Origin: Mesorhizobium sp. YIM 152430
GTDB taxonomy: Bacteria; Pseudomonadota; Alphaproteobacteria; Rhizobiales; Rhizobiaceae
NCBI RefSeq assembly: GCF_029210365.1
Contig: NZ_JARGES010000001.1
Coordinates: 1 to 64,000, forward strand
Direction of reading: 5' to 3'
Length of the DNA: 64,000 nt
This document shows, in pieces, positions 1 through 64,000 of the stretch. The notes beneath the pieces are model-generated. The model saw nothing but the letters and a program-made list of their open reading frames with translations, did not search any database and was not told the DNA's origin. Positions within the stretch are counted from its first letter, which is position 1, and every line of letters starts with the position of its first letter. The position numbers were made by a program, and so were the translations under genes.

Positions 1-51
1 GGGCTCGACGACGGTCCGAGCAGCTAAGCTCAAACGCTAGACGCTGGCATC

Positions 52-77
52 GGGCCGGTCCGCTATCGGACCGGCCC
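52..77 (+). terminator. Intrinsic-terminator-like hairpin upstream of the permease gene
   Basis: A perfect 10-bp inverted repeat, GGGCCGGTCC and GGACCGGCCC, surrounds a 6-base loop and is followed by TTGCCGTTTT. It lies between an unseen upstream gene and the iron-type permease. A second binding-protein/transporter junction in this window (8978-9001) has a hairpin in the same position, so the upstream gene may be the cognate periplasmic binding protein. That identity is inference; fewer than 50 bases of it are present. Confidence 0.6.
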
Positions 78-104
78 TTGCCGTTTTCGCCGGACGAGCA
101 GATC

Positions 105-1811
105 GTGACCGACCAGCTTCTGATCGACAGGACCGCCACCATTTCCCCGCCCGCGCCGCGCGCGCGGCGACAGCGGCATCCGCTGGCGATCGGCTTGAGC
201 GCCGTCGTGGCGGCAGTCGTCCTCCTGCCGGTCCTGACGCTTGCCGGCATCGCGCTTTCGGGAACCGGCGAGGACTGGCCGCATCTGGTCAATTTCGTGC
301 TGCCGCGCGCGGCCACTACGACGCTGTGGCTGATGGCGCTGGTGGCGATCGGCACCGCCACGATCGGCGTGACGACGGCCTGGCTCGTCGTCGCCTATGA
401 TTTTCCGCTGCGGCGGATGCTGGCCTGGGCGCTCGTGCTGCCGCTTGCCGTGCCCCCCTATCTCGCCGCCTACGCGTTCGGCGAGTTCTTCCACTTCACC
501 GGGCCGGTGCAGACGGCGATCCGAGACATCTTCGGGTTCCAGACCACGCGCGACTACTGGTTTCCCGACATCCGCTCGACGACGGGCGCGGCGATCGTGC
601 TGTCGGCCGTGCTCTTTCCCTATGTGTATCTGACGACCCGCGTCGTGTTCATCATGCAGGGGCGCAACATCGCCGACGTGGCGCGCACGCTCGGCGCGCG
701 GCCGGGCAAGGTGTTTCGCAAGGTCCTGCTGCCGATCTCGCGGCCGGCGATCGCGGCCGGCGTGGCGCTCGTCCTGATGGAGACGCTGAACGACATCGGC
801 GCGTCGGAATATCTGGGCGTGCGCACGCTGACGCTGTCGGTGTTCTCGACCTGGCTGAACCGGGGGAGCCTGGAAGGCGCGGCGCAGATCGCGATGATCA
901 TGCTCGTCATCGTCTTCGCGCTCCTGATGGCCGAGCAATGGGCGCGGCGACGCCAGCGCTACCATGCGATGCGCGCAACGCAGATGAAGGCCAAGCCGCC
1001 GCGTGTCGCTCTTGGCGGCGGCAAGGCCGTTCTGGCGACGCTTGCCGCCGGCCTGCCGGTCGTCGCCGGCTTCGGCATTCCGCTTTACGTCTTTGCCGAC
1101 TACGCCTCGCGCCGGATGCAGCAGTTCGCCGATCCGGCCCTTTTCCACGCGCTGACCAATTCCATCGTGACGGCGACCGCGACGGCGGTCGTCACCATCG
1201 TGATCGCGCTGGTGCTGATCCAGGCGGCGCGACTGGCGCGCTCGCGTCTGGTGACCGGGCTGACGCGCTTCGCGATGGTCGGCTATGCGCTGCCGGGAAC
1301 GGTAATGGGGCTCGGGCTTCTGTTCGCGCTCGCCCGCTTCGACAATGCGCTCGACGCGGTGATGCGCGATGCGTTCGGCATCTCGACCGGGCTGCTGCTG
1401 ACCGGCTCGGCCACCGCCGTCGTGCTGGTCTGCTCGATCCGGTTTCTCGCGCTCGCCGAAGGGTCGATCCGGTCGGGGCTGGAAAAGCTGCCGCCCAATA
1501 TCGACGAGGCGGCCCGCAGCCTCGGGCGCACGCCCGGCCAGAGCGCGCGCGCCGTCATCCTGCCGCTGCTCGGCCCCGCCATATTGACGGCGGCGGTGCT
1601 GGTCTTCGTCGACACGATCAAGGAATTGTCGGCAACGATCCTCTTGCGCCCGTTCGGCTTCAACACACTGGCGACGCATGTCTACGAGAACGCCTCGCGC
1701 GGGCGGCCGGAGGACGGTGCGGTGGCGGCGCTCTTGATCATCGTGACATCGCTGATCCCGGTGGTGCTGTTGTCACGCGCGCTGGCACGGGATCGCGAAG
1801 CGATGATGTGA
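105..1811 (+). CDS. Iron(III)-type ABC transporter permease, two fused permease domains
   Basis: This inner-membrane permease would move a periplasm-delivered substrate, most likely ferric iron, into the cytoplasm. It is 568 residues long, roughly twice a single permease, and contains two copies of the BPD-type permease fold. Each half has an EAA-like cytoplasmic loop with the pattern A(R/A)xLGxxPG (ARTLGARPGK near residue 200 and ARSLGRTPGQ near residue 480). Tandem permeases of this size are typical of the FbpB/AfuB family. I chose the GTG at 105, preceded by GGACGAG, over a TTG at 78 because the TTG abuts the upstream hairpin. Binding-protein and ATPase genes are not visible, so iron as substrate is a family-level inference. 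Confidence 0.8.
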   Translation: MTDQLLIDRTATISPPAPRARRQRHPLAIGLSAVVAAVVLLPVLTLAGIALSGTGEDWPHLVNFVLPRAATTTLWLMALVAIGTATIGVTTAWLVVAYDFPLRRMLAWALVLPLAVPPYLAAYAFGEFFHFTGPVQTAIRDIFGFQTTRDYWFPDIRSTTGAAIVLSAVLFPYVYLTTRVVFIMQGRNIADVARTLGARPGKVFRKVLLPISRPAIAAGVALVLMETLNDIGASEYLGVRTLTLSVFSTWLNRGSLEGAAQIAMIMLVIVFALLMAEQWARRRQRYHAMRATQMKAKPPRVALGGGKAVLATLAAGLPVVAGFGIPLYVFADYASRRMQQFADPALFHALTNSIVTATATAVVTIVIALVLIQAARLARSRLVTGLTRFAMVGYALPGTVMGLGLLFALARFDNALDAVMRDAFGISTGLLLTGSATAVVLVCSIRFLALAEGSIRSGLEKLPPNIDEAARSLGRTPGQSARAVILPLLGPAILTAAVLVFVDTIKELSATILLRPFGFNTLATHVYENASRGRPEDGAVAALLIIVTSLIPVVLLSRALARDREAMM

Positions 1812-2069
1812 TGGTGGGGGTCGCACTTCGGAAAAACCGCAGACTTGCAGATAAAAAAAGCGCCCCGAGAAGGGGCGCTACGGAATTTGTGTCACACAGG
1901 GACTTGAAGCGGAGGAGCGCAGCCAACCGGGTGCGTCTTTTGTCTCAAGTTGCACCCACAATGGCCCGGCAATCCTTAACGAAACCTTGCCGGGATACCG
2001 AAATTTTTACCGAATGCTAGGGACGTTGCAGATGCGGTAAATTTTGCCGCAAGGACTTGTTAACCACCA
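1812..2069. other. Intergenic region with minus-strand terminator and hairpins
   Basis: No convincing gene is seen here. The region holds a strong terminator reading leftward (1852-1880), an inverted repeat GGGTGC/GCACCC at 1929-1957, and another CCCGGCAA/TTGCCGGG at 1965-1994. Read on the minus strand it would give a structured RNA containing CTCCTCC, either a long 3' untranslated region of the acetoacetyl-CoA synthetase gene or a separate small RNA. Confidence 0.4.
1852..1880 (-). terminator. Rho-independent terminator, minus strand
   Basis: On the minus strand, AGCGCCCC, a 5-base loop and GGGGCGCT are followed by TTTTTTAT, a textbook intrinsic terminator. It lies about 190 bases beyond the stop of the acetoacetyl-CoA synthetase gene, unusually far for that gene alone. 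Confidence 0.8.
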
Positions 2070-4025
2070 TCAGGAGCGCAGGGCGGGAAGGTCGCGGAAG
2101 AATTCCAGCGCTTCGGGATTGGCAAGCGCTTCCTGGTTCTTGACCACGCGGCCATGGACAATATCGCGCACGGCGAGTTCGGTGATCTTGCCGGACTTGG
2201 TGCGTGGAATGTCGGCGACTTCGACGATGCGCGCCGGGACGTGGCGGGGGCTGGCGCCGGTGCGGATCTGCGTGCGGATCTTCTTTTCCAGCCCCTCGTC
2301 GAGTTTGGCGCCCCCGGCGAGCCGGACGAAGAGCACGACGCGCACGTCGTCGTCCCAGGACTGGCCGATGCAGATGGCCTCGGCGATCTCCGGCAATTGC
2401 TCGACCTGGTTGTAGATCTCGGCCGTGCCGATGCGCACACCGCCCGGATTGAGCGTCGCGTCCGAGCGGCCATGGATGACGATGCCGCCATGCGCCGTCC
2501 ATTCGGCGAAATCGCCATGGCACCAGACATTGTCGAACCGCTCGAAATAGGCGGATTTGTATTTCGCGCCGTCGGGATCGTTCCAGAACATGATCGGCAT
2601 GGCCGGGAACGGCCTTGTGCAGACGAGTTCGCCCTTTTCGCCAACAACCGATTTGCCGTCGTCGTCCCAGACATCGACGGCCATGCCGAGGCCCGGCCCC
2701 TGGATCTCGCCGATCCAGACGGGCTTGGTGGGCACGCCGAGGACGAAGCAGGAGACGATGTCGGTGCCGCCGGAGATGGAGGCGAGGTGGACGTCTTCGT
2801 TGACGCTTTCATAGACAAAGCGGAAGCTTTCGGGCGCGAGCGGCGAGCCGGTCGAGGCGATGGTGCGCACGGAGGAAAGGTCGTGCGTCGCCTTCGGCTC
2901 TAGGCCGGCCTTCTTCACCGCGTCGATGAACTTCGCCGAGGTGCCGAAGAAATTCATCTTCTCGGCCTGGGCGAAATCGAAGATGACGTTGCCGTCGGGG
3001 TAAAAGGGCGAGCCGTCATAGAGCAGGAGCGTTGCGCCGGATGCCAGGCCCGAGACGAGCCAGTTCCACATCATCCAGCCGCAGGTAGTGAAGTAGAAGA
3101 AGCGGTCGCCCTCGCCTATGCCAGCGTGAAGGCGCTGTTCCTTGACGTGCTGGAGCAGCGTGCCGCCGGCCGAGTGGACGATGCATTTCGGGATGCCCGT
3201 CGTTCCCGAGGAGAACAGGATGTAGAGCGGGTGCGCGAAGGGAAGACGGGTGAACGCGACCTCCTTCGGTGCGATGCCGGAAATCGCGTCCGACAGGGTT
3301 TCGGCACGGTCGATTTTCGCGGCGGCCGATTTCGCGTTGCCGAGATAGTCGACGATGAAGGCGCGGGTGGCGCTCGGCAGCCTGGCGACGACGGCGGCGA
3401 CCTTGTCCGACACGTCGAGCGCCTTGCCGTTATAGTGATAGCCGTCGACGGTGATGAAGAGCTTCGGCTCGATCTGGCCGAAGCGGTCGAGCACGCCCTG
3501 TTCGCCGAAATCGGGCGAGCAAGACGACCAGATGGCACCGATGGAGGCGGTCGCGAGCATGGCCGCGATCGTCTCGGGCATGTTGGGCATCATCGCCGCG
3601 ACGCGGTCGCCCACACCGACGCCATGCGCCCGGAAAAGCTGCTGGAGTTGCGAGACGAGCGCGTGAAGCTCGTCCCACGACATGCGGCGCGCGACTTTGT
3701 TCTCGCCGCGAAAGACGAGCGCATCGTCCGCGCCGCGCTTCGACAGGAGGTTTTCGGCGAAGTTCAGCTTCGCATCGGGGAAGAAGCGGGCGCCGGGCAT
3801 CCGGTCGCCGTCCGCGAGCACGCGCGTGCCCTTCTCGCCCTTGACGCCGCAGAAATCCCAGACGAGGCTCCAGAATGCTTCCCGGTCCTCGACCGACCAG
3901 GCGTGAAGCGCGTCGTAACCGTCGAGTTCACGGCCGGCAACGGCCGCCTCGCGCGCAAAGGCGGTGATCGGCGCGGCCTCGATGTCCTGCGGCTTCGGGG
4001 TCCAGAGCGGCGCGGTTTCGGTCAT
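2070..4025 (-). CDS. aacS: Acetoacetyl-CoA synthetase
   Basis: It activates acetoacetate to acetoacetyl-CoA with ATP, forming AMP, in the cytoplasm. This links ketone-body and polyhydroxybutyrate turnover to central metabolism. The 651-residue length fits the family. The adenylate-forming core motif SSGTTGIPK is at about residues 272-280, and the C-terminal KSGK ends with the catalytic lysine near residue 613. The ATG at 4025 is preceded by GGGAGGA; an upstream in-frame extension lacks family similarity and is ignored. It is divergent from the AsmA-like gene across about 200 bases. Acetyl-CoA synthetase is the alternative, but the N-terminal sequence around the SPDFG motif favours the acetoacetate enzyme. 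Confidence 0.88.
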
Positions 4026-4224
4026 GCGGGTCCTCCCAGAAATGTCGCGCTCTTGAAGCACGGAGCGGCCTTGGCTGACAAGCCACGCGCGGCATCGTAG
4101 AAATACGTTGGCAACGGCCCTTCCAAGGCCACAAATGCTTGAAAAGGCACATTCGCATCGATTAAACCGGAACCGGGGATCGATCGGCGCACAGCCGATC
4201 CGGTCGGCCAGTCCGCGAGGTTGA

Positions 4225-6096
4225 ATGCAGGGACAGGTCGTCAGACGAACGATCATCGGGCTCGCCGCCCTCATCGTCGCGGGCGTCGGGCTAGTTCTCG
4301 CGCTGCCGTGGATCGCCTCGACGCAGCTCGTGCGCGACCGGATCGCCTACGAGCTTTCGGCCTGGAGCGGCTATCGCGTCCAACTCAGCCAGGCGCCGCG
4401 CATCGACGTGTGGCCGACCTTTTCCGCCCATCTTTCCAATGTCGCGCTCTACGAATGGGGCGGGCATGACAGCCGCCCGGTGCTCGAAGCCGAGCGTGTC
4501 GACATCGACCTGTCGGCCCTGGCCGCACTGCGCGGCGACGTCGTGTTTTCAAAGCTTGCGCTCGAACATCCGCTTTTGCGCCTGACGAAGGCGACGCCCG
4601 TCTTCGACCTGCCGCCCCTGCCCGGCGGCGGACGCATGAGCCGCGCGATCGATACGGCCAGCCAGGTCGTCAGCGCCAATGCCGTGGATCCCGACCTGTC
4701 CGGCCTGCCGCGAGATGCGTTCGGGCAGGTGACCTTCAATGACGGGCGCATCGCGGTGGTCGAAGAAGGCGAGGACCAGGTGATCCTGTCGGGTCTGACA
4801 GGTCAGATCGGCTGGCCGGCGCTCGACCGGCCGGCGACGCTGACGGCGAACGGCGTGTGGCGCAGCGAGGCGATCCGCGTCGAGGCATCGAGCGCGCAGC
4901 CGCTGCTGCTTCTGGCCGGCGGAACCTCGCCGGTGCGCCTTTCGCTCGACGCCGCGCCCGCCAAGCTGCGCTTCGATGGCGCGGCGAACCTTTCGGCCAA
5001 TTCCTTCTTCGACGGACAGGCGAGCTTCGAGACGCCTTCGCTTCGCCGCGCGCTCGAATGGTCGCGCACCGACATCGCCGCCGGCCAGACCATCGGCGCG
5101 GCGAAGCTTTCGGGCCGGATCACCGGCAGCGCGGAGCGGCTCCAGATCGAGGAAGCGGCGCTCGACCTTGCCGGAAGCCCCGGCACCGGCGTCCTCGAAC
5201 TTTCGACCGGCGGAGCGACGCCAACCATCGCCGGCTCGATCGCCTTCGACCAGTTAAATCTCGGCACCTTCCTTGCCGCCTTCACGCCCCAGATCGACAA
5301 GGTCGACGAAGCCGCCGACCTGATCTACGAAACCGCCGCACGGCAGCTCAATCTCGACCTGCGACTGTCGGCCCGCCAGGCGCAGCTCGGCGATTTCGCA
5401 CTGGCAGGACTGGCTGCGACCGCGCAACTGAAAAACGGAAACGCCGCCTTCGACATTTCGGACGCCTCGGCCTTCGGCGGCACGATCCAGGCGGGCATCC
5501 GCATCGAGCCGGCCGGCCGGGCCAATGAGGTCGAGTTGCGGTTCCTCGCAAGCGAGATCGATGTCGGCGCGATGACGCTTCAGGCCGGCGCCAAGCGCTT
5601 CGTGCCGCAGACGCGCGGAAACCTCTCCGCCATCCTGCGCGGCAAGGGCAATGACTGGAACACGGTCATCTCGACATCGGAAGGAACCCTCACGGCCAAT
5701 TTCGGGCCGGGCGACATCGTTGGCATCGACGTCAACGCCTTTCTCGCGCGCGCGGCGGAGGGCCGGCTGTTCCCGCTGTCGGAGGTGGCCGAAGGAGCGA
5801 TGCCGATCCGCGGCCTTCAGTTCAGCGCCGCCGTCGGCCGTGGTCTCGCGCGGATCGACACGGGATCGATCCTGCTGGAGGGACGGCGCGCCGGACTCAA
5901 CGGGATCGTGCCGCTCGCCGGCCGGGCGCTCGCACTCTCGGGCGACATCGCACCCGTCGACGGACAGGGCCAGGTGACGGGGGAGGCGGTGAAATTCTTC
6001 GTCGGCGGCGGCTGGGACGAGCCGTTCATCTCGCCGATGATCGTCAACGAGGCAGAAACGCCGCCCGAGGACGCCGGGGCCGACACTCAACCCTGA
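4225..6096 (+). CDS. AsmA family protein
   Basis: A 623-residue protein with one N-terminal membrane anchor (about residues 8-28) followed by a long periplasmic region. AsmA-like proteins are thought to act in envelope lipid transport or outer-membrane homeostasis; the exact role here is unknown. The start of the soluble part, with its [16 protein letters not shown] stretch, is typical of the AsmA N-terminal domain, and the C-terminal third has the repeated beta-rich pattern of AsmA_2. The ATG at 4225 has a weak AGG just upstream. The 3' end overlaps the convergent potI gene by 10 bases. Confidence 0.8.
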
Positions 6097-6902
6097 GCGG
6101 CGACCTGCTCGTCGCGGCGGCGCTGCACGTCGCGGCGCTTGTTGACCAGCGAGGCGATGATGACGCCGACGCCCACCACGCCGATCAGGATCGTGGAGAC
6201 GGCGTTGATCTCCGGCGTCACACCCAGCCGGACCTGGCTGTAGATGCGCATCGGCAAGGTCGTCGCGCCGGGACCGGAGGTGAAGCTGGCGATCACCAGA
6301 TCGTCCAGGGACAGGGTGAAGGCCAGCATCCAGCCTGCGACGATGGCCGGCAGGATGACGGGCAGCGTGACGGAAAAGAAGGTGCGCGCCGGGGTCGCGC
6401 CGAGATCCTGGGCGGCTTCTTCCAGCGAGCGGTCGAAGGAGAGGAGCCGCGACTGCACCACCACAGCGACGAAGCACATCGAAAAGGTGATGTGCGCGAG
6501 CGTGATGGTCATGAAGCCTCGCTCCAGCCCGATGGCGACGAAGAGCAACAACAGCGACAGGCCGGTGATGACTTCGGGCATCACCAGCGGCGCGAAGACC
6601 ATGCCGGTGAAGAGGATGCGGCCGTGGAAGCGCGTGTAGCGCGTCAGCGCGATGGCCGCAAGCGTGCCGAGCACCGTCGCGACCGAGGCCGACAGGAAGG
6701 CGACGCGGAAGGTGACCCAGGCGGCGTCGATGAGTTGCTGGTTCTGGAAGAGCGAGACGTACCAGCGCGTGGAGAACCCGCCCCAGACGGTGACGAGCCG
6801 CGACGCGTTGAACGAATAGATGACCAGAAGAAGGATCGGGATGTAGAGGAAAGCGAATCCGAACACCAGCGAGACGATGTTGAAGCGCGACAGACGGTTC
6901 AT
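6087..6902 (-). CDS. potI: Polyamine ABC transporter permease (PotI/PotC type)
   Basis: An inner-membrane subunit of a putrescine/spermidine importer, 271 residues, close to the length of E. coli PotI. About six membrane segments are visible. The conserved cytoplasmic loop EEAAQDLGATPARTF is the EAA motif that contacts the ATPase. The start codon overlaps the potH stop codon as ATGA (6899-6902), showing translational coupling. It is the last gene of the leftward series puuA-potF-potG-potH-potI. It converges on the AsmA-like gene with a 10-base overlap and has no separate terminator that I can see. Confidence 0.88.
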   Translation of the reverse strand: MNRLSRFNIVSLVFGFAFLYIPILLLVIYSFNASRLVTVWGGFSTRWYVSLFQNQQLIDAAWVTFRVAFLSASVATVLGTLAAIALTRYTRFHGRILFTGMVFAPLVMPEVITGLSLLLLFVAIGLERGFMTITLAHITFSMCFVAVVVQSRLLSFDRSLEEAAQDLGATPARTFFSVTLPVILPAIVAGWMLAFTLSLDDLVIASFTSGPGATTLPMRIYSQVRLGVTPEINAVSTILIGVVGVGVIIASLVNKRRDVQRRRDEQVAAQG

Positions 6903-7810
6903 CGGTCGCGCTCCTGGGCCTTGGCCTGCGCCTGCTGGAAGAACATGATCGGCACGACGAGGACGAGCAGGAGCACGATGGCGACGGCGGAGGCGACCGG
7001 CCAGTCGCGATTGGCGAAGAACTCGTTCCACAAGGTCTTGCCGATCATCAAGGTCTGCGAGCCGCCGAGAAGGTCCGGGATGACGAACTCGCCGACCGCC
7101 GGGATGAAGACCAGCATACAGCCGGCGACGATGCCCGGCACGGAAAGCGGCACGGTGATCTTCCAGAAGGCGCCGGCCGGCGTCGAGCCGAGGTCCTGCG
7201 CCGCCTCGATCAGCGAGAAATCCATCTTCTCGAGCGTCGCATAGAGCGGCAGGACCATGAAGGGCAGGTAGGAATAGACGATGCCGATATAGATCGCGGC
7301 ATAGGTTCCGGTGATGATCAGCGGCGCGTCGATGATTCCGAGCCAGAGCAGAAACTGGTTGAGCAGTCCTTCCGGCTTCAGGATGCCGATCCAGGCATAG
7401 ACGCGGATCAGGAACGAGGTCCAGAAGGGCAGGATGACCAGCATCAGGAGCAGCGGGCGCAGGCTGTCGGGCGCGCGCGCCATGGCGTAGGCCATGGGAT
7501 AGCCGATCAGGAGCGCGAGGAAGGTGGAGACGGCAGCGATGCCGACGCTGGTCAGATAGGCGTTGAAGTAGAGCGCATCGTCCCGGAGCCAGAGATAGTT
7601 TTCGAAGGAAAGCTCGGAAAGGGATTCGGTGAAGGCTGCCCAGCCTTCGGAAAGATCGAAGGTGGGGGTGTAGGGCGGCATCGAGATCGCCGTGAAGGAC
7701 AGCGAGATCTTGAAGACGATCAGGAACGGGACGAGGAAGAAGACCAGCAGCCAGAGGTAGGGAACGATGATGGCGGCGCGGGAGGCGATCGCGGCGGCGA
7801 GGCGGTTCAT
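6899..7810 (-). CDS. potH: Polyamine ABC transporter permease (PotH/PotB type)
   Basis: Second inner-membrane subunit of the polyamine importer, 303 residues. It has about six hydrophobic segments and the EAA loop EAAQDLGSTPAGAFWK. The N-terminus begins MNRLAAAIASR and runs quickly into the first membrane helix. It lies five bases downstream of potG and overlaps potI by four bases, so the three are almost certainly co-transcribed and coupled. Specificity for putrescine or spermidine rests on family resemblance and on the adjacent puuA gene. Confidence 0.88.
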   Translation of the reverse strand: MNRLAAAIASRAAIIVPYLWLLVFFLVPFLIVFKISLSFTAISMPPYTPTFDLSEGWAAFTESLSELSFENYLWLRDDALYFNAYLTSVGIAAVSTFLALLIGYPMAYAMARAPDSLRPLLLMLVILPFWTSFLIRVYAWIGILKPEGLLNQFLLWLGIIDAPLIITGTYAAIYIGIVYSYLPFMVLPLYATLEKMDFSLIEAAQDLGSTPAGAFWKITVPLSVPGIVAGCMLVFIPAVGEFVIPDLLGGSQTLMIGKTLWNEFFANRDWPVASAVAIVLLLVLVVPIMFFQQAQAKAQERDR

Positions 7811-7815
7811 GGGGC

Positions 7816-8955
7816 TTACCGCGTCAACACGACGCCGGCGTCGGCCGGGAAGGTGAGCCAGGCGCGGTCGTTCCAGGTGATCGGGTCGTGCGTGGTGCGC
7901 TGGCTGTTGAGTTCGCTGGAGCGCACGACCTGGCCGCCCGCGAGCTTGACGTTGTAGACGGTCATGTCGCCGAGATAGCCGATGTCCCAGACCTCGCCCT
8001 CGATCGCATTGAGCGCGGGGTTGTCCGGCTTTTGCGACGAGATGCGGATCTTTTCGGGGCGCACGGCGTACCAGACCGTGCCCTCGCCCGCAGCACTGGA
8101 ATCATCGGCGCGGATGGTAATGCCGTCGGGGGTAGCGATCTCGACGCCGCCATCCGCGCGGCCCGCGATCCTGCCCTCGAAGATGTTCACGGAACCGACG
8201 AAATCGGCGACGAAGCGGGAGGCCGGGGCCTCGTAGACTTCGGCGGGGGTGGCGACCTGCATCACCTCGCCCTTGTCCATGATGGCGATGCGGTCGGCCA
8301 TGGTCATCGCCTCTTCCTGGTCGTGGGTGACGACCATGAAGGTGAGGCCGAGCTGCTGCTGCAAATCCATCAGCTCGAACTGGGTTTCCTCGCGCAGCTT
8401 CTTGTCGAGCGCACCGAGCGGCTCGTCGAGCAGAAGCACTTTCGGCCGCTTGGCGACGGAACGGGCGAGCGCGACGCGCTGGCGCTGGCCGCCGGAGAGC
8501 TGGTGAGGCTTGCGCCTGGCGAATTGCTCCAGCTTGACCAGCTTCAGCATCTCGGCGACGCGCTTTTCGATCTCGGCCCTGGGCATTCCGTCCTGCTTCA
8601 GGCCGAAGGCGATGTTCTTCTCCACCGTCATGTGCGGGAAGAGCGCGTAGGACTGGAACATCATGTTGACGGGGCGGCGATAGGGCGGGATGCCGGCCAG
8701 ATCCTGTCCGTCGAGCAGGATGCGGCCCGAACTCGGCTCCTCGAAGCCGGCCAGCATCCGCAGGAGCGTGGACTTGCCGCAGCCCGACGCGCCGAGCAGC
8801 GCGAAGAACTCTCGCTCGTAGACATGAAGCGTCAGATTGTCGACGGCGGTGAAATCGCCGAACCGCTTGGTGACGTTCTCGAAGGCGATGAACGGTTTCG
8901 CGTTCGGATCGGCCCAGGGTGCAAAGCTGCGGCGAATGCTTCCCAGCGATTTCAT
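7816..8955 (-). CDS. potG: Polyamine ABC transporter ATP-binding protein (PotG/PotA type)
   Basis: The cytoplasmic ATPase of the polyamine importer, 379 residues as in PotG/PotA. Walker A is GASGCGKST, the signature motif is LSGGQRQR, Walker B is VLLLDEP, and the switch histidine is in MVVTHDQEEA. The C-terminal roughly 120 residues form the TOBE domain found in polyamine and other importers of this class. I chose the ATG at 8955 with AGGGGA upstream rather than an in-frame ATG 54 bases earlier that falls at the end of the intercistronic hairpin. The gene lies just after that hairpin, which follows potF. Confidence 0.92.
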   Translation of the reverse strand: MKSLGSIRRSFAPWADPNAKPFIAFENVTKRFGDFTAVDNLTLHVYEREFFALLGASGCGKSTLLRMLAGFEEPSSGRILLDGQDLAGIPPYRRPVNMMFQSYALFPHMTVEKNIAFGLKQDGMPRAEIEKRVAEMLKLVKLEQFARRKPHQLSGGQRQRVALARSVAKRPKVLLLDEPLGALDKKLREETQFELMDLQQQLGLTFMVVTHDQEEAMTMADRIAIMDKGEVMQVATPAEVYEAPASRFVADFVGSVNIFEGRIAGRADGGVEIATPDGITIRADDSSAAGEGTVWYAVRPEKIRISSQKPDNPALNAIEGEVWDIGYLGDMTVYNVKLAGGQVVRSSELNSQRTTHDPITWNDRAWLTFPADAGVVLTR

Positions 8956-8977
8956 GTCCGTCCCCTCGATGGAAAGG

Positions 8978-9001
8978 AAAGGCCCGGAAGCCCGGGCCTT
9001 T
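8978..9001 (-). terminator. Intercistronic stem-loop between potF and potG
   Basis: A perfect 10-bp stem (AAAGGCCCGG and CCGGGCCTTT) with a 4-base loop, followed on the minus strand by CCTTTCC rather than a full T-run. It sits 8 bases after the potF stop and 23 before the potG start. Such stem-loops commonly stabilise binding-protein mRNA or cause partial termination, so that binding protein exceeds transporter. That role is inferred. Confidence 0.65.
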
Positions 9002-9008
9002 CGTGTCA

Positions 9009-10109
9009 TTACTGGCCGGTGACGATGCGGGTCCAGCTTCGCGTCACGAGACGCTGGAAGCGGGGCTCGTAGGGCATGACCGTGAACATCTTCTCCAGCG
9101 TTTCGTCGTCCGGGTAGATCGCCGTGTCTTCGAGGATTTCGGGCTCGATGAACTCTTCGGCCGCCTTGTTGCCATTGGCGAAATAGACGTAGTTCGTCGC
9201 CCGCGCGATGACTTCCGGCTCCATGATGAAGTTCAGGAACTCATGCGCTTCCTCGACATTTTGCGCATCGGCGGGAATGGCCATCTGGTCGAACCAGAGC
9301 TGGGCGCCCTCTTCCGGCACGGAATAGGCCACTTCGACATTGTTGTCGGCCTCGGCCGCGCGGTCTGCCGCCTGGAAAACGTCGCCCGACCAGCCGACGG
9401 CAAAGCAGATGTCGCCATTGGCGAGCGCGTTGATGTATTCCGACGAGTGGAAGCGGCGGATGTGCGGGCGCACCGAGAGCATCACCTCCTCGGCGGCTTC
9501 CAGATCGGCCTGCTCGGTCGAGTTCGGATCCTTGCCGAGCCACAGAAGAACGGTCGGCAGGATGTCGGTCGGGCTGTCGAGGAAGTAGACGCCGCAATCG
9601 GCGAGCTTGGCGAGGTTTTCCGGGTCGAAGGCGATGTCCCAGCTCGTGATCTCGGACGTGCCGAGCCGCTCCTCGACCATGGCCGGATTGTAGCCGATGC
9701 CGACCGTGCCCCACATGTAATTGATCGAATAGGCGTTGCCGGGATCGTATTTTTCGGTCTGCTCCTCGACGAAATCCCACATGTTCTCGAGGTTGGGCAG
9801 CTTGGACTTGTCGAGTTCCTGGAAGACGCCGGCCTCGATCTGGCGCGACAGGAAGAGGCCCGTCGGCACGACGACATCATAGCCCGAGCCGCCGGCCAGA
9901 AGGCGCGTTTCCAGAATCTCGTTGGAATCGAACACGTCGTAGACGACGCGGATGCCGGTCTTCTCCGTGAACTCGGCAATCGACGAATCGTCGATATAGT
10001 CGGACCAGTTGTAAACGTTGACGACGCGATCCTGCGCGGCGGCGCCTCCCGCGAGAACGAGGGCGAGCACCGATGTGGCGGCTGCGAGCAGCGTGTTGCA
10101 CGATTTCAT
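9009..10109 (-). CDS. potF: Polyamine ABC transporter substrate-binding protein
   Basis: A periplasmic binding protein of the PotF/PotD family, 366 residues. It has a clear Sec signal peptide (hydrophobic core TSVLALVLAGGAAA, likely cleavage before QDRVVNVYNW). The mature N-terminus NVYNWSDYIDD matches the family's conserved start, and residues such as those in YNWSDY line the polyamine pocket in known structures. The ATG at 10109 follows GAGGAGAAG. It is the first pot gene after puuA in a leftward operon, separated from it by a weak terminator-like hairpin. Confidence 0.92.
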   Translation of the reverse strand: MKSCNTLLAAATSVLALVLAGGAAAQDRVVNVYNWSDYIDDSSIAEFTEKTGIRVVYDVFDSNEILETRLLAGGSGYDVVVPTGLFLSRQIEAGVFQELDKSKLPNLENMWDFVEEQTEKYDPGNAYSINYMWGTVGIGYNPAMVEERLGTSEITSWDIAFDPENLAKLADCGVYFLDSPTDILPTVLLWLGKDPNSTEQADLEAAEEVMLSVRPHIRRFHSSEYINALANGDICFAVGWSGDVFQAADRAAEADNNVEVAYSVPEEGAQLWFDQMAIPADAQNVEEAHEFLNFIMEPEVIARATNYVYFANGNKAAEEFIEPEILEDTAIYPDDETLEKMFTVMPYEPRFQRLVTRSWTRIVTGQ

Positions 10110-10154
10110 TCGACTTCTCCTCTGTCGATTTTCCTGGGGCGCCGGAACACCCTG

Positions 10155-10191
10155 ATAAACAAAACCTATTGCCGTTCTTGCAGTGCGGCAA
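10155..10191 (-). terminator. Weak terminator-like hairpin between puuA and potF
   Basis: On the minus strand TTGCCG and CGGCAA enclose 11 bases and are followed by a T-rich stretch (TAGGTTTTGTTT). It sits in the 93-base gap between the first puuA and potF, and may attenuate read-through or insulate the two. Confidence 0.4.
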
Positions 10192-10202
10192 GCGGCGATG
10201 GA

Positions 10203-11675
10203 TCACAGATAGGTGGTGCGCTCCAGGGGCGTGATCTCGGCCCAGAAGGCGACAATCTCGGCCCGCTTCAGGTCCCGGTAGACCTTGGCGAGGAACGGCC
10301 CGAGCGCGCGGTCGGCGAAGGCGCTCTTCGCCATCAGTTGCAGCGCGTCGTCCATGTCGTCGGGCAGCATCAGCCCGTCCTCGTCATAGGCGTTGCCGTC
10401 GACCGGCGGGGGCGGCACGGCCTTGGCCTCGATGCCCTCGACCATGCCTTGGATGATGGCGGCGAGCACGAGATAGGGATTGGCGTCGGCGCCGGCGATG
10501 CGGTGCTCGACGCGGCGGTTGGTGTCGTTCGAAACCGGAATGCGTAGCGCGACCGAACGGTTGTTCTCTCCCCAGACGGCGCGCGTCGGCGCGTAGGAGC
10601 CGGGCGTGATGCGGCGAAAACCGTTCCACGTATTGATGAAGATCAGGAGCGATTCCGGCATGGTGGTGAGAAGGCCGGCGACGGCCGATTCCAGCACCTT
10701 GCGGCCGCTTGGCCCCCCGAAGACGTTCGAACCGGACGCGTCCAGCATCGAGGCGTGAACGTGCATTCCGTTGCCGGCAAATTCCAGAAAGGGCTTTGCC
10801 ATGAAGGTGGCCGTCAGCCCGTGCGCGCGGGCGCAGCCCAGCACGATGCGGCGCAGCATGATGACGTCGTCCGCCGCCTTGAGCGGATCGGAGCGGTGCT
10901 TCAGATTGACCTCGAACTGGCCGGGTGCCGCCTCCTTGATGATCGTGTCGATCGGCAGGTCCTGCGCGTCCGCAGCGTCGCGGATCATGTCGAAAAGGTC
11001 GGCATGTTCGGCAAGATCGTCGAGCCCGTACATGCGCAGCCGGTCCGGCCCGGCGGTGGCGCCGACGGGACCGGGCATCCCGTCGGTCCATTCGGTCTGC
11101 GGATCGAGCAGATAGAATTCCAGTTCGAAAGCGACCACGGGGAAGAAGCCCCTGGCGTTGACCTCGGCGATCTTCCTCTTCAAGACCTGCCGCGGGTCGG
11201 CCATGTAGGGCTCGCCCTCCGGGGTGAAGGTCTGGAGCAGTACCTGCGCGGTCTTGCGCTTGGCCCAGGGCACGATCGACAAGGTGCCGCGCGTCGCACG
11301 GCAATAGCCGTCCTGATCGCCGGTCTCGATGTGGAGCCCCGTCTCGACGACCTCGCGGCCCCATACGTCGAGGCCGTGCAGCGACATCGGGAAATTGACG
11401 CCTTCCTCGAAGGCCTTCTTCAGCGCATCGCCGGGCGCCCATTTGCCGCGCATGACGCCGTTGGGGTCGACCAGCAGGAACTCGACGGCTTCGATATCAG
11501 GATGTTCCTCGATGAAGGCGCGGTATTCGCGCTCGTGATCCGCGGAGACGAATTTGGACGCTGACGTCTCCCGCTCGGGCGGGGGGGCCGGATGGTTTGT
11601 AGATGTTTCAGGATGCGTTTCGAGGATGCCCGTTGCCGTGGGTTGCAAGATAAACCTGTCTGATTGTTGACACAT
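10203..11675 (-). CDS. puuA: Glutamine synthetase family protein, probable gamma-glutamylputrescine synthetase
   Basis: Likely ligates glutamate to putrescine (or a related amine) with ATP, the first step of the Puu polyamine-degradation route. The 490 residues carry the type I glutamine synthetase catalytic fold. The glutamate-site histidine region is GNGMHVHASM, and the C-terminal nucleotide and amine region includes NRRVEHRIAGADANPY. It lies directly upstream of potFGHI and is transcribed with it, which supports an amine substrate. The start is uncertain: the ATG at 11675 gives an extra unconserved N-terminus of about 40 residues. Another copy (18357-19790) is only about 39% alike by eye, so the two may use different amines. 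Confidence 0.75.
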   Translation of the reverse strand: MCQQSDRFILQPTATGILETHPETSTNHPAPPPERETSASKFVSADHEREYRAFIEEHPDIEAVEFLLVDPNGVMRGKWAPGDALKKAFEEGVNFPMSLHGLDVWGREVVETGLHIETGDQDGYCRATRGTLSIVPWAKRKTAQVLLQTFTPEGEPYMADPRQVLKRKIAEVNARGFFPVVAFELEFYLLDPQTEWTDGMPGPVGATAGPDRLRMYGLDDLAEHADLFDMIRDAADAQDLPIDTIIKEAAPGQFEVNLKHRSDPLKAADDVIMLRRIVLGCARAHGLTATFMAKPFLEFAGNGMHVHASMLDASGSNVFGGPSGRKVLESAVAGLLTTMPESLLIFINTWNGFRRITPGSYAPTRAVWGENNRSVALRIPVSNDTNRRVEHRIAGADANPYLVLAAIIQGMVEGIEAKAVPPPPVDGNAYDEDGLMLPDDMDDALQLMAKSAFADRALGPFLAKVYRDLKRAEIVAFWAEITPLERTTYL

Positions 11676-11729
11676 TTGACAGCCTGCCCGCCGCCCCGAG
11701 CGGAGTCAATGGGGGCGCGGCAGCGGCCG

Positions 11730-12677
11730 TCAGTTCGGCTGCTGGACGCCGGTGACGCCCGGTTTGACGGGCCGGCGCTGGCGGCGGAACTCCAGTGCGA
11801 TGTGGACGAGAAGCGCGACGAAGACGACCGCACCGCCAAGAATGGTTCGCGCCGATGGAATTTCGGCATGGGCAAGCCAGACCCAGACGGGGCCGAGCAG
11901 CGTTTCGAACGTGCCGAGCAGCGCGGCGAAGGCCGCCGGGATCAGCCGCGCCCCGGTGGCGAAGAAGGCCAGGCCGAGGCCCAGATTGAGCGCGCCGAAG
12001 GCGAAGAGGAACGCCATGTCGGGCGCCGAGACCGCGAAGACCGAGGCTTGCGTCGCGGCGAAGCTGGCCGCGATGAGCGTGCCGAGGCAGGTTGCCGGCG
12101 TCATGCGGACATGGGCATAGCGGCGCGTGATGACGGTGGCGCAGGCGAAGACCAGCGCGATCAGCACCGCGAGCCCGTCGCCGATGGGCGAGACGTTTCC
12201 GGTGAGCGAATCCGACACCATGATGGCGACGCCGATGATGACGGCGGCGATGGCGCACCAGGTTGCCAGCGAGACGCGCTCACGAAAGAGGACGAAGGCG
12301 ATGAGCGCGGCGATGAGCGGCACGCCGGCCTGCATCAGGAGCACGTTGGCGACGGTGGTGTAGGAGAGCGCGACGACGAAGGAGGTCGATGCGGTGGCGA
12401 AGCAGAAGCCGACCGCGACGCCAGGCAGGCCCATCTTGCGGAACAGGTCTCTGGTGCCGGCAAAGCCGTCCCGCCAGACCATGTAGCCGATGAGGAACGA
12501 AGCGGCCCAAAGCGAGCGCCAGAAGACGACCGTCCAGGAATCGGGCGCTTCGATATAGCGCGCGATGGCGCCGCCGAAGCTCCAGAACAGGGCGGAAAGG
12601 AAGACGAGCAGGAGCCCCACCCGCTCCTCGCGCGAGGAGACGGACGGAACGGCGGTGGCGGGCGCGACCTGCGACAT
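11730..12677 (-). CDS. DMT superfamily transporter (EamA domains)
   Basis: An inner-membrane protein of 315 residues with about ten hydrophobic segments in two EamA repeats. The first helix has the family pattern FLSALFWSFGGAIARY. EamA proteins export small metabolites such as amino acids; the substrate is unknown. It is upstream of puuA by 54 bases in the same direction, so it may belong to the polyamine operon and act on an amine or on a side product. The divergent neighbour starts about 100 bases to the right. Confidence 0.82.
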   Translation of the reverse strand: MSQVAPATAVPSVSSREERVGLLLVFLSALFWSFGGAIARYIEAPDSWTVVFWRSLWAASFLIGYMVWRDGFAGTRDLFRKMGLPGVAVGFCFATASTSFVVALSYTTVANVLLMQAGVPLIAALIAFVLFRERVSLATWCAIAAVIIGVAIMVSDSLTGNVSPIGDGLAVLIALVFACATVITRRYAHVRMTPATCLGTLIAASFAATQASVFAVSAPDMAFLFAFGALNLGLGLAFFATGARLIPAAFAALLGTFETLLGPVWVWLAHAEIPSARTILGGAVVFVALLVHIALEFRRQRRPVKPGVTGVQQPN

Positions 12678-12777
12678 GCTCGGTTTCCAAGAGACGCCGC
12701 AAACTGCGGCCTTGCCATGTAAATCGGCAAACCCGCAGATGGCGTGATCCAGCCAGTTCAGCTAATTGGCTCACTCG

Positions 12778-13365
12778 ATGCTGCTCCAATCGCGCCTCTT
12801 CCTGTTCCTGGTCCTCATGCTGCCGGCGCTCGCCATGCTGGCGCCGCTGGCGCTGGGCGCGCCGTGGCGGGTGCCGATCCGCCCGACCGGCGAGGCGGCG
12901 GCGATTCTGCTCGTCCTGGCGCTGGCGATCTCGCCCTTGAAGGCGCTGTTCGCCACCACGGCGTGGACGCGCTGGCTGGTGCGGCAAAGGCGGGCGATCG
13001 GACTTGCGGCGGCCGCCTATTCGGCCATCCATATGGTCGTGCTCACGCTGTCGGTCGGAAGCTTCGCCGACATTCTCGCCGGCATGGCCTGGGCGTCGAT
13101 GTGGACGGGCTGGGCGGCATTCGCCGCGCTTCTCGTCATGGCCGCGATTTCCAACGACCGGGCTTTGCGCGCGATGGGCCGAAGCTGGAAGGCGGTGCAG
13201 CGCCTCGCCTACCCGGCGGCGGTGCTGACGCTGGGGCACTGGCTGCTTCTGACGCGAGAGTGGACGAACGCCCTCATCTGGCTTGCGCCGCTTGCCCTCT
13301 TGCAATTGGCGCGGCTGGCGAAGAGTTTGCGCGCCAGGAATTCAAATGAGAGGACGAAACGATGA
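12778..13365 (+). CDS. Ferric-reductase-like / MsrQ-type transmembrane protein
   Basis: A 195-residue integral membrane protein with about six helices. It has histidines placed as heme-ligand candidates in the helices starting YSAIHMVV and TLGHWLLL, as in the ferric reductase-like transmembrane domain and MsrQ. It may pass electrons from a quinone or flavin to an unseen partner; no msrP is present here. Its stop codon overlaps the next gene's start (ATGA), coupling it to an NADPH:quinone-reductase-like protein, a plausible electron source. A TTG at 12766 is an alternative start. Neither start has a strong ribosome-binding site. Confidence 0.6.
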   Translation: MLLQSRLFLFLVLMLPALAMLAPLALGAPWRVPIRPTGEAAAILLVLALAISPLKALFATTAWTRWLVRQRRAIGLAAAAYSAIHMVVLTLSVGSFADILAGMAWASMWTGWAAFAALLVMAAISNDRALRAMGRSWKAVQRLAYPAAVLTLGHWLLLTREWTNALIWLAPLALLQLARLAKSLRARNSNERTKR

Positions 13366-14339
13366 AGGCTGGCTGGTACGAGAAGAACGGCGAGGCGCGG
13401 GATGTGCTGGTGGTCGGCGACATGGAGACGCCGAAGCCGGCCGCCGGGGAGGTGCTCGTCCGGCTGAAAGCCTCCGGCGTCAACCCGTCCGACGTGAAGA
13501 GCCGCCGCGGCCGACCGCTGATCGCGCCGCGCATCATTCCGCATTCGGACGGCGCCGGCATCGTCGAGGCTGTCGGAGACGGCGTCGATGCGGGCCGCAT
13601 CGGCGAGCGGGTCTGGACCTGGAACGGCCAGTGGAAGCGGCCGTTCGGCACGGCGGCGGAGTATATCGCGCTGCCTTCCGCGCAGGCCGTGCGGCTGCCG
13701 GGTAGCATCGATTTCGACGCAGGCGCCTGCATGGGCATTCCGGGCCTGACCGCGCTCCATGCGGTGAAGCTGCACGGCGACGTTTCGGGCAAGACGCTGC
13801 TGGTGACGGGTGCGGCGGCGGCGGTGGGGCACTACGCCGTGCAGATGGCCAAGGCCGCCGGCGCGCGCGTGATCGGCACCGCCTCGCCCGCCCGGCGCGA
13901 CCATGCGCTTTCGGCCGGATGCGATGCGGTGATCGACTATCGCAGCGAGAACGTCGCGGCTCGGGTCAAGGAACTGACCGGCGGCAAGGGCGCCGACGGC
14001 ATTATCGACATGGATTTTTCCTCGACCGCAGCGCTTTTGCCCGGCGGCGTGCTCGCGCAGCACGGCAAGTTCGTGTGCTACGGCTCCAACGTCGCCGGCG
14101 ACGTGTCGGTGGCTTTCCCGGCGTTGCTCTGGGGGAGCCTGTCGCTTCAGTTCTTCGTCGTCTACGAACTGACGGCACAGGAGCGCGCCGCGCGGCTGCG
14201 GGAACTGGGCGAGATGCTTGAAGCGGGAATTCTGAAGCACACGATCGGTGCCACGTACGGACTCGACGAGATCGTCGCCGCGCATGAGGCGGTGGAGGCC
14301 GGCAAGGTGACGGGCAACGTGGTGTTGCGGACGGGGTGA
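13362..14339 (+). CDS. MDR-family NADPH:quinone oxidoreductase
   Basis: A 325-residue medium-chain dehydrogenase/reductase without the structural-zinc cysteine cluster, as in zeta-crystallin/quinone reductases. The N-terminal GroES-like half includes the SGVNPSDVK motif. The Rossmann half starts around residue 145 with LLVTGAAAAVGHYAVQ; the glycine pattern fits NADP(H) binding. It would reduce quinones or enones in the cytoplasm. It is translationally coupled to the preceding ferric-reductase-like protein by ATGA. It converges on the ScfR gene with a 72-base gap. Confidence 0.83.
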   Translation: MKAGWYEKNGEARDVLVVGDMETPKPAAGEVLVRLKASGVNPSDVKSRRGRPLIAPRIIPHSDGAGIVEAVGDGVDAGRIGERVWTWNGQWKRPFGTAAEYIALPSAQAVRLPGSIDFDAGACMGIPGLTALHAVKLHGDVSGKTLLVTGAAAAVGHYAVQMAKAAGARVIGTASPARRDHALSAGCDAVIDYRSENVAARVKELTGGKGADGIIDMDFSSTAALLPGGVLAQHGKFVCYGSNVAGDVSVAFPALLWGSLSLQFFVVYELTAQERAARLRELGEMLEAGILKHTIGATYGLDEIVAAHEAVEAGKVTGNVVLRTG

Positions 14340-14411
14340 GCAACGCTCGCAATTCGCAACGCGGAGCATGTGGTGAACCCCAGGCGCAATATCGGCGCGG
14401 TCATCGACTGA

Positions 14412-15845
14412 TCACTGAAAATCGAACGCGCTCAGTCCCGTCACCATTTCGTCCAACCCTAAGGGGCGGGTGACGGGGGGTTCGGCGCGGGAGAGGCAGC
14501 CGGTACGCTCGCACAGGCGGCAGGCGGGGCCGACCGGGACGGCGGCGAGCGGTTGCTTGCCCGATCCGGGCTGGGCGGGGAGTGCGACCGCGTAGACGAG
14601 GTCGTCCTTGAAGCCGATGTCGCAGCCGATCAAGATCGCGGTGCGGCGCGGGCGCTCGGCGAAGGCGCCTTGCGGGCCTTCCAGCGTGCGGCAGATCGTC
14701 AGGAATTCCGCGCCGTCGGGCATCTCGACCGCCTCGACGAATATCTGCCCCGGCTGGCCGAAGGCGGCATGGACGGCGAGCTTGGGACAGGCGCCGCCGA
14801 AGCGGGCCTGCGGAAATCCTTGAGCACCGGCGCGGCGGAAGCGGTTTCCGGCATGGTCGACCTCCAGCATGAAGAAGGGCACGCCCGGCTGCGTGGCGCG
14901 GCCGAGCATGGTGAGGCGGTTCGCCGCCTGCTCGAAGGAGACGCCGAAACGCGAGCGCAGCACGTCGATGTCGTAGCGGGCGCGGACGGCTGCGGCGTGG
15001 AAAGCCTGATAGGGCATCATCAGTGCGTGGGCGGCGTAGCGGGCGAGTTCGAACCTTGCGAGGCGGCGGGCCTCGTCGGTCGACAGCTTCAGCGCCTGCA
15101 CCTCGGCCGCGATGACGACGTTCATGCGGATGAGGCAGGCTTCCATCGCCACTTCGCGCAACTGGTCGAAGGGCGAAAGGCGCTCGGAAATGAAGAGGCG
15201 CTGGGAGTGGCGATCGTAGCGGCGGCGCCAGTTGGGCATGGTCGCGACCGGCAGCACCTTGACGACGATGCCGTATTCGCGGCGCAGCCATTCCTTCAGC
15301 GCCGGCAGAAGCTCCTCGCCGCCGAGCAGCTTGTTGAAAGCCTCCGCCTCGTCCTCGATCTTCGGAAAGTGGTTCGCACGGCGCTCGAGCACCTCGCGCA
15401 CCTCGTCGATCGGCAGGCGGGCGGCGGAGATGGTGGCACGGCCCTCGCGCGCGAGCAGATCCGACAGGTCCGACAGGCGCTCGGCCTGCTCGCGATAGGC
15501 GCGGTAGAGCTTGACGACGGCAGCCGACGCGTTGGGCGCGCCTTCGGCGAGCTCGATCAGTTCCTGGTCGCCGGGCAGTTCGCCGGCCAGAAGCGGATCG
15601 GCGAAAGCCTCGCGAAGAGCCGTGACCGCGCCCGCCCCCTCGCCCTGCAATTCGTCCGGCTCGATCTTGAAGACGGAGGCGAGCTTGAGGATCAGTTGCA
15701 CCGTCAGCGGCCGCTGGTTGCGCTCGATGAGATTCAGATAGGACGGCGAGATGCCGAGCGCCTCGGCCATCGCCGTCTGGGTCAGGCCCTTGCCGTTGCG
15801 GATGCGGCGGATGCGGGGCCCGGCGAAGATCTTCTGGTCGGCCAT
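14412..15845 (-). CDS. ScfR-type short-chain fatty acyl transcriptional regulator
   Basis: A 477-residue DNA-binding regulator. Residues about 10-65 form an XRE-type helix-turn-helix (LTQTAMAEALGISPSYLNLI). The middle resembles the IrrE/ImmA peptidase fold but I do not see an intact HExxH. The C-terminus has the CRLCERTGC cysteine cluster characteristic of the ScfR/RamB family. RamB-type proteins sense acyl-CoA status and control acetate and glyoxylate-cycle genes. The divergent neighbour here is isocitrate lyase, its expected target. The ATG at 15845 follows GAAGG; an upstream in-frame ATG is less well placed. A possible promoter (TTGACC, 17 bp, TGTAAA at 15882-15910) overlaps the TTTACA repeats, suggesting autoregulation. 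Confidence 0.85.
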   Translation of the reverse strand: MADQKIFAGPRIRRIRNGKGLTQTAMAEALGISPSYLNLIERNQRPLTVQLILKLASVFKIEPDELQGEGAGAVTALREAFADPLLAGELPGDQELIELAEGAPNASAAVVKLYRAYREQAERLSDLSDLLAREGRATISAARLPIDEVREVLERRANHFPKIEDEAEAFNKLLGGEELLPALKEWLRREYGIVVKVLPVATMPNWRRRYDRHSQRLFISERLSPFDQLREVAMEACLIRMNVVIAAEVQALKLSTDEARRLARFELARYAAHALMMPYQAFHAAAVRARYDIDVLRSRFGVSFEQAANRLTMLGRATQPGVPFFMLEVDHAGNRFRRAGAQGFPQARFGGACPKLAVHAAFGQPGQIFVEAVEMPDGAEFLTICRTLEGPQGAFAERPRRTAILIGCDIGFKDDLVYAVALPAQPGSGKQPLAAVPVGPACRLCERTGCLSRAEPPVTRPLGLDEMVTGLSAFDFQ

Positions 15846-15880
15846 TGACAGCGCCTTCACAACGGATGCCGGTTGACAAT

Positions 15881-16029
15881 TTTTACAAATTTACACGGCT
15901 TACAGGTCAAGATCAACACAGCATGACCCGATTGGAATTCAGCTTTTGCGCAATTTTCTCGTTCTCTTTCGCAGCGCAATGTAAATCCGAAACAGCACCG
16001 CAACCGAAAGGTTCGGCACCTGATTTACA
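15881..16029. promoter_or_regulatory. Candidate ScfR operators between scfR and aceA
   Basis: The 198-base divergent region carries repeated TTTACA elements. Two direct copies are at 15882-15887 and 15890-15895. A separated inverted pair is TGTAAATC (15980-15987) and GATTTACA (16022-16029), the second overlapping the isocitrate lyase ribosome-binding region. The repetition is seen directly; binding by ScfR is inferred from gene order. Confidence 0.45.
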
Positions 16030-16043
16030 CAGTGGAGAAAGCC

Positions 16044-17333
<1,290 letters not shown>

Positions 17334-17341
17334 CAAATCGT

Positions 17342-17363
17342 GGGCGGCGGAAAACTGCCGCCC
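17342..17363 (+). terminator. Hairpin after aceA
   Basis: GGGCGGC and GCCGCCC enclose 8 bases, followed by TTCCCTTCTC. It may partially terminate aceA transcription or protect its 3' end before the small downstream gene. Confidence 0.5.
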
Positions 17364-17390
17364 TTCCCTTCTCACCCAGGAGACACGGAC

Positions 17391-17627
17391 ATGACACCGA
17401 ACACACGCGTCAAGGAACGGGCCGAGGAACAGTCGTCGGCCATGAATGCGGACCAGCAGGCGGTCATCCGCATGGTGGCAAACGACCTCCACCGCCTCAA
17501 CCAGTCGGTGATGAAGGCGGTCGAGGCCGGCGTTTCCGTCGAACTGGTGCGCTCGGCACGCCACCATGGCGGCGAGGGAAACTGGGGCGACCTGCTCATC
17601 CCGGTCGTCGTCACCAAGGGCAATTGA
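17391..17627 (+). CDS. Small conserved-looking protein downstream of aceA
   Basis: A 78-residue soluble protein, mostly helical by composition, with no signal peptide or membrane segment. It starts at an ATG with a strong CAGGAG eight bases upstream. The middle contains VANDLHRLNQSVMKAVEAG and the C-terminus is a short hydrophobic strand (LLIPVVVTKG). I do not recognise a named family. Its position directly after isocitrate lyase, separated only by a hairpin, suggests co-expression with glyoxylate metabolism. A strong GC-rich stem-loop follows. Confidence 0.65.
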   Translation: MTPNTRVKERAEEQSSAMNADQQAVIRMVANDLHRLNQSVMKAVEAGVSVELVRSARHHGGEGNWGDLLIPVVVTKGN

Positions 17628-17645
17628 CGCACAAAGCGCCCATCC

Positions 17646-17670
17646 CGCGCGGGCCCGACCGGCCCGCGCG
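17646..17670 (+). terminator. Strong GC-rich stem-loop
   Basis: CGCGCGGGCC and GGCCCGCGCG form a perfect 10-bp stem with a 5-base loop, with only a short AT-rich tail (CATCGCATTT). It is the probable end of the aceA transcript. Confidence 0.5.
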
Positions 17671-17743
17671 CATCGCATTTAAGGAAATCTTTGCCACTGA
17701 CGACCTTGTAACCTGAAATTGCAGGTCCACCTGACGCAACCCG

Positions 17744-17772
17744 TTGACATGCATCCGCAATCGACCACTATC
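17744..17772 (+). promoter_or_regulatory. Candidate sigma-70 promoter for the receiver-like gene
   Basis: TTGACA at 17744-17749 is followed after 17 bases by ACTATC at 17767-17772, a fair fit to the alphaproteobacterial housekeeping pattern. It lies about 30 bases before the first start codon of the receiver-like gene. Confidence 0.35.
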
Positions 17773-17798
17773 GACATGCCGGTTGCAACCGGCACGGG

Positions 17799-18290
17799 AT
17801 GGTTCGAATCGGGCGGTGGCGGATGCAAGGGACTGACGGCAACAATCTTCCTCCCGAACGGCCAGGGTTCACGCCAGCCATGATGGGTCACGGACTCGAT
17901 GGCACTCTGGTCCAGATCGTCAGTTCCGCCCACGTAAACGCACTCGTCGTCTCCAGGATCGTGGAGCGCTGTGGATTGAAAGCCTTCTCCACCGGCGTCA
18001 GTGACGCCTTGACCCGATATCGCGAGCGCCTTCCCGGAATGGTGATTCTCGACGGTGGGGCGACGAACCGCGAATGCGACGATCTGCTCGATGCCCTTCT
18101 GACCAGCGCCTGCGCGCTGAAAGGCCGGCCCGGCATCCTGTTTGTCGCAAGCCGGCATTTGAGCGAAGACGAAGAGGCCGAGCTTGGTCCGCCGGACGCC
18201 GTGGTGGCAAAGCCGATCATGCCCGAATCGCTTCAGCCCGCGATCCGCCATCTGGCCGGGCGCATCGCACAGGCCGCGCCGCGAAGCTGA
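17799..18290 (+). CDS. Degenerate receiver-domain (CheY-like) protein
   Basis: A 163-residue protein whose central part resembles a response-regulator receiver. It has a beta-strand ending in a possible phospho-acceptor aspartate (MVILDGG), a beta-5 strand with lysine (VVAKPIMP), and the expected helix spacing. The acidic pair normally found after the first strand is not evident (IVSSAHVNALVV instead), so phosphorylation may not occur. There is no output domain. Start choice is uncertain: ATG at 17799, or 17823 close to a G-rich stretch. It precedes the second puuA in the same direction and could regulate nitrogen or amine use by protein contact, which is speculation. Confidence 0.5.
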   Translation: MVRIGRWRMQGTDGNNLPPERPGFTPAMMGHGLDGTLVQIVSSAHVNALVVSRIVERCGLKAFSTGVSDALTRYRERLPGMVILDGGATNRECDDLLDALLTSACALKGRPGILFVASRHLSEDEEAELGPPDAVVAKPIMPESLQPAIRHLAGRIAQAAPRS

Positions 18291-18356
18291 CCACCCTTCC
18301 AATCGCGGCGCTCCGGTGGCTATAATGCGGCCACTTTCAACGACTTCTGGTGATTG

Positions 18357-19790
18357 ATGCCTGCCCCCAAAAAGCAAGACCGCGCGGCCCCCAAGGCATC
18401 GCGGACGCGCACTCCCCAATTCATGCAGAACCTTCGCGGCGTGAAGAACTGGAAAGAGGCGGGCGGCTGGCTCGAATGGCGCGGCATCGAGGACATCGAG
18501 TGCATCACCCCCGACCAGGCGGGCGTGGCGCGCGGCAAGATGATGCCGTCGAAGAAGTTCACCTCCAACACATCGCTCGCCCTGCCTTCGGCCGTCTTCA
18601 TGACGACGATCTCGGGCCGCTATCCCGAAGACGGCAACGGCTTCGTCTACCCGGAAGACGATGGCGACCTGAAGCTTCTGCCGGATCTTTCGACGCTGTC
18701 GGTCGTGCCGTGGGAAAGCGACCCGACGGCGCAGGTGATCTGCGACCTCGTTCACCAGGACGGGCGGATGGTGGAATTCACGCCGCGCAACGTGCTGCGG
18801 CGCGTGGTGGAAGCCTATGAACGCAACGGGCTGAAGCCGGTCGTCGCGCCGGAAATCGAATTCTATCTCGTGCGCAAGAACCCGGACCCCGACTATCCGC
18901 TGGTGCCGCCGATCGGCCGTTCGGGCCGCGCGATCGCGGGCGGACAGGGCTATTCCATCGCCGGCGTCAACGAGTTCGACGAACTGATCGACGACATCTA
19001 CCACTTCTCCGAAATCCAGGGTCTGGAGATCGACACGCTGATCCACGAGGAAGGCGCGGGCCAGCTCGAGATCAATCTGCGTCACGGTGACCCGGTGGAA
19101 CTTGCCGACCAGGTGTTCCTGTTCAAGCGCACGATCCGCGAGGCGGCGCTGAAGCACGAGACCTATGCGACCTTCATGGCCAAGCCGATCCAGGGCCAGC
19201 CGGGCTCGGCGATGCACATCCACCAGTCGATCGTCGACACCAAGACGGGCCGCAACGTTTTCACCAACGAGGATGGTTCGGAGACCGACACGTTCTACAA
19301 TTTCATCGGCGGATTGCAGCGACACATTCCCAATGCACTCGTCATGCTGGCGCCTTACGTCAATTCCTACCGGCGGCTGACGCAGGCGTCCGCCGCTCCG
19401 GTCAACACGCGCTGGGGCTACGACAACCGCACGACGGCGTTTCGCGTGCCGCGCTCGGATTCGGCCTCGCGGCGCGTCGAAAACCGCATCCCCTCTTCCG
19501 ACGCCAACCCCTATCTGGCGCTCGCCGCCTCGCTCGCCTGCGGGCTGATCGGAATATTGCGCGAGACGAAATGCGACGCGCCGACCGGATCGAGCGTCAA
19601 CGAGGACGAGATCGAGCTGCCGCGCGGGCTGCTCGAGGCGGTCGAGCTCTTCGAGGGCGACGATGATCTCCAGGGCATTTTGGGCGAGCAGTTCATCTCG
19701 ACCTATGCGGCGATCAAGAAGGCCGAGTTCGAGACCTTCATGGAAGTGATCAGCCCATGGGAGCGCGAGTATCTGTTGTTGAATGTGTAG
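18357..19790 (+). CDS. puuA: Glutamine synthetase family protein, probable gamma-glutamylputrescine synthetase (second copy)
   Basis: A second gamma-glutamylamine-synthetase-like enzyme, 477 residues. It has type I glutamine synthetase landmarks: EIEFYLV for metal binding, GQPGSAMHIHQS near the glutamate site, and NTRWGYDNRTTAFRVP followed by RRVENRIPSSDANPY in the C-terminal half. It is followed by puuB, so the pair would convert putrescine to gamma-glutamyl-aminobutyraldehyde. ATG at 18357 is chosen over the TTG three bases earlier. A perfect TATAAT at 18321-18326 could be its -10 element, without a convincing -35. A toxin-antitoxin remnant separates it from puuB. Confidence 0.83.
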   Translation: MPAPKKQDRAAPKASRTRTPQFMQNLRGVKNWKEAGGWLEWRGIEDIECITPDQAGVARGKMMPSKKFTSNTSLALPSAVFMTTISGRYPEDGNGFVYPEDDGDLKLLPDLSTLSVVPWESDPTAQVICDLVHQDGRMVEFTPRNVLRRVVEAYERNGLKPVVAPEIEFYLVRKNPDPDYPLVPPIGRSGRAIAGGQGYSIAGVNEFDELIDDIYHFSEIQGLEIDTLIHEEGAGQLEINLRHGDPVELADQVFLFKRTIREAALKHETYATFMAKPIQGQPGSAMHIHQSIVDTKTGRNVFTNEDGSETDTFYNFIGGLQRHIPNALVMLAPYVNSYRRLTQASAAPVNTRWGYDNRTTAFRVPRSDSASRRVENRIPSSDANPYLALAASLACGLIGILRETKCDAPTGSSVNEDEIELPRGLLEAVELFEGDDDLQGILGEQFISTYAAIKKAEFETFMEVISPWEREYLLLNV

Positions 19791-19834
19791 AGACGGCATG
19801 GCACGTTCGGGCATCTCATGGTGAAGATGGTTCG

Positions 19835-20071
19835 ATGAACATCGAGGTCGATATCAAAGCCGATACGAGGCGGCGCGTGGCGGCGATCGCGAAGCGAACC
19901 GGTCTCTCCGAATCGCAGATCATCGCCGAGGCGCTGGAGCAAGGCCATTCGCTCGAATGGCAGGAGCGCTTCGCCGACAAGGTGGCCGCCGGAATCAAGG
20001 CTGCCGACAGTGGGGAATTCGCCTCCGAAGCGGATCTCGAGCGTGTGCGCAGCAAGTATCGCGACGCGTGA
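19835..20071 (+). CDS. ParD/CopG-type ribbon-helix-helix antitoxin
   Basis: A 78-residue protein with the ribbon-helix-helix pattern of type II antitoxins. A short strand (IEVDIKADTRRRV) leads to helices including LSESQIIAEALEQG, then a C-terminal toxin-binding tail ending DLERVRSKYRDA. Antitoxins of this type bind DNA to repress their own operon and neutralise a ParE/RelE toxin. The reading frame is intact. Its stop overlaps the GTG of the toxin gene (GTGA at 20068-20071), the usual coupling. It is located between puuA and puuB, an odd place for such a module. Confidence 0.75.
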   Translation: MNIEVDIKADTRRRVAAIAKRTGLSESQIIAEALEQGHSLEWQERFADKVAAGIKAADSGEFASEADLERVRSKYRDA

Positions 20072-20354
20072 AGACCGTTCGATGGACCCTGCCCGCGCTT
20101 GCACACCTCGATGCCATGCAGGACTATATCGCCGAGCGAAATCCGGCGGCGGCGTCAAGCTGGTCAACGGCATTCTCGACCGGACCGGGCACCTGTCGCA
20201 AACACCGGAAATCGGACGGAACGGCAGGGTTCAGGGCACGCGTGAACTTGTCCTGCCCGATATCGGATACGTCGTCGCCTATAGATTGCGTGACGATGTG
20301 GAAATTCTGGCCGTGATGCACGGCGCGCGCGAGTGGCCCGAAGATTTTGACTGA
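20068..20354 (+). pseudogene. Frameshifted ParE/RelE-type toxin remnant
   Basis: Starting from the GTG at 20068, the first 28 residues (KTVRWTLPALAHLDAMQDY and on to ERNPAAA) are a typical ParE N-terminus. The continuation of the family (LVNGILDRTGHLSQ, GRVQGTRELV, GYVVAYRLRDDVEIL, HGAREWPEDF) is present but in the next reading frame. The break falls between about 20143 and 20158, consistent with loss of one base. The frame kept by the N-terminus runs into unrelated sequence and stops at 20316. So the toxin is probably inactive while the antitoxin persists. A sequencing error is the main alternative. The remnant's last codons overlap the puuB start. Confidence 0.8.
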
Positions 20355-21648
20355 ACACACCCAGCAATACCAATCCCCCATCTCCCCCGGCATCTCCTGG
20401 TATGAGGCGACGGTGGGCGAGCGGCCGGAATATGCGCCGCTCGACGGCAGCGTGACGGCCGATGTCGCGATCGTCGGCGGCGGTTTTACCGGGCTGTCGG
20501 CGGCGGCGCATCTGGCGAAGGCGGGGACGAATGTCGTCCTGATCGACCAGCATCGCTTCGGCGACGGGGCGTCGGGCAGGAATGGCGGGCAGCTCGGGAC
20601 CGGGCAGCGGGCGTGGGCCGAGGAATATGAGGAAGAACTCGGCTTCTCGCGGGCAAAGGCGCTGTTCGACCTTGCCGAAGAGGCAAAGGCGCATCTCCTG
20701 GAGTTCGCCGAGACGAACGGGATCGAGATCGACTTTCAGCCCGGCCAGATGTCGGTGGTCCACAAGAAGCGCTATTTGAAAGATTATCAGGCACATCCGG
20801 CGCTGATGGCGGAGCGGTTCGGCTATCCGCATATCACCTATATGGACGCCGACGAGACGGCGCGGCGGCTGGGCTCGACGCATTATGTCGGCGGCATCCG
20901 CGACACCGGGACGGGGCACATTCATCCGCTGAAGCTCGTCGTCGGCACGGCCCGCGTGGCGGCTGCGGCGGGCGCGAAGCTGCACGAAAACACGCCGGCG
21001 ACGAAGATCGAGAGCGGCGGCGGCAAGGTTGCGATCACCACGCCGCGCGGCACGATCACGGCCGCGAAGGCGCTGATCGCCGTCAACGCCTATGGCGGGA
21101 ATCTGGAAGAAAAGAGCGCGGCGCATATCATGCCGATCGGCTCGTTCATCGGCGCCACCGTGCCGCTCGGCGACGACAGTCCGGTGCTGCCGGGCGGCGA
21201 GAGCGTCGACGATTCGCGCTTCGTCGTGCGCTATTTCCGCAAATCGGTGGACGGGCGGCTCCTGTTCGGCGGACGCGAAATCTATTCGACGGGCGATCCG
21301 AAGGGCATTGCGGACCACATCCGGCGCCAGATCGCCGAGGTCTATCCGTCGCTGAAGGATGTCGAGATCACCCATCAATGGGGCGGCTATGTCGGCATCA
21401 CCATGCCGCGCAAGCCCTATGTCCGCGAGGTCATGCCGAACGTGATCTCGGCCGGCGGATATTCGGGCCATGGCGTCATGCTGTCGAACTTCATGGGCAA
21501 ACTCTATGCCGAGACGGTGGCGGGCAATCGCGACCGGCTGAAGCTGTTCGAAGAGCTGAAGATCCCGGCATTTCCGGGCGGACGGGCATTGCGGGCGCCG
21601 CTGATGTTCCTGGCGCTCAACTGGTATGCCTTGAGGGACCGCCTTTGA
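20347..21648 (+). CDS. puuB: FAD-dependent gamma-glutamylputrescine oxidase
   Basis: A 433-residue DAO-family flavoprotein. The FAD-binding motif VGGGFTGLSAAAHLAKAG lies near residue 40, and the C-terminal FAD contact is in SAGGYSGHGVMLS. It would oxidise gamma-glutamylputrescine to the aldehyde, producing hydrogen peroxide, following the adjacent PuuA. The only plausible start is the TTG at 20347, inside the last codons of the broken toxin gene and with a weak GAAG upstream. The natural upstream leader may have been replaced when the toxin-antitoxin module arrived. It is followed by a strong terminator. Confidence 0.86.
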   Translation: MTEHTQQYQSPISPGISWYEATVGERPEYAPLDGSVTADVAIVGGGFTGLSAAAHLAKAGTNVVLIDQHRFGDGASGRNGGQLGTGQRAWAEEYEEELGFSRAKALFDLAEEAKAHLLEFAETNGIEIDFQPGQMSVVHKKRYLKDYQAHPALMAERFGYPHITYMDADETARRLGSTHYVGGIRDTGTGHIHPLKLVVGTARVAAAAGAKLHENTPATKIESGGGKVAITTPRGTITAAKALIAVNAYGGNLEEKSAAHIMPIGSFIGATVPLGDDSPVLPGGESVDDSRFVVRYFRKSVDGRLLFGGREIYSTGDPKGIADHIRRQIAEVYPSLKDVEITHQWGGYVGITMPRKPYVREVMPNVISAGGYSGHGVMLSNFMGKLYAETVAGNRDRLKLFEELKIPAFPGGRALRAPLMFLALNWYALRDRL

Positions 21649-21652
21649 ATGC

Positions 21653-21680
21653 AAAGCCGCCCGGCGAGCGGGCGGCTTTT
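21653..21680 (+). terminator. Intrinsic terminator after puuB
   Basis: AAAGCCGCCC and GGGCGGCTTT form a 10-bp stem, followed by an extra T. It begins four bases after the puuB stop and, being symmetrical, could also serve the convergent small exported-protein gene. Confidence 0.8.
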
Positions 21681-21702
21681 GTGGTGTGCGCAGACGGAGG
21701 GC

Positions 21703-21957
21703 TTAGCGGCCGCTCTTGTCCTCGAAGATCATCTCGCTGCGGGCTTCCGGCGCGGCCCAGGCGGCTTCCTCGGCAATCGAGGCGGTCGTCATCGTGTCGC
21801 GGGTGCCGAAGGTGAACGGACCCTGATATTCGGTGTTGTAGTCGAACTGGCTTTGAACGCTGGCGTCGTAATTGCCGACATTGACAGGACCCTGCTGCAT
21901 GGCGAATGCCGAGCCGGAGACGAGGATGGCGGCGGTGGCGATCAGAACGGTTTTCAT
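21703..21957 (-). CDS. Small exported protein, unknown function
   Basis: An 84-residue protein with a clear signal peptide (KTVLIATAAILVSGSAFA) and probable cleavage after AFA, leaving a mature polar protein of about 65 residues rich in Gln, Asn, Tyr and Thr, with no cysteine. The ATG at 21957 has AAGGGAA upstream. It resembles the short secreted proteins abundant in Mesorhizobium-like genomes (DUF680-like), but I cannot confirm the family. It is convergent with puuB and shares its terminator region. Confidence 0.65.
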   Translation of the reverse strand: MKTVLIATAAILVSGSAFAMQQGPVNVGNYDASVQSQFDYNTEYQGPFTFGTRDTMTTASIAEEAAWAAPEARSEMIFEDKSGR

Positions 21958-22133
21958 GACGTATTCCCTTCGTTTTCTCTGTTTCAAATTCGGGCTGGGT
22001 TTCTGCCCCAGTCGCAAATAGTCACGAAGGTTTCGCCGGCGAAGTTTCGGCAGTTTCGCGGTTTGTCAGTCACAAAGAGTTTAGCGCAAGCTGATGAACC
22101 GAATGGCGGGTTTCGCGTTGCGCGGCGCTTCCC

Positions 22134-23261
22134 CTACCCTGTCTTGCGCACGATCACGCTGCCGGCCGAATACCCCGCGCCAAAGGAACAGATGACGCCG
22201 AGGCTGCCGACCGGCAAGTCGGCCGAGTGGCGCGAGAAGGCGATGATGGAGCCGGCGGAGGAGGTGTTGGCGAATTCCTGGAGGACGTTGGGCTGCTCGG
22301 CACGGGTCGGCTCGCGGCCCATGACCTTGGCGCCGATCATGTCGTTCATGCCCTTGTTGGCCTGATGCAGCCAGAGGCGTGAAAGCTCGCCCGGCGCGAT
22401 GCCTTCGTCGGCGAGATGGGTCAGCATCAGTTCGGCGACCATCGGCACGACCTGCTTGAATACCTTGCGGCCTTCCTGACGAAACTGCATGTCACGCCGG
22501 TCTTCCATGTGTCCCTCGCGCGTGCGGCGCAGAAAACCGTTATTGTTGCGGATGTTGTTGGAGAACTCGGTCAGGCAGCGGGTCGACAGGATTTCATAGG
22601 CGTTCTTCGACGTCGCATCGTCGAGGCGCTGGAGGATGACGGCGGTGCAGACGTCGCCAAAGATGAAATGGCAGTCGCGGTCGCGCCATTCCTGATGGCC
22701 CGACGTGATCTCGGGATTGACCATCAGGATCGCGCGGGCCGAGCCGGAGCGGATCATGTCGGCGGCGGCCTGGATGCCGAAGGTGGCCGACGAACAGGCG
22801 ACATTCATGTCGAAGGCGAAGCCCTTGATGCCGAGCGCTTCCTGCACCTCGATCGCGATGGCCGGATAGGCGCGCTCGTGATTGGAGGCGGCGCAGATGA
22901 CGGCGTCGATGTCGGCCGCCGTCAGTCCTGCCTCGTCCATCGCCTTTTTCGCCGCATCGAGCGCGATTTCGGCCATGATGGAAATGTCGTCGTCGGAGCG
23001 CTCGGGCAGGCGTGGGTGCATGGTTTCGGGGTCGAGGATGCCGGCCTTGTCCATCACGTAGCGGCTCTCGATGCCGGACGCCTTGACGATGAACTCCTCG
23101 CTCGACATCGGCATCGCCGCGCGCGTGCCGGCCTCGATCTCGCCGGCATGGGCCGCATTCTGCCGCGTCGCATAGTCGTTGTAGGATGCGACCAGTTCGG
23201 CATTGGAGATGGTCTGCGGCGGCGTGAAGATGCCCGTGCCGGTGATGGCGACCTTGTGCAT
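22134..23261 (-). CDS. 3-oxoacyl-ACP synthase III-like enzyme (KAS III)
   Basis: A 375-residue thiolase-fold condensing enzyme. The nucleophile is Cys156 in NVACSSATFG, followed by His in LWLHQANKGM and Asn in FANTSSAGSI, the Cys-His-Asn triad of KAS III. It is about 50 residues longer than housekeeping FabH, with an extra N-terminal segment around residues 25-60, so it may accept an unusual acyl donor rather than start normal fatty acid synthesis. The ATG at 23261 follows GGGAGC. It is divergent from zwf with about 157 bases between them and no obvious operon partner. Confidence 0.82.
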   Translation of the reverse strand: MHKVAITGTGIFTPPQTISNAELVASYNDYATRQNAAHAGEIEAGTRAAMPMSSEEFIVKASGIESRYVMDKAGILDPETMHPRLPERSDDDISIMAEIALDAAKKAMDEAGLTAADIDAVICAASNHERAYPAIAIEVQEALGIKGFAFDMNVACSSATFGIQAAADMIRSGSARAILMVNPEITSGHQEWRDRDCHFIFGDVCTAVILQRLDDATSKNAYEILSTRCLTEFSNNIRNNNGFLRRTREGHMEDRRDMQFRQEGRKVFKQVVPMVAELMLTHLADEGIAPGELSRLWLHQANKGMNDMIGAKVMGREPTRAEQPNVLQEFANTSSAGSIIAFSRHSADLPVGSLGVICSFGAGYSAGSVIVRKTG

Positions 23262-23418
23262 GGAAGCTCCCGTTTCAGCGGCAGGCTGCGTGCTGCCTTT
23301 GGCTGACAGATAGGCCAAAATGCGAAAAGGGCAAAGCGGGAACGATTCGGGTGGGGGCTGGCCAATCTAAATCGATTAGAGTATACGAAACGGAACGACA
23401 GCAGCGAGCCTTGAACGC

Positions 23419-24888
23419 ATGACCAGCACGACCATTCCCGTCGAGCCCTTCGATTTCGTCGTCTTCGGCGGCACCGGCGACCTTGCCGAGCGCAAGCTTC
23501 TGCCCGCGCTCTACCAGCGGCAGAAGGCGGGGCAGTTTTCCGAGCCGACGCGCATTTTCGGCGCCTCGCGTTCCGAGCTTTCCGACGATGAATTTCGCCA
23601 GTTCGCGCGAAAGGCGATTGCCGAGCATGTGCCGGCGGCGGACATCGACCATGAACAGGCCGAGCGATTCCTAAACCGCATCGCCTATGTGCATGTCGAT
23701 GCGAAATCGGGCGACGGTTTCGACCGGCTGAAGGAGGCGATGGGCGAAAGCGAGCGCATCCGCGCCTTCTATCTCGCGGTCGCGCCGGCGCTTTTCGGCG
23801 ACATCGCGGCCAATCTGGAGAAAGCCGGACTGGTGACGCCTTCAAGCCGGATCATCGTCGAAAAGCCGATCGGGCGCGATCTGGCCTCGGCAAAGGCGCT
23901 GAACGACGCCATCGGCCGCGTCTTCGACGAGCAGCAGATCTTTCGCATCGACCATTATCTCGGCAAGGAGACGGTGCAGAATCTGATGGCGCTGCGCTTT
24001 GCCAACGCGCTCTACGAGCCGCTGTGGAACTCGGCCCATATCGACCATGTGCAGATCACCGTGGCCGAGGCCGTCGGGCTCGAAGGCCGCGTTTCCTATT
24101 ACGACAAGGCCGGCGCGCTGCGCGACATGGTGCAGAACCACATGCTGCAACTTCTCTGCCTCGTCGCGATGGAAGCGCCGGCGGCGCTCGACGCGGACGC
24201 GGTGCGCGACGAGAAGCTGAAGGTGCTGCGCGCGCTGAAGCGCGTCAACGGGACCGATGCGCCCAAGCTCACGGTGCGCGGGCAATACAAGGCCGGTGCA
24301 TCGGCGGGCGGCGCGGTCAAATCCTATGCCGACGAACTCGGAGAGGACAGCGGGACGGAGACCTTCGTCGCGATCAAGGCGGAGATCGAGAACTGGCGCT
24401 GGGCGGGCGTGCCGTTCTATCTGCGCACCGGAAAGCGGCTCGCCGAACGCGTGTCCGAAATCGTCATCGAGTTCAAGCCGATCCCGCATTCGATCTTCGA
24501 GGAAAGCGCCGGCAACGTCGTCGCCAACCAGCTCGTGATCCGGCTCCAGCCCGACGAGGGCGTCAAGCAGTTCATCATGATCAAGGACCCCGGACCGGGC
24601 GGAATGCGGCTGCGCAACGTGGCGCTCGACATGAGCTTCGCGCAGGCGTTCGACGTGCGAAATCCGGACGCCTATGAGCGGCTGATCATGGACGTGGTGC
24701 GCGGCAACCAGACCCTGTTCATGCGCCGCGACGAGGTGGAGGCCGCGTGGCGCTGGATCGACCCGATCCTCGAAGCCTGGGACGAGAACCAGCAGGGCGT
24801 ACAGGGCTATACGTCGGGGACCTGGGGACCATCGGGCTCGATCGCGCTGATCGAGCGCGACGGGCGGACCTGGCACGAGAGCATTTGA
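23419..24888 (+). CDS. zwf: Glucose-6-phosphate 1-dehydrogenase
   Basis: Oxidises glucose-6-phosphate to 6-phosphogluconolactone with NADP+, feeding the Entner-Doudoroff and pentose phosphate routes. The 489-residue protein has the nucleotide-binding FGGTGDLAERKLLPALYQ near the N-terminus and the active-site signature RIDHYLGKE near residue 175. Its stop overlaps the pgl start by one base (TGATG). It heads the zwf-pgl-edd operon, the standard rhizobial arrangement for sugar catabolism. Confidence 0.96.
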   Translation: MTSTTIPVEPFDFVVFGGTGDLAERKLLPALYQRQKAGQFSEPTRIFGASRSELSDDEFRQFARKAIAEHVPAADIDHEQAERFLNRIAYVHVDAKSGDGFDRLKEAMGESERIRAFYLAVAPALFGDIAANLEKAGLVTPSSRIIVEKPIGRDLASAKALNDAIGRVFDEQQIFRIDHYLGKETVQNLMALRFANALYEPLWNSAHIDHVQITVAEAVGLEGRVSYYDKAGALRDMVQNHMLQLLCLVAMEAPAALDADAVRDEKLKVLRALKRVNGTDAPKLTVRGQYKAGASAGGAVKSYADELGEDSGTETFVAIKAEIENWRWAGVPFYLRTGKRLAERVSEIVIEFKPIPHSIFEESAGNVVANQLVIRLQPDEGVKQFIMIKDPGPGGMRLRNVALDMSFAQAFDVRNPDAYERLIMDVVRGNQTLFMRRDEVEAAWRWIDPILEAWDENQQGVQGYTSGTWGPSGSIALIERDGRTWHESI

Positions 24889-25619
24889 TGCGCGAATTCG
24901 CCGACTCGGATGCGGTGGCGAAGGCGCTGGCGGCGGATGTCGCGGGCCGGCTGACGGATGCGATCGCCGCGCGCGGGCGGGCGGTGCTGGCGGTTTCGGG
25001 CGGGACGACGCCGGTGCGGTTCTTCGGCGAGTTGTCGAAGGCGGCGATCGACTGGGGCAAGGTGATCGTGACGCTGGTCGACGAGCGGTTCGTGCCGCCG
25101 GGTTCGGATCGGTCTAACGAGAAGCTGGTGCGCGAGAAGCTGCTGGTCGGACAGGCGGCGGAGGCGCGGTTCGTCGGGATGTATTCGGGCGCGGAGAGCG
25201 TCGAGGCGGCGGCGGAGCGGGCGAGCGAGGCGGTTTCCGGGTTGATGCCGGTGGATGTGCTGGTGCTCGGCATGGGGACGGATGGGCATACGGCTTCGCT
25301 GTTTCCGGACGCGGTGGGGATTGCGGAGATGTTGAGGGGCCCCTCTCCGTCTCGGGCTATGCCCGAGCCACCTCTCCCCCCGGAGGGGGGCGAGGAAACG
25401 ACAATCGTGAACCTCGTGCTGCCTGTTCATGCGCCGAGTGCGGGAGAGGCGCGGTTGACGTTGTCGCTTGCCGCCATCTGCAAAGCGCGTGCGGTTTTCC
25501 TACATATCGAGGGGGCGCAGAAGCGGGGCGTGCTGGAGCGCGCGGCCGCCGAAAAGCTTCCCGTCGCGGCCGTTCTTGCCGCCACCGAGACACCTGTCGT
25601 CACCTACTGGGCGCCATAG
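24888..25619 (+). CDS. pgl: 6-phosphogluconolactonase carrying an in-frame palindromic insert
   Basis: Hydrolyses 6-phosphogluconolactone to 6-phosphogluconate. The 243-residue protein shows the family motifs [22 protein letters not shown] and [13 protein letters not shown]. The start overlaps the zwf stop by one base. Residues about 151-171, rich in Pro, Gly and Glu ([20 protein letters not shown]), are encoded by a palindromic repeat at 25340-25395. Homologues generally run straight through here into the segment before EARLTLSL. The insert keeps the frame and lies between the [11 protein letters not shown] motif and the C-terminal strands, probably in a surface loop. The enzyme is likely still active. 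Confidence 0.92.
25340..25395 (+). repeat. Palindromic repeat element inside pgl
   Basis: Two hairpins lie back to back: CTCGGGC/GCCCGAG with a 3-base loop (25351-25367), and CCTCTCCCCCC/GGGGGGCGAGG with one mismatch (25371-25395). A GAGGGGCCCCTC palindrome (25334-25345) is at the left edge. This C/G-run double-hairpin structure matches short intergenic palindromes that are common in Rhizobiales genomes. Here the element is read in frame, comparable in principle to Rickettsia palindromic elements. I see no second copy in the window. Confidence 0.7.
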
Positions 25620-25633
25620 AAAGTCGAGCGATC

Positions 25634-27448
25634 ATGAGCCTCCACCAGACCGTCGCCGCCGTTACGGACCGCATCCGCGAGCGCTCGCGGGGCAGCCGCG
25701 AAACCTATCTGGCGCGCGTCGAGGCGCAGATTTCGCGCGGGGTGCATCGCTCGACGCTTTCCTGCGGCAATCTCGCCCACGGCTTTGCGGCCTGCGGGCC
25801 GTCCGACAAGGCGGCGCTGGCCGGCGACGTGGTGCCCAATCTCGGCATCATCACCTCCTATAACGACATGCTCTCGGCGCATCAGCCCTTCGAGACCTAT
25901 CCGCAACTGATCAAGGACGCCGCGCGGGAAGCCGGCGGCGTGGCGCAGGTGGCGGGCGGCGTTCCGGCGATGTGCGACGGCGTCACGCAGGGCCAGCCGG
26001 GGATGGAACTGTCGCTCTTCTCGCGCGACGTGATCGCGATGGCGACGGCCATCGGCCTCTCGCACAACATGTTCGACGCCGCGCTTTATCTCGGCGTCTG
26101 CGACAAGATCGTGCCGGGGCTGACCATCGCCGCCTTCACCTTCGGCCATCTGCCGGCGATCTTCGTGCCGGCGGGGCCGATGACGACGGGCCTGCCGAAC
26201 GACGAGAAGGCGCGCGTGCGTCAGCTTTACGCCGAGGGCAAGGTCGGGCGCGCCGAACTTCTCGAGGCGGAATCGAAATCCTATCACGGGCCGGGCACCT
26301 GCACCTTCTACGGTACGGCGAACTCCAACCAGATGCTGATGGAGATGATGGGGCTGCACACGCCCGGCTCCTCCTTCGTCAATCCGGGCACGAAGCTGCG
26401 CGACGCGCTGACGCGCGAGGCGGCCAAGCGCGCGCTGGCGATCACCGCGCTCGGCAACGAGTTCACGCCGGTCGGGCGAATGATCGACGAGCGGTCGATC
26501 GTCAACGGCGTCGTCGGGCTGCACGCGACGGGCGGCTCGACAAACCACACGATACACCTGATCGCGATGGCGGCGGCGGCGGGCATCAAGCTGACCTGGC
26601 AGGACATTTCGGACCTTTCCGACGTCGTGCCGCTGCTTGCGCGGGTTTATCCGAACGGGCTTGCCGACGTGAACCATTTCCATGCGGCGGGCGGGCTCGG
26701 CTTCCTGATCCGCGAACTGCTCGACGCGGGGCTCGCGCATGAGGACGTGCAGACGGTCTGGGGCGAAGGGCTGCGGCCCTATGCCGTCGAGGCGAAGCTG
26801 AACGCAGACGGCACGGTCGCGCGCGAGCCGGCGCCGGCCGTCAGCGGCAACGACAAGGTGCTGGCGCCCTTCCCCAAGGCGTTCCAGCCGACGGGCGGGT
26901 TGAAGGTGCTGAAGGGCAATCTCGGCGCGGCGATCATCAAGACTTCCGCCGTCAAGCCCGAGCGACGCGTGATCGAGGCGCCGGCCAAGGTGTTCGACAG
27001 CCAGGAGGCGCTCAACGCGGCGTTCAAGGCCGGCGAACTCGACCGCGATTTCGTCGCCGTCGTGCGCTTCCAGGGGCCGAAGGCGAACGGGATGCCGGAA
27101 CTTCACCGCCTGACGACGGTGCTGGGCGTGTTGCAGGACCGCGGCCACAAGGTCGCGCTCGTCACCGACGGGCGCATGTCGGGCGCATCGGGCAAGGTGC
27201 CGGCGGCAATCCATGTGACGCCCGAGGCGCTCGACGGCGGCATGATCGGCAGGATCCGCGACGGCGACATCGTGCTTGTCGATGGCGAGGCCGGCGCATT
27301 GCAGGTCGAGGTGAATGCGGCGGAACTGGCGGCGCGAACGGTCGAACTGCCCGATCTTTCGGCGAACGCGTTCGGGCTCGGGCGCGAATTGTTCGAGAAT
27401 TTCCGGCAGGTCGCCGGACACGCGGATCAGGGCGCGGCGGTGTTTTGA
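25634..27448 (+). CDS. edd: Phosphogluconate dehydratase
   Basis: Dehydrates 6-phosphogluconate to KDPG, the defining Entner-Doudoroff step. The 604-residue length and motifs fit the IlvD/Edd family: [21 protein letters not shown] with an iron-sulfur cysteine, [13 protein letters not shown] with another, and [13 protein letters not shown] near the C-terminus. It starts 14 bases after pgl in the same operon. The aldolase (eda) is not in the window. The 3' end overlaps the convergent methyltransferase gene by 22 bases. Confidence 0.95.
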
Positions 27449-28194
27449 ACGTCGCGCCGCAGCCGTGCCGCACCGGCGCCCTGCGGCGACAGGACGGGCA
27501 CGAAAACCCGGCGTGAGGCGCGCTGGGTGACTGGGAGACCCTGATAGACGCGTTTTTGCGCCTCGACCACCAGCACGCCCGCAAAGACCGGCCAGAATCT
27601 CCGGCCGGTGCGCTCCAGAAGCGAATAGAGCCGCATCATGAAGCGACGTTCCATCGGCGGGAAATGCAACGCATCGGACCATGGGCCGGGTGTGAAATTC
27701 GCGTCGCGCAGCAGACTCGAAAGCTGCCCCCTAGAGAACGGACGGCCGGTGCCGAAGGGCGTATGCTCCATGCGCGCCCAGACGCCGCGCCGGTTGGGAA
27801 CGACCAGCACCAGGCGGCCGCCGGGAGCCAGCACGCGCCACATCTCGACCAGCATTTCGCGCGGGTTCTCGGCATGTTCGAGCGCATGGACGAGCAGGAT
27901 GCGGTCGACCGAGGAATCGTGCAGCGGCAATTCCTCCTCGAAGACCAGGGCGGTCGTGCAGGGCTTGCCGGCAGGCCACGGAACCGAACCCTGCTGGGCT
28001 GGCATGAAGGCGAAGACGCGGTCGGCATCGGTGCCGAACCGCTCCAGCCAGGGCAGTGCATAGCCGAGGCCGACGAGGCGCTCGCGACTCAGATTCGCCC
28101 AGACCGACGAGATGCCCATCGCGATCGACCGTTCGGCGAGCTTGCCGAGCATGGTGGCGTAGAAGGCGCGCAGATCGACGATGTCGTTTCTCAT
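27427..28194 (-). CDS. SAM-dependent methyltransferase-like protein
   Basis: A 255-residue protein with the class I methyltransferase (Methyltransf_11) pattern. The middle includes [16 protein letters not shown] and then [19 protein letters not shown], the post-I strand motifs. The SAM-binding glycine loop normally near the start is weak, so the binding site may be divergent. Proteins like this adjoin gloB in many alphaproteobacteria; the substrate is unknown. It is divergent from gloB by about 78 bases and convergent with edd with a 22-base overlap. Confidence 0.72.
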
Positions 28195-28272
28195 GGCGAC
28201 AAGGTAACCGCCGGAAGTGACATTGCAAATGCGCGGCCTTATCGTTCCCCCAACAGGAAAGGAACGATCTTC

Positions 28273-29040
28273 ATGGGACTGCAAGTCGAGCAATTCATGT
28301 GCCGCAGCGACAATTTCGGCATCCTGATCCGCGACGAGGCGACGGGGGCGGTCGGGCTGGTCGACGCGCCTGAGGAAGGGCCGATCCTCGCGGCGATCGA
28401 GCGGACCGGGTGGGCGCCGAGCGTGCTCTTCGTGACCCATCACCACCCCGACCATGTCGAGGCCAATCAGGCGCTGAAGGCGCGGTTCAAGCTGAAAATC
28501 GTCGGGCCGAAGGCGGAGGAAGGCAAGATTCCCGGCATCGACGAGACGGTGGAGGAAGGCTCCGACCTCTCCTTCGGCGAGGAGCGCGTGCGAGTGATCG
28601 AGACGCCGGGGCACACGGCGGGGCATGTGAGCTATGTCTTCGAAAAGTCGGGCGTGGCGTTCACCGCCGACACGCTGTTCGCGCTCGGCTGCGGACGGCT
28701 GTTCGAAGGCACGCCGAAGACGATGCACGAATCGCTCAGGAAGCTTGCCACCCTGCCAACCGCAACGACCGTCTATTGCGGACATGAATACACGCTTTCC
28801 AATGCCCGATTCGCGCTGACCATCGACCCGACGAATCCGGCGCTGAAGGCACGAGTGGCGAAGATCGAGGCGCTGCGCGCGCAGGGCAAGCCGACGCTGC
28901 CGACGACGATCGGCGAGGAGTTGTCGACCAACCCGTTCCTGCGCCCGCACGACCCCGCGATACGCAAGGGGCTGGGTATGGAGACGGCAAGCGATGCCGA
29001 GGTGTTCGCGGAGATCAGGAAGAGGAAGGACATATCGTAG
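28273..29040 (+). CDS. gloB: Hydroxyacylglutathione hydrolase (glyoxalase II)
   Basis: Hydrolyses S-lactoylglutathione to lactate and glutathione, the second step of methylglyoxal detoxification. A metallo-beta-lactamase fold protein of 255 residues with the metal motif THHHPDH, further ligands in ETPGHTAGH and FTADTLFALGCGR, and CGHEYT near residue 173. The C-terminal glyoxalase II domain with NPFLR is present. The ATG at 28273 has AAGGAA upstream. It likely protects against methylglyoxal arising from sugar metabolism. Confidence 0.93.
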   Translation: MGLQVEQFMCRSDNFGILIRDEATGAVGLVDAPEEGPILAAIERTGWAPSVLFVTHHHPDHVEANQALKARFKLKIVGPKAEEGKIPGIDETVEEGSDLSFGEERVRVIETPGHTAGHVSYVFEKSGVAFTADTLFALGCGRLFEGTPKTMHESLRKLATLPTATTVYCGHEYTLSNARFALTIDPTNPALKARVAKIEALRAQGKPTLPTTIGEELSTNPFLRPHDPAIRKGLGMETASDAEVFAEIRKRKDIS

Positions 29041-29074
29041 GCGTCCACCCCCTCCATCGCTTCGCGCCGCCGCG

Positions 29075-29746
29075 CTATGCCAGCACCCCGAGCGTGATCG
29101 CGATCTGGGCGGCGATGTAGGTGACCCAGATCGCGGGGCCGGTGACGGTTCGCAGCAATGCATTGGGGCGCAGCAGGAACCGCTCGGTGGCGAGGATGGC
29201 GTCGGAAGCGATGAAGAGCACGGCGCCGACCATGACGGCGGACGACTGCGTGGTGAAGGCGGCGACCCCCATCGCGACGATGGCGAGCATGTAGGCGAGG
29301 ACGGCCGGGCGCATCGCGGCGACGAGCGCGGGCCAGAGCCGGAGCAGCATGACGATGCCGAAGGCGCAGATTGCGAGCGCGGCGGCGAGGCGCCACGGTT
29401 CGACGACGAAGATCGCGAAGCCCGCGCTGCCGGTCGCGAACAGCGCGACATAGGCGACATGCGCTGCAAGGAACGCGCCGAGGCCGGCGAGGAAGAATCG
29501 GTCGTCGTCTTCCTGCGCGAGCGCCAGATCGCCGAGCGCGCTCAGGGCAAGTGCGGCGGTGAGAAGCCACGGCCCGCCTTCGCCGAAGCTCAGCCAGGCG
29601 AGCGCTGCGAGCGGGATGGTCTTGACCGCGCTGCGCCGCCACGAAACCGGCAGCGTGCGGGCATAAAGGTAGATGACCGCAGCGAGGATCGCGAGAATGA
29701 GTGCGCCGTTCGCCTGCGATTCGAGACCTCCGGGAAAGGGCAGCAT
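29075..29746 (-). CDS. Lysoplasmalogenase-like (YhhN family) membrane protein
   Basis: A 223-residue inner-membrane protein with about eight hydrophobic segments. The family's conserved acidic residues are visible in LSALGDLALA and FIASDAILA. YhhN/TMEM86 proteins hydrolyse lysoplasmalogens in animals; the bacterial substrate is uncertain. The start overlaps the stop of the upstream transporter gene by one base (TGATG), so the two are co-translated. Confidence 0.8.
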   Translation of the reverse strand: MLPFPGGLESQANGALILAILAAVIYLYARTLPVSWRRSAVKTIPLAALAWLSFGEGGPWLLTAALALSALGDLALAQEDDDRFFLAGLGAFLAAHVAYVALFATGSAGFAIFVVEPWRLAAALAICAFGIVMLLRLWPALVAAMRPAVLAYMLAIVAMGVAAFTTQSSAVMVGAVLFIASDAILATERFLLRPNALLRTVTGPAIWVTYIAAQIAITLGVLA

Positions 29747-30621
29747 CAGACTTCGACCGTGCGACGGCGGGTGAACATGTTCTTTGCCGCCAATGCAGCG
29801 CCGGCCGTGATCAGCAGACAGGCGGCGAGGATGTGGGCGGTCGCGGTCGCCGCGCCGGCGGCGATGAGCACCAGCGTCGACAAAAGCGGCGCGGCATAGC
29901 TCGCCGCGCCGAGAACCTGGATGTTGCCGTGCTTGACGCCATGATCCCATGTGTAGAAGGCGGCGCCCACCGGCATCAGGCCGAGGCCGAGGACGGCGAG
30001 CCATTGGCCTGTCCCTTGCGGCCAGACCGTTTGTTCCAGTGCGACGTGACAGGCGAAGGAAAAAAGCGCGGTCGCAAGGCAGAACCATGTGACCATCGAG
30101 GTCGGCACGGCTGCGAAGCGGCGCGACAGGAGCGAATAGCCGGCCCAGAAGACGGCGCAGACACCGGCCATCGCATAGCCGAACGCATAGGTCGCATCGA
30201 AGGCGAAGTTGCCGCCATTGGTGACGATCAGGAACGTGCCGGCGAGGCCCATCAGCGCACCGGCGACATGGTGCCAGCCGAGCCGCTCGCCCGGCATCAG
30301 AGCCGAGCCGAGCACGATCAAAAGCGGCCACAGATAGGCGATGAGGCTCGCCTCGACGGCCGGCGCATTGCGCAGGGCGGTGAAGTAGAAGAAGTGATAG
30401 CCGAAGAGCCCGCCAATGCCGATCAGCCAGACGACGGGTGGTATTCTTGCCCGCTCGCGCGGCGGGGCGACGATGCGCATGGCGAGGCCGACTAGCGTGC
30501 CGATGGTGAAGGTGAGGCCGGAGAGCAGGAAGGGCGGGACGTCGCCAGACCCGGCGGTGAAGAGCGCGAGCAGCGCCCACATGATGACCGCCGAAAAGCC
30601 GATTGCCGTTGCCCGCGCCAT
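29746..30621 (-). CDS. DMT transporter, YddG-like amino acid exporter
   Basis: A 291-residue membrane protein with about ten helices in two EamA repeats. The segment GYHFFYFTALRNAPAVEASLIAYLWP (given here only in part of its homologous stretch) closely resembles the YddG-type aromatic amino acid exporters. It would export amino acids or analogues across the inner membrane; the substrate is inferred from resemblance. It is coupled to the YhhN-like gene downstream. A GGGGGCAC stretch precedes the ATG at 30621. Confidence 0.75.
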   Translation of the reverse strand: MARATAIGFSAVIMWALLALFTAGSGDVPPFLLSGLTFTIGTLVGLAMRIVAPPRERARIPPVVWLIGIGGLFGYHFFYFTALRNAPAVEASLIAYLWPLLIVLGSALMPGERLGWHHVAGALMGLAGTFLIVTNGGNFAFDATYAFGYAMAGVCAVFWAGYSLLSRRFAAVPTSMVTWFCLATALFSFACHVALEQTVWPQGTGQWLAVLGLGLMPVGAAFYTWDHGVKHGNIQVLGAASYAAPLLSTLVLIAAGAATATAHILAACLLITAGAALAAKNMFTRRRTVEV

Positions 30622-30672
30622 GATGTGCCCCCGTTTCGAGGTGGCGTAGCGCGGGGGGAAAGCGCTTGCAAG

Positions 30673-31425
30673 CTACTGCGTGCGCATGGTCTGCGCGACG
30701 ATGCGCAGCGTGCCGACCTGCGTGCCGATGGAAGCGTCGACCGGAGCGTAGAAGCCGGTGTCGGCGAGCGGAGCGAAGGCGATGGAGATGCGCGAGCGGT
30801 CCCGCAAGTAGCGCAGTGCCGAGCGGCTGGGGCGATAACCGGCCACCGGCTCGAACCTGGCCGTGCAGGTGACCTGACCGCCTTGCGGCGCGCCTGCGGG
30901 TGAAAGACGCAAATTGGCGCGCATCTCGCCGTCATAGATGCGGATCGTGCGGTTGCAGACCTCGGCGGGGCTTGCCGCGCGCACCAACGTCGACGAGATC
31001 GGGTCGACGACGGAGGTCAGGTGATCGTCCTGCAAATGGACCCAGTCGCCCGGTCGCGGACGTGTGGGCGGGACGTTTTCCGTCGCCGTCACGGTGCCGC
31101 CCGAAAAGCGGATGGCGGTGCGCTGCGCCTTCTTGTCCGACCGGTAGTTCAAATCATAGGACCGCGGCGCGGTGCCGGTCGAGGACAGCCCGCCCGAGAC
31201 GGAGGTCGTGCCCTGCGTGCTGTCGAAAAGACGCGCCATGCCGGCGCTGGCGAGCTGGCCGTCGATGCGGAAATCATCGTCGCCGATGACGCTGGTGAAG
31301 GACGCCTTGCCGACCGGAATCCCCATCAGAGTGATCGAATAGTCGGTCCTGAAGGTCTGCGCGGCGCTGGCAGAGCCTGCGGCGGCGAAAATCGCCAAAA
31401 GGGCGGCGGACATGGTGCGGACCAT
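30673..31425 (-). CDS. DUF3108 exported protein
   Basis: A 250-residue protein with an N-terminal signal peptide (MSAALLAIFAAAGSASA) and a periplasmic beta-rich body. The mature start YSITLMGIPVGKASF and later YDLNYRSDKK match the DUF3108 family, whose function is not established but which may be lipid-binding by fold. In alphaproteobacteria it is commonly next to rpmB, as here (divergent, about 250 bases away). Confidence 0.8.
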   Translation of the reverse strand: MVRTMSAALLAIFAAAGSASAAQTFRTDYSITLMGIPVGKASFTSVIGDDDFRIDGQLASAGMARLFDSTQGTTSVSGGLSSTGTAPRSYDLNYRSDKKAQRTAIRFSGGTVTATENVPPTRPRPGDWVHLQDDHLTSVVDPISSTLVRAASPAEVCNRTIRIYDGEMRANLRLSPAGAPQGGQVTCTARFEPVAGYRPSRSALRYLRDRSRISIAFAPLADTGFYAPVDASIGTQVGTLRIVAQTMRTQ

Positions 31426-31542
31426 GTGGAATCTCCATGAAATCTGCGGCAGACCGCCCCTTCCCGACTGCCTGTTCGTCGAATCCCCTTTGATCGCGCG
31501 AATTCGGCGAATATATGTTGACTCCAGCCGCGGCCCTGCCCG

Positions 31543-31571
31543 CTTGACCGGAAGGGGAAATGCAACTAAGG
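31543..31571 (+). promoter_or_regulatory. rpmB: Candidate housekeeping promoter for rpmB
   Basis: CTTGAC at 31543-31548 and CTAAGG at 31566-31571 are 17 bases apart, fitting the alphaproteobacterial sigma-70 pattern at the -35 and partly at the -10. It would leave an untranslated leader of about 100 bases before L28. Confidence 0.45.
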
Positions 31572-31676
31572 AACGGCAACTTTTCCATGAGGCCGCCCGA
31601 CATGACCCCGCGCGCCGACCATCTGGTGCGGGTTCGGGTCTATGGGCCGGTTTTGAGAAACTGAAGGTTTGAGACT

Positions 31677-31973
31677 ATGTCCCGCGCATGTGAATTGACC
31701 GGCAAGGCCGTGATGACCGGCAACAATGTCAGCCACGCCAACAACAAGACCCGTCGTCGCTTCCTGCCGAATCTCGTCAATGTGACGCTGATGTCGGAAG
31801 CGCTGAACCAGAATGTGCGCCTGCGCATCTCGGCCAACGCGCTGCGCTCGGTCGAGCACCGCGGCGGCCTCGACGCCTTCCTCCTGAAGGCCGGCGTCAG
31901 CGATCTTTCGCAGCGCGCGCGCCTCTTGAAGAAGCAGATCGCCAAGAAGACGCAGGAACAGGCGTCCGCCTGA
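31677..31973 (+). CDS. rpmB: 50S ribosomal protein L28
   Basis: A large-subunit ribosomal protein, 98 residues, as is typical for alphaproteobacteria. The conserved N-terminus [20 protein letters not shown], then [10 protein letters not shown] and the C-terminal basic helix are all present. It stands apart from rpmG and is transcribed by itself or with the downstream transporter, after a GC-rich hairpin. Confidence 0.96.
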
Positions 31974-31997
31974 TTTTCGCGCGACTGATCCTATCGA

Positions 31998-32030
31998 CGG
32001 CGGGCGATCCTTCATCGGAGGCGCCCGCCG
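31998..32030 (+). terminator. GC-rich hairpin between rpmB and the riboswitch
   Basis: CGGCGGGCG and CGCCCGCCG enclose 15 bases, without a T-run. It ends two bases before the riboswitch stem. It may mark the rpmB transcript end, or act as an upstream stem of the transporter leader. Confidence 0.45.
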
Positions 32031-32031
32031 A

Positions 32032-32060
32032 CTGGTTCCATAACCCAGGTTAAAAAAATG
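32032..32060 (+). promoter_or_regulatory. preQ1-I-like riboswitch at the transporter start codon
   Basis: CTGG (32032-32035) and CCAG (32045-32048) form a short stem around loop TTCCATAAC, followed by TTAAAAAAATG. This closely parallels the minimal preQ1-I aptamer of Thermoanaerobacter tengcongensis (stem CUGGG/CCCAG, loop ending UAAC, then UUAACAAAA). The cytidine just before CCAG (32044) corresponds to the ligand-reading C. The loop triplet CAT (32039-32041) can pair with the ATG at 32058-32060 as the pseudoknot helix. Ligand binding would therefore hide the start codon of a queuosine-precursor transporter, the expected logic. Confidence 0.8.
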
Positions 32061-32681
32061 CAGACCCAGAACGTCTCCGTTTGGCCCTTCGTGGCCGCGA
32101 TGTCGGCTATCGTCGTCGCCTCCAACATCCTCGTCCAGTTCCCCTTCCCGCATTTCGGCCTTCAGGATCTTCTGACCTGGGGCGCGTTCACCTATCCGGT
32201 TGCGTTCCTCGTCACCGACCTCACCAATCGCCGCTTCGGCCCGACTGCTGCGCGCAAGGTGGTGCTGGTCGGCTTCGCCATCGCGATCGTGCTGTCGGTG
32301 TGGCTGGCGACGCCGCGCATCGCCATTGCCTCGGGCTCGGCCTTCCTCGTCGCCCAACTGCTCGACGTTGCCGTGTTCGACCGCTTGCGCCGGAACGCCT
32401 GGTGGCAGGCGCCGCTGATCTCGACCGTCATCGGCTCGCTCGTCGACACGGCCCTGTTCTTCTCCCTCGCCTTCGCCGCGCAGTTCGCCGTGCTGGATAC
32501 AGGCTTCGGGCTGGAAGACGGGTCGCTCGGCTTTCCGGTGCCGTTTCTTTGGACACAGGTGCCGCTCTGGCTGTCGCTGGCGCTGGGAGACCTCGTCGTC
32601 AAGATCGGTATTGGCGTCGCGATGCTCGGACCCTATGGCGCGCTGCTGTCGGTGTTGCGGCCGGCGCCGGCGGTGCGGTAG
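32058..32681 (+). CDS. yhhQ: Queuosine precursor transporter (YhhQ/VUT family)
   Basis: An inner-membrane transporter for preQ0/preQ1, used to make queuosine for tRNA wobble positions. The 207-residue protein has about six helices and the family signature LVTDLTNRRFGPTAARKV near residue 50, with the second half ending in a conserved KIGIGVAMLGPY stretch. No separate ribosome-binding site is evident except AGG at 32047-32049, inside the aptamer. That fits translational control by the preQ1-I-like element overlapping the start codon. Confidence 0.9.
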   Translation: MQTQNVSVWPFVAAMSAIVVASNILVQFPFPHFGLQDLLTWGAFTYPVAFLVTDLTNRRFGPTAARKVVLVGFAIAIVLSVWLATPRIAIASGSAFLVAQLLDVAVFDRLRRNAWWQAPLISTVIGSLVDTALFFSLAFAAQFAVLDTGFGLEDGSLGFPVPFLWTQVPLWLSLALGDLVVKIGIGVAMLGPYGALLSVLRPAPAVR

Positions 32682-32691
32682 AGACGCCCTC

Positions 32692-33687
32692 TCAGTCCTC
32701 CGCCAATTCGAATTCCAGATAGAGGTTGCGCTGAAGCCAGGACTGGTTGTCGTCCGACATGAGGGCGACGATCAGGCGGCCGTCGTTGCGGCGGAAGACG
32801 TCGAGGGCTTCCATGTTGTCGACATGGTAGACCATGTTGGCGTCGAGCAGGATTTCGCCGTCGACCAGCGCGCCGGGGCGGATGTCGCGGGCCGGAATCT
32901 GGCGCAGGCGCATGGCGACGCCGCGCGCATAGGAGAAGCGTCGTTCCAGCAGAAGCAGGTCGCCATCGGGCAGGAAGACGCCATCGGTAACGTCGAACTC
33001 GTCGGTGCGGCGAACCTTGAAGATGCCCTTTTGCGGCCCTTCCAGAACGGCGGCAAAGATGTTGCCCTGCCGGTCGATCGATCTTTCGGCGACGACGATG
33101 CGGGCTCCGGCCAGCGGGCCATCCTCCGGCGCCCGCGCGATGGTTTCGAGGCCGGCATTGTAGCGCAGTTCATTGCGGGGGATCAGGAAATCGACGTCGC
33201 GGATGGGGCCGGCCATGCCGGCGGGGTCGATGCGGTATTCGGAGACGCGGGCGCGGCGCTCGAAGGTCACCGTCGCGACGCCGCCATGGATCGAGATGCC
33301 TTCGGCGTCGACCTGTTCCTTGTCCTCGATGGGCCTGCCGGCCCCATCGACCATCTGCTGCATCGTGAAGTCGGCGAGACCGACCGGCATCCCATCCTCG
33401 TCGCGCCGGACCGTGCCCGAAAACCAGTAGCCGTGATCGGCGACGCCGAGAAAATCGCCGCCGGGCGTCAGGAAGCGGAAGCCCGAGAGTTGACCGAACT
33501 CGCGCCGGTCGCCGGTCATCGAGAACCCGCCGACGAAGGTCAGGCGGCCATAGTCGCCCTCGGCGCCGGCGACGCGGAATTTTTCGATGGGACGGAATTG
33601 GAGGGCCACGGGAAAGGGTTCGGCGGCAAAGACCGGGCCGGCAAGCGCGAAAAGCGCAAGCGATGCCGTCAGCAGGCGCGCGATCAT
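32692..33687 (-). CDS. Esterase-like/phytase-like exported protein
   Basis: A 331-residue protein with a signal peptide ([17 protein letters not shown]). Its mature body resembles the 'esterase-like activity of phytase' family, a beta-propeller-like fold. Visible family segments include [19 protein letters not shown] and [25 protein letters not shown] (cited as landmarks). The enzymatic activity is not established. Its start overlaps the cobT stop by four bases (ATGA), so it is co-translated with cobT, although no functional link to cobalamin is known. Confidence 0.75.
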
Positions 33688-35579
33688 CCCGCCCGACGCT
33701 TGAGCCCGCGCGAGAAGCGCGCGCTTTCTTCCTCGAACAGGCCCGCCAGTTGCTCGGTCATCGCGCCGGCCAGTTCCTCGGCGTCGACGATGGTGACGGC
33801 GCGGCGGTAGTAGCGGGTGACGTCGTGGCCGATGCCGATGGCCAGAAGCTCGACCGGCGAGCGGGTCTCGATCAGGTCGATCGCGGCGCGCAGATGGCGT
33901 TCCAGATAATTGCCCGGATTGACCGACAGCGTCGAATCGTCGACCGGCGCGCCGTCCGAAATCATCATCAGAATCTTGCGCTGCTCGGGCCGAGCGATGA
34001 GGCGCTGGTGCGCCCACAACAGCGCCTCGCCGTCGATATTCTCCTTCAGCAGGCCCTCGCGCATCATCAGGCCGAGATTGCGCCGGGCGCGCCGCCACGG
34101 CTCGTCGGCGGACTTGTAGATGATGTGGCGCAGATCGTTGAGGCGGCCGGGATTGGCGGGCTTGCCGCCCTTCAGCCACTTCTCGCGCGCCTGCCCGCCC
34201 TTCCACGCCCGCGTGGTGAAGCCGAGAATCTCGACCGAGACGCCGCAGCGCTCCAGCGTGCGCGCGAGGATGTCGGCGCAGGTGGCGGCGACCGTGATCG
34301 GGCGGCCGCGCATGGAGCCGGAATTGTCGAGGACCAGGGTGACGACGGTGTCACGGAAATTGGTATCGCGCTCGCGCTTGAAGGAGAGCGGCTGCATCGG
34401 GTCGATGACGACGCGCACGAGACGGGCCGGATCGAGCGAGCCTTCCTCCAGATCGAACTCCCATGAGCGGTTCTGCTGCGCCATCAGGCGGCGCTGGAGG
34501 CGGTTGGCCAGACGGCCGACGACGCCCTGAAGGTTTGCGAGCTGCTTGTCGAGGAAGGCGCGCAGACGCTCAAGTTCCTCCTCGTCGCAGAGTTCGGCGG
34601 CGCTGACCGTCTCGTCGAACTCGCGGGTGAAGACCTTGTAGTCGATCTCCTTCGGCAGATTGGCGAAGGGATCGTTGGTGCGGCGCGTCTCGCCCGGCGT
34701 CTCGGCGTCGAGTTCGTCGTCGTCGGCCATGTCGTCGGCGGACGCGTCGGTGGCCTCGGTCTCGCCGGCTTCCTGGTCCTCGCTGGTCTCCTGCGATTCG
34801 TCCGCCTGGGACTGGTCGGAGCCCGAATCGTCCTCGCCGCCGTCGTCGGCCGAATCCTCGCCTTCGGGCTGGTCGTCGTCATTGTCCTCGCTGTCGTCGG
34901 ACTGATCGTCCTCGGCCAGGTCCTCGGCCATGTCCATCGAGGCGAGCATGTCGCGCATGACGCGGGCGAAAGCCTGCTGGTCGCCGACATTGGACGCGAG
35001 GCCGTCGAGCGTGTCGCCGGCCTTGTCCTCGATCCAGTCGCGCCAGAGCGAGACGACGCGCTCGCCGCTCTTCGGCGCGGCGCGGCCGGTCAGGCGCTCG
35101 CGCACCATCAGCGCGACGGCTTCTTCCAACGGGGCCTCCGACTGCTGGGTGACGGTGGCGAGATTGGCCTTGGAATATCTGTCCTCGAGCATCGAGCCGA
35201 TATTGTCGCCGACGCCGGTCATGGCGCGCGAGCCGATCGCCTCGACGCGGGCCTGCTCGACCGCATCGAAGATGGCGCGGGCCTGCTTGCCCTGCGGCGC
35301 CAGGCGCGAATGGACGGCATTGTCATGGCAGGCGCGGCGCAGCGCCATCGAATCGCCGATGCCGCGCGTGACCGAGATGTCGTTGGGGCTCGGCTTGCGC
35401 GGCAGGTCCGGCAGGCGGGCGCGGTTGCCGGTCAGCGCCGGCTTTTCCTTGGCGAAGGTGACTTCCATCTCCGCATCGCCGGAAATGGCGCGCACGCACA
35501 GCGACAGCGCGCGCTTGAAGGCGTCGGTATCGGCGCCCTTGCCGTTCCTCACCCTGGAATTGTCGCCCGGTCCGGCCAT
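33684..35579 (-). CDS. cobT: Aerobic cobaltochelatase subunit CobT
   Basis: With CobN and CobS it inserts cobalt into hydrogenobyrinic acid a,c-diamide during aerobic cobalamin synthesis. The 631-residue protein has an N-terminal CobT domain, a strongly acidic linker (about residues 215-295, long runs of Asp, Glu and Ser), and a C-terminal von Willebrand factor A domain whose metal site is DNSGSMRG near residue 420. CobS and CobT form an AAA+ two-tier motor with the VWA domain contacting CobN. It lies nine bases after cobS in the same operon. CobN is not in the window. Confidence 0.94.
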
Positions 35580-35588
35580 CTCGTCCCG

Positions 35589-36575
35589 TCAGGCCAGTAC
35601 GACATTGGCGGCGGATTCGGGCAGTTCATGGCCGAAGGCGCGCTGATAGAACTCGGCGACGACGGAGCGCTCCAGTTCGTCGCACTTGTTGAGGAAGGTC
35701 ATGCGGAAGGCGAAGCCGACATCCTTGAAGATGTCCGCGTTCTCGGCCCACATGATGACCGTGCGCGGGCTCATCACGGTGGACAGGTCGCCATTGATGA
35801 AGGCCGAGCGGGTCATGTCGGCGACGCGGACCATCTTGCCGACGATGTCGCGGCCCTTGTCGTTGCGGAAATGCTTGGCCTTGGCCAGCACGATGTTCAC
35901 CTCGTCGTCATGCGGCAGGTAGTTCAGCGTGGTGACGATGGACCACCGGTCCATCTGCGCCTGGTTGATCTGCTGCGTGCCGTGATAGAGGCCCGTCGTG
36001 TCGCCGAGGCCGACCGTGTTGGCGGTGGCGAAGATGCGGAAGGCGGGGTGCGGGCGGATGACGCGGCTCTGGTCGAGCAGCGTCAGGCGGCCGGAGGATT
36101 CCAGCACGCGCTGGATGACGAACATCACGTCCGGGCGGCCGGCGTCGTATTCGTCGAAGACGAGCGCGACATTGTGCTGATAGGCCCAGGGCAGGATTCC
36201 GTCCTTGAACTCGGTGACCTGCATCCCCTCGCGCACGACGATCGCATCCTTGCCGACGAGATCGATGCGGGAGACGTGGCTGTCGAGATTGATGCGCACG
36301 CAGGGCCAGTTGAGCCGGGCGGCGACCTGCTCGATATGGGTCGACTTGCCGGTGCCGTGATAGCCGGACACCATGACGCGGCGGTTGTAGGTGAAGCCGG
36401 CGAGGATGGCGAGCGTCGTCTGCTTGTCGAACAGATAGTCCGGGTCGACGTCCGGCACATGGCTGTCCGCCACCGAATAGGCCGGCACCACCATCTCGGA
36501 TTCGAAGCCGAACGTCTCGGCGACCGGGACGGTCGTGTCGGGCAGGTTTGCGATGTCGCGGTCAACCTTGTTCAT
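35589..36575 (-). CDS. cobS: Aerobic cobaltochelatase subunit CobS (AAA+ ATPase)
   Basis: The AAA+ ATPase partner of CobT in cobalt insertion. The 328-residue protein carries Walker [11 protein letters not shown], Walker B LVFDEYDA and a sensor region [13 protein letters not shown]. There are two adjacent ATG codons at 36578 and 36575; the second is better spaced from the GGAG upstream. The gene is between the DnaJ-domain gene and cobT, an arrangement typical of Rhizobiales. Confidence 0.94.
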
Positions 36576-36650
36576 CATGTCTCCACATGCGGCGGCCGGG
36601 CCGCCGCTCGTCAAATCTTCGTGCCGGCCATCGTTTACCAGACGGCGCTA

Positions 36651-37280
36651 TCAACACAAACCCGCTTGTTTGAGCATCCGGTATGCCTGGATGACATCGC
36701 GAAACCGGTCTTCGGAGGCACGGTCGCCACCATTGGCATCGGGGTGATGCCGCTTCACAAGTTCCTTATAGCGCTGCTTGATGGCCGTGCCAGTCGCCGA
36801 TGGGTCCAGGCCCAAGGTTTCCATGGCCTTGGCCTCAAGCGATTTCAGCTTGCGGGTGCGCGGCCGGTCGGACGGATCGATGCCATCCTTGAACATGCCG
36901 TAGGGATCGCGCATCCGGGCGCCCGGATGCGCCCCACCGGCCCGGCCCGAACGCTTCTGCGAGAAGTCGGGCGATGCCTGCGCGCCCTTGTTGACGCCCA
37001 TCTTCCAGGTCGGGCGATGGCCGGTCAGCGCCTCCTTCTGGTAGCGCGCGATGTCGCCTTCCGCCAGGCCGGAGAAATAGTTGAAGCCCTTGTTGTACTC
37101 GCGCACATGATCGAAGCAGAACTTGAAATATTGCCCCTCGGCCATGCGCCCCACCGGCGCGCGATGCGTGCCGGCAGCGTTGCAACCGTCCCACTGGCAC
37201 ACGGGCGCACTCGCCGCCCGCTCGGCCTCGGGCGAACGGCGGACCTTGATCTTCTCGAAATATTTCGAATAGGCGTTCAT
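36651..37280 (-). CDS. DnaJ-domain protein upstream of cobS
   Basis: A 209-residue co-chaperone-like protein. The C-terminal roughly 60 residues are a J domain with the HPD motif in KELVKRHHPDANGGD, which would stimulate DnaK. The N-terminal half is not a zinc-finger DnaJ region but has two cysteine pairs (VCQWDGCNAAG and FCFDHV) that could hold a metal. It is 73 bases upstream of cobS in the same direction. Its consistent neighbourhood with cobS suggests a role in chelatase assembly, by inference. Confidence 0.85.
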   Translation of the reverse strand: MNAYSKYFEKIKVRRSPEAERAASAPVCQWDGCNAAGTHRAPVGRMAEGQYFKFCFDHVREYNKGFNYFSGLAEGDIARYQKEALTGHRPTWKMGVNKGAQASPDFSQKRSGRAGGAHPGARMRDPYGMFKDGIDPSDRPRTRKLKSLEAKAMETLGLDPSATGTAIKQRYKELVKRHHPDANGGDRASEDRFRDVIQAYRMLKQAGLC

Positions 37281-37414
37281 GGAAACTCGTTACCGTCGAA
37301 CCGGGAATTATGGGTGCTTCGGCGCGCGAAACAAGAATTGACATTCGGCCGACAATGAACGTCCTGCCGGTGATTTGGTAATCAGCGGCATCGCGCCGCA
37401 TGAAGGAGACCGAA

Positions 37415-37717
37415 ATGACGATGAAGACAGCCATCGAAGACAAGCTGACGGAGCGCTTCCACCCCGACCGGCTCGCGGTCATCGACGAAAGCCATCTCCA
37501 TGCCGGGCACCATCATCAGCATTCGGGCGAACATGAGACGTTCGACGGGTCGGGCGAGACACATTTTCGCGTGCGCATCGTCGCGTCCGAATTCGCCGGC
37601 ATGAGCCGCATCGAGCGCCACCGCGCCGTCAACGAGGCGCTTGCCGGCGAACTTGCGGCCGGCGTCCATGCGCTGGCGATCGAACCGGCGGCGCCCGGCG
37701 AAGCGACGCGCTGGTGA
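37415..37717 (+). CDS. bolA: BolA family protein
   Basis: A 100-residue BolA protein, which partners monothiol glutaredoxins in iron-sulfur and iron regulation. The family core includes FHPDRLAVIDESHLH and SGETHFRVRIVASEF, followed by SRIERHRAVNEALAGEL. The loop between residues 25 and 40 is very histidine-rich (HLHAGHHHQHSGEHE), more so than most BolA proteins; His residues there bind the cluster or metal in known complexes. The ATG at 37415 follows AAGGAG. It is convergent with the CorC gene with only one base between them. Confidence 0.9.
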   Translation: MTMKTAIEDKLTERFHPDRLAVIDESHLHAGHHHQHSGEHETFDGSGETHFRVRIVASEFAGMSRIERHRAVNEALAGELAAGVHALAIEPAAPGEATRW

Positions 37718-37718
37718 T

Positions 37719-39071
37719 TCAGGCCGGCGGGCGGACAGGCTCGGTTGCGGATGGCTCCTGATCGCGCGCCGGCGGGGGAAGTTGCAGCGGTGGCGGCGCG
37801 ATCGGCGTCGCGGCAACGTCGCCGAGCGGGCGGATGCGCAGCCGCGTGATGCGGTTCTTTTCGCGCTTCAGGACGACGAAGCGCATTCCATGGAAGGTGA
37901 ATGCCTGCTTCTCCTCCGGGATCATCTGCGCCTCGTGGATGACGAGACCGGCGATTGTCGTCGCTTCCTCGTCCGGCAGATTCCAGTCGAGCGCACGGTT
38001 GAGGTCGCGGATCGGCACGAAGCCTTCCACGACGACCGAGCCATCCGCCTCCTGCTTCACGCCCTGCATCTCGACATCGTGCTCGTCGGCGATCTCGCCC
38101 ACGATCTCCTCGATGATGTCCTCCAGCGTGACGAGCCCTTCGACCTCGCCATATTCGTCGACGACGATCGCGAAATGCGCCTTGCGGCGCAAAAAGGCGT
38201 TGAGCTGGTCCTGAAGCGTCGTCGTGTCCGGCACGAACCAGGGCTTGGACGCGACCTTCATGATGTCGATGCGGGCGAAATCGTTGCCGACCTCGTTGAG
38301 CGCCCGCAACAGATCCTTGGCGTGGATGACGCCGACGATGTTGTCGGTCGAACCGCGCCAGAGCGGCAGGCGCGTATAGGGGCTTTGCAGGATTTCGCGC
38401 ACGACCGCCTCGGGCGCCTCTTCGGCGTTGACCGAACGCATCGAGGTGCGGTGGACCATGATGTCCGAGACTTCGAGCTCATGCAGGTCGAGAAGGCCGC
38501 CGACGCGGTCGCGGTCGTGCTTTTCCAGCCCACCCTCGCGCTGCAAAACCTCGACGGTGCCGCGGATTTCCTCATGGGCGGAGAGCAAATTGTCGTCGCG
38601 GCCCAAATGAACGCCGAACAGGCCGAGCATCCCGCGGACGATGAAGTTCACCGCCACCGACAGATGCCCGAACAACAGAACCACGAGTTGCGCGAAACGC
38701 GAGACGGTCAGGGCGAACTGCTCCGGCTTCGACAAGGCCCAGGACTTGGGCAGAATCTCCGCGAAAATGACGAGCAGGACCGTCATGCCGATGGTGGCAT
38801 AGACGACGCCGGCGGAGCCGAAGACCGTCAGGAGAACGCTGGTGGCCAGCGACGAGGCGAGGATGTTGACCAGGTTGTTGCCGATCAGGAGCGCGCCGAC
38901 CAGGCGGTCCTTGCGCTCGATCAGGCCGGAAATGATGCCGGCGCGCGCTTCGCCATTCTGTTCCATCGTGTGGAGGCGTGCGCGCGATACCGCCGTCACG
39001 CTCGTCTCCGTGCCCGAGAACAGGAAGGACATCATGATCAGCAAGATGATGATGGCGATCGTCAGGATCAT
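37719..39071 (-). CDS. CorC/HlyC family CBS-domain membrane protein
   Basis: A 450-residue protein with an N-terminal DUF21/CNNM membrane domain (about four helices, starting MILTIAIIILLIMMSFLFSG), two CBS domains in the middle and a C-terminal CorC_HlyC domain. Related proteins export magnesium or cobalt ions. The tail is a proline-rich extension (PPPLQLPPPARDQEP). The start overlaps the aroB stop by four bases (ATGA), as in many Rhizobiales in the order aroK-aroB-CorC. Confidence 0.88.
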   Translation of the reverse strand: MILTIAIIILLIMMSFLFSGTETSVTAVSRARLHTMEQNGEARAGIISGLIERKDRLVGALLIGNNLVNILASSLATSVLLTVFGSAGVVYATIGMTVLLVIFAEILPKSWALSKPEQFALTVSRFAQLVVLLFGHLSVAVNFIVRGMLGLFGVHLGRDDNLLSAHEEIRGTVEVLQREGGLEKHDRDRVGGLLDLHELEVSDIMVHRTSMRSVNAEEAPEAVVREILQSPYTRLPLWRGSTDNIVGVIHAKDLLRALNEVGNDFARIDIMKVASKPWFVPDTTTLQDQLNAFLRRKAHFAIVVDEYGEVEGLVTLEDIIEEIVGEIADEHDVEMQGVKQEADGSVVVEGFVPIRDLNRALDWNLPDEEATTIAGLVIHEAQMIPEEKQAFTFHGMRFVVLKREKNRITRLRIRPLGDVAATPIAPPPLQLPPPARDQEPSATEPVRPPA

Positions 39072-40177
39072 GCCGGCAGGTTCTCCGTCAGGAAGGCAAG
39101 CACATCGGCGGACGCAACGTCCCTTGCGATGAAGGACCGGCCGATGCCGCGGGTGAGGATGAAAGTCAGCGCACCGCGCGAAACCTTCTTGTCCTGCGCA
39201 ATATAGGTCAAAAGCGCATCCGCGCCAGGAAGGCCGCCGGGCACGTCGGACATTTTCGTCGGCAGGCCGACGGACGAAAGATGATGCTCGACCCGATCCG
39301 CATCGGCAGGGTCGAGAAGACCGAGGCGCGCCGAGAAGCGATGCGCCAGCACCATGCCGATCGCCACCGCCTCGCCATGGACGAGGCGCGCGCCGTCATA
39401 GCCGGTCGCCCCTTCCAGCGCATGGGCGAATGTGTGGCCCAGATTGAGCAGTGCGCGGTCGCCGGTCTCGCGCTCGTCGCGCGCGACGACATCCGCCTTC
39501 GACTGGCAGGAGCGGCGGATCGCCTCGACACGGGCCCGGCCTCCGGCAAAGACATCGCGCCAATTCTCTTCCAGCCAGGCGAAGAAGTCGGGCTGGTCGA
39601 TCAGGCCGTATTTCGCCATTTCGGCATAGCCGGCACGAAACTCGCGCGGCGAGAGCGTGTCGAGCGCCGCCGTGTCGGCGATCACCAGCGCGGGCTGCTG
39701 GAAGACGCCGACGAGATTCTTGCCGCGCCTGGTGTTGATTCCCGTCTTGCCGCCGACCGAGGAATCGACCTGCGCCAGAAGCGAAGTGGGCACCTGCACG
39801 AACTCCATGCCGCGGCGCACGATGCCGGCGGCAAATCCGGTCAGGTCGCCGATCACGCCGCCGCCGAGCGCCAGCACGCAATCATTGCGCTCGAAGCGGC
39901 CGGCGAGGACGAAATCGACCACTTCCTCAAGCTTCGCGAAGCTCTTCGTCGCCTCGCCGGCCGGCAGGACCAGAACTTCATGGGCGATGCCCGCAGCCTT
40001 CAGCGAGGCTTCGAGGCGCGGCCATTGGCTTGCGGCGACATTCGCATCGGTGACGATCGCGACACGGGCACGCGGCAGGCGCGCGGCGACAGCCGGTCCA
40101 GCCTCGTCGAGCACGCCCGGCCCGATCAGGATCGGGTAGGATCGCGTGCCAAGCTGGACGTCGACGCGGCTCGTCAT
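39068..40177 (-). CDS. aroB: 3-dehydroquinate synthase
   Basis: Converts DAHP to 3-dehydroquinate, the second step of the shikimate pathway, with NAD and a divalent metal. The 369-residue protein has LALGGGVIGDLTGF (NAD-binding), QVPTSLLAQVDSSVGGKTG and the metal ligands around LGHTFAHALE. It is one base downstream of aroK and overlaps the CorC gene by four bases, so it is in a tight operon. Confidence 0.95.
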   Translation of the reverse strand: MTSRVDVQLGTRSYPILIGPGVLDEAGPAVAARLPRARVAIVTDANVAASQWPRLEASLKAAGIAHEVLVLPAGEATKSFAKLEEVVDFVLAGRFERNDCVLALGGGVIGDLTGFAAGIVRRGMEFVQVPTSLLAQVDSSVGGKTGINTRRGKNLVGVFQQPALVIADTAALDTLSPREFRAGYAEMAKYGLIDQPDFFAWLEENWRDVFAGGRARVEAIRRSCQSKADVVARDERETGDRALLNLGHTFAHALEGATGYDGARLVHGEAVAIGMVLAHRFSARLGLLDPADADRVEHHLSSVGLPTKMSDVPGGLPGADALLTYIAQDKKVSRGALTFILTRGIGRSFIARDVASADVLAFLTENLPA

Positions 40178-40178
40178 C

Positions 40179-40766
40179 TCAACCCACCCTCGTCATGCTT
40201 TGCGCCAGCTTGCCGTCCAGGGCCTTGATGATCTCGGCTGCGATCGTGGCATGGCGCGCATCGCGGCTCACAATCGTCACATCGGCCTCGCCATAGACGG
40301 GATAGCGGTCCTCCATCAGCTTGCGCATGACGGCGCGCGGATCGGATGTTTTCAGGAGCGGGCGGTTCTGGCGCCGCGCGACGCGTTCCATCAACGTGTC
40401 GATATCGGCCTTGAGCCAGATCGAGATGCCGCTGGCGCGGATGGCGGCGCGGGTGTCGGCATTCATGAAGGCGCCGCCGCCCGTGCCGATCACGGCGGGA
40501 CCGTCCGCGACGAGACGCGTGACGACGCGCTGTTCGAGCGCGCGGAACTCGACCTCGCCATAGGCTTCGAAGAGCTCCGGAACCGTCATGCGCGAAACGT
40601 TCTCGATCTCGTGGTCGCTGTCGGCGAAGGGGAGTTGCAGCGTCTGGGCCAGCTTTCGGCCGACGGAGGTCTTGCCGGCGCCCATCAGCCCGACGAGAAC
40701 GAGCGTTTTCGTGCCGATGCCGGCACGCACGCGCTCCACCAGTCCTGCCATCTCCGTCGCGCCCAT
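40179..40766 (-). CDS. aroK: Shikimate kinase
   Basis: Phosphorylates shikimate with ATP. The 195-residue protein has Walker [12 protein letters not shown], the DSD shikimate-binding pattern in FADSDHEIE and the GTGGGAFM motif. The start at 40766, with GGAG about ten bases upstream, gives a normal family length; an in-frame extension to 40862 is rich in Cys and unlike homologues. It is the first gene of aroK-aroB-CorC and divergent from a small membrane protein gene. Confidence 0.93.
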
Positions 40767-40900
40767 GCCCGTCTCCACGCAAGGGGTATCGGCAGGAACG
40801 GCGTCAACGTCAAGCCGGGATGAACACGACTTATGCTTGCACTCGCATACGCGGCGTCCCATAAAGATACAGGCGACGGCGGCGGACAGACGGGAGACCG

Positions 40901-41050
40901 ATGCCTACACTTTTCCGGTTCTTGATGACGCTGATGATCCTGGCTGGCCTCGCCTATGGGGCAATGTATGCACTGGTGCTGTTCGTCGAACCCAATCGCG
41001 GCGAGATGACCGTGCGGATACCGCCGGAAAGGTTGCAGCCGCCACGCTGA
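40901..41050 (+). CDS. Small single-pass membrane protein
   Basis: A 49-residue protein beginning [20 protein letters not shown] with one transmembrane helix and a short polar tail ending [11 protein letters not shown]. The ATG at 40901 has GGGAG five bases upstream. Short proteins of this form next to aroK are seen in related genera, as far as I remember. It is divergent from aroK. The function is unknown. Confidence 0.65.
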
Positions 41051-41057
41051 AGAAGCT

Positions 41058-41240
41058 TCAGCTCAAGAAGTTGAACAGCAGCGTCCCCGCAATCAGCCCG
41101 GCAAGAACGAGCAGGGCCAGCCGGAAATAGCCGAACGGGCCGTAGTTGGGACCAGGTGGCAAAGGCTCGGAGCCGTCGCCCTGATGGTCGCCCATCGCAA
41201 GCCGTGCCGCACGTTCCAGATTCATCATGTGAGCGACCAT
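41058..41240 (-). CDS. Small membrane protein under an EcfG-type promoter
   Basis: A 60-residue protein with a polar N-terminus, a proline/glycine hinge (PLPPGPNYGPFG) and one C-terminal transmembrane helix (ALLVLAGLIAGTLLFNFL). The ATG at 41240 follows GGGAGG at ideal spacing. A perfect EcfG promoter pattern lies 33-57 bases upstream (41273-41297), so it should be induced by general stress. I do not recognise the family. It is convergent with the 49-residue membrane protein, with seven bases between the stops. Confidence 0.65.
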   Translation of the reverse strand: MVAHMMNLERAARLAMGDHQGDGSEPLPPGPNYGPFGYFRLALLVLAGLIAGTLLFNFLS

Positions 41241-41272
41241 TACCGCCTCCCGTTCACGCTGCCTGAAAGCCA

Positions 41273-41297
41273 AACGGCGCAGCGGATTTTCCGTTCC
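41273..41297 (-). promoter_or_regulatory. EcfG-type promoter for the 60-residue membrane protein
   Basis: On the minus strand GGAAC (41297-41293), 16 bases, CGTT (41276-41273) exactly matches the general stress sigma factor consensus GGAAC-N16/17-CGTT. Transcription would start near 41265, giving a short leader with a strong ribosome-binding site. Confidence 0.75.
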
Positions 41298-41330
41298 CGA
41301 GGGATGATCGCAAAAAAGAATGAACGTTAC

Positions 41331-41355
41331 GGAACCCGTTCGTATCGAAACAGTT
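41331..41355 (+). promoter_or_regulatory. EcfG-type promoter for a candidate small RNA
   Basis: GGAAC (41331-41335), 16 bases, AGTT (41352-41355): one mismatch from the EcfG consensus. No coding gene follows; a structured region and a strong plus-strand terminator do. Confidence 0.6.
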
Positions 41356-41361
41356 AACAGG

Positions 41362-41491
41362 CACAGTGAAGAGGCCGACGCCCCCTCCAATCGCCCCCCG
41401 CGAAAGGCGCTTCACTGATTGAGGAAGAGTGAGCCCCCGAACACCTTCCTCGCACCCTCCAAAGCCGGCCCCTCGTGGCCGGCTTTTTTTT
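41362..41491 (+). ncRNA. Candidate general-stress small RNA (GsrN-like)
   Basis: Between the EcfG-type promoter and a T-rich terminator lies about 130 bases with no reading frame worth calling. CAGTGAAG (41364-41371) and CTTCACTG (41410-41417) are perfect complements, closing a long hairpin whose apical part is C-rich (CCCCCTCC and CCCCCC). A second C-rich single-stranded stretch (ACCTTCCTCGCACCCTCC) precedes the terminator. A sigma-T-dependent RNA with an exposed C-rich loop that pairs with G-rich leaders is how GsrN works in Caulobacter. Homology to GsrN is inferred from promoter, position and architecture, not sequence comparison. Confidence 0.55.
41461..41491 (+). terminator. Rho-independent terminator, plus strand
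   Basis: AAAGCCGGCC and GGCCGGCTTT form a 10-bp stem with a 6-base loop, followed by more T to give nine in a row. The T-run is only on the plus-strand side, and no plus-strand protein gene precedes it, so it points to a non-coding transcript. Confidence 0.85.
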
Positions 41492-41515
41492 CGGGGACGT
41501 CGCAGGAAACGGCGG

Positions 41516-42502
41516 TCAGAGTTCGAAATTGCCTTCGGGAATGCGCAGGCGATAGTCGAGATTGCCTGCGGCGAATTCGAGCGACGCCTCGCCCTCGACC
41601 GAGGCCGGCACGACGCGCTCCAGCGCGACGCTGCCGAAGCGCTTGTCGCCGATGGCGTCTTCGGCAACGCGGGTGTTCTCATGCCAGTTCAGGAGGATGG
41701 TGCGCTTGCCCTCGTCGTCCTGCTCGAGCGTGGCCGAAAGACCGACATAGCCGTTCGGCCGCGACAGCGCGCCGTGGCTCATCGAATTGATGACGAGTTC
41801 GTGCAGCGCCAGACCGATATGAAGCGCGGCATTCGGGTTGAGATAGGGATCGATGCCCTTCAGGCGGATCGAAAAGGCCGGGTCTTCGCAATAGCGGCTG
41901 ACCTGCCCGGCGACCAGTTCGCTCAAGGTCGCGCCGCGCCAGTTCGACGAGGTGACGAGGTCCTGCGACGAGGCGAGCGACTGGATGCGGCCGCGAAAGC
42001 GCGTCAGGAAAACGTCGATCGAGCCCGAATAGCGGCCGGTCTGGGTCGCGATGCTCTGGATGATGGCCAGTAGGTTCTTCGAGCGATGGCTGACCTCGCG
42101 CAACAAGGTGCGCAGCGTCTGCTCGCGATGTTTCTGGCTCGTCACGTCGACGATGGTGGAAACGATGCCATCGACGCGACCGCCTTCACCGCGCCGCGGA
42201 TCGAGCCAGACCGAGAACCAGCGTCCGCCCTCGTCGGCGCCCTGCCGGAACTCGTAATGGGCAGGTTGGCCGGTTTCCATTACCTGACGCTTCATCGCCA
42301 TGGCCGCCTCGTCATCCGACGCGGCGAGGAATTCGCTGTCGGACTGGCCGACAATGGACGCAGCGTGCCAGGAGGACGGGAGGTTGTGCGACCAGAGAAC
42401 CTTGAGATGAGCATCCTGGGCAATGACCGCCACACCGGCATTCTTCAACGCGGTCGCGAGCACGCGTTCCTCGTCGATCATGTCAGCGGTCTCGAAACTC
42501 AC
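41516..42502 (-). CDS. PAS-containing HWE/HisKA_2-type sensor histidine kinase
   Basis: A 328-residue soluble kinase with an N-terminal PAS domain (about residues 10-125) and a histidine kinase module. The phospho-acceptor is His139 in REVSHRSKNLLAIIQSIA, and the ATP-binding N box includes ALHELVINSMSHGAL. HWE/HisKA_2 kinases feed PhyR in the general stress pathway, and PhyR is encoded two genes upstream in the same direction. No membrane segments, so it senses a cytoplasmic cue. The start is a GTG at 42502 with weak ribosome-binding signal; an internal ATG near 42481 is possible. Confidence 0.85.
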   Translation of the reverse strand: MSFETADMIDEERVLATALKNAGVAVIAQDAHLKVLWSHNLPSSWHAASIVGQSDSEFLAASDDEAAMAMKRQVMETGQPAHYEFRQGADEGGRWFSVWLDPRRGEGGRVDGIVSTIVDVTSQKHREQTLRTLLREVSHRSKNLLAIIQSIATQTGRYSGSIDVFLTRFRGRIQSLASSQDLVTSSNWRGATLSELVAGQVSRYCEDPAFSIRLKGIDPYLNPNAALHIGLALHELVINSMSHGALSRPNGYVGLSATLEQDDEGKRTILLNWHENTRVAEDAIGDKRFGSVALERVVPASVEGEASLEFAAGNLDYRLRIPEGNFEL

Positions 42503-42566
42503 CCTGAAACTGCCCCCGATAAAGCCGGCCCGGCCTGCTGCCGGACCAAAACGTGCTCACCTGTGC

Positions 42567-42734
42567 TCAATTGGCGCGGCGCATGAAGCCGGCAACCACG
42601 GAGACGCACAAAAGAACGATGAAAATGAAGAACAGGATCTGGGCGATGCCCGCAGACGCGCCGGCAATGCCGCCGAATCCCACGGCACCTGCGATCAATG
42701 CGACGACTAGAAATACGAGGGCCCAATAAAGCAT
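42567..42734 (-). CDS. DUF1328 small membrane protein
   Basis: A 55-residue protein with two transmembrane helices ([20 protein letters not shown] and the [17 protein letters not shown] segment), matching the DUF1328/YtjA family of small inner-membrane proteins often linked to stress. AGGGAG precedes the ATG. It lies between the HWE kinase and PhyR on the same strand. I see no EcfG promoter directly in front of it. Confidence 0.85.
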
Positions 42735-42936
42735 CTGCGTTCTCCCTGATCGTCCGCGGCCTTCCACGCGCCACGGAACGATTCTTGCCTTTGAGCACCG
42801 AAATCGCCGGAGCCGAATGCCGGACCCGATTTCATGCGCCGAACTGCCGCCGCACCCGAATCTTCAACGCATCACGGGGCGAGCTTGTTCCCCGTGCGGG
42901 ACGGGATCGAGCCCTGCCCCGCACGATGTCTCGTCG

Positions 42937-43731
42937 TCAGGCTGCCGCCTGCGACTGCCGGTCGAAGAACAGGGCCTGGCTGATGAGCGCCTTGACCATG
43001 TCGGGATTGAACGGCTTGGTCACCAGGAAAGCCGGCTCGGGGCGCTCGCCGGTCAACAGGCGCTCGGGGAAGGCCGTGATGAAGATCACGGGAACGCTGG
43101 CCGAGGACAGGATCTCGTTGACCGCATCGATGCCCGACGAACCGTCGGCCAACTGGATGTCGGCAAGAACCATCTTGGCATTGGTGGTCTTGAACAGAGC
43201 CGTCGCTTCCTTGTGGGTGCGGGCCGTGCCGACGACGCGGTGACCGAGACTCTCGACCATCTGCTCGATGTCCATGGCGATCAGCGGCTCGTCCTCGATG
43301 ATGAGGATGTCGGTCGCGACCTGTCGGGAAATCTCGTCGCTCGCCTGGCCGAGAAGGCGGGAGAACTCCGTCTGCTCCACGTCGAGAACCTCGGCGGCCT
43401 CGCGCTCGCCGAAGCCTTCGACGGCGACCAGCAAGAACGCCTGGCGCGGGAGGGGCGCCAGGGAGGACAGGTTGGCCACGGCGCGGCTTTCCCACGGATT
43501 CGCGGGCATCTCGTCGGGAACGCGCACGGCAACGGACGAAAAGAGCTTGGTGAAAATGCGATAGAGCGCGATCCGGTCGGTGGAGGCGGCCGGAAACACG
43601 CTCGGATCTGCTATGATGGCTTCCAGAGTGGCGGCGACAAGCGCATCGCCGCTGGTCTGCGAGCCGGAGACTGCGCGGGCAAACCGGCGCAAGAATGGCA
43701 AGTGCGGCGCTATCCTTGCGGACAAACTCAT
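42937..43731 (-). CDS. phyR: Anti-anti-sigma response regulator PhyR
   Basis: Master switch of the alphaproteobacterial general stress response. When phosphorylated, its sigma-like domain binds NepR and frees EcfG. The 264-residue protein has an N-terminal EcfG-like domain (residues about 5-135) and a C-terminal receiver (140-264) with the acidic pair Glu146-Asp147, phospho-acceptor Asp191 in LADIQLADG and Lys239. It is divergent from nepR-ecfG, with facing EcfG-type promoters in the 248-base gap, giving positive feedback. Confidence 0.96.
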   Translation of the reverse strand: MSLSARIAPHLPFLRRFARAVSGSQTSGDALVAATLEAIIADPSVFPAASTDRIALYRIFTKLFSSVAVRVPDEMPANPWESRAVANLSSLAPLPRQAFLLVAVEGFGEREAAEVLDVEQTEFSRLLGQASDEISRQVATDILIIEDEPLIAMDIEQMVESLGHRVVGTARTHKEATALFKTTNAKMVLADIQLADGSSGIDAVNEILSSASVPVIFITAFPERLLTGERPEPAFLVTKPFNPDMVKALISQALFFDRQSQAAA

Positions 43732-43790
43732 GATTGGACGTCTCCCTCAAGACATAAAGGCAGGAAATTGCGGATCAGTAGCGCCCTTCA

Positions 43791-43815
43791 AACTCACCCG
43801 CAGCAAAAAAGTTCC
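43791..43815 (-). promoter_or_regulatory. phyR: EcfG-type promoter for phyR
   Basis: On the minus strand GGAAC (43815-43811), 16 bases, AGTT (43794-43791), one mismatch from consensus. It is placed 60-84 bases upstream of the phyR start. Confidence 0.65.
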
Positions 43816-43822
43816 GAAACAA

Positions 43823-43848
43823 GGAACGAATCTCATGGGTTTGACGTT
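43823..43848 (+). promoter_or_regulatory. nepR: EcfG-type promoter for nepR-ecfG
   Basis: GGAAC (43823-43827), 17 bases, CGTT (43845-43848), a full match to the EcfG consensus. The -35 elements of this and the phyR promoter are only seven bases apart and face away from each other. Confidence 0.8.
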
Positions 43849-43979
43849 TGATATCGATTTTGCGTGCCTGCGGGGCGGTTTCGGCCGCAGGAAAAGGCAA
43901 CAAAGGACAGGGGAAGCGACGCATGGCGATTGCCGCACGTTGGGCAGACCAGGACAATCCAGGGGGCACCGAGGCAGAA

Positions 43980-44171
43980 ATGAAGCCGAACAAGGAACAG
44001 CCGGCAGTGACAGAGCGCACGGAGCCGCTGGGCTCCAATTCCGAAATCGGGCGCAAGCTCAAACAATATTACGACGAACTCGTGACGGAAGAAGTCCCCG
44101 ACCGATTCGCCGATCTGTTGAGGCAACTCGAAGATCGCGAAACAGGCGCCGGCGCTCGCAAGGGAGACTGA
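43980..44171 (+). CDS. nepR: Anti-sigma factor NepR
   Basis: A 63-residue anti-sigma factor that holds EcfG inactive until PhyR competes for it. The hallmark segment IGRKLKQYYDELV followed by VPDRFADLLRQLE forms the two helices that bind sigma or PhyR. I chose the ATG at 43980, giving the usual length; an upstream ATG at 43923, with AAGCGACGC before it, would add 19 residues. The ecfG start follows two bases after its stop. Confidence 0.93.
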   Translation: MKPNKEQPAVTERTEPLGSNSEIGRKLKQYYDELVTEEVPDRFADLLRQLEDRETGAGARKGD

Positions 44172-44173
44172 TC

Positions 44174-44722
44174 ATGGCTGCCGACATCGATTTCAAGACC
44201 GGACTGCTGAGTGCGGTCCCCAGCCTCCGCGCGTTCGCCGTCTCGCTTTCGCAAAATTCCGACCGTGCCGACGACCTCGTGCAGGAAACGCTGGTCAAGG
44301 CGTGGGACAAGCAGTCCTCCTTCCAGCCAGGCACCAACCTCAAGGCCTGGCTCTTCACCATCCTGCGCAACGAATTCTATTCGCAGATGCGCAAGCGCGG
44401 ACGCGAGGTGCAGGACAGCGATGGCGCGATGACGGCTCGCCTCGCGGTCCATCCCAGCCAACACGGCTCGATGGATCTGGAAGATTTCCGCAATGCGCTC
44501 GAGCGCCTGCCCGAAGACCAGCGCGAGGCGATCATCCTGATCGGGGCGTCGGGCTTTTCCTACGAGGAAGCGGCCGAAATCTGCGAATGCGCGGTCGGGA
44601 CGATCAAGAGCCGCGTCAGCCGCGCGCGCACACGCTTGCAGGAACTCCTGAAGGTTTCGGGAGAATCCGACTACGGGCCGGATTCGATCGCGGCCCAGGT
44701 GATGGGCTCAAACGCCGCCTGA
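44174..44722 (+). CDS. ecfG: General stress ECF sigma factor EcfG
   Basis: A 182-residue sigma factor directing RNA polymerase to GGAAC-N16/17-CGTT promoters under stress. Region 2 includes ADDLVQETLVKAW and LKAWLFTILRNEFYS; region 4 includes RLPEDQREAIILIGASGFSYEEAAEI (a landmark) and GTIKSRVSRARTRL. It follows nepR by two bases, the standard arrangement, and overlaps the convergent response regulator gene by 15 bases. Several matching promoters lie within 6 kb. Confidence 0.96.
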   Translation: MAADIDFKTGLLSAVPSLRAFAVSLSQNSDRADDLVQETLVKAWDKQSSFQPGTNLKAWLFTILRNEFYSQMRKRGREVQDSDGAMTARLAVHPSQHGSMDLEDFRNALERLPEDQREAIILIGASGFSYEEAAEICECAVGTIKSRVSRARTRLQELLKVSGESDYGPDSIAAQVMGSNAA

Positions 44723-45130
44723 TACCGGCTGGCCCTGCCCCTCGTTCACCGCCTCGACGATGGCGGTGATCAAGGTGGGGCCGGCATAAGGCTTGCCCAC
44801 GACGCGGATGCCCGGAAACGCCTCGAACAGGTTTTCGTTCTCCGCATAACCGGTGGCGAAGACGAACGGGACCTTGCTGTCCTGCAAGGTCTTGGCGAAT
44901 TCGACGGTGGATTCGCCAGCCAGCATCACATCGACGACGGCGACATTGATGCCCCGGTCCTCGACGGGCCGCTCGCCCAGTTCCTTGAGCGTGCGCAGGA
45001 TGATGACCTCCTCGGCACCATGATCCTGACACAACTGCTCGACATCCATGGCGATGAGGAACTCGTCCTCCATCACCAGAATGCGCAGATCCTTGAGCGG
45101 CTTGTCCGCCAAATTCACAACTCCCGACAT
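44708..45130 (-). CDS. Single-domain response regulator
   Basis: A 140-residue stand-alone receiver domain. Acidic pocket residues are in MEDEFLIAMD near residue 22, the phospho-acceptor is Asp67 in VAVVDVML and Lys113 is in VVGKPY. Without an output domain it probably acts as a phosphate sink or modulator for the HWE kinase-PhyR pathway, like other single-domain regulators in GSR loci. The start may be 45130 or 45166; the latter would lie within a perfect inverted repeat. It overlaps ecfG by 15 bases at the 3' end. Confidence 0.83.
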   Translation of the reverse strand: MSGVVNLADKPLKDLRILVMEDEFLIAMDVEQLCQDHGAEEVIILRTLKELGERPVEDRGINVAVVDVMLAGESTVEFAKTLQDSKVPFVFATGYAENENLFEAFPGIRVVGKPYAGPTLITAIVEAVNEGQGQPVSGGV

Positions 45131-45157
45131 GATGGGCAATTGGCCTGCCGGATGGAG

Positions 45158-45181
45158 ACATGTCATTTAACTATGACATGT
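45158..45181. promoter_or_regulatory. Perfect 24-bp inverted repeat, candidate operator
   Basis: ACATGTCAT and ATGACATGT are perfect 9-base arms around TTAACT. The repeat sits between the single-domain response regulator and the Crp/Fnr-type regulator, in a region free of other structure. It does not match the FNR/FixK box. Autoregulation by the adjacent Crp/Fnr protein is a possibility. Confidence 0.5.
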
Positions 45182-45294
45182 GCATGAGCTTTTGCGAATA
45201 TATTTGAAGGACTAGTCCGTGCCCGCTGACAAGCGGCGCGCACCTCACTATAGATCGCAAAGGGACTTTTTTCTTTACCTTTTGGAGCCCGCCA

Positions 45295-46056
45295 GTGGCC
45301 GAAATCGCGATCCGTTCGGCAAGGAAATATCCTTGCGAAAAATGCCCGCTGCGCCCGCGAGAGATCTTCCGGCCCTTCACCACTCCCGAACTGGAATTCA
45401 TCAGTAGGTTCAAGAAGGGCGAACTGACCGTCGACCGCGGCGCGACCGTGCTGGCCGAGGGGACGCGCAATCCGCATCTCTATACGGTCCTTCAGGGCTG
45501 GAGCTTCCGCTACAAGATGCTGCCGGACGGTCGCCGGCAGATCGTCAATTACGCCATGCCGGGCGACCTTCTCGGGCTGCAAGGCACGGTGACCGGCGAG
45601 ATGGAGCATTCCGTCGAGGCGCTGTCGCCGATGATCCTTTGCGTCTTCGAGCGCGAGGAACTCCTGACGCTCTACCGCGAGCACCCCGAACTCGCCTACG
45701 ACATCACCTGGCTGTCCTCGCGCGAGGAATGTATGCTCGACGAGAACATGCTGAGCATCGGCCGGCGCAACGCGACCGAACGACTTGCCTATCTGATCGC
45801 GTTCATCGTGCGCCGGTCCCAGGGGACCGGGCTCAACACGGCCAAGCTTCCGATCGAAATTCCCATCACCCAGCAGCATGTCGCGGACACGCTCGGACTG
45901 TCGCTCGTCCACACCAACAAGACCGTGCGAAAGCTGGCCGAGCGGCAATTGCTGCAATGGCGCGATCGCGGCTGCGTCGTTCTCGACCTCGAAGGGCTCG
46001 AGCGGCTGGCCGACTGGTCGACCGACATGCACCTGAAGCCGCGTCCGTTCATCTAG
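45295..46056 (+). CDS. Crp/Fnr family transcriptional regulator
   Basis: A 253-residue regulator. The N-terminal cyclic-nucleotide-binding-like domain has a beta-roll with a conserved GDLLGLQG turn. The C-terminal winged helix-turn-helix includes ITQQHVADTLGLSLVHTNKTVRKL. The N-terminus carries a CEKCPLR motif with two cysteines and there are others at about 115 and 143, so a redox or metal cofactor is possible, but the full FNR cysteine pattern is not clear. The GTG at 45295 has GGAG well placed upstream. It overlaps the convergent AI-2E-type gene by four bases. Confidence 0.87.
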   Translation: MAEIAIRSARKYPCEKCPLRPREIFRPFTTPELEFISRFKKGELTVDRGATVLAEGTRNPHLYTVLQGWSFRYKMLPDGRRQIVNYAMPGDLLGLQGTVTGEMEHSVEALSPMILCVFEREELLTLYREHPELAYDITWLSSREECMLDENMLSIGRRNATERLAYLIAFIVRRSQGTGLNTAKLPIEIPITQQHVADTLGLSLVHTNKTVRKLAERQLLQWRDRGCVVLDLEGLERLADWSTDMHLKPRPFI

Positions 46057-47156
46057 CTGGGCAGTCTGGGGCTTTGCGCGCCCCAGCCGGGGATGAGATT
46101 GCGCGCGATCGCATAGCCGACGAGCAATGCGGGAATGGCGACGAAGCCGCCGATCGGCCCCCAGATCCAGATCCAGAACGTCAGGGCGAGGAGGACGACG
46201 AACGGGTTCAGCGTCATCATCCGCCCGATGACCATCGGCGTGACGAACTGCGCCTCCATCAGATTGACGGCAAGGTAGACGAACGGCGGCATGAGGCTGC
46301 CGGAGATCGTGTCGAAGGTGACGAGGCCGACGGCGAACAGGACCGCCGCCATGATCGCCGGGCCGATATACATGACGAAGTTCAAAAGTCCCGCGAGAAT
46401 GCCCCACAGCGCGGGTGACGGCACGCCGGCAAGCCACAAGGCGCAGGTGACGGCGACCGCCAACCCAATATTGATTGCGGTGATCGACAGGAGATAGCGC
46501 GACACCAGCGTCTCGACGTCGCGGAAGATGTGCGCCGTGCGCCAGCGCAGGCGGCGGCCGACGCACAGTTTCAGGACCGCAAGGCGGGTCTGGTGGCGCG
46601 TGGCGATGAAGAAATACAAGGTCGCCATGAAGATCAGCACCTGCGCGCCGATGGCCGGCGCGATGGTGATCAGGCTGTCCATGGGCGAGCCTTCCTCCAC
46701 GGAGACGGTCAGGCCGGTATCGCCGGTCGCATCGCGCAGGCCGCCCTGGATGTCGCGCAATGCTTCCATCGGCTCGCGCAGTTGCGACAGGCGCAATTGC
46801 AGTTGCTCCCACATCTGCGGTCCGCGATCGGCCCAGTAGGACAACGGACCGACCAGCGCGAGCGCAACCAGGCAGACGCTGAAGACGAACAGGATGAAGA
46901 CCAGGACGGCTGAAATATAGGGCGAGATGCCGCGTGCCTCGATGCGCGCGGCAACCGGGCCAAGCATCAACCCGATGACCAGCGCGAAGGCGACGGGCGC
47001 CAGAATGAAGCGCCCGAAGTGAAGCGTGAATGCCAGACCCAAGAGGCCGAGCCCGATGATCGCGAGCTGCGAGCCCCTTTGCAGCACGATCTCGACATTC
47101 GATTTGGGCGGCAGGCGCACGATGGGCGGGCGCTTTTCATATCTTTCAGGGGGCAC
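46053..47156 (-). CDS. AI-2E family transporter (TqsA/PerM-like)
   Basis: A 367-residue inner-membrane protein with about eight helices in the AI-2E transporter pattern: two N-terminal helices, a large periplasmic or cytoplasmic segment (about residues 100-180) and a C-terminal half including LLNFVMYIGPAI and VIGRMMTLNPFVVLL. Members export small molecules or act in sodium/proton exchange; the substrate is unknown. I chose the GTG at 47156 because GGAGGAA precedes it at ideal spacing; a longer frame to 47264 begins with unconserved Cys/Arg-rich residues. Confidence 0.82.
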   Translation of the reverse strand: MPPERYEKRPPIVRLPPKSNVEIVLQRGSQLAIIGLGLLGLAFTLHFGRFILAPVAFALVIGLMLGPVAARIEARGISPYISAVLVFILFVFSVCLVALALVGPLSYWADRGPQMWEQLQLRLSQLREPMEALRDIQGGLRDATGDTGLTVSVEEGSPMDSLITIAPAIGAQVLIFMATLYFFIATRHQTRLAVLKLCVGRRLRWRTAHIFRDVETLVSRYLLSITAINIGLAVAVTCALWLAGVPSPALWGILAGLLNFVMYIGPAIMAAVLFAVGLVTFDTISGSLMPPFVYLAVNLMEAQFVTPMVIGRMMTLNPFVVLLALTFWIWIWGPIGGFVAIPALLVGYAIARNLIPGWGAQSPRLPS

Positions 47157-47221
47157 AGACTTCCTCCGACACCAGCGGCAACGCGGCTCGGGATAATTTC
47201 GTTCCTGCTCATACAATCGCT

Positions 47222-47246
47222 GGAACTGGACGAAGGTGCATACGTT
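47222..47246 (+). promoter_or_regulatory. EcfG-type promoter for the YqjD-like operon
   Basis: GGAAC (47222-47226), 16 bases, CGTT (47243-47246), a full match to consensus, 34 bases upstream of the start codon. It should drive the three-gene set of envelope proteins at 47280-48337. Confidence 0.78.
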
Positions 47247-47279
47247 GAATGCACGGCAACACAAACAGGAGAAAAATTC

Positions 47280-47615
47280 ATGGCTTCATCCACCACCACC
47301 GCCAAAGTTCGGGCCAACGACGCCAAGACCAAGGCCGAACTCGAGGCCGAGATCGAGCGCCTGAAGAGCGATGTGACGAAGCTGAAGGACCAGCTCAGCG
47401 AGACCGGCCAGCGCACCTATCGCTCCGCACAACGCGCGGCGTCGTCGGGGCTGGAAAGCGTCAAGGCGCGCAGCGAAGCGGCCATCGAGGACATTCGCGG
47501 ACAGGCGAAGGATTACGAGGCCCAGCTCGAAGAGGCCGTGCGTGAGAAGCCGATCAGTTCGCTTGCCATCGCCGCCGGCGTCGGTTTCGTGCTCGCCCTT
47601 CTGACGCGCCGCTGA
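47280..47615 (+). CDS. DUF883/YqjD-ElaB-like membrane-anchored protein
   Basis: A 111-residue protein with a long charged coiled-coil-like N-terminal helix (KAELEAEIERLKSDVTKLKD) and one C-terminal transmembrane helix ending LALLTRR. This matches the DUF883 family, whose E. coli members bind ribosomes at the membrane in stationary phase. The ATG at 47280 follows CAGGAG. A perfect EcfG promoter is directly upstream and two more envelope genes follow closely. Confidence 0.85.
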   Translation: MASSTTTAKVRANDAKTKAELEAEIERLKSDVTKLKDQLSETGQRTYRSAQRAASSGLESVKARSEAAIEDIRGQAKDYEAQLEEAVREKPISSLAIAAGVGFVLALLTRR

Positions 47616-47623
47616 GCCGACGC

Positions 47624-48088
47624 ATGTTCGGCACGCTCATCGCATCCATCGTAGCCGGCGAGACGGCCGACATCATCGGACGCACGAAGCGCATGGCAAT
47701 CGCCTATGCGGTAGCCGGCCTCCTCGTGCTGTTCGGCGTGATGTTCGGTCTGATCGCGCTTTATGTCTGGGTGGCGGGTCACTGGGGACCGATCGTGGCC
47801 GCACTGGCGCTTGCCGGTGCCTTCGTCGTGCTCGCGATCCTCGTCATCGTCATTCATAGTTCGAGCGCCAAGCGGCAGGCGCGAGAAGCGTCGAAACGAC
47901 GCTCGGTCGACGCCAAGGCGATTGCCGCCACGGCCGCCGTCGCGGCCTTGCCTGCCCTGCTCGCCAAGCGCGGCTCCGCTGTCGCGCTGATCGTGCCGGT
48001 GCTCGGGATGGTCGGCTATCTGATCTACAAGGAAAACGCGAAGCCGGGCGGCGGGCGGCGCCCGCGCGATCCGCACAACCGACCGTAA
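47624..48088 (+). CDS. Holin-superfamily-III-like (DUF1469-type) membrane protein
   Basis: A 154-residue protein with two central transmembrane helices (AYAVAGLLVLFGVMFGLIAL and the next hydrophobic stretch), and a third near residue 130 (VALIVPVLGMVGYLIY). It resembles the 'phage holin family' proteins widely encoded next to DUF883 genes; there is no phage context here and the name is only structural. It begins eight bases after the YqjD-like gene, so it shares its stress promoter. Confidence 0.72.
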   Translation: MFGTLIASIVAGETADIIGRTKRMAIAYAVAGLLVLFGVMFGLIALYVWVAGHWGPIVAALALAGAFVVLAILVIVIHSSSAKRQAREASKRRSVDAKAIAATAAVAALPALLAKRGSAVALIVPVLGMVGYLIYKENAKPGGGRRPRDPHNRP

Positions 48089-48103
48089 CAGGAGGGAAGC
48101 GCC

Positions 48104-48337
48104 ATGGACGACAAGGTCAAAGTCAACCCGACGGAAGCCCGGCAGGGCCGCAAGGGCACGCATGTTCTGACGATCCTGATCGTCGCCCTCGTTCTGGCCG
48201 GCATTGTCGGCTGGGCTGTCGGGCTCTTCGGCGGCGCCATCGAACCGGACGAGCCGGTCGGCGGCGCACCGACGGAGCAGCCGGCCGAGGCACCGGGCGG
48301 CATCGACACGCCGGTCGAGGGCGAGCCGGCCGAATAG
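48104..48337 (+). CDS. Small single-pass membrane protein with acidic tail
   Basis: A 77-residue protein with a basic N-terminus, one helix (LTILIVALVLAGIVGWAVGL) and an acidic Pro/Glu/Gly-rich tail (IEPDEPVGGAPTEQPAEA). Preceded by CAGGAGGG. It is 15 bases after the holin-like gene, the third member of the EcfG-driven set. Function unknown. A strong bidirectional terminator follows. Confidence 0.72.
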   Translation: MDDKVKVNPTEARQGRKGTHVLTILIVALVLAGIVGWAVGLFGGAIEPDEPVGGAPTEQPAEAPGGIDTPVEGEPAE

Positions 48338-48356
48338 GCCGGACTGCAAGTCATCG

Positions 48357-48387
48357 AAAAGGGGCGCCCGCCGCAGCGCCCCTTTTT
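48357..48387 (+). terminator. Bidirectional intrinsic terminator
   Basis: AAAAGGGGCGC and GCGCCCCTTTT form an 11-bp stem with an 8-base loop plus an extra T. A-run and T-run on the two sides serve both the envelope operon and the convergent lipid kinase gene. Confidence 0.85.
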
Positions 48388-48412
48388 CAATGGCGCATTT
48401 GCGTTTCAAGGG

Positions 48413-49327
48413 TCAGGCTTTATCCACCAGTGCCGGACGCAGCACTTTCAGCGCGCCGGGATGGATCGCGACCTCGACCTTCGGTTCGAGCCTGCACAAC
48501 TCGCCATCGATCACACAGCGAAATTTCCGGTGGGACGACAGGATGTGCATCGTGACCGACTGCGTCTGATGGATCTCGACCTGATCGTTGGTTTTCCACC
48601 TGCCAAGCGCCATCATGGCGAAGAAGGCGAACATCTCGCGTCGCGAGCGCGCCTTGGTGATGTAGATGCCCAGCGTCCCGCCATCGGGCGTATCGGTGTA
48701 TGGAATGTGGCCTTCTCCGTAGAGATTGTTGGTGATGCCGATGGAGGACGTGCGCGTCTCGACCTCCGTGCCGCCCGGCATTTCCAGCCTGACGCGGATG
48801 CGGGGCGGGTTCAGGACCGCGCCGATGGCCGCCTGCGCGGACGCCCTGATCTTGCCCAGGCGCGAGGCGAATTCGCGTTGCTCGCGCAGATGCACGAGCT
48901 TGGCGTGCATCCCGAGCGAATATTGATGGACGAAGGGACGGCCGTTCGCAGTCGCGATGTCGACATCGGATACCGGTGCCACGGCAAGCGCATCGAGCGC
49001 GCCGCTCAGATCCAGCGGCACCTGGAGGCTGCGCGCGAAAAGGTTCATCGTGCCGGCCGGCAAGACGGCAAGCACCTTGCCCGTGTTCATCAGCCTGGCG
49101 GCCGCGCCGGAAACGCTGCCGTCGCCCCCGCCGATCAGCACGCCCTCGACCTTTTCGTCGGAGACTGCCTTGTCGAGCTCCGATTCGAGTTCCTTGCCCT
49201 GGACGAGCACGACATCGACGGTATGCCCCCCGGCAGCGAACTTCTCCCTTATCTCCTCCGAAAGCGCGCCGGTGTCGGCGGTGCGGAGCGTGCCACCTTC
49301 GCTGTTGAGGATCGCCTTGAAATGCAA
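48413..49327 (-). CDS. Diacylglycerol kinase family lipid kinase
   Basis: A 304-residue enzyme with the DAGK catalytic signature LIGGGDGSVSGAAARLM near residue 75 and LPAGTMNLFARSL soon after. Related enzymes (YegS, DgkB) phosphorylate diacylglycerol, phosphatidylglycerol or sphingoid bases; the lipid here is unknown. The best start is a TTG at 49327 (giving MHFKAILNSEGG) with AAGGGTG upstream; a longer frame to 49450 is not family-like. It is divergent from the PRC-barrel gene, within the stress island. Confidence 0.82.
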   Translation of the reverse strand: MHFKAILNSEGGTLRTADTGALSEEIREKFAAGGHTVDVVLVQGKELESELDKAVSDEKVEGVLIGGGDGSVSGAAARLMNTGKVLAVLPAGTMNLFARSLQVPLDLSGALDALAVAPVSDVDIATANGRPFVHQYSLGMHAKLVHLREQREFASRLGKIRASAQAAIGAVLNPPRIRVRLEMPGGTEVETRTSSIGITNNLYGEGHIPYTDTPDGGTLGIYITKARSRREMFAFFAMMALGRWKTNDQVEIHQTQSVTMHILSSHRKFRCVIDGELCRLEPKVEVAIHPGALKVLRPALVDKA

Positions 49328-49438
49328 CTCATCACCCTTTCGCGCCTGGTTGCGATGCGTGTCGGCGGGGAAATGGGTGGAGGGACCGCGTGGTTCCGTT
49401 GGGTGCTCGCGGAATCGTGTTCGCTCGCCGATTTCGGC

Positions 49439-49463
49439 GGAACATCTCAAGGAACGTGGCGTT
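49439..49463 (+). promoter_or_regulatory. EcfG-type promoter for the PRC-barrel protein
   Basis: GGAAC (49439-49443), 16 bases, CGTT (49460-49463), a full match to the EcfG consensus, about 92 bases before the start codon. Confidence 0.75.
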
Positions 49464-49554
49464 GTGGCAGTGTGAGAGGCCGCGACACCCGCCCCCTGCG
49501 AAAAGTTCGGACATCGCGGCCGTGCAATGGAACATGCACAAGGAGAGAAATACC

Positions 49555-50634
49555 ATGATCCGCACCCTTTTGGCGACTACCGCAATTGCAACTCTGCTTT
49601 CAACCGGCGCCTTCGCGCAGACGATGGCGCCCGAGACGACCGATCCAGGCATGACCCCGGCCCCCGAGGCTCCGGCAGAAGCCGTCGAGACGCCCGGCCC
49701 GCAGCCCATCGAAGGCCATCTGGCTTCCAACATCATCGGCGAGAACGTCTATAACGGCGTTGGAGACGATGCCGAGAACATCGGCACGGTGAACGACATC
49801 GTTCTCGACGCAAATGGGCAGGCTTCGCTCGTCGTCGTCGGCGTCGGTGGCTTCCTGGGCCTCGGCCAGAAGGATGTGGCACTCGAATATGAGACGCTCG
49901 AATGGGCGCAGCGCGAGGACGGCACGACCTGGCTCGTCGCCTCGACGACGCGCGAGCAGCTCGAGCAGCAGGAAGCGTTCGACCGTGACCTTTACGATCC
50001 GGACGATGCCGAAGGCATGGCTGCGACCGGCGCCGCGACGGGCGCTGCCGCAACGACGGATACGGCGGCCGACACGGCTGGCGAGGCGGTGGAAGACACC
50101 GCGGATGCTGCCGGCGAAATGGCCGACGATGCAGGCGACAGCATGGCCGAGATGGCCGACGATGCCGAAGACGCCATGACCGACGACACCGCAGCAGCCC
50201 CGGCCGAGAACGACGCAGCGATGTCCGACGACACGGCCATGGACGATGACGCCGCCACCACCGACGATACGGCCACGGCTGCAATCGACCGCACGACGCT
50301 GACCGAAGTGGATTCGGCCGGCCTCAGCGCCGACGAACTCATCGGCACCACGGTTTACGGCGCCAATGAAGAAAATGTCGGCTCGATCAACGACGTCGTT
50401 CTCGAAGGCGATTCGGTCGACTTCGTCACCATCGACGTCGGCGGCTTCCTCGGTCTCGGCGCAAAGACCGTTGCCGTGGACATGGACAACCTCGCCTTCA
50501 TGACGGACGAGGACGGAGAGATGTATCTCTACACTTCGTTCACGCAGGAGCAGCTCGAAGCTCAGCCGGAATATGACGAGGCGACCTTCGCCGACGCACG
50601 CGACGAGCAGCTTCTCGTCAACCCGGCGAACTGA
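49555..50634 (+). CDS. Exported protein with two PRC-barrel domains and an acidic linker
   Basis: A 359-residue protein with a signal peptide (LLATTAIATLLSTGAFA). Two PRC-barrel-like modules, about residues 55-125 and 285-345, share the motif IxVGGFLGLGxK (VVGVGGFLGLGQK and TIDVGGFLGLGAK). Between them is a low-complexity linker of about 120 residues made mostly of Asp, Ala, Thr and Met. PRC-barrel proteins of this type are recurrent, highly expressed stress proteins in Rhizobiales; function unknown. AAGGAGAG precedes the ATG, an EcfG-type promoter lies upstream and a terminator follows. Confidence 0.82.
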   Translation: MIRTLLATTAIATLLSTGAFAQTMAPETTDPGMTPAPEAPAEAVETPGPQPIEGHLASNIIGENVYNGVGDDAENIGTVNDIVLDANGQASLVVVGVGGFLGLGQKDVALEYETLEWAQREDGTTWLVASTTREQLEQQEAFDRDLYDPDDAEGMAATGAATGAAATTDTAADTAGEAVEDTADAAGEMADDAGDSMAEMADDAEDAMTDDTAAAPAENDAAMSDDTAMDDDAATTDDTATAAIDRTTLTEVDSAGLSADELIGTTVYGANEENVGSINDVVLEGDSVDFVTIDVGGFLGLGAKTVAVDMDNLAFMTDEDGEMYLYTSFTQEQLEAQPEYDEATFADARDEQLLVNPAN

Positions 50635-50656
50635 TCGACGCTGATTGCGACTGGAG

Positions 50657-50683
50657 AAGGCCCGGAAATTCCGGGCCTTTTTC
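50657..50683 (+). terminator. Intrinsic terminator after the PRC-barrel gene
   Basis: AAGGCCCGGAA and TTCCGGGCCTT, separated by one A (the inner pairs will open into a loop), followed by TTT. It lies between the convergent PRC-barrel and sulfatase-like genes. Confidence 0.8.
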
Positions 50684-50704
50684 ATGCGTCCCGATTTCGA
50701 TCCT

Positions 50705-52246
50705 TCAGGCTCCGGGCAGTGGCGCAAATGGTCCGACCGGGCCGTCCTGCGTCAGTTCGCCGAGCGCCAGCGACTGGTCGAGATGCGTCGCGCGCCAGGA
50801 AAGAAGCTGCTCGAGCATCTCGACATGAATGTCGCGACAGTCGGGATCGCGCGATCGGTCGACCGTCTCGAACGGATCGGTTTGCAAATCGAACAGGAGC
50901 GACGGCGCGGCGGCGAAATGGACGAGCTTGTAGCGTTCGCCGCGCAGGACGCCGAGATTCGCGCTGCGCGGCGGAGCCTGCATCTTCCTCGAACTCGTGC
51001 CGGGGGAGACGCGGAAGTCGAACTCGAAATGTGCGTGCCGCCGCCAGTCGGCTGGCATCTTTCCGTCGAGAAAGGGCAACAGGCTCTTGCCGTCGAGCCA
51101 AGGCTGGTCCGGCAGATTCATCAGGTCGAGGAGGGTCGGAAAAAGGTCGACCGCCTCGGTGAAAAGCGTGACCCCTGCCCCCCGCGCCTTGCGGCGCGGA
51201 TCGCGGATGACGAGCGGCACATGGTAGCTGCCGTCGAAATATCCGCCCTTGCCGAGAGAAAAATGGTCACCCATCAGTTCGGCATGATCGCCGGTGAGAA
51301 TGACGATCGTGTCGTCCCACTGGCCCGTCGCCTTCAGATGCTCGAAGAGGCGGCCGAGTTGCGCATCGACCTCCGAGATCATGCCGTAATAGAGCGCCTT
51401 GATCTGCCGGAAATCCGCATCCGTCAGGTCGCGCACCTTGCCCTTGCGGCCGGGCAGGAACTTGCCCGTTTTCGTCCGCTGGAGCTCGGCGGCGACGAAA
51501 GGGTGAACCTTTGCTTCGATCTTCGGAGCGGCGGCACGGGCAAAGCCGCCGCAATCGTTTGGATCGTACATGGTGTTGTAGGGCGCAGGCACGGCGAAGG
51601 GCGGATGCGGGCGGATGAAGGAGAGATGCGCGAACCAGCCGCCTTCCTGCGCGCCGTGCCAGCGCATGAACGCGTCAGTCATGAAAGCCGTCTCGGTCTG
51701 GTCGGCGGAATAGACGGGCGGCGAGGCGTCGATCGCCTTCCGCCCATTGGCGGGGCGATGGATGTCGGGCGAGCCCATCGAGACGTCGATGCCCTGCGCC
51801 GCCAGCCAAGCCAGCCATTGACGCTGATGCTCGGGCAGCAACTGGCCGACCGAAAAACCGGGCAGGATTCCCTCATAGCCCTTCAGCGCGGGATCGTTCG
51901 CATCGTGCCGGCGTGGATCGGGCGCGACGTCGGTATAGCCGAAAAGCGTCGGATCGTAGCCGGCGCGGCGGGCGGCGCGGGCGATGTTGTCGTGACGATC
52001 GTCGAGCGGCGTGCCGTTGCGGCAGACGCGGTTGTTCATCTGGTAGAGGCCGGTATAGATGCACGCGCGCGCCGGCGCGCAGGGCGCTGCATTGGCGAAA
52101 TGGCGCAGAAATACCGTGCCCTCGCCCGCCAGCCGATCGACATTGGGTGTCTGGATCAGCCGATTGCCTGCGACCCCGAGCGCATCACCGCGCCACTGGT
52201 CGCAGGTGACGAACAGGATGTTGGGACGCGCTTTCCGCCTGGCCAT
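50705..52246 (-). CDS. Sulfatase-fold phosphonate monoester hydrolase-like enzyme
   Basis: A 513-residue alkaline phosphatase superfamily hydrolase. The sulfatase motif CxPxR is present as Cys56-Ala-Pro-Ala-Arg60, so formylglycine maturation is expected. Metal ligands are in FVTCDQWRGD and LTGDHAELMGDH. Segments such as NGTPLDDRHDNIARAARRAG (partial) and DVAPDPR closely resemble the Rhizobium phosphonate monoester hydrolase, a promiscuous enzyme that also cleaves phosphodiesters and sulfate esters. No signal peptide, so it is cytoplasmic. No formylglycine-generating enzyme is in the window. An interlocked inverted repeat lies just upstream of its start. Confidence 0.83.
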   Translation of the reverse strand: MARRKARPNILFVTCDQWRGDALGVAGNRLIQTPNVDRLAGEGTVFLRHFANAAPCAPARACIYTGLYQMNNRVCRNGTPLDDRHDNIARAARRAGYDPTLFGYTDVAPDPRRHDANDPALKGYEGILPGFSVGQLLPEHQRQWLAWLAAQGIDVSMGSPDIHRPANGRKAIDASPPVYSADQTETAFMTDAFMRWHGAQEGGWFAHLSFIRPHPPFAVPAPYNTMYDPNDCGGFARAAAPKIEAKVHPFVAAELQRTKTGKFLPGRKGKVRDLTDADFRQIKALYYGMISEVDAQLGRLFEHLKATGQWDDTIVILTGDHAELMGDHFSLGKGGYFDGSYHVPLVIRDPRRKARGAGVTLFTEAVDLFPTLLDLMNLPDQPWLDGKSLLPFLDGKMPADWRRHAHFEFDFRVSPGTSSRKMQAPPRSANLGVLRGERYKLVHFAAAPSLLFDLQTDPFETVDRSRDPDCRDIHVEMLEQLLSWRATHLDQSLALGELTQDGPVGPFAPLPGA

Positions 52247-52254
52247 GAAGCTCT

Positions 52255-52289
52255 CCGATTGAACAATCGGCAAGCGATTGTTCGACAAT
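52255..52289. promoter_or_regulatory. Interlocked inverted repeats, candidate operator
   Basis: GAACAATCG (52261-52269) and CGATTGTTC (52275-52283) are perfect 9-base arms with 5 bases between. The left arm also belongs to CCGATTG-AA-CAATCGG (52255-52270), and the right arm to ATTGT-TCG-ACAAT (52277-52289). The half-site ATTGTTC/GAACAAT thus recurs. The site is 9-43 bases upstream of the sulfatase-like start and between it and the divergent dioxygenase operon, as expected of a dimeric repressor operator. Confidence 0.5.
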
Positions 52290-52402
52290 AGAGAACGGTC
52301 CATTCTGCCGAACGGTCTTCCAATCCGCTCCCGATGGCCGACATATGGCCCATGGATCACGCGCGGCGCAATCGCCGTGCAAACCGAGGGAAGGGAATCG
52401 AC

Positions 52403-53335
52403 ATGATCGACCAGATCAAAGGGCTCCACCACGTCACCGCGATGGCGCGCGACGCGCGCGAGAACAACCGCTTCTATACCGAAACGCTCGGCCTGCGCCG
52501 GGTGAAGAAGACCGTCAATTTCGACGCGCCGGACGTCTACCACCTCTATTACGCCGATGGCGCGGGAACGCCGGGCACGGTGATGACCTATTTTCCCTTC
52601 CCCAACGCCGCGCGCGGCCGTCCGGGAACGGGGGAAGTCGGAACCACGGTGTTTTCGGTGCCCGAGGGCTCCCTGCCCTTCTGGGAAAAGCGGCTGGCCG
52701 ACAAGGGCGTCGGCGGCATCGCGCCGTCGAACCGCTTCGGCGAGAACGTGCTGCGCTTCGAAGGGCCTGACGGCGACGGGCTGGCACTGGTCGAGACGAG
52801 CGGCGACGATCGCGCGCCGTGGACCGGCAATGGCGTTACCGCCGACCATGCCATTCGCGGCTTCCGCTCGGTGTCGATGCGGCTGCGGGATACCGAGCGC
52901 CAGGCTGAACTCCTGACTGCTATGGGCTACAGGGAGACGGCCAAGGAAGGCGCGGTGCGCCGCTTCGCCGTCGAAGGCGGCAACGCGGCCAACATTGTCG
53001 ACCTAGAAGCGCATCCCTTGATGAATCCGGGCCAGCAAGGCGCCGGCTCGGTCCATCACGTCGCCTTCGCGGTCGAGAACCGCGAGGCGCAGCTTGCCGT
53101 GCGCAAGGCGCTGATGGAAACCGGCCAGCAGATCACGCCGGTCATCGACCGGGACTATTTCTGGGCGATCTATTTCCGCACGCCGGGCGGCGTCCTGTTC
53201 GAGGTCGCGACCAACGAGCCGGGCTTCGACCGCGACGAGGATGCCGCGCATCTGGGCGAGGCGCTGAAGTTGCCGAAGCAGCACGAGCATCTGCGGCCCT
53301 ATCTCGAACAGAACCTCCAGCCGATCGATGCGTGA
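52403..53335 (+). CDS. VOC-family ring-cleaving dioxygenase (MhqO-like)
   Basis: A 310-residue protein with two vicinal-oxygen-chelate modules. Metal-ligand candidates are His in KGLHHVTAM at the start, His in SVHHVAFAV near residue 214 and Glu in VLFEVATNEPGF near residue 270. Relatives such as MhqO are induced by quinones and thought to open hydroquinone rings. GGGAAGGGA precedes the ATG at 52403. It begins an operon with an alpha/beta hydrolase and an acetyltransferase, similar to Mhq-type sets. The exact substrate is unknown. Confidence 0.82.
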   Translation: MIDQIKGLHHVTAMARDARENNRFYTETLGLRRVKKTVNFDAPDVYHLYYADGAGTPGTVMTYFPFPNAARGRPGTGEVGTTVFSVPEGSLPFWEKRLADKGVGGIAPSNRFGENVLRFEGPDGDGLALVETSGDDRAPWTGNGVTADHAIRGFRSVSMRLRDTERQAELLTAMGYRETAKEGAVRRFAVEGGNAANIVDLEAHPLMNPGQQGAGSVHHVAFAVENREAQLAVRKALMETGQQITPVIDRDYFWAIYFRTPGGVLFEVATNEPGFDRDEDAAHLGEALKLPKQHEHLRPYLEQNLQPIDA

Positions 53336-53342
53336 GGCCACG

Positions 53343-53963
53343 ATGACAACCGAGAGCTACAAGCACCGCATCGAGGGCGGGGGCGAGAACGCGCCTCTCC
53401 TCTTCACCTTCCACGGAACGGGCGGCGACGAGCACCAGTTTCCCGACCTCGCCCGCGACCTGATGCCGTCGGCGACCATCGTCTCGCCGCGCGGCGACGT
53501 TTCGGAAGGCGGCGCGCTGCGCTTCTTCCGCCGCACCGCCGAGGGCGTCTACGACATGGAGGACCTCGCCCTGCGCACCAAGCGCATGGCCGGTTTCATC
53601 GAGGCGATGGTTGCCGAGCGCCGGCCGAGCGCCGTGGTCGGGCTCGGCTATTCGAACGGGGCGAACATCCTCGCCTCGGTCATCTTCGCGCGGCCCGATC
53701 TTTTTGCCGGCGCCGTGCTGATGCACCCCCTGATCCCGTTCCAGCCGCAGGTGGAAGGCTCGCTGTCCGGCACGTCGATCCTCATCACCGCCGGACGCAA
53801 GGACCCGATCTGCCCGCCGAACCTGACCAACCGGCTGGAAAGCTATCTTCAGGGCCTTAACGCCGGTGTCGAAACCGTCTGGCATGACGGCGCACATGAA
53901 GTTCGGCCGGTCGAAATCGAGGCGGCGCGGCAATTCCTGCGCAAATGGGAGGCGGCAAAATGA
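53343..53963 (+). CDS. Alpha/beta hydrolase, carboxylesterase/phospholipase type (MhqD-like)
   Basis: A 206-residue serine hydrolase. The nucleophile is in GLGYSNGANI (residue about 104), the aspartate in TAGRKDPICPP and the histidine in HDGAHEVRP; the oxyanion region FHGTGGDEHQF is near the N-terminus. It follows the dioxygenase by seven bases and is coupled to the next gene by ATGA. In MhqO/MhqD-type pairs the hydrolase is thought to act on the ring-cleavage product or on quinone adducts. Confidence 0.82.
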   Translation: MTTESYKHRIEGGGENAPLLFTFHGTGGDEHQFPDLARDLMPSATIVSPRGDVSEGGALRFFRRTAEGVYDMEDLALRTKRMAGFIEAMVAERRPSAVVGLGYSNGANILASVIFARPDLFAGAVLMHPLIPFQPQVEGSLSGTSILITAGRKDPICPPNLTNRLESYLQGLNAGVETVWHDGAHEVRPVEIEAARQFLRKWEAAK

Positions 53964-54247
53964 GTGAAATTGAACGCGAGGACGGCAGTTCCAAAGGGCG
54001 CTATTTCCTCAACGGACCGGATGGCGAAATTGCCGAGATGACCTATTCCAAGGTCGGCGCGAGCCAGATCATCATCGATCACACGGAGGTGCCCGATGCC
54101 TTTCGCGGACAGGGCGTCGGGTTGAGGCTCGTCGAGCAGGCCGTCGCGGATGCGCGCGCCGAGGGCAAGACCATCATCCCGCTCTGCCCCTTTGCCGCGG
54201 CGCAATTCCGCAAACATGCCGAATGGGCCGACGTCCTGAAACGGTAA
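53960..54247 (+). CDS. GNAT-family acetyltransferase, short (YjdJ-like)
   Basis: A 95-residue minimal GNAT protein. The acetyl-CoA loop is in DAFRGQGVGLRLVEQAV, and the C-terminus IIPLCPFAAAQFRKHAEW holds the conserved cysteine of this short subfamily. It overlaps the hydrolase stop (ATGA), so it is the third gene of the dioxygenase operon. Substrate unknown. Confidence 0.82.
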   Translation: MSEIEREDGSSKGRYFLNGPDGEIAEMTYSKVGASQIIIDHTEVPDAFRGQGVGLRLVEQAVADARAEGKTIIPLCPFAAAQFRKHAEWADVLKR

Positions 54248-54310
54248 ACGGGCTTTCCTTCGCGAACGGGCGCCATAGGTCAGTGGAAACCCAACGCGAA
54301 GGAGTATGTC

Positions 54311-54514
54311 ATGGACAATGTCTACAAGAAGATCGAGATCGTCGGCTCTTCGAAAAGCTCGATCGAAGATGCGATCCAGGGTGCCGTATCGCGCGCCAGT
54401 TCGACGTTGAACAATGTCGACTGGTTCGAGGTCAGCGAAATCCGCGGCCATGTCGAAAACGGCAAGATCGCGCATTATCAGGTCGGGCTGAAGATCGGCT
54501 TCAAGCTGGAATAG
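54311..54514 (+). CDS. Dodecin-family flavin-binding protein
   Basis: A 67-residue protein matching dodecin, a dodecameric flavin-storage protein. Family features are YKKIEIVGSSKSSIEDAIQGA (partial), the flavin-stacking tryptophan in NNVDWFEV, and YQVGLKIGFKLE at the end. CGAAGGAG precedes the ATG. It may buffer FMN for the neighbouring oxidoreductases. It converges on the subtilase gene with one base between stops. Confidence 0.9.
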   Translation: MDNVYKKIEIVGSSKSSIEDAIQGAVSRASSTLNNVDWFEVSEIRGHVENGKIAHYQVGLKIGFKLE

Positions 54515-54515
54515 G

Positions 54516-55925
54516 TCACTTGCCGGCGGTTTCGACCACTGCATCGCAGATGCCGGAGGCATCGAGCAGGCCGGCGCCATAGACGGGATCGCGACCGGGT
54601 TCGCCGAGATCGGACGCGCTTGCTGACAGGCGCTGTTCGAGTTCTGCCAATGTCAGGCCGTCCTCGGTTGCAAGCAGCAGGGCGGCGGCGGCGGTGACGA
54701 AAGGCGCGGCAAAGGAAGTGCCGGTCTTGGTGCGTGCGCCCGAGATGGAAGCGGCCGTCCAGATATCGACGCCCGGCGCGGCGAGATCGATATGCTCGCC
54801 CTGAACGGCGCGCCGATAGATCCGACCGCGCCGGTCGACCGCGGTGACGGCAAGGACGCCGGGATAGGCGGCGGGAAAGCGCGGATCGGCACGCGCGCCG
54901 TCATTGCCCGCCGCAGCAACGAGCGCGATGTCGGATGAGAGCGCGGCGCGCACCATGCGTTCGAGAACGAGATTCGCATCGCCCGCAAGGCTGAGATTGA
55001 CGATGCGGGCCTGTCGCCCGATCAGCAGATCGAGCGCGCGCGCCACGTCATAGGCTGCGGCACGTTCGTCCTTTCCGTCTGCGACGAAGGCATCGACCGC
55101 GACGAGCCGCGCCGCGGGTAAAAGCCCGCGGGCCCGCGCCTGCGGGCGCCCCACCAGAAGGGCGGCCACGGCAGTTCCATGCTGTCGGCCCGATTGCGGC
55201 TCGGTCTCGTCCGAGATCCGCACCACTTCCAGATCAGTGCCTTCGAAGATCGCGTGCTGCGGATTGATGTCGGTGTCGACCATGCCGATCGTGACCGAAG
55301 CGGCGCAAGCTCGCATGTCCTCCGGCCAGTTCACCAGCTCCAGCGGCGCGCAGGCGGGACCGCTGCACGCCGAATGCGGGCGGGCGGCGCTGGCGCGGTA
55401 GAAGTGGTTGAAATCCGCGCTCGCCTCGGCATTGATCGCCCGGACGGCATCACGGGCGTCTTCGAGAGACAGGCCGTCGGGAATGCGCAGCTTGAGGATC
55501 GTCTGGTCCAGCGCCTCAAGACGCTCCTGCGACAGGATCGCATAGCCTGCGGCTTCGAGCGCGGCACCGTCGGCGGCCGTCAGACCGACCGCGACGATCT
55601 CGCGTTCAGCCTGTGACGGCAAGGCGACCGGCTGGGCGCGGGCGCGGCGCGGAGCCCGCTGGCGGGTTCCTGCGAACGGGCGAAGAAGCTGGCGGAGAAA
55701 GCGCGGCGGCCGCGCGCCTGTGCCCCGGAAGGAGGGCGCCGCTCCACCGCTTTCGCCCGCAGATGCCGCGCCGCCGTCACCGCCATCATCGCCGTCGTCG
55801 GCAAAAGCTGTCGCGTGAACCATCCTGAAGTCGGTGTCCGGCGCCACGGGAATCGCGGCCAGCAGCAGTGCGGCCAGAACCGCCGTAATCGACCTGTGCG
55901 CTCGTTTCACCTTGTCCACCTTCAT
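54516..55925 (-). CDS. Subtilisin-like exported serine protease (S8 family)
   Basis: A 469-residue subtilase. The N-terminal signal or anchor (SITAVLAALLLAAIPVA) is followed by a Gly/Asp-rich and Arg-rich propeptide to about residue 110, then an inhibitor-like pro-domain and the catalytic domain. The triad is Asp217 in GMVDTDI, His249 in RQHGTAVAALL and Ser404 in GTSFAAPFVTA, with the oxyanion Asn341 in AAAGNDGAR. It acts outside the cytoplasm. A GGAAT-N16-CGTT promoter in front shares its -10 with the divergent ECF sigma gene. It may process the glycine-rich protein at 58601-59011 or act on a sigma-pathway signal; both are speculation. Confidence 0.88.
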   Translation of the reverse strand: MKVDKVKRAHRSITAVLAALLLAAIPVAPDTDFRMVHATAFADDGDDGGDGGAASAGESGGAAPSFRGTGARPPRFLRQLLRPFAGTRQRAPRRARAQPVALPSQAEREIVAVGLTAADGAALEAAGYAILSQERLEALDQTILKLRIPDGLSLEDARDAVRAINAEASADFNHFYRASAARPHSACSGPACAPLELVNWPEDMRACAASVTIGMVDTDINPQHAIFEGTDLEVVRISDETEPQSGRQHGTAVAALLVGRPQARARGLLPAARLVAVDAFVADGKDERAAAYDVARALDLLIGRQARIVNLSLAGDANLVLERMVRAALSSDIALVAAAGNDGARADPRFPAAYPGVLAVTAVDRRGRIYRRAVQGEHIDLAAPGVDIWTAASISGARTKTGTSFAAPFVTAAAALLLATEDGLTLAELEQRLSASASDLGEPGRDPVYGAGLLDASGICDAVVETAGK

Positions 55926-55934
55926 GTGATTGCC

Positions 55935-55960
55935 GGAATAAGGGTTGGACTGGAAACGTT
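55935..55960 (+). promoter_or_regulatory. ECF-type promoter for the sigma/anti-sigma genes
   Basis: GGAAT (55935-55939), 17 bases, CGTT (55957-55960), preceding the ECF sigma gene by 53 bases. It matches three other sites in this region and implies autoregulation. Confidence 0.55.
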
Positions 55961-55979
55961 GGAAGAGAGCACATATTCC
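55955..55979 (-). promoter_or_regulatory. ECF-type promoter for the subtilase
   Basis: On the minus strand GGAAT (55979-55975), 16 bases, CGTT (55958-55955). Its -10 overlaps that of the opposing promoter in a palindromic AACGTT (55955-55960). Confidence 0.55.
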
Positions 55980-56013
55980 TGTGCGTTGAAATTTGTTTCC
56001 AGACAGGCGAGCG

Positions 56014-56547
56014 ATGACGAGCCCTCCCAATGACATCGGCGACCAACTCATCGCATTCCTGCCCAATATGAGACGGTTCGCGCTGTCGCTTTCGCGCGCG
56101 CCGGACATTGCCGACGATCTGGTGCAGCAGGCCTGCGAGCGCGCGCTTGCCAATGCGGCGAGCTTCGAGCCGGGCACGCGTTTCGACGCCTGGATATTCC
56201 GCATCATCCGCAATCTGTGGATCGACCGCACACGCCGTCAGAAGACCGCCGGTCCCAGCGAAGACGTTTACGAGCGCCAGGATCTGGTCGGTGAAGACGG
56301 GCAGCAGGTGGTGGATGCGCGCCAGGCACTCACCTCGGTGAAGGAAGCGCTCGACGCGATGCCAGAGGAACAGCGCGCCATCGTCATGCTCGTCTGCGTC
56401 GACGACCTGTCCTATCGCGATGCCGCCGAGGTGCTGGGTGTGCCGATCGGCACGGTGATGAGCCGGCTGGCGCGCGCGCGCAAAAGACTTGCCGAGATGA
56501 CGGGAATAAACCCGGCGCCGGGTCGTTCTACCGGTGCGAGGGATTGA
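56014..56547 (+). CDS. ECF sigma factor
   Basis: A 177-residue extracytoplasmic-function sigma factor. Region 2 has IADDLVQQACERALANAASF and FDAWIFRIIRNLWID; region 4 has AMPEEQRAIVMLVCVDDLSY and IGTVMSRLARARKRL. It is followed five bases later by its anti-sigma factor. It is related to EcfG in the core but lacks NepR and PhyR partners. Four GGAAT-N16/17-CGTT sites within 3.3 kb are probable targets. Confidence 0.92.
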   Translation: MTSPPNDIGDQLIAFLPNMRRFALSLSRAPDIADDLVQQACERALANAASFEPGTRFDAWIFRIIRNLWIDRTRRQKTAGPSEDVYERQDLVGEDGQQVVDARQALTSVKEALDAMPEEQRAIVMLVCVDDLSYRDAAEVLGVPIGTVMSRLARARKRLAEMTGINPAPGRSTGARD

Positions 56548-56551
56548 AACC

Positions 56552-57328
56552 ATGACCGAACCGATGATTTTCGACGACGAAACACTGATGACCTTCGCCG
56601 ATGGCGAACTCGACGAAGCGACGACGCTGGCGGTCGAGCGCGCGATGGAGACCGACGATGCGCTGATGATGCGCGTTGCGACCTTCATGGAAACGCGCGC
56701 GGCGGCACATGCGGCATTCACTCCGGCCGAGCCCGTTCCGGCGGCGCTGGAGGAAAGTGTGCGCGGCATGGTCGAGCGCCATCGCGCAGCGGCGCAGCCG
56801 ACCTCGAATGTCGTCTCGCTGGGCGCCGCGCGGACGAAGCGTTTCGCCTTCGCGCAATCGACATGGCAATTGCCGCTGGCCGCATCGCTGGCGACCGCGA
56901 TCGCGGCCGGCTTCATCGGCTACCAGCTCGGCCAGGGACCCGGCTCCGCACCAGCGGACTCCGACCCTGGCGGCTTTTCGAACGCCGAGATCGCATCGGT
57001 GCTCGACAGCGCGGCTTCCGGAGACGAGGTCGCCATTGCCGACGGATCGGGCCGCGTGCGAATGATTTCGTCTTTCAAGGAACAGAGCGGCGCGCTCTGC
57101 CGCGAGTATGAGGTAGACCGCAGCGCCGGTGCATCCCTCGTCGCCGTCTCCTGCCGGGACGACGGCGAATGGGCGATGCGCTTTGCCGTCGCCGCGCCGG
57201 CTGGCGGCGACGGCTATGCGCCCGCCTCCTCCCTCGACGCGCTCGAAGCCTATCTCGGCGCCATCGAAGCCGGCCCCGCCCTGACGGCGGACGAAGAACG
57301 CGCCGCCCTTTCCGAGGCGGCGCGCTGA
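56552..57328 (+). CDS. Membrane-anchored anti-sigma factor
   Basis: A 258-residue protein. The N-terminal 85 residues have the anti-sigma pattern (LMTFADGELDEATTLAVE), without the HxxxCxxC zinc motif. One transmembrane helix follows at about residues 106-125 (LPLAASLATAIAAGFIGYQL) and a periplasmic domain of about 130 residues with a cysteine pair (GALCREYEV and VAVSCRDDG). The topology suits sensing outside the membrane and release of the sigma factor by regulated proteolysis. The ATG at 56552 lies five bases after the sigma stop. Confidence 0.87.
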   Translation: MTEPMIFDDETLMTFADGELDEATTLAVERAMETDDALMMRVATFMETRAAAHAAFTPAEPVPAALEESVRGMVERHRAAAQPTSNVVSLGAARTKRFAFAQSTWQLPLAASLATAIAAGFIGYQLGQGPGSAPADSDPGGFSNAEIASVLDSAASGDEVAIADGSGRVRMISSFKEQSGALCREYEVDRSAGASLVAVSCRDDGEWAMRFAVAAPAGGDGYAPASSLDALEAYLGAIEAGPALTADEERAALSEAAR

Positions 57329-57339
57329 ACGATTTCAGA

Positions 57340-58533
57340 TCATAGCGGCCGGGCGAGCCCTTTTTCCATCAGGCGTGAAATGAGGCCGGCAAGATCGGCC
57401 TCGATGCGCGTCCGCTCGATCTGCGGATAAGTCTCTGCGAGTTCGTCGGCAAGGTCGAGCGGTGCGACGGGAGCGGCGAGCGCATCCCAGATGGCCGCGC
57501 CCAGCGCGTCGAGCGCGAAAATGCCGCCGCCCGTCCGGTCGGCGAGAAACGCGCCGCCATCGGCGGTGGAACGCAGCACCACATCGCCCGACCGGACGAT
57601 CCGGCCGGCAGGCAAAGGCGCCGGCGCGGATGCGAATTCGGCCGGAGCAATGGACGGTACGCCGCAGCGCAGCGTGGCATGAGCGGAGGCGAGATCCACT
57701 GCCGCCAGTTCCTTCAAGAGAGCGCAGGCGTCGGACAGCCTGTCATACCGCAGCAGCAGCGAAGGGCATTGCAGGGCGAGGCGCTCAATGCGTGCGAGCA
57801 CGATGTCGGACGGCGCGGCATTGCCGAAATTCTGGACGAGCAGGATCTTCATCGCCTGTTCGGGCAGGACCGAAAGCAGTTCCGGCCGGGCGCCGCCTGC
57901 GCGTTCCAGAAAGACGAAGGCGCTCGCATCGCGCCTTTCGCCGAAGCGGGCGAGGCTGGATCGCGGCAACGCCAGATAGCGGTAGTGGCCGTCATCCGGT
58001 CCCTTGTGACGCCAGGCACGAAAAGCGAAGCGGCGGCCGAGCGCGCGCGGCAAGGGCACACGCAGGCGCGGGGCCACGCCCGAGGCAACGAGCGCCCCGA
58101 CGCCGTCCCGGCAATCGACGGGCACGATGTCATCGGCGACGATCTGCGCGCCGGCGAAGGCGAGCGCTGCGGTCAGCGTGCTCTTGCCCGCGCGATGGGT
58201 CGACGGAAAGACGAAATTGCGGCCGGCAAGCGATACCGCGCCGGCATGGAGGCAGAGCATCGACGGATCGGGCTCGACCATGCGGTTGAGCAGGATCGCG
58301 ACGAGGCTGCACGCGGCACTGACGGCGCTGGCCTCGGTGAATGCGCGCCGGTCCGGCTCGTCGATGACGAAGCCCGCGCCATGACGGCGCACTTCGAGGA
58401 GCGGGTCGCAACCATCCGAAACCGCCGTCCACGACCATCCGCTGGTGACCCGCTTCAATATGGCCAGAACGGGTTCGGCATCGGCAAAGCGCACCGGACG
58501 ATCGACCAGGGCGCAGGAATGATTGACAGGCAT
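57340..58533 (-). CDS. Fusion of HPr-kinase-like and PqqD domains
   Basis: A 397-residue protein. The middle has an HPr kinase/phosphorylase-like P-loop, THRAGKSTLTAAL near residues 112-124, and a following acidic pair in IVADDIVPV (134-135). The C-terminal roughly 90 residues (from about 310) match PqqD: GGIFALDALGAAIWDAL, then a helical segment ending LISRLMEKGLARP. PqqD-like domains bind peptide leaders in RiPP pathways, and separate HprK-related and PqqD proteins occur together in the 'HPr-rel-A' systems. Here they are fused, and the gene immediately upstream encodes a small glycine-rich exported protein. GAGGGA precedes the ATG at 58533. Client and activity are unknown. Confidence 0.75.
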   Translation of the reverse strand: MPVNHSCALVDRPVRFADAEPVLAILKRVTSGWSWTAVSDGCDPLLEVRRHGAGFVIDEPDRRAFTEASAVSAACSLVAILLNRMVEPDPSMLCLHAGAVSLAGRNFVFPSTHRAGKSTLTAALAFAGAQIVADDIVPVDCRDGVGALVASGVAPRLRVPLPRALGRRFAFRAWRHKGPDDGHYRYLALPRSSLARFGERRDASAFVFLERAGGARPELLSVLPEQAMKILLVQNFGNAAPSDIVLARIERLALQCPSLLLRYDRLSDACALLKELAAVDLASAHATLRCGVPSIAPAEFASAPAPLPAGRIVRSGDVVLRSTADGGAFLADRTGGGIFALDALGAAIWDALAAPVAPLDLADELAETYPQIERTRIEADLAGLISRLMEKGLARPL

Positions 58534-58553
58534 CGGGCGTCCCTCACGGATAG

Positions 58554-58581
58554 CGGCCGGCCGGAACGAACCGGCCGGCCG
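58554..58581 (-). terminator. Strong intercistronic stem-loop after the glycine-rich gene
   Basis: CGGCCGGCCGG and CCGGCCGGCCG form a perfect 11-bp stem with loop AACGAA, in the 67 bases between the glycine-rich gene and the kinase-PqqD gene. There is no T-run. It could stabilise the upstream message or lower expression of the downstream enzyme, a layout common between an abundant precursor and its modifier. Confidence 0.6.
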
Positions 58582-58600
58582 GCTGTGCGGATACAGGTGC

Positions 58601-59011
58601 TCAGTTGAAGCCGAACGCGCGACCGATGCTGCGGCCCATATTCTGCATTCCGCGGCCGAAGGAATCGATCGCCTGGCCCGCGCCGCGACCGAACGAGCCA
58701 CCGCGGCCGCCACGACCGCCACGCCCGCCTGAGCCGGCGAACCCGCCACGACCGCCGGAACCACGGCCGCCCGAACCGCCGAAGCTGCCGCCGCCGAAGC
58801 CGCCTCCGCCCGAGCCGCCTCCACCGCCACCGCCGCCGGAGCCTGCGCCACCGCCGGAGCCGGCACCGGACGCATGGGCCTGGCTCAATTGCAGAAGCGC
58901 CGGTGCGCTGTAGGCGGCGGCGGCCAGCAGGCCGATGCGGCCGAGTGCGCGGCGACGGCCGAGCGACACGGTTTCGGCTTGCGGATTGGGAATCTTGTGA
59001 TCGTTTTTCAT
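58601..59011 (-). CDS. Glycine-rich exported protein with Tat-like signal
   Basis: A 136-residue protein in three parts. Residues 1-47 are a leader with twin arginines (LGRRRALGRIGLL) and a hydrophobic core ending SQAHA, resembling a Tat or long Sec signal. Residues 48-110 are nearly all Gly with Ser, Phe, Ala and Arg, in GGRG and GGSFGG type repeats. Residues 111-136 (AGQAIDSFGRGMQNMGRS and a short remainder) form a cationic, potentially amphipathic helix. There is no cysteine. AGGAGG precedes the ATG. A GGAAT-N16-CGTT promoter lies 64-88 bases upstream. Together with the next gene it looks like a precursor with its modification enzyme; a structural or RNA-binding Gly-rich protein is the alternative. 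Confidence 0.72.
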   Translation of the reverse strand: MKNDHKIPNPQAETVSLGRRRALGRIGLLAAAAYSAPALLQLSQAHASGAGSGGGAGSGGGGGGGGSGGGGFGGGSFGGSGGRGSGGRGGFAGSGGRGGRGGRGGSFGRGAGQAIDSFGRGMQNMGRSIGRAFGFN

Positions 59012-59074
59012 CTTGACCTCCTGTTGCGATATCGAGCCGTTCAGCCTCGCGGGCTTTTGCGGTCTCGACCGGCA

Positions 59075-59099
59075 AACGAAGGGCGCCGCGCTTTATTCC
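59075..59099 (-). promoter_or_regulatory. ECF-type promoter for the glycine-rich gene
   Basis: On the minus strand GGAAT (59099-59095), 16 bases, CGTT (59078-59075). The flanking bases (GCGGGAATAA) are the same as at the opposing promoter at 59125. Confidence 0.55.
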
Positions 59100-59124
59100 C
59101 GCCCCTCGGCTTCGGCCGTTTGCG

Positions 59125-59149
59125 GGAATAAGAGGCCGAACGGGACGTT
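59125..59149 (+). promoter_or_regulatory. ECF-type promoter for the SLC13 transporter
   Basis: GGAAT (59125-59129), 16 bases, CGTT (59146-59149), 31 bases before the transporter start. With the minus-strand site it forms an inverted repeat of GCGGGAATAA. Confidence 0.5.
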
Positions 59150-59179
59150 CGTCGACGAACAGAACAACGGACGCAACCG

Positions 59180-60598
59180 ATGACCGCGATTTCCCTATCC
59201 TTGACCCGCCCGACATTTGCCGCCGGCTTTCGGGCGTGGCTTGCGGCTGCGGCAAGCGTCGCCATCGCATGGCTGGCGATCGCCCTGTTCCTGTCCGACC
59301 TTGCCTTCGAAGGCCGCGCGACGCTCGCCATCTTCGCTGCCATGATGGCCGGCTGGCTGATCCTGAAGCTGCCCGAAACGCCGGTCGCCATCACCGCCTT
59401 TCTCGCGCTGGCGGCGACCGGCGCGGCGGACCAGGACGACCTTTTCGACACGTTCGACAACGAAATCATCTGGTTGTTGATCGCAGCCTTCATCCTTGCA
59501 GCGATCATCAAGCGCACGGGGCTCGCCGAGCGCCACGCGACGAGCGCGATCGGCCGGTTCCGCACCGTTCCCGCGATGTTCACGGCGGCGACGCTGATCA
59601 TCTTCGCCACGGCGTTCTTCATTCCCTCGACCTCGGCGCGCGCGGCGATCCTGCTGCCGGTCTTCGCCGCGCTTTCGGCGGCAATCGGCCGGCCGGGCGT
59701 CACCAAGGGGCTGGCGCTGCTCTTTCCGAGCGTGATCCTGCTTTCGGCCGGGGCATCGCTCACCGGGGCGGGCGCGCATCTGATCGCCCTCGGCTTCATC
59801 GACGAGATCGACGGACCAAAGATTTCCTATCTCGACTGGGCGATGCTTGGCGCACCGTTCGCGCTGGCGATGAGCCTTGCGGCGAATTTCGCGATCCAGC
59901 GGCTTTTTCTGACGCCGGAGGACAAGGCTCCGCTCGCGCGCGCCATCGCCGCTCCCGTCGAACCGCGTGCCGGCGACCGTCGCCTGACCGCGATCATCGT
60001 CGCGACGGTGGCGCTGTGGGCGACCGGCGGCTGGCACGGCATCGATCTTGCCCTGATCGCACTCGGCGCGGCACTGCTCGCGGCCACGAAGGCCGTCTCG
60101 GGCATCGCCTTCAAGGACGCGCTTAAGGACGTCGACTGGAACCTGCTCTTCTTCCTCGCGGCGACGCTCGTCGTCGGCGAGGCGTTGCTCGAAACGGGCG
60201 CCGCGGCCTTCCTCGTCGACCGGCTGGTCGGATCGCTGGACATGGCGCTGAGCCCGGCATTGACGATCGCGATCGCAGCCGTCGTCGCCGCGCTCGCCCA
60301 TCTCGTCATCATCTCGCGCACCGCGCGCGCCGCCGTGCTGATTCCGGCGCTGGCGCTGCCACTGTGGCGCTTCGGCACCGATCCGACGACGCTGATCTTC
60401 GTCGTGACGATCGCGAGCGGCTTTTGCCAGACGCTGATGGTGTCGGCCAAGCCGGTGATGCTGTTCGGCCAGGCGGAGGGACACCCCTTCAGTCAAGGCG
60501 ACCTCCTGCGGCTCGCCCTTTGGCTGCTGCCGGTCTTCGTCGCGGGACTCCTGTTCTTCGCCCTGGTCGTCTGGCCGATGCAGGGTCTTGCCGGCTGA
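59180..60598 (+). CDS. SLC13/DASS-family anion permease
   Basis: A 472-residue inner-membrane transporter with about 11-12 helices. The family pattern is in LLIAAFILAAIIKRTGLAER (first half) and again in NLLFFLAATLVVGEALLE, with the SxT-type loops IPSTSARAAILLPV and ISRTARAAVLIPAL. Members move sulfate, di- or tricarboxylates with sodium. The substrate is unknown. It is divergent from the glycine-rich gene and has its own GGAAT-N16-CGTT site, so it may be part of the same ECF regulon. Confidence 0.87.
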   Translation: MTAISLSLTRPTFAAGFRAWLAAAASVAIAWLAIALFLSDLAFEGRATLAIFAAMMAGWLILKLPETPVAITAFLALAATGAADQDDLFDTFDNEIIWLLIAAFILAAIIKRTGLAERHATSAIGRFRTVPAMFTAATLIIFATAFFIPSTSARAAILLPVFAALSAAIGRPGVTKGLALLFPSVILLSAGASLTGAGAHLIALGFIDEIDGPKISYLDWAMLGAPFALAMSLAANFAIQRLFLTPEDKAPLARAIAAPVEPRAGDRRLTAIIVATVALWATGGWHGIDLALIALGAALLAATKAVSGIAFKDALKDVDWNLLFFLAATLVVGEALLETGAAAFLVDRLVGSLDMALSPALTIAIAAVVAALAHLVIISRTARAAVLIPALALPLWRFGTDPTTLIFVVTIASGFCQTLMVSAKPVMLFGQAEGHPFSQGDLLRLALWLLPVFVAGLLFFALVVWPMQGLAG

Positions 60599-60680
60599 AA
60601 CTTTTTCGCCGGCGAAGGGAATAGAAGCGGGTGCCGAACGTCATCCTCGCGAACAGACATTCTCAAGCGAGATCAAGACC

Positions 60681-61952
60681 ATGCCCATGACCATTCTGAT
60701 CGCTCCCTCCGGCTTCAAGGAAAGCCTTTCGGCCGAAATGGTCGCCGCCCGCATCGAGGCCGGCGTCAAGCGTGCCCTGCCCTCGGCCCGCATCCTGAAG
60801 GCGCCGATGGCCGATGGCGGCGAAGGGTTCACGCGGGCGCTGGTCGAGGCGACCGACGGGACGCTCCATCCGATGCGCGTGACCGGTCCGGTTGGCGATC
60901 CCGTCGACGCCTTCTTTGGAATGCTGGGCGGGCAGGACCAGCCGACGGCCGTGGTCGAGATGGCCGCCGCCGCAGGGCTGCGCCATGTCCCGCGCGACCG
61001 TCGCGACCCGACCCGCACCACCAGCTTCGGCGTCGGGGAACTCATCCGCGCGGCACTCGATCATGGTGCGACGCGCATCCTGCTCGGCTGCGGCGACAGC
61101 GGCGTCAATGACGGCGGCGCGGGCATGGCCGAGGCGCTGGGCGTGCGCTTCCTCGACGGCGACGGCAAGCGTGTGCTGGCGGGCGGCGGCGGACTGGCCG
61201 GGCTGGCGCGCATAGACGTCTCGGGCCGCGATGCGCGCCTTTCCGACGTGCGGATCGACGCGGCCGTCAACTGGCACAATCTCCTGACCGGGCCGAAGGG
61301 CGTCGCCCGCGTGTTCGGCCCGCAAAAGGGCGCGACTCCCGCACAGGTCGAGCTTCTGTCCGGCGCGATGGAAACCTATGCCGATCTGATCGAGAGGACG
61401 ACGGGCGTGCGCGTCTCGGACGCGTCGGGCGCCGGCGCCTCCGGCGGGATCGGAGCGGCGGTGATGGGCCTGCTAAACGGCACGCTGCACCCGCGCTACG
61501 ACCTGGTCATGCAGTATCTCGACCTCGACGCGCTGATCGACGAAGCCGATCTCGTCATCACCGCCGAAGGCAGCCTCGACGGACAGACGCCCTACGGCAA
61601 GGTGCCGGTGGAAGTCGCGCGCCGGGCCAAGCTGCGCGGCCTGCCTGTCGTCGCGCTCGCCGGCACGATCGGCAAGGGCGCGGCCTCGAACTTCGCGCAC
61701 GGCATCGATGCCTTCGCCTCGATCGTCAAGCGCCCCTGCTCGCTCGACGAGGCGATCGAAAAGGCCGACAAGTTCCTGGTGCGCGCCGCCGAGGACGCGA
61801 CGCGCATGATCCTCGTCGGCATGATGCTGGCAGAGGACCGACAGGTGACCGATCGGCGATTCAGACGCCAGCGCGGCGCCCGCCTTTCGGCCGGCGCGAC
61901 CGTCGTTCCGTTTGCCCGCGCGATGCCGCGCGAAATTCCGATAGCCGGATAA
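60681..61952 (+). CDS. Glycerate 2-kinase (GarK/GlxK family) with C-terminal extension
   Basis: Phosphorylates glycerate to 2-phosphoglycerate using ATP. The 423-residue protein has the family N-terminus LIAPSGFKESLSAEMVAARI, then PMADGGEGF, LLGCGDSGVNDGGAGM and ITAEGSLDGQTPYGK. The last 40 residues (DRRFRRQRGARLSAG and on) are basic and extend beyond the usual end of about 380. The start at 60681 (or 60687) has a weak upstream GAG. It follows the transporter by 82 bases in the same direction; a glycerate-related import is possible but unproven. Confidence 0.88.
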   Translation: MPMTILIAPSGFKESLSAEMVAARIEAGVKRALPSARILKAPMADGGEGFTRALVEATDGTLHPMRVTGPVGDPVDAFFGMLGGQDQPTAVVEMAAAAGLRHVPRDRRDPTRTTSFGVGELIRAALDHGATRILLGCGDSGVNDGGAGMAEALGVRFLDGDGKRVLAGGGGLAGLARIDVSGRDARLSDVRIDAAVNWHNLLTGPKGVARVFGPQKGATPAQVELLSGAMETYADLIERTTGVRVSDASGAGASGGIGAAVMGLLNGTLHPRYDLVMQYLDLDALIDEADLVITAEGSLDGQTPYGKVPVEVARRAKLRGLPVVALAGTIGKGAASNFAHGIDAFASIVKRPCSLDEAIEKADKFLVRAAEDATRMILVGMMLAEDRQVTDRRFRRQRGARLSAGATVVPFARAMPREIPIAG

Positions 61953-62097
61953 CTTAACCGATTGCTGCCCTTGCGGAAAAGTAGTTAAGTCTGAAATGCT
62001 GCGGGCGAGATTGCGCGTTTCGTCATGTCACTGTCACGCAACGGCAGTAGCCGCATCGCAGGCGTCAAGAAGGCGTCTTTTCTCAGGGAGAACGGGT

Positions 62098-63201
62098 ATG
62101 ACGAAAATGGGGCACATCCTGTCGGCAGTCGCCGCCGGGCTGATGGTGACGACGTCGATCTCATCGGCGCAGGACCTGGCCGAACTGGAAGCCGCGGCCA
62201 AGGCGGAAGGAATGCTGACCACCATCGCTTTGCCGCACGACTGGTGCGGCTATGGCGAGGTGATCGCCGGGTTCAAGGCGAAATATCCCGAGATCACGGT
62301 CAACGAACTGAACCCGGATGCCGGTTCGGCCGACGAACTCGAAGCCGTCCGCGCCAACAAGGACAACAAGGGCCCGCAGGCCCCCGACGTCCTCGACATC
62401 GGCTTCGCCTTCGGCCCGCAGGCGCAGGAAGAAGGGCTCCTGATGCCCTACAAAGTCTCGACCTGGGACTCGATTCCCGACAACGTCAAGGACGCCGACG
62501 GCCACTGGTATGGCGACTATTACGGCGTGCTCTCCTTCGCGGTGAACACCGACATCGTCGAGAACGTGCCCGCCGACTGGTCCGACCTGCTCAATGACGA
62601 ATACGCCAACTCGATCGCGCTCGCAGGCGATCCGCGCGCCTCGAACCAGGCGATCCTGGGCGTGCAGGCCGCCGGCATGGCCGCCGGCGCGGAACCGGGA
62701 GAAGCCTCCGGTACGGCCGGGCTCGACTTCTTCAAGCAGCTCAACGAGAAGGGCAATTTCGTGCCCACCATCGGCAAGTCGGGCACGCTCGCGCAGGGCG
62801 CGACGCCGATCGTCATCTGGTGGGACTACAATGCCCTTTCGGGCCGCGACGCGCTCAACGGCAATCCGCCGGTGGAAGTCGTGGTGCCGGCGTCCGGCGT
62901 CCTCGCCGGCGTCTATGTCCAGGCAATCAGCGCCTACGCCCCGCACCCGAACGCCGCCAAGCTGTGGATGGAGTATCTCTACTCCGACGAAGGCCAACTC
63001 GGCTGGCTGAAGGGCTACTGCCACCCGATCCGCTTCAACGACATGGTGGAACGCGGCGTCATTCCGCAGGAACTGCTCGACGCCCTGCCGCCGGCCGAAT
63101 CCTATGAGAAGGCCTATTTCCCGACGCTCGAGGAGCAGGAAGCGGCCAAGAACGTGATCACGTCGGGATGGGATTCCACCGTCGGCGCGAACGTTCAGTA
63201 G
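62098..63201 (+). CDS. ABC transporter substrate-binding protein (family 1)
   Basis: A 367-residue periplasmic binding protein with a signal peptide (ILSAVAAGLMVTTSISSA) and mature start QDLAELEAAAKAEG. It has the type-1 extracellular solute-binding fold; segments such as WYGDYYGVLSFAVNTDIV and ASGVLAGVYVQAIS resemble iron or polyamine-type binding proteins. The substrate is unclear. CAGGGAG precedes the ATG at 62098. A separated inverted repeat ACTTAAC/GTTAAGT (61952-61990) lies upstream. It is followed by its permease 113 bases downstream. Confidence 0.85.
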   Translation: MTKMGHILSAVAAGLMVTTSISSAQDLAELEAAAKAEGMLTTIALPHDWCGYGEVIAGFKAKYPEITVNELNPDAGSADELEAVRANKDNKGPQAPDVLDIGFAFGPQAQEEGLLMPYKVSTWDSIPDNVKDADGHWYGDYYGVLSFAVNTDIVENVPADWSDLLNDEYANSIALAGDPRASNQAILGVQAAGMAAGAEPGEASGTAGLDFFKQLNEKGNFVPTIGKSGTLAQGATPIVIWWDYNALSGRDALNGNPPVEVVVPASGVLAGVYVQAISAYAPHPNAAKLWMEYLYSDEGQLGWLKGYCHPIRFNDMVERGVIPQELLDALPPAESYEKAYFPTLEEQEAAKNVITSGWDSTVGANVQ

Positions 63202-63314
63202 CGAAGTCTTCGTGAGCGGCCGTCCTTCGCGGCGGCCGCCCATGCTCGCCGATTACGCACCCCACCTTGCCCCCATATGGCCAATCCGCTTCCGGCCGTT
63301 TCCGCAGGCAACCG

Positions 63315-64000
63315 ATGACCGACGTCACCCACGGCCCCGCCCCCAAGCCCGCCCGGCGCTCGCTGTCGCTCGCCTGGCTCGGCGTCGTGCCGTTCCTTGC
63401 CTTCGCGCTCCTGTTCCTGATCCTGCCGACGCTGCAAATCGTTACCGGCGCGTTCCGCAACCCGGCCGGCGAGTTCACGTTTCAGAACATCGCCAACCTT
63501 TTCCAGCCGTCGATCATGTCGGCCTACTGGATTTCGATCCGCATTTCCTTCGCCTCCGCGTTTCTCGGCTGCCTGATCGGCTTCCTGATGGCGGTGGCGA
63601 TCACGATCGGCGGGCTGCCGCACTGGCTCCGTTCACCGCTTTTGACCTTTTCGGGCGTCGCGTCCAACTTCGCCGGCGTGCCGCTCGCCTTCGCGTTCCT
63701 GGCGACCTTCGGCCGGCTCGGGCTTGTGACCTTGATCCTGCGCGACTGGTTCGGCATCAACATCTACGGCATGGGCTTCAACATCCTGTCCTTTTCGGGC
63801 CTGACGCTGACCTATCTGTTCTTCCAGATCCCGCTGATGATCCTGATCGTGACGCCCGCGCTCGACGGGCTGAAGCGCGAATGGGGGGAAGCCGCCGCCA
63901 TCCTCGGCGCCTCGCGCTTCCAGTACTGGCGCATGGTCGCGTTGCCGATCCTGTGGCCGACGCTGCTCGGCACCTTCGCGCTGCTCTTCGCCAACGCCTT
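63315..64000 (+). CDS. ABC transporter permease, truncated by the window end
   Basis: The first 228 residues of an inner-membrane permease. The N-terminus is cytoplasmic (MTDVTHGPAPKPARRSLSL) followed by about five helices, and the EAA loop EAAAILGASRFQYWRMVALP is present at the end. It is PotB/PotH-like. It pairs with the upstream binding protein (62098-63201); the ATPase and second permease are presumably beyond the window. Confidence 0.88.
   Translation, partial: MTDVTHGPAPKPARRSLSLAWLGVVPFLAFALLFLILPTLQIVTGAFRNPAGEFTFQNIANLFQPSIMSAYWISIRISFASAFLGCLIGFLMAVAITIGGLPHWLRSPLLTFSGVASNFAGVPLAFAFLATFGRLGLVTLILRDWFGINIYGMGFNILSFSGLTLTYLFFQIPLMILIVTPALDGLKREWGEAAAILGASRFQYWRMVALPILWPTLLGTFALLFANA

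Follow-up and report, generated by a model that had tools for sequence, protein, structure and literature searches.

The window, a 64,000-nucleotide stretch of the Mesorhizobium sp. YIM 152430 genome, contains a subtilase divergent from an ECF sigma factor, an anti-sigma factor, a fusion of an HprK-like kinase and a PqqD domain, a Gly-rich protein with a Tat leader (hereafter the client), an anion permease and a glycerate kinase (Table 1). An earlier sequence-only reading had placed all the genes that it named correctly. A second copy of the unit, carrying promoter-like sites of its own, is present in the same genome and includes a subtilase with a client-type leader, a 70-aa Tat protein and a fusion. 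TatC is present, and at E < 0.2 the genome has only three leader proteins.

Table 1. Genes and ECF26-type promoter-like sites of the locus, with positions in the window.
Feature	Positions	Strand	Remarks
S8 subtilase	54516-55925	-	signal-like N-terminus, catalytic motifs present
Site before sigma gene	55935-55960	+	exact GGAAT-N16/17-CGTT
Site before subtilase	55955-55979	-	exact GGAAT-N16/17-CGTT
ECF sigma factor	56014-56547	+	63% identity over 172 aa to S. meliloti pSymA sigma at RpoE6 position
Site within sigma gene, before anti-sigma	56503-56527	+	exact GGAAT-N16/17-CGTT
Anti-sigma factor	56552-57328	+	single hydrophobic (membrane) stretch, judged by eye
HprK-PqqD fusion	57340-58533	-	HprK-like kinase and C-terminal PqqD (RRE) domain
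Client, Gly-rich Tat-leader protein	58601-59011	-	YxxPxL in Tat signal, Gly/Ser/Arg-rich tail, cationic C-terminus
Site of client-fusion pair	59075-59099	-	exact GGAAT-N16/17-CGTT
Site before permease	59125-59149	+	exact GGAAT-N16/17-CGTT
DASS/SLC13 anion permease	59180-60598	+	separate regulon arm
Site before glycerate kinase	60618-60642	+	sixth site, weaker (CGTC)
Glycerate kinase	60681-61952	+	permease's partner in related loci; absent from the sequence-only reading

The PqqD part of the fusion matched PF05402 with 39.9 bits (cut-off 23.4), and its profile matches in the PDB included TbiB1, LppB (9x8z), TfuB1 and PbaB1. The position of LppB Asp70, the residue that holds the Tyr of the leader, is occupied by Asp in 29/29 sequences (D380 in the window fusion). 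The position of LppB Asn33, which matters for LppB binding, is occupied by Asn in 25 of the 29 and by Asp in the other four, and the window fusion itself has Asp. The AlphaFold model of the fusion (pLDDT 90.1) has a PEPCK/HprK fold with the catalytic residues H96, K117, D134 and D135. This H-K-D-D motif, which lasso kinases require according to the available text of PMC9266682, was intact in all 60 relatives. It was also kept in 12 loci of the class sample (L072-L083) whose short flanks show no leader protein; the kinase fold therefore has other uses. P110 is missing in all these 12, and also in four leader-partnered kinases (L060, L069, L084 and L085).

By sequence the likeness to HPr kinases is weak. 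Pfam Hpr_kinase_C did not match the window fusion and was found only in L131, with an E value of 0.016 and below the cut-off. HPr-rel-A systems (TIGR04352/TIGR04353) likewise combine an HprK-related kinase with a PqqD-family partner, but the architecture differs and the scores here are far under the curated cut-offs. HprK_rel_A gave 47.6 bits against the TIGR04352 cut-off of 200, and TIGR04353 (cut-off 35 bits) gave no match in the window fusion and 15.4 bits in L027; membership is ruled out by these scores.

The Tat signal of the client holds YxxPxL at Y34-P37-L39 and closes with AHA, an AxA signal-peptidase motif. YxxPxL is the motif bound by the PqqD-type domains of lasso peptides and Linear Polyphosphorylated Peptides (LPPs), as described in the available part of PMC13381572. 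When ORFs with an RR-type signal were chosen by their position beside a fusion, blind to the motif, [YW]xxP was found in 59 of 60; 20 further loci, five of them without upstream sequence, had no candidate ORF. A YxxPxL-type motif was present at the same place in 0 of 30 ordinary Tat signals. Among 70 leaders for which only YxxP was required, residue Y+5 was L, F, V or I in 68. The count made with leader profiles (76/81) is partly circular because the profile leaders were first picked by a pattern including Y/F and P, and the position-based test is the cleaner of the two.

The tails of the leader proteins have a median Ser content of 19%, and at least five Ser were found in 61 of 68 tails. The pattern used to collect this set overlooked three leader ORFs, one of its two L067 tails comes from a doubtful ORF, and L111 was excluded for an overextended ORF. 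Seven tails, among them those of L062, L063, L067, L069 and L121, have fewer than five, and Ser-rich tails are therefore not universal. Ser was present between Y+13 and Y+20 in 64 of 70 leader proteins; by our own count, Ser3 of LppA sits at Y+18.

The pairing of client and fusion is strongly conserved. Leader profile A3, searched in 297 Rhizobiaceae genomes, was found in all 18 genomes with the fusion (the Mesorhizobium genome included) and in one of 279 without it (Fisher p about 6e-28), and in this sole exception a contig ends on the side where the fusion would be expected. Eight of the 18 genomes had supplied rows to A3, and the remaining 10 likewise have the leader. A leader protein was present in 27 of 30 named loci and, inside 1.5-kb flanks, in 17 of 29 loci of the class sample, namely the 15 best-scoring ones and two of the 14 others. 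Client and fusion adjoin in most loci. This co-occurrence, the adjacency and the RRE-type YxxPxL in the leader make it very probable that the fusion has the Gly-rich protein as its client, as the sequence-only reading had suggested, and phosphorylation on Ser, also suggested there, would be the most likely modification.

From these data we infer that the Tat signal probably doubles as a RiPP-type leader, through which the fusion would bind the client and phosphorylate it on Ser before Tat export. The client would be the substrate of the fusion, and YxxPxL in the hydrophobic part of the signal would dock in the groove of the PqqD domain. Since the export signal would thus also bring the client onto the kinase, phosphorylation could precede export. 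The HprK-like kinase would then phosphorylate one or more Ser just past the signal or in the tail, perhaps with several phosphates per Ser as with the LPP and lasso kinases, and the modified client would leave by Tat, the signal being cut off at AxA. As to cellular purpose, we guess that the product is a phosphoprotein or peptide exported to the cell surface.

The location of the motif within a signal peptide would also suit a Tat proofreading chaperone, in which PqqD holds the signal until the protein is folded and the P-loop acts as an ATP-driven switch, with no stable modification. Leaders of this kind are indeed also carried by some enzymes and folded domains (subtilase, PepSY), for which export, not modification, may be what is needed. 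However, the low-complexity tails have little to fold, H-K-D-D is the catalytic set of peptide-phosphorylating kinases and is kept throughout the relatives, and the LPP and lasso relatives do phosphorylate. We regard the chaperone as rather unlikely, and phosphorylation before export as the better reading.

The closest known system is that of the LPPs of Bacillota (LppK/LppB/LppA), which the pair resembles but to which it does not belong. As far as the available text of PMC13381572 describes LPPs, they share with the pair an HprK-like kinase, a PqqD-type RRE, a leader of the YxxPx[hydrophobic] type, C-terminal cores that are variable and 35-200 aa long, and Ser near the leader end; the RRE sequences are also related, 9x8z being among the PDB matches. 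In contrast, the kinase here mostly carries the RRE as a fused domain, a Tat signal serves as the leader, and the hosts are mainly Pseudomonadota, while the same text states LPPs to be restricted to Bacillota. The long LPP leader motif given there, YxxPxVLxHQxIxFETxxS, is absent, the leaders here running on as LLxLSxAxAS or similar. The LPP-type NTP transferase (PF14907) had matches in four of the 18 fusion genomes, none near the fusion. A SipW-like peptidase or MsbA-like transporter is not named in the incomplete gene tables of L131 (23 features) and L132 (14 features).

With the phosphorylated lasso peptides (paeninodin PadeK, ThcoK) the pair shares an H-K-D-D kinase directed at a leader-bearing precursor (available text of PMC9266682) and a B1-type PqqD domain, but the client here is long, of low complexity and equipped with an export signal. 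No lasso cyclase (Asn_synthase) was found within 15 kb of the pair in the 18 genomes searched; among the matches listed in them, the nearest PF00733 match on a fusion contig lies about 17 kb away (G676). An HprK-like kinase with PqqD-type recognition of a YxxP leader is thus described for both LPPs and phosphorylated lasso peptides, and the view that no described system has this composition was too strong. Among the listed papers of the open-licence literature, none was found to describe a Tat-leader client with an HprK-PqqD fusion, and the word 'kinase' is absent from the available main text of the RRE surveys PMC7470986 and PMC12710340.

The window contained seven promoter-like site matches against a shuffle mean of 2.16, and two of 100 shuffles reached seven. 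This excess is only modestly above chance and too weak by itself, and it was therefore replaced by a comparison of 61 loci, two of which are the window and the second copy. Sites were found near the start of 15 of 20 leader ORFs compared with 6 of 348 control ORFs, and near 11 of 15 permease and 14 of 15 glycerate kinase starts. Sites near the sigma gene itself were found in 5 of 46 cases in the scan. Genome-wide, GGAATA-N14-17-CGTT had 18 matches, of which five are at the window locus and two in the second copy, and the pattern read backwards had six. The sites proposed earlier are real, but their number is five exact sites and a weaker sixth instead of four. The fusion gene was rightly described as lacking a site of its own, and only 2 of 26 fusion genes have one. 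Control of the unit by an ECF sigma, as then proposed, is very probable, and the sigma in question would be the window's own.

The sigma factor was placed in ECF26 solely by its 63% identity to its pSymA counterpart in S. meliloti, which occupies the RpoE6 position. The locus has the divergent serine protease and downstream anti-sigma of the RpoE6 type, with GGAATA (-35) and CGT (-10) sites on the sigma's own operon and targets, and the core of subtilase, ECF sigma and anti-sigma is the described ECF26 arrangement. In the available text of PMC6180224, S. meliloti RpoE6/EcfR6 with the serine protease SMa0142 likewise has sigma, anti-sigma and divergent subtilase, and GGAATA/CGT promoters. The mapped ecfR6 promoter is placed inside the sigma gene, like the site at 56503-56527. 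The data of that study failed to define a role for the RpoE6-type sigma. The arm in S. meliloti is different, consisting of an (SSSN)n exported protein and DUF6065. SMa0146/SMa0148 were ruled out as a client-fusion pair: the genes at that place resemble the (SSSN)n protein and DUF6065, and the fusion search of plasmid records matched only Paracoccus and Shinella (six records), none in Sinorhizobium.

It is possible, although we hold it as doubtful, that export signals are dual-coded more widely. The Tat signal would equal the RiPP leader, the kinase-RRE fusion would mark whole exported proteins (tails, subtilases and PepSY proteins) before translocation, and the ECF26 regulon would be devoted to exported serine-repeat phosphoproteins, DUF6065 and (SSSN)n making up another enzyme-client pair, unrelated to the first but controlled by the same sigma. 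Such a system would span several Pseudomonadota groups and genomes labelled Desulfobulbus and Desulfobacterales. Already with the main reading of the client-fusion pair, leader-guided peptide phosphorylation would no longer be confined to peptides of Bacillota but would include exported Pseudomonadota proteins, and one short signal would be recognised by a modifying enzyme as well as by a secretion machine. The pair also makes clients predictable from sequence and supplies RpoE6-type ECF26 sigmas with testable targets.

The subtilase was found in 42 Rhizobiaceae genomes, 27 of them without the fusion, at E <= 1e-80, a limit that, like the 1e-100 for DUF6065, was chosen after gaps in the lists had been seen. 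Among the 31 subtilase loci that lack the fusion (L133-L163), 12 contain both permease and glycerate kinase. The subtilase belongs with the sigma, as its core partner, and less with the client, and permease and glycerate kinase together form a separate regulon arm. One closed system of five genes is ruled out, since the subtilase, the permease and the glycerate kinase all turn up again in loci that lack the pair. The ECF26-type sigma, freed from its anti-sigma by a cue, would turn on the pair and the subtilase and, in the genus of the window, also the permease and glycerate kinase.

The same sites on these last two genes hint at small-molecule work, and in the fold search of the fusion model PEPCK ranked over HprK. 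The kinase might thus transfer something else or hit another target, as a nucleotidyl or small-molecule kinase that the leader protein merely recruits. This is highly improbable: the two genes were found beside a fusion only in the window's genus (the window, L111 and L112) and otherwise in loci without one, and the fused PqqD domain suggests that the substrate is a peptide.

PqqD domains are typical of RiPP clusters, and subtilases process several RiPPs. Many Rhizobiaceae clients also have, as judged by eye, a Gly/Ser spacer followed by a short cationic end segment, which would fit a secreted bacteriocin-like RiPP with an active C-terminus released by the subtilase. The tails of other lineages, however, are acidic or Cys-containing, the subtilase occurs without the pair in the 27 genomes, and the incomplete tables of L131 and L132 name neither a peptide exporter nor an immunity gene next to the unit, all of which makes such a product very unlikely. 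That the subtilase trims the Gly-rich protein, as once proposed, has no direct support: the leader closes with the AxA motif, and some subtilases of this group bear a client-type leader themselves. As a side observation, the ABC genes of L131 are named as solute uptake genes, and some 7 kb off there are two genes for SMR efflux.

With a profile built from four fusion proteins, the HprK-PqqD fusion was found in 30 named loci, in 37 of the 385 genomes of the class sample and in 18 of the 297 genomes of the family sample (Rhizobiaceae), the genome studied here being included in both sample counts. Of the 30 named loci, 27 had the small Tat-leader protein, the putative client of the fusion; it lay downstream of the fusion in L037 and L043, where the upstream side is cut off. 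The three loci without it were L045 and L051, with at most 724 bases of upstream sequence, and L055, where the match covers 54 residues only. In the class sample, 29 loci were examined and 17 had it within their 1.5-kb flanks, namely the 15 top-scoring ones and two of the 14 others. In the family sample, the leader profile A3 matched (E ≤ 1e-6) all 18 genomes with the fusion and one of the 279 without, which upholds in relatives the association of the Gly-rich and fusion genes proposed by the sequence-only reading. Eight of the 18 fusion genomes contributed rows to A3, and the other ten all matched as well. In the single fusion-less match, G589, the leader gene stops 72 bases before the contig end, on the side expected for the fusion; two further fusion-less genomes match at E near 1e-3. 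Within the genus of the window, the pair was present in three of the four other genomes, the remaining one (G637) having neither fusion, leader nor subtilase.

The leader consensus is SRRxALxRLGLxAxAAYAAPALLTLSxAxAS. The hydrophobic part of an ordinary Tat signal is not known to have a fixed sequence; in these leaders it includes a fixed Tyr and Pro. Of the 70 small leader proteins selected with YxxP as the sole requirement, 68 have Leu, Phe, Val or Ile at Pro+2. A position-based, motif-blind test of 81 loci found [YW]xxP in 59 of the 60 RR-type signals beside the fusion, the exception (L083), inspected by eye, resembling a fragment of a response regulator. No candidate emerged at 20 loci, at five of them for want of upstream sequence, and one further locus had no fusion ORF of sufficient length. 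At the same place, [YW]xxP occurred in none of 30 ordinary Tat signals from the best-scoring family loci. The motif [Y/W]xxPx[L/V/I/F/A] is described as that bound by discrete PqqD-type domains of lasso and LPP (Linear Polyphosphorylated Peptides) systems (PMC13381572).

The mature parts of the clients are of low complexity and diverse (Gly-Ser, Ser-Arg, Ser-Pro, Arg-Gly). The median Ser content of 68 tails was 19%, large ORFs taken as a rough background having about 5%; 61 of the tails had at least five Ser, the other seven fewer. In 64 of the 70 small leader proteins a Ser falls between Y+13 and Y+20, the same reach as in LPP, where LppK modifies Ser3, at Y+18 by our own count. Judged by eye, many Rhizobiaceae clients have cationic ends, unlike the clients of six Rhodobacteraceae loci (L032-L035, L038, L044), which have in common a segment with two Cys close to the C-terminal end.

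The AlphaFold2 model of the fusion was confident (pLDDT 90.1, pTM 0.87), and Foldseek assigned it to the PEPCK/HprK fold with PEPCK ranked first; by sequence profile, the kinase part matched HPr(Ser) kinase weakly (E 0.003). H96, K117, D134 and D135 were invariant in all 60 fusion-type proteins, 12 of them lacking a leader partner, and form the same catalytic His-Lys-Asp-Asp set that lasso-peptide kinases are reported to require (PMC9266682). By sequence profile, the C-terminal domain matched TbiB1, LppB, TfuB1 and PbaB1, each of them a PqqD-type domain that binds a leader. The position of LppB Asp70, which is reported to hold the leader Tyr (PMC13381572), was Asp in all 29 fusions, and that of LppB Asn33 was Asn in 25 and Asp in four, the window fusion among them.

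The simplest account of the pair is a leader-guided phosphorylation pathway with the export signal as leader, in which we infer phosphorylation, binding and export. In its proposed working the pair resembles LPP, but it lacks the long leader motif and a neighbouring NTP transferase: four of the 18 fusion genomes have matches to this enzyme, all of them away from the fusion. Because these features fail and the pair occurs outside Bacillota, where LPP belongs, we do not file it as an LPP member. No lasso cyclase was found within 15 kb of the fusion in the 18 fusion genomes.

All the genes named in the sequence-only reading were found in the window. The promoter-like sites it named were also all present, but the exact ones number five rather than four; one lies inside the sigma gene, ahead of the anti-sigma gene, and a sixth, weaker site precedes the glycerate kinase gene at 60681. 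Within the window alone the excess was modest (seven matches against a shuffle mean of 2.16, seven being reached in 2 of 100 shuffles). In the whole genome, GGAATA-N14-17-CGTT had 18 matches, five of them in the window region, and the reversed pattern six. Two further genomic sites led to a second unit on contig C7, whose 70-aa protein has RRSFSRRSFSR repeats in a tail quite unlike that of the window client. At E < 0.2 the leader profile had three matches in the genome: both small proteins and the subtilase on C7.

Over 172 aa, the window sigma shares 63% identity with the S. meliloti pSymA sigma at the RpoE6 position. In S. meliloti, RpoE6 is described as a group ECF26 sigma encoded divergently from a serine protease gene; GGAATA..CGT promoters have been mapped at the protease, at SMa0148 and, inside the sigma gene, at ecfR6 (PMC6180224). 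These three promoter strings were at the expected places in L133, and a fourth, that of SMa0139, was not found there. In 61 loci, sites lay near the starts of 15/20 leader ORFs, 41/53 subtilases, 32/47 anti-sigmas, 11/15 permeases, 14/15 glycerate kinases, 10/10 DUF6065 and 5/5 DUF4956 genes, and of 5/46 sigma genes, 2/26 fusions, 0/5 VTC genes and 6/348 control ORFs; since ORF starts were set mechanically, the misses may include misplaced starts.

The subtilase (E ≤ 1e-80) occurred in 42 of the 297 family genomes, 15 of the 18 with the fusion (in one of these, G784, only the leader-type paralogue was found) and 27 of the 279 without. The Gly-rich/fusion pair is probably one of several exchangeable outputs driven by the same sigma, because the subtilase core also occurs with other arms: permease and glycerate kinase in 12 of 31 fusion-less subtilase loci (L133-L163), and an exported-looking (SSSN)n repeat protein together with DUF6065 in the same ten of 37 scanned loci (L133-L169), the repeat protein having an ECF26-type site of its own in all ten. 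Permease with glycerate kinase thereby recurs as an arm of the ECF26-type regulon. The repeat and DUF6065 proteins are probably SMa0146 and SMa0148, both reported RpoE6 targets; the S. meliloti record has a hypothetical gene annotated on the strand opposite the repeat protein. By our own count, close DUF6065 relatives (E ≤ 1e-100) were present in 18 of the 297 Rhizobiaceae genomes, 15 of them with a sigma-linked subtilase, a proportion paralleling that of fusion with subtilase. VTC polyphosphate-polymerase and DUF4956 genes adjoin the same core in five loci (L134, L136, L137, L156, L157), in each with a site ahead of DUF4956, and may reflect a phosphate theme of the regulon.

Second unit and recurrent neighbouring genes, with loci and coordinates
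Feature	Locus	Coordinates	Strand
Subtilase and 70-aa protein, both with the same Tat leader type, then second HprK-PqqD gene	C7		
Permease and glycerate kinase arm	Window	59180-61952	
Permease and glycerate kinase arm	L135, L138, L141, L145, L146, L149, L151, L152, L155, L159, L160, L162		
(SSSN)n-type protein, long Ser/Asn repeats, exported-looking	L133	3673-4131	-
(SSSN)n-type protein, nine further loci	L135, L142, L143, L144, L146, L147, L150, L158, L159		
PepSY and two-component loci	L032-L035, L038, L043, L044, L047		

Elsewhere the pair has other neighbours; in Rhodobacteraceae/Rhodobacterales loci these are a two-component system and a PepSY protein that itself carries the leader. On an annotated Shinella plasmid, anti-sigma and sigma genes are divergent from the subtilase, small protein and fusion genes. 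On an annotated Paracoccus marcusii plasmid the sigma, subtilase and fusion genes follow the same order; a leader start missing from the annotation, its frame apparently shifted, lies together with a site between subtilase and fusion. In three Kiloniellales/Rhodospirillales loci (L028, L029, L031) the ECF sigma is more distant, at about 39% identity, and two additional leader proteins rich in Gly/Ser lie close to the fusion.
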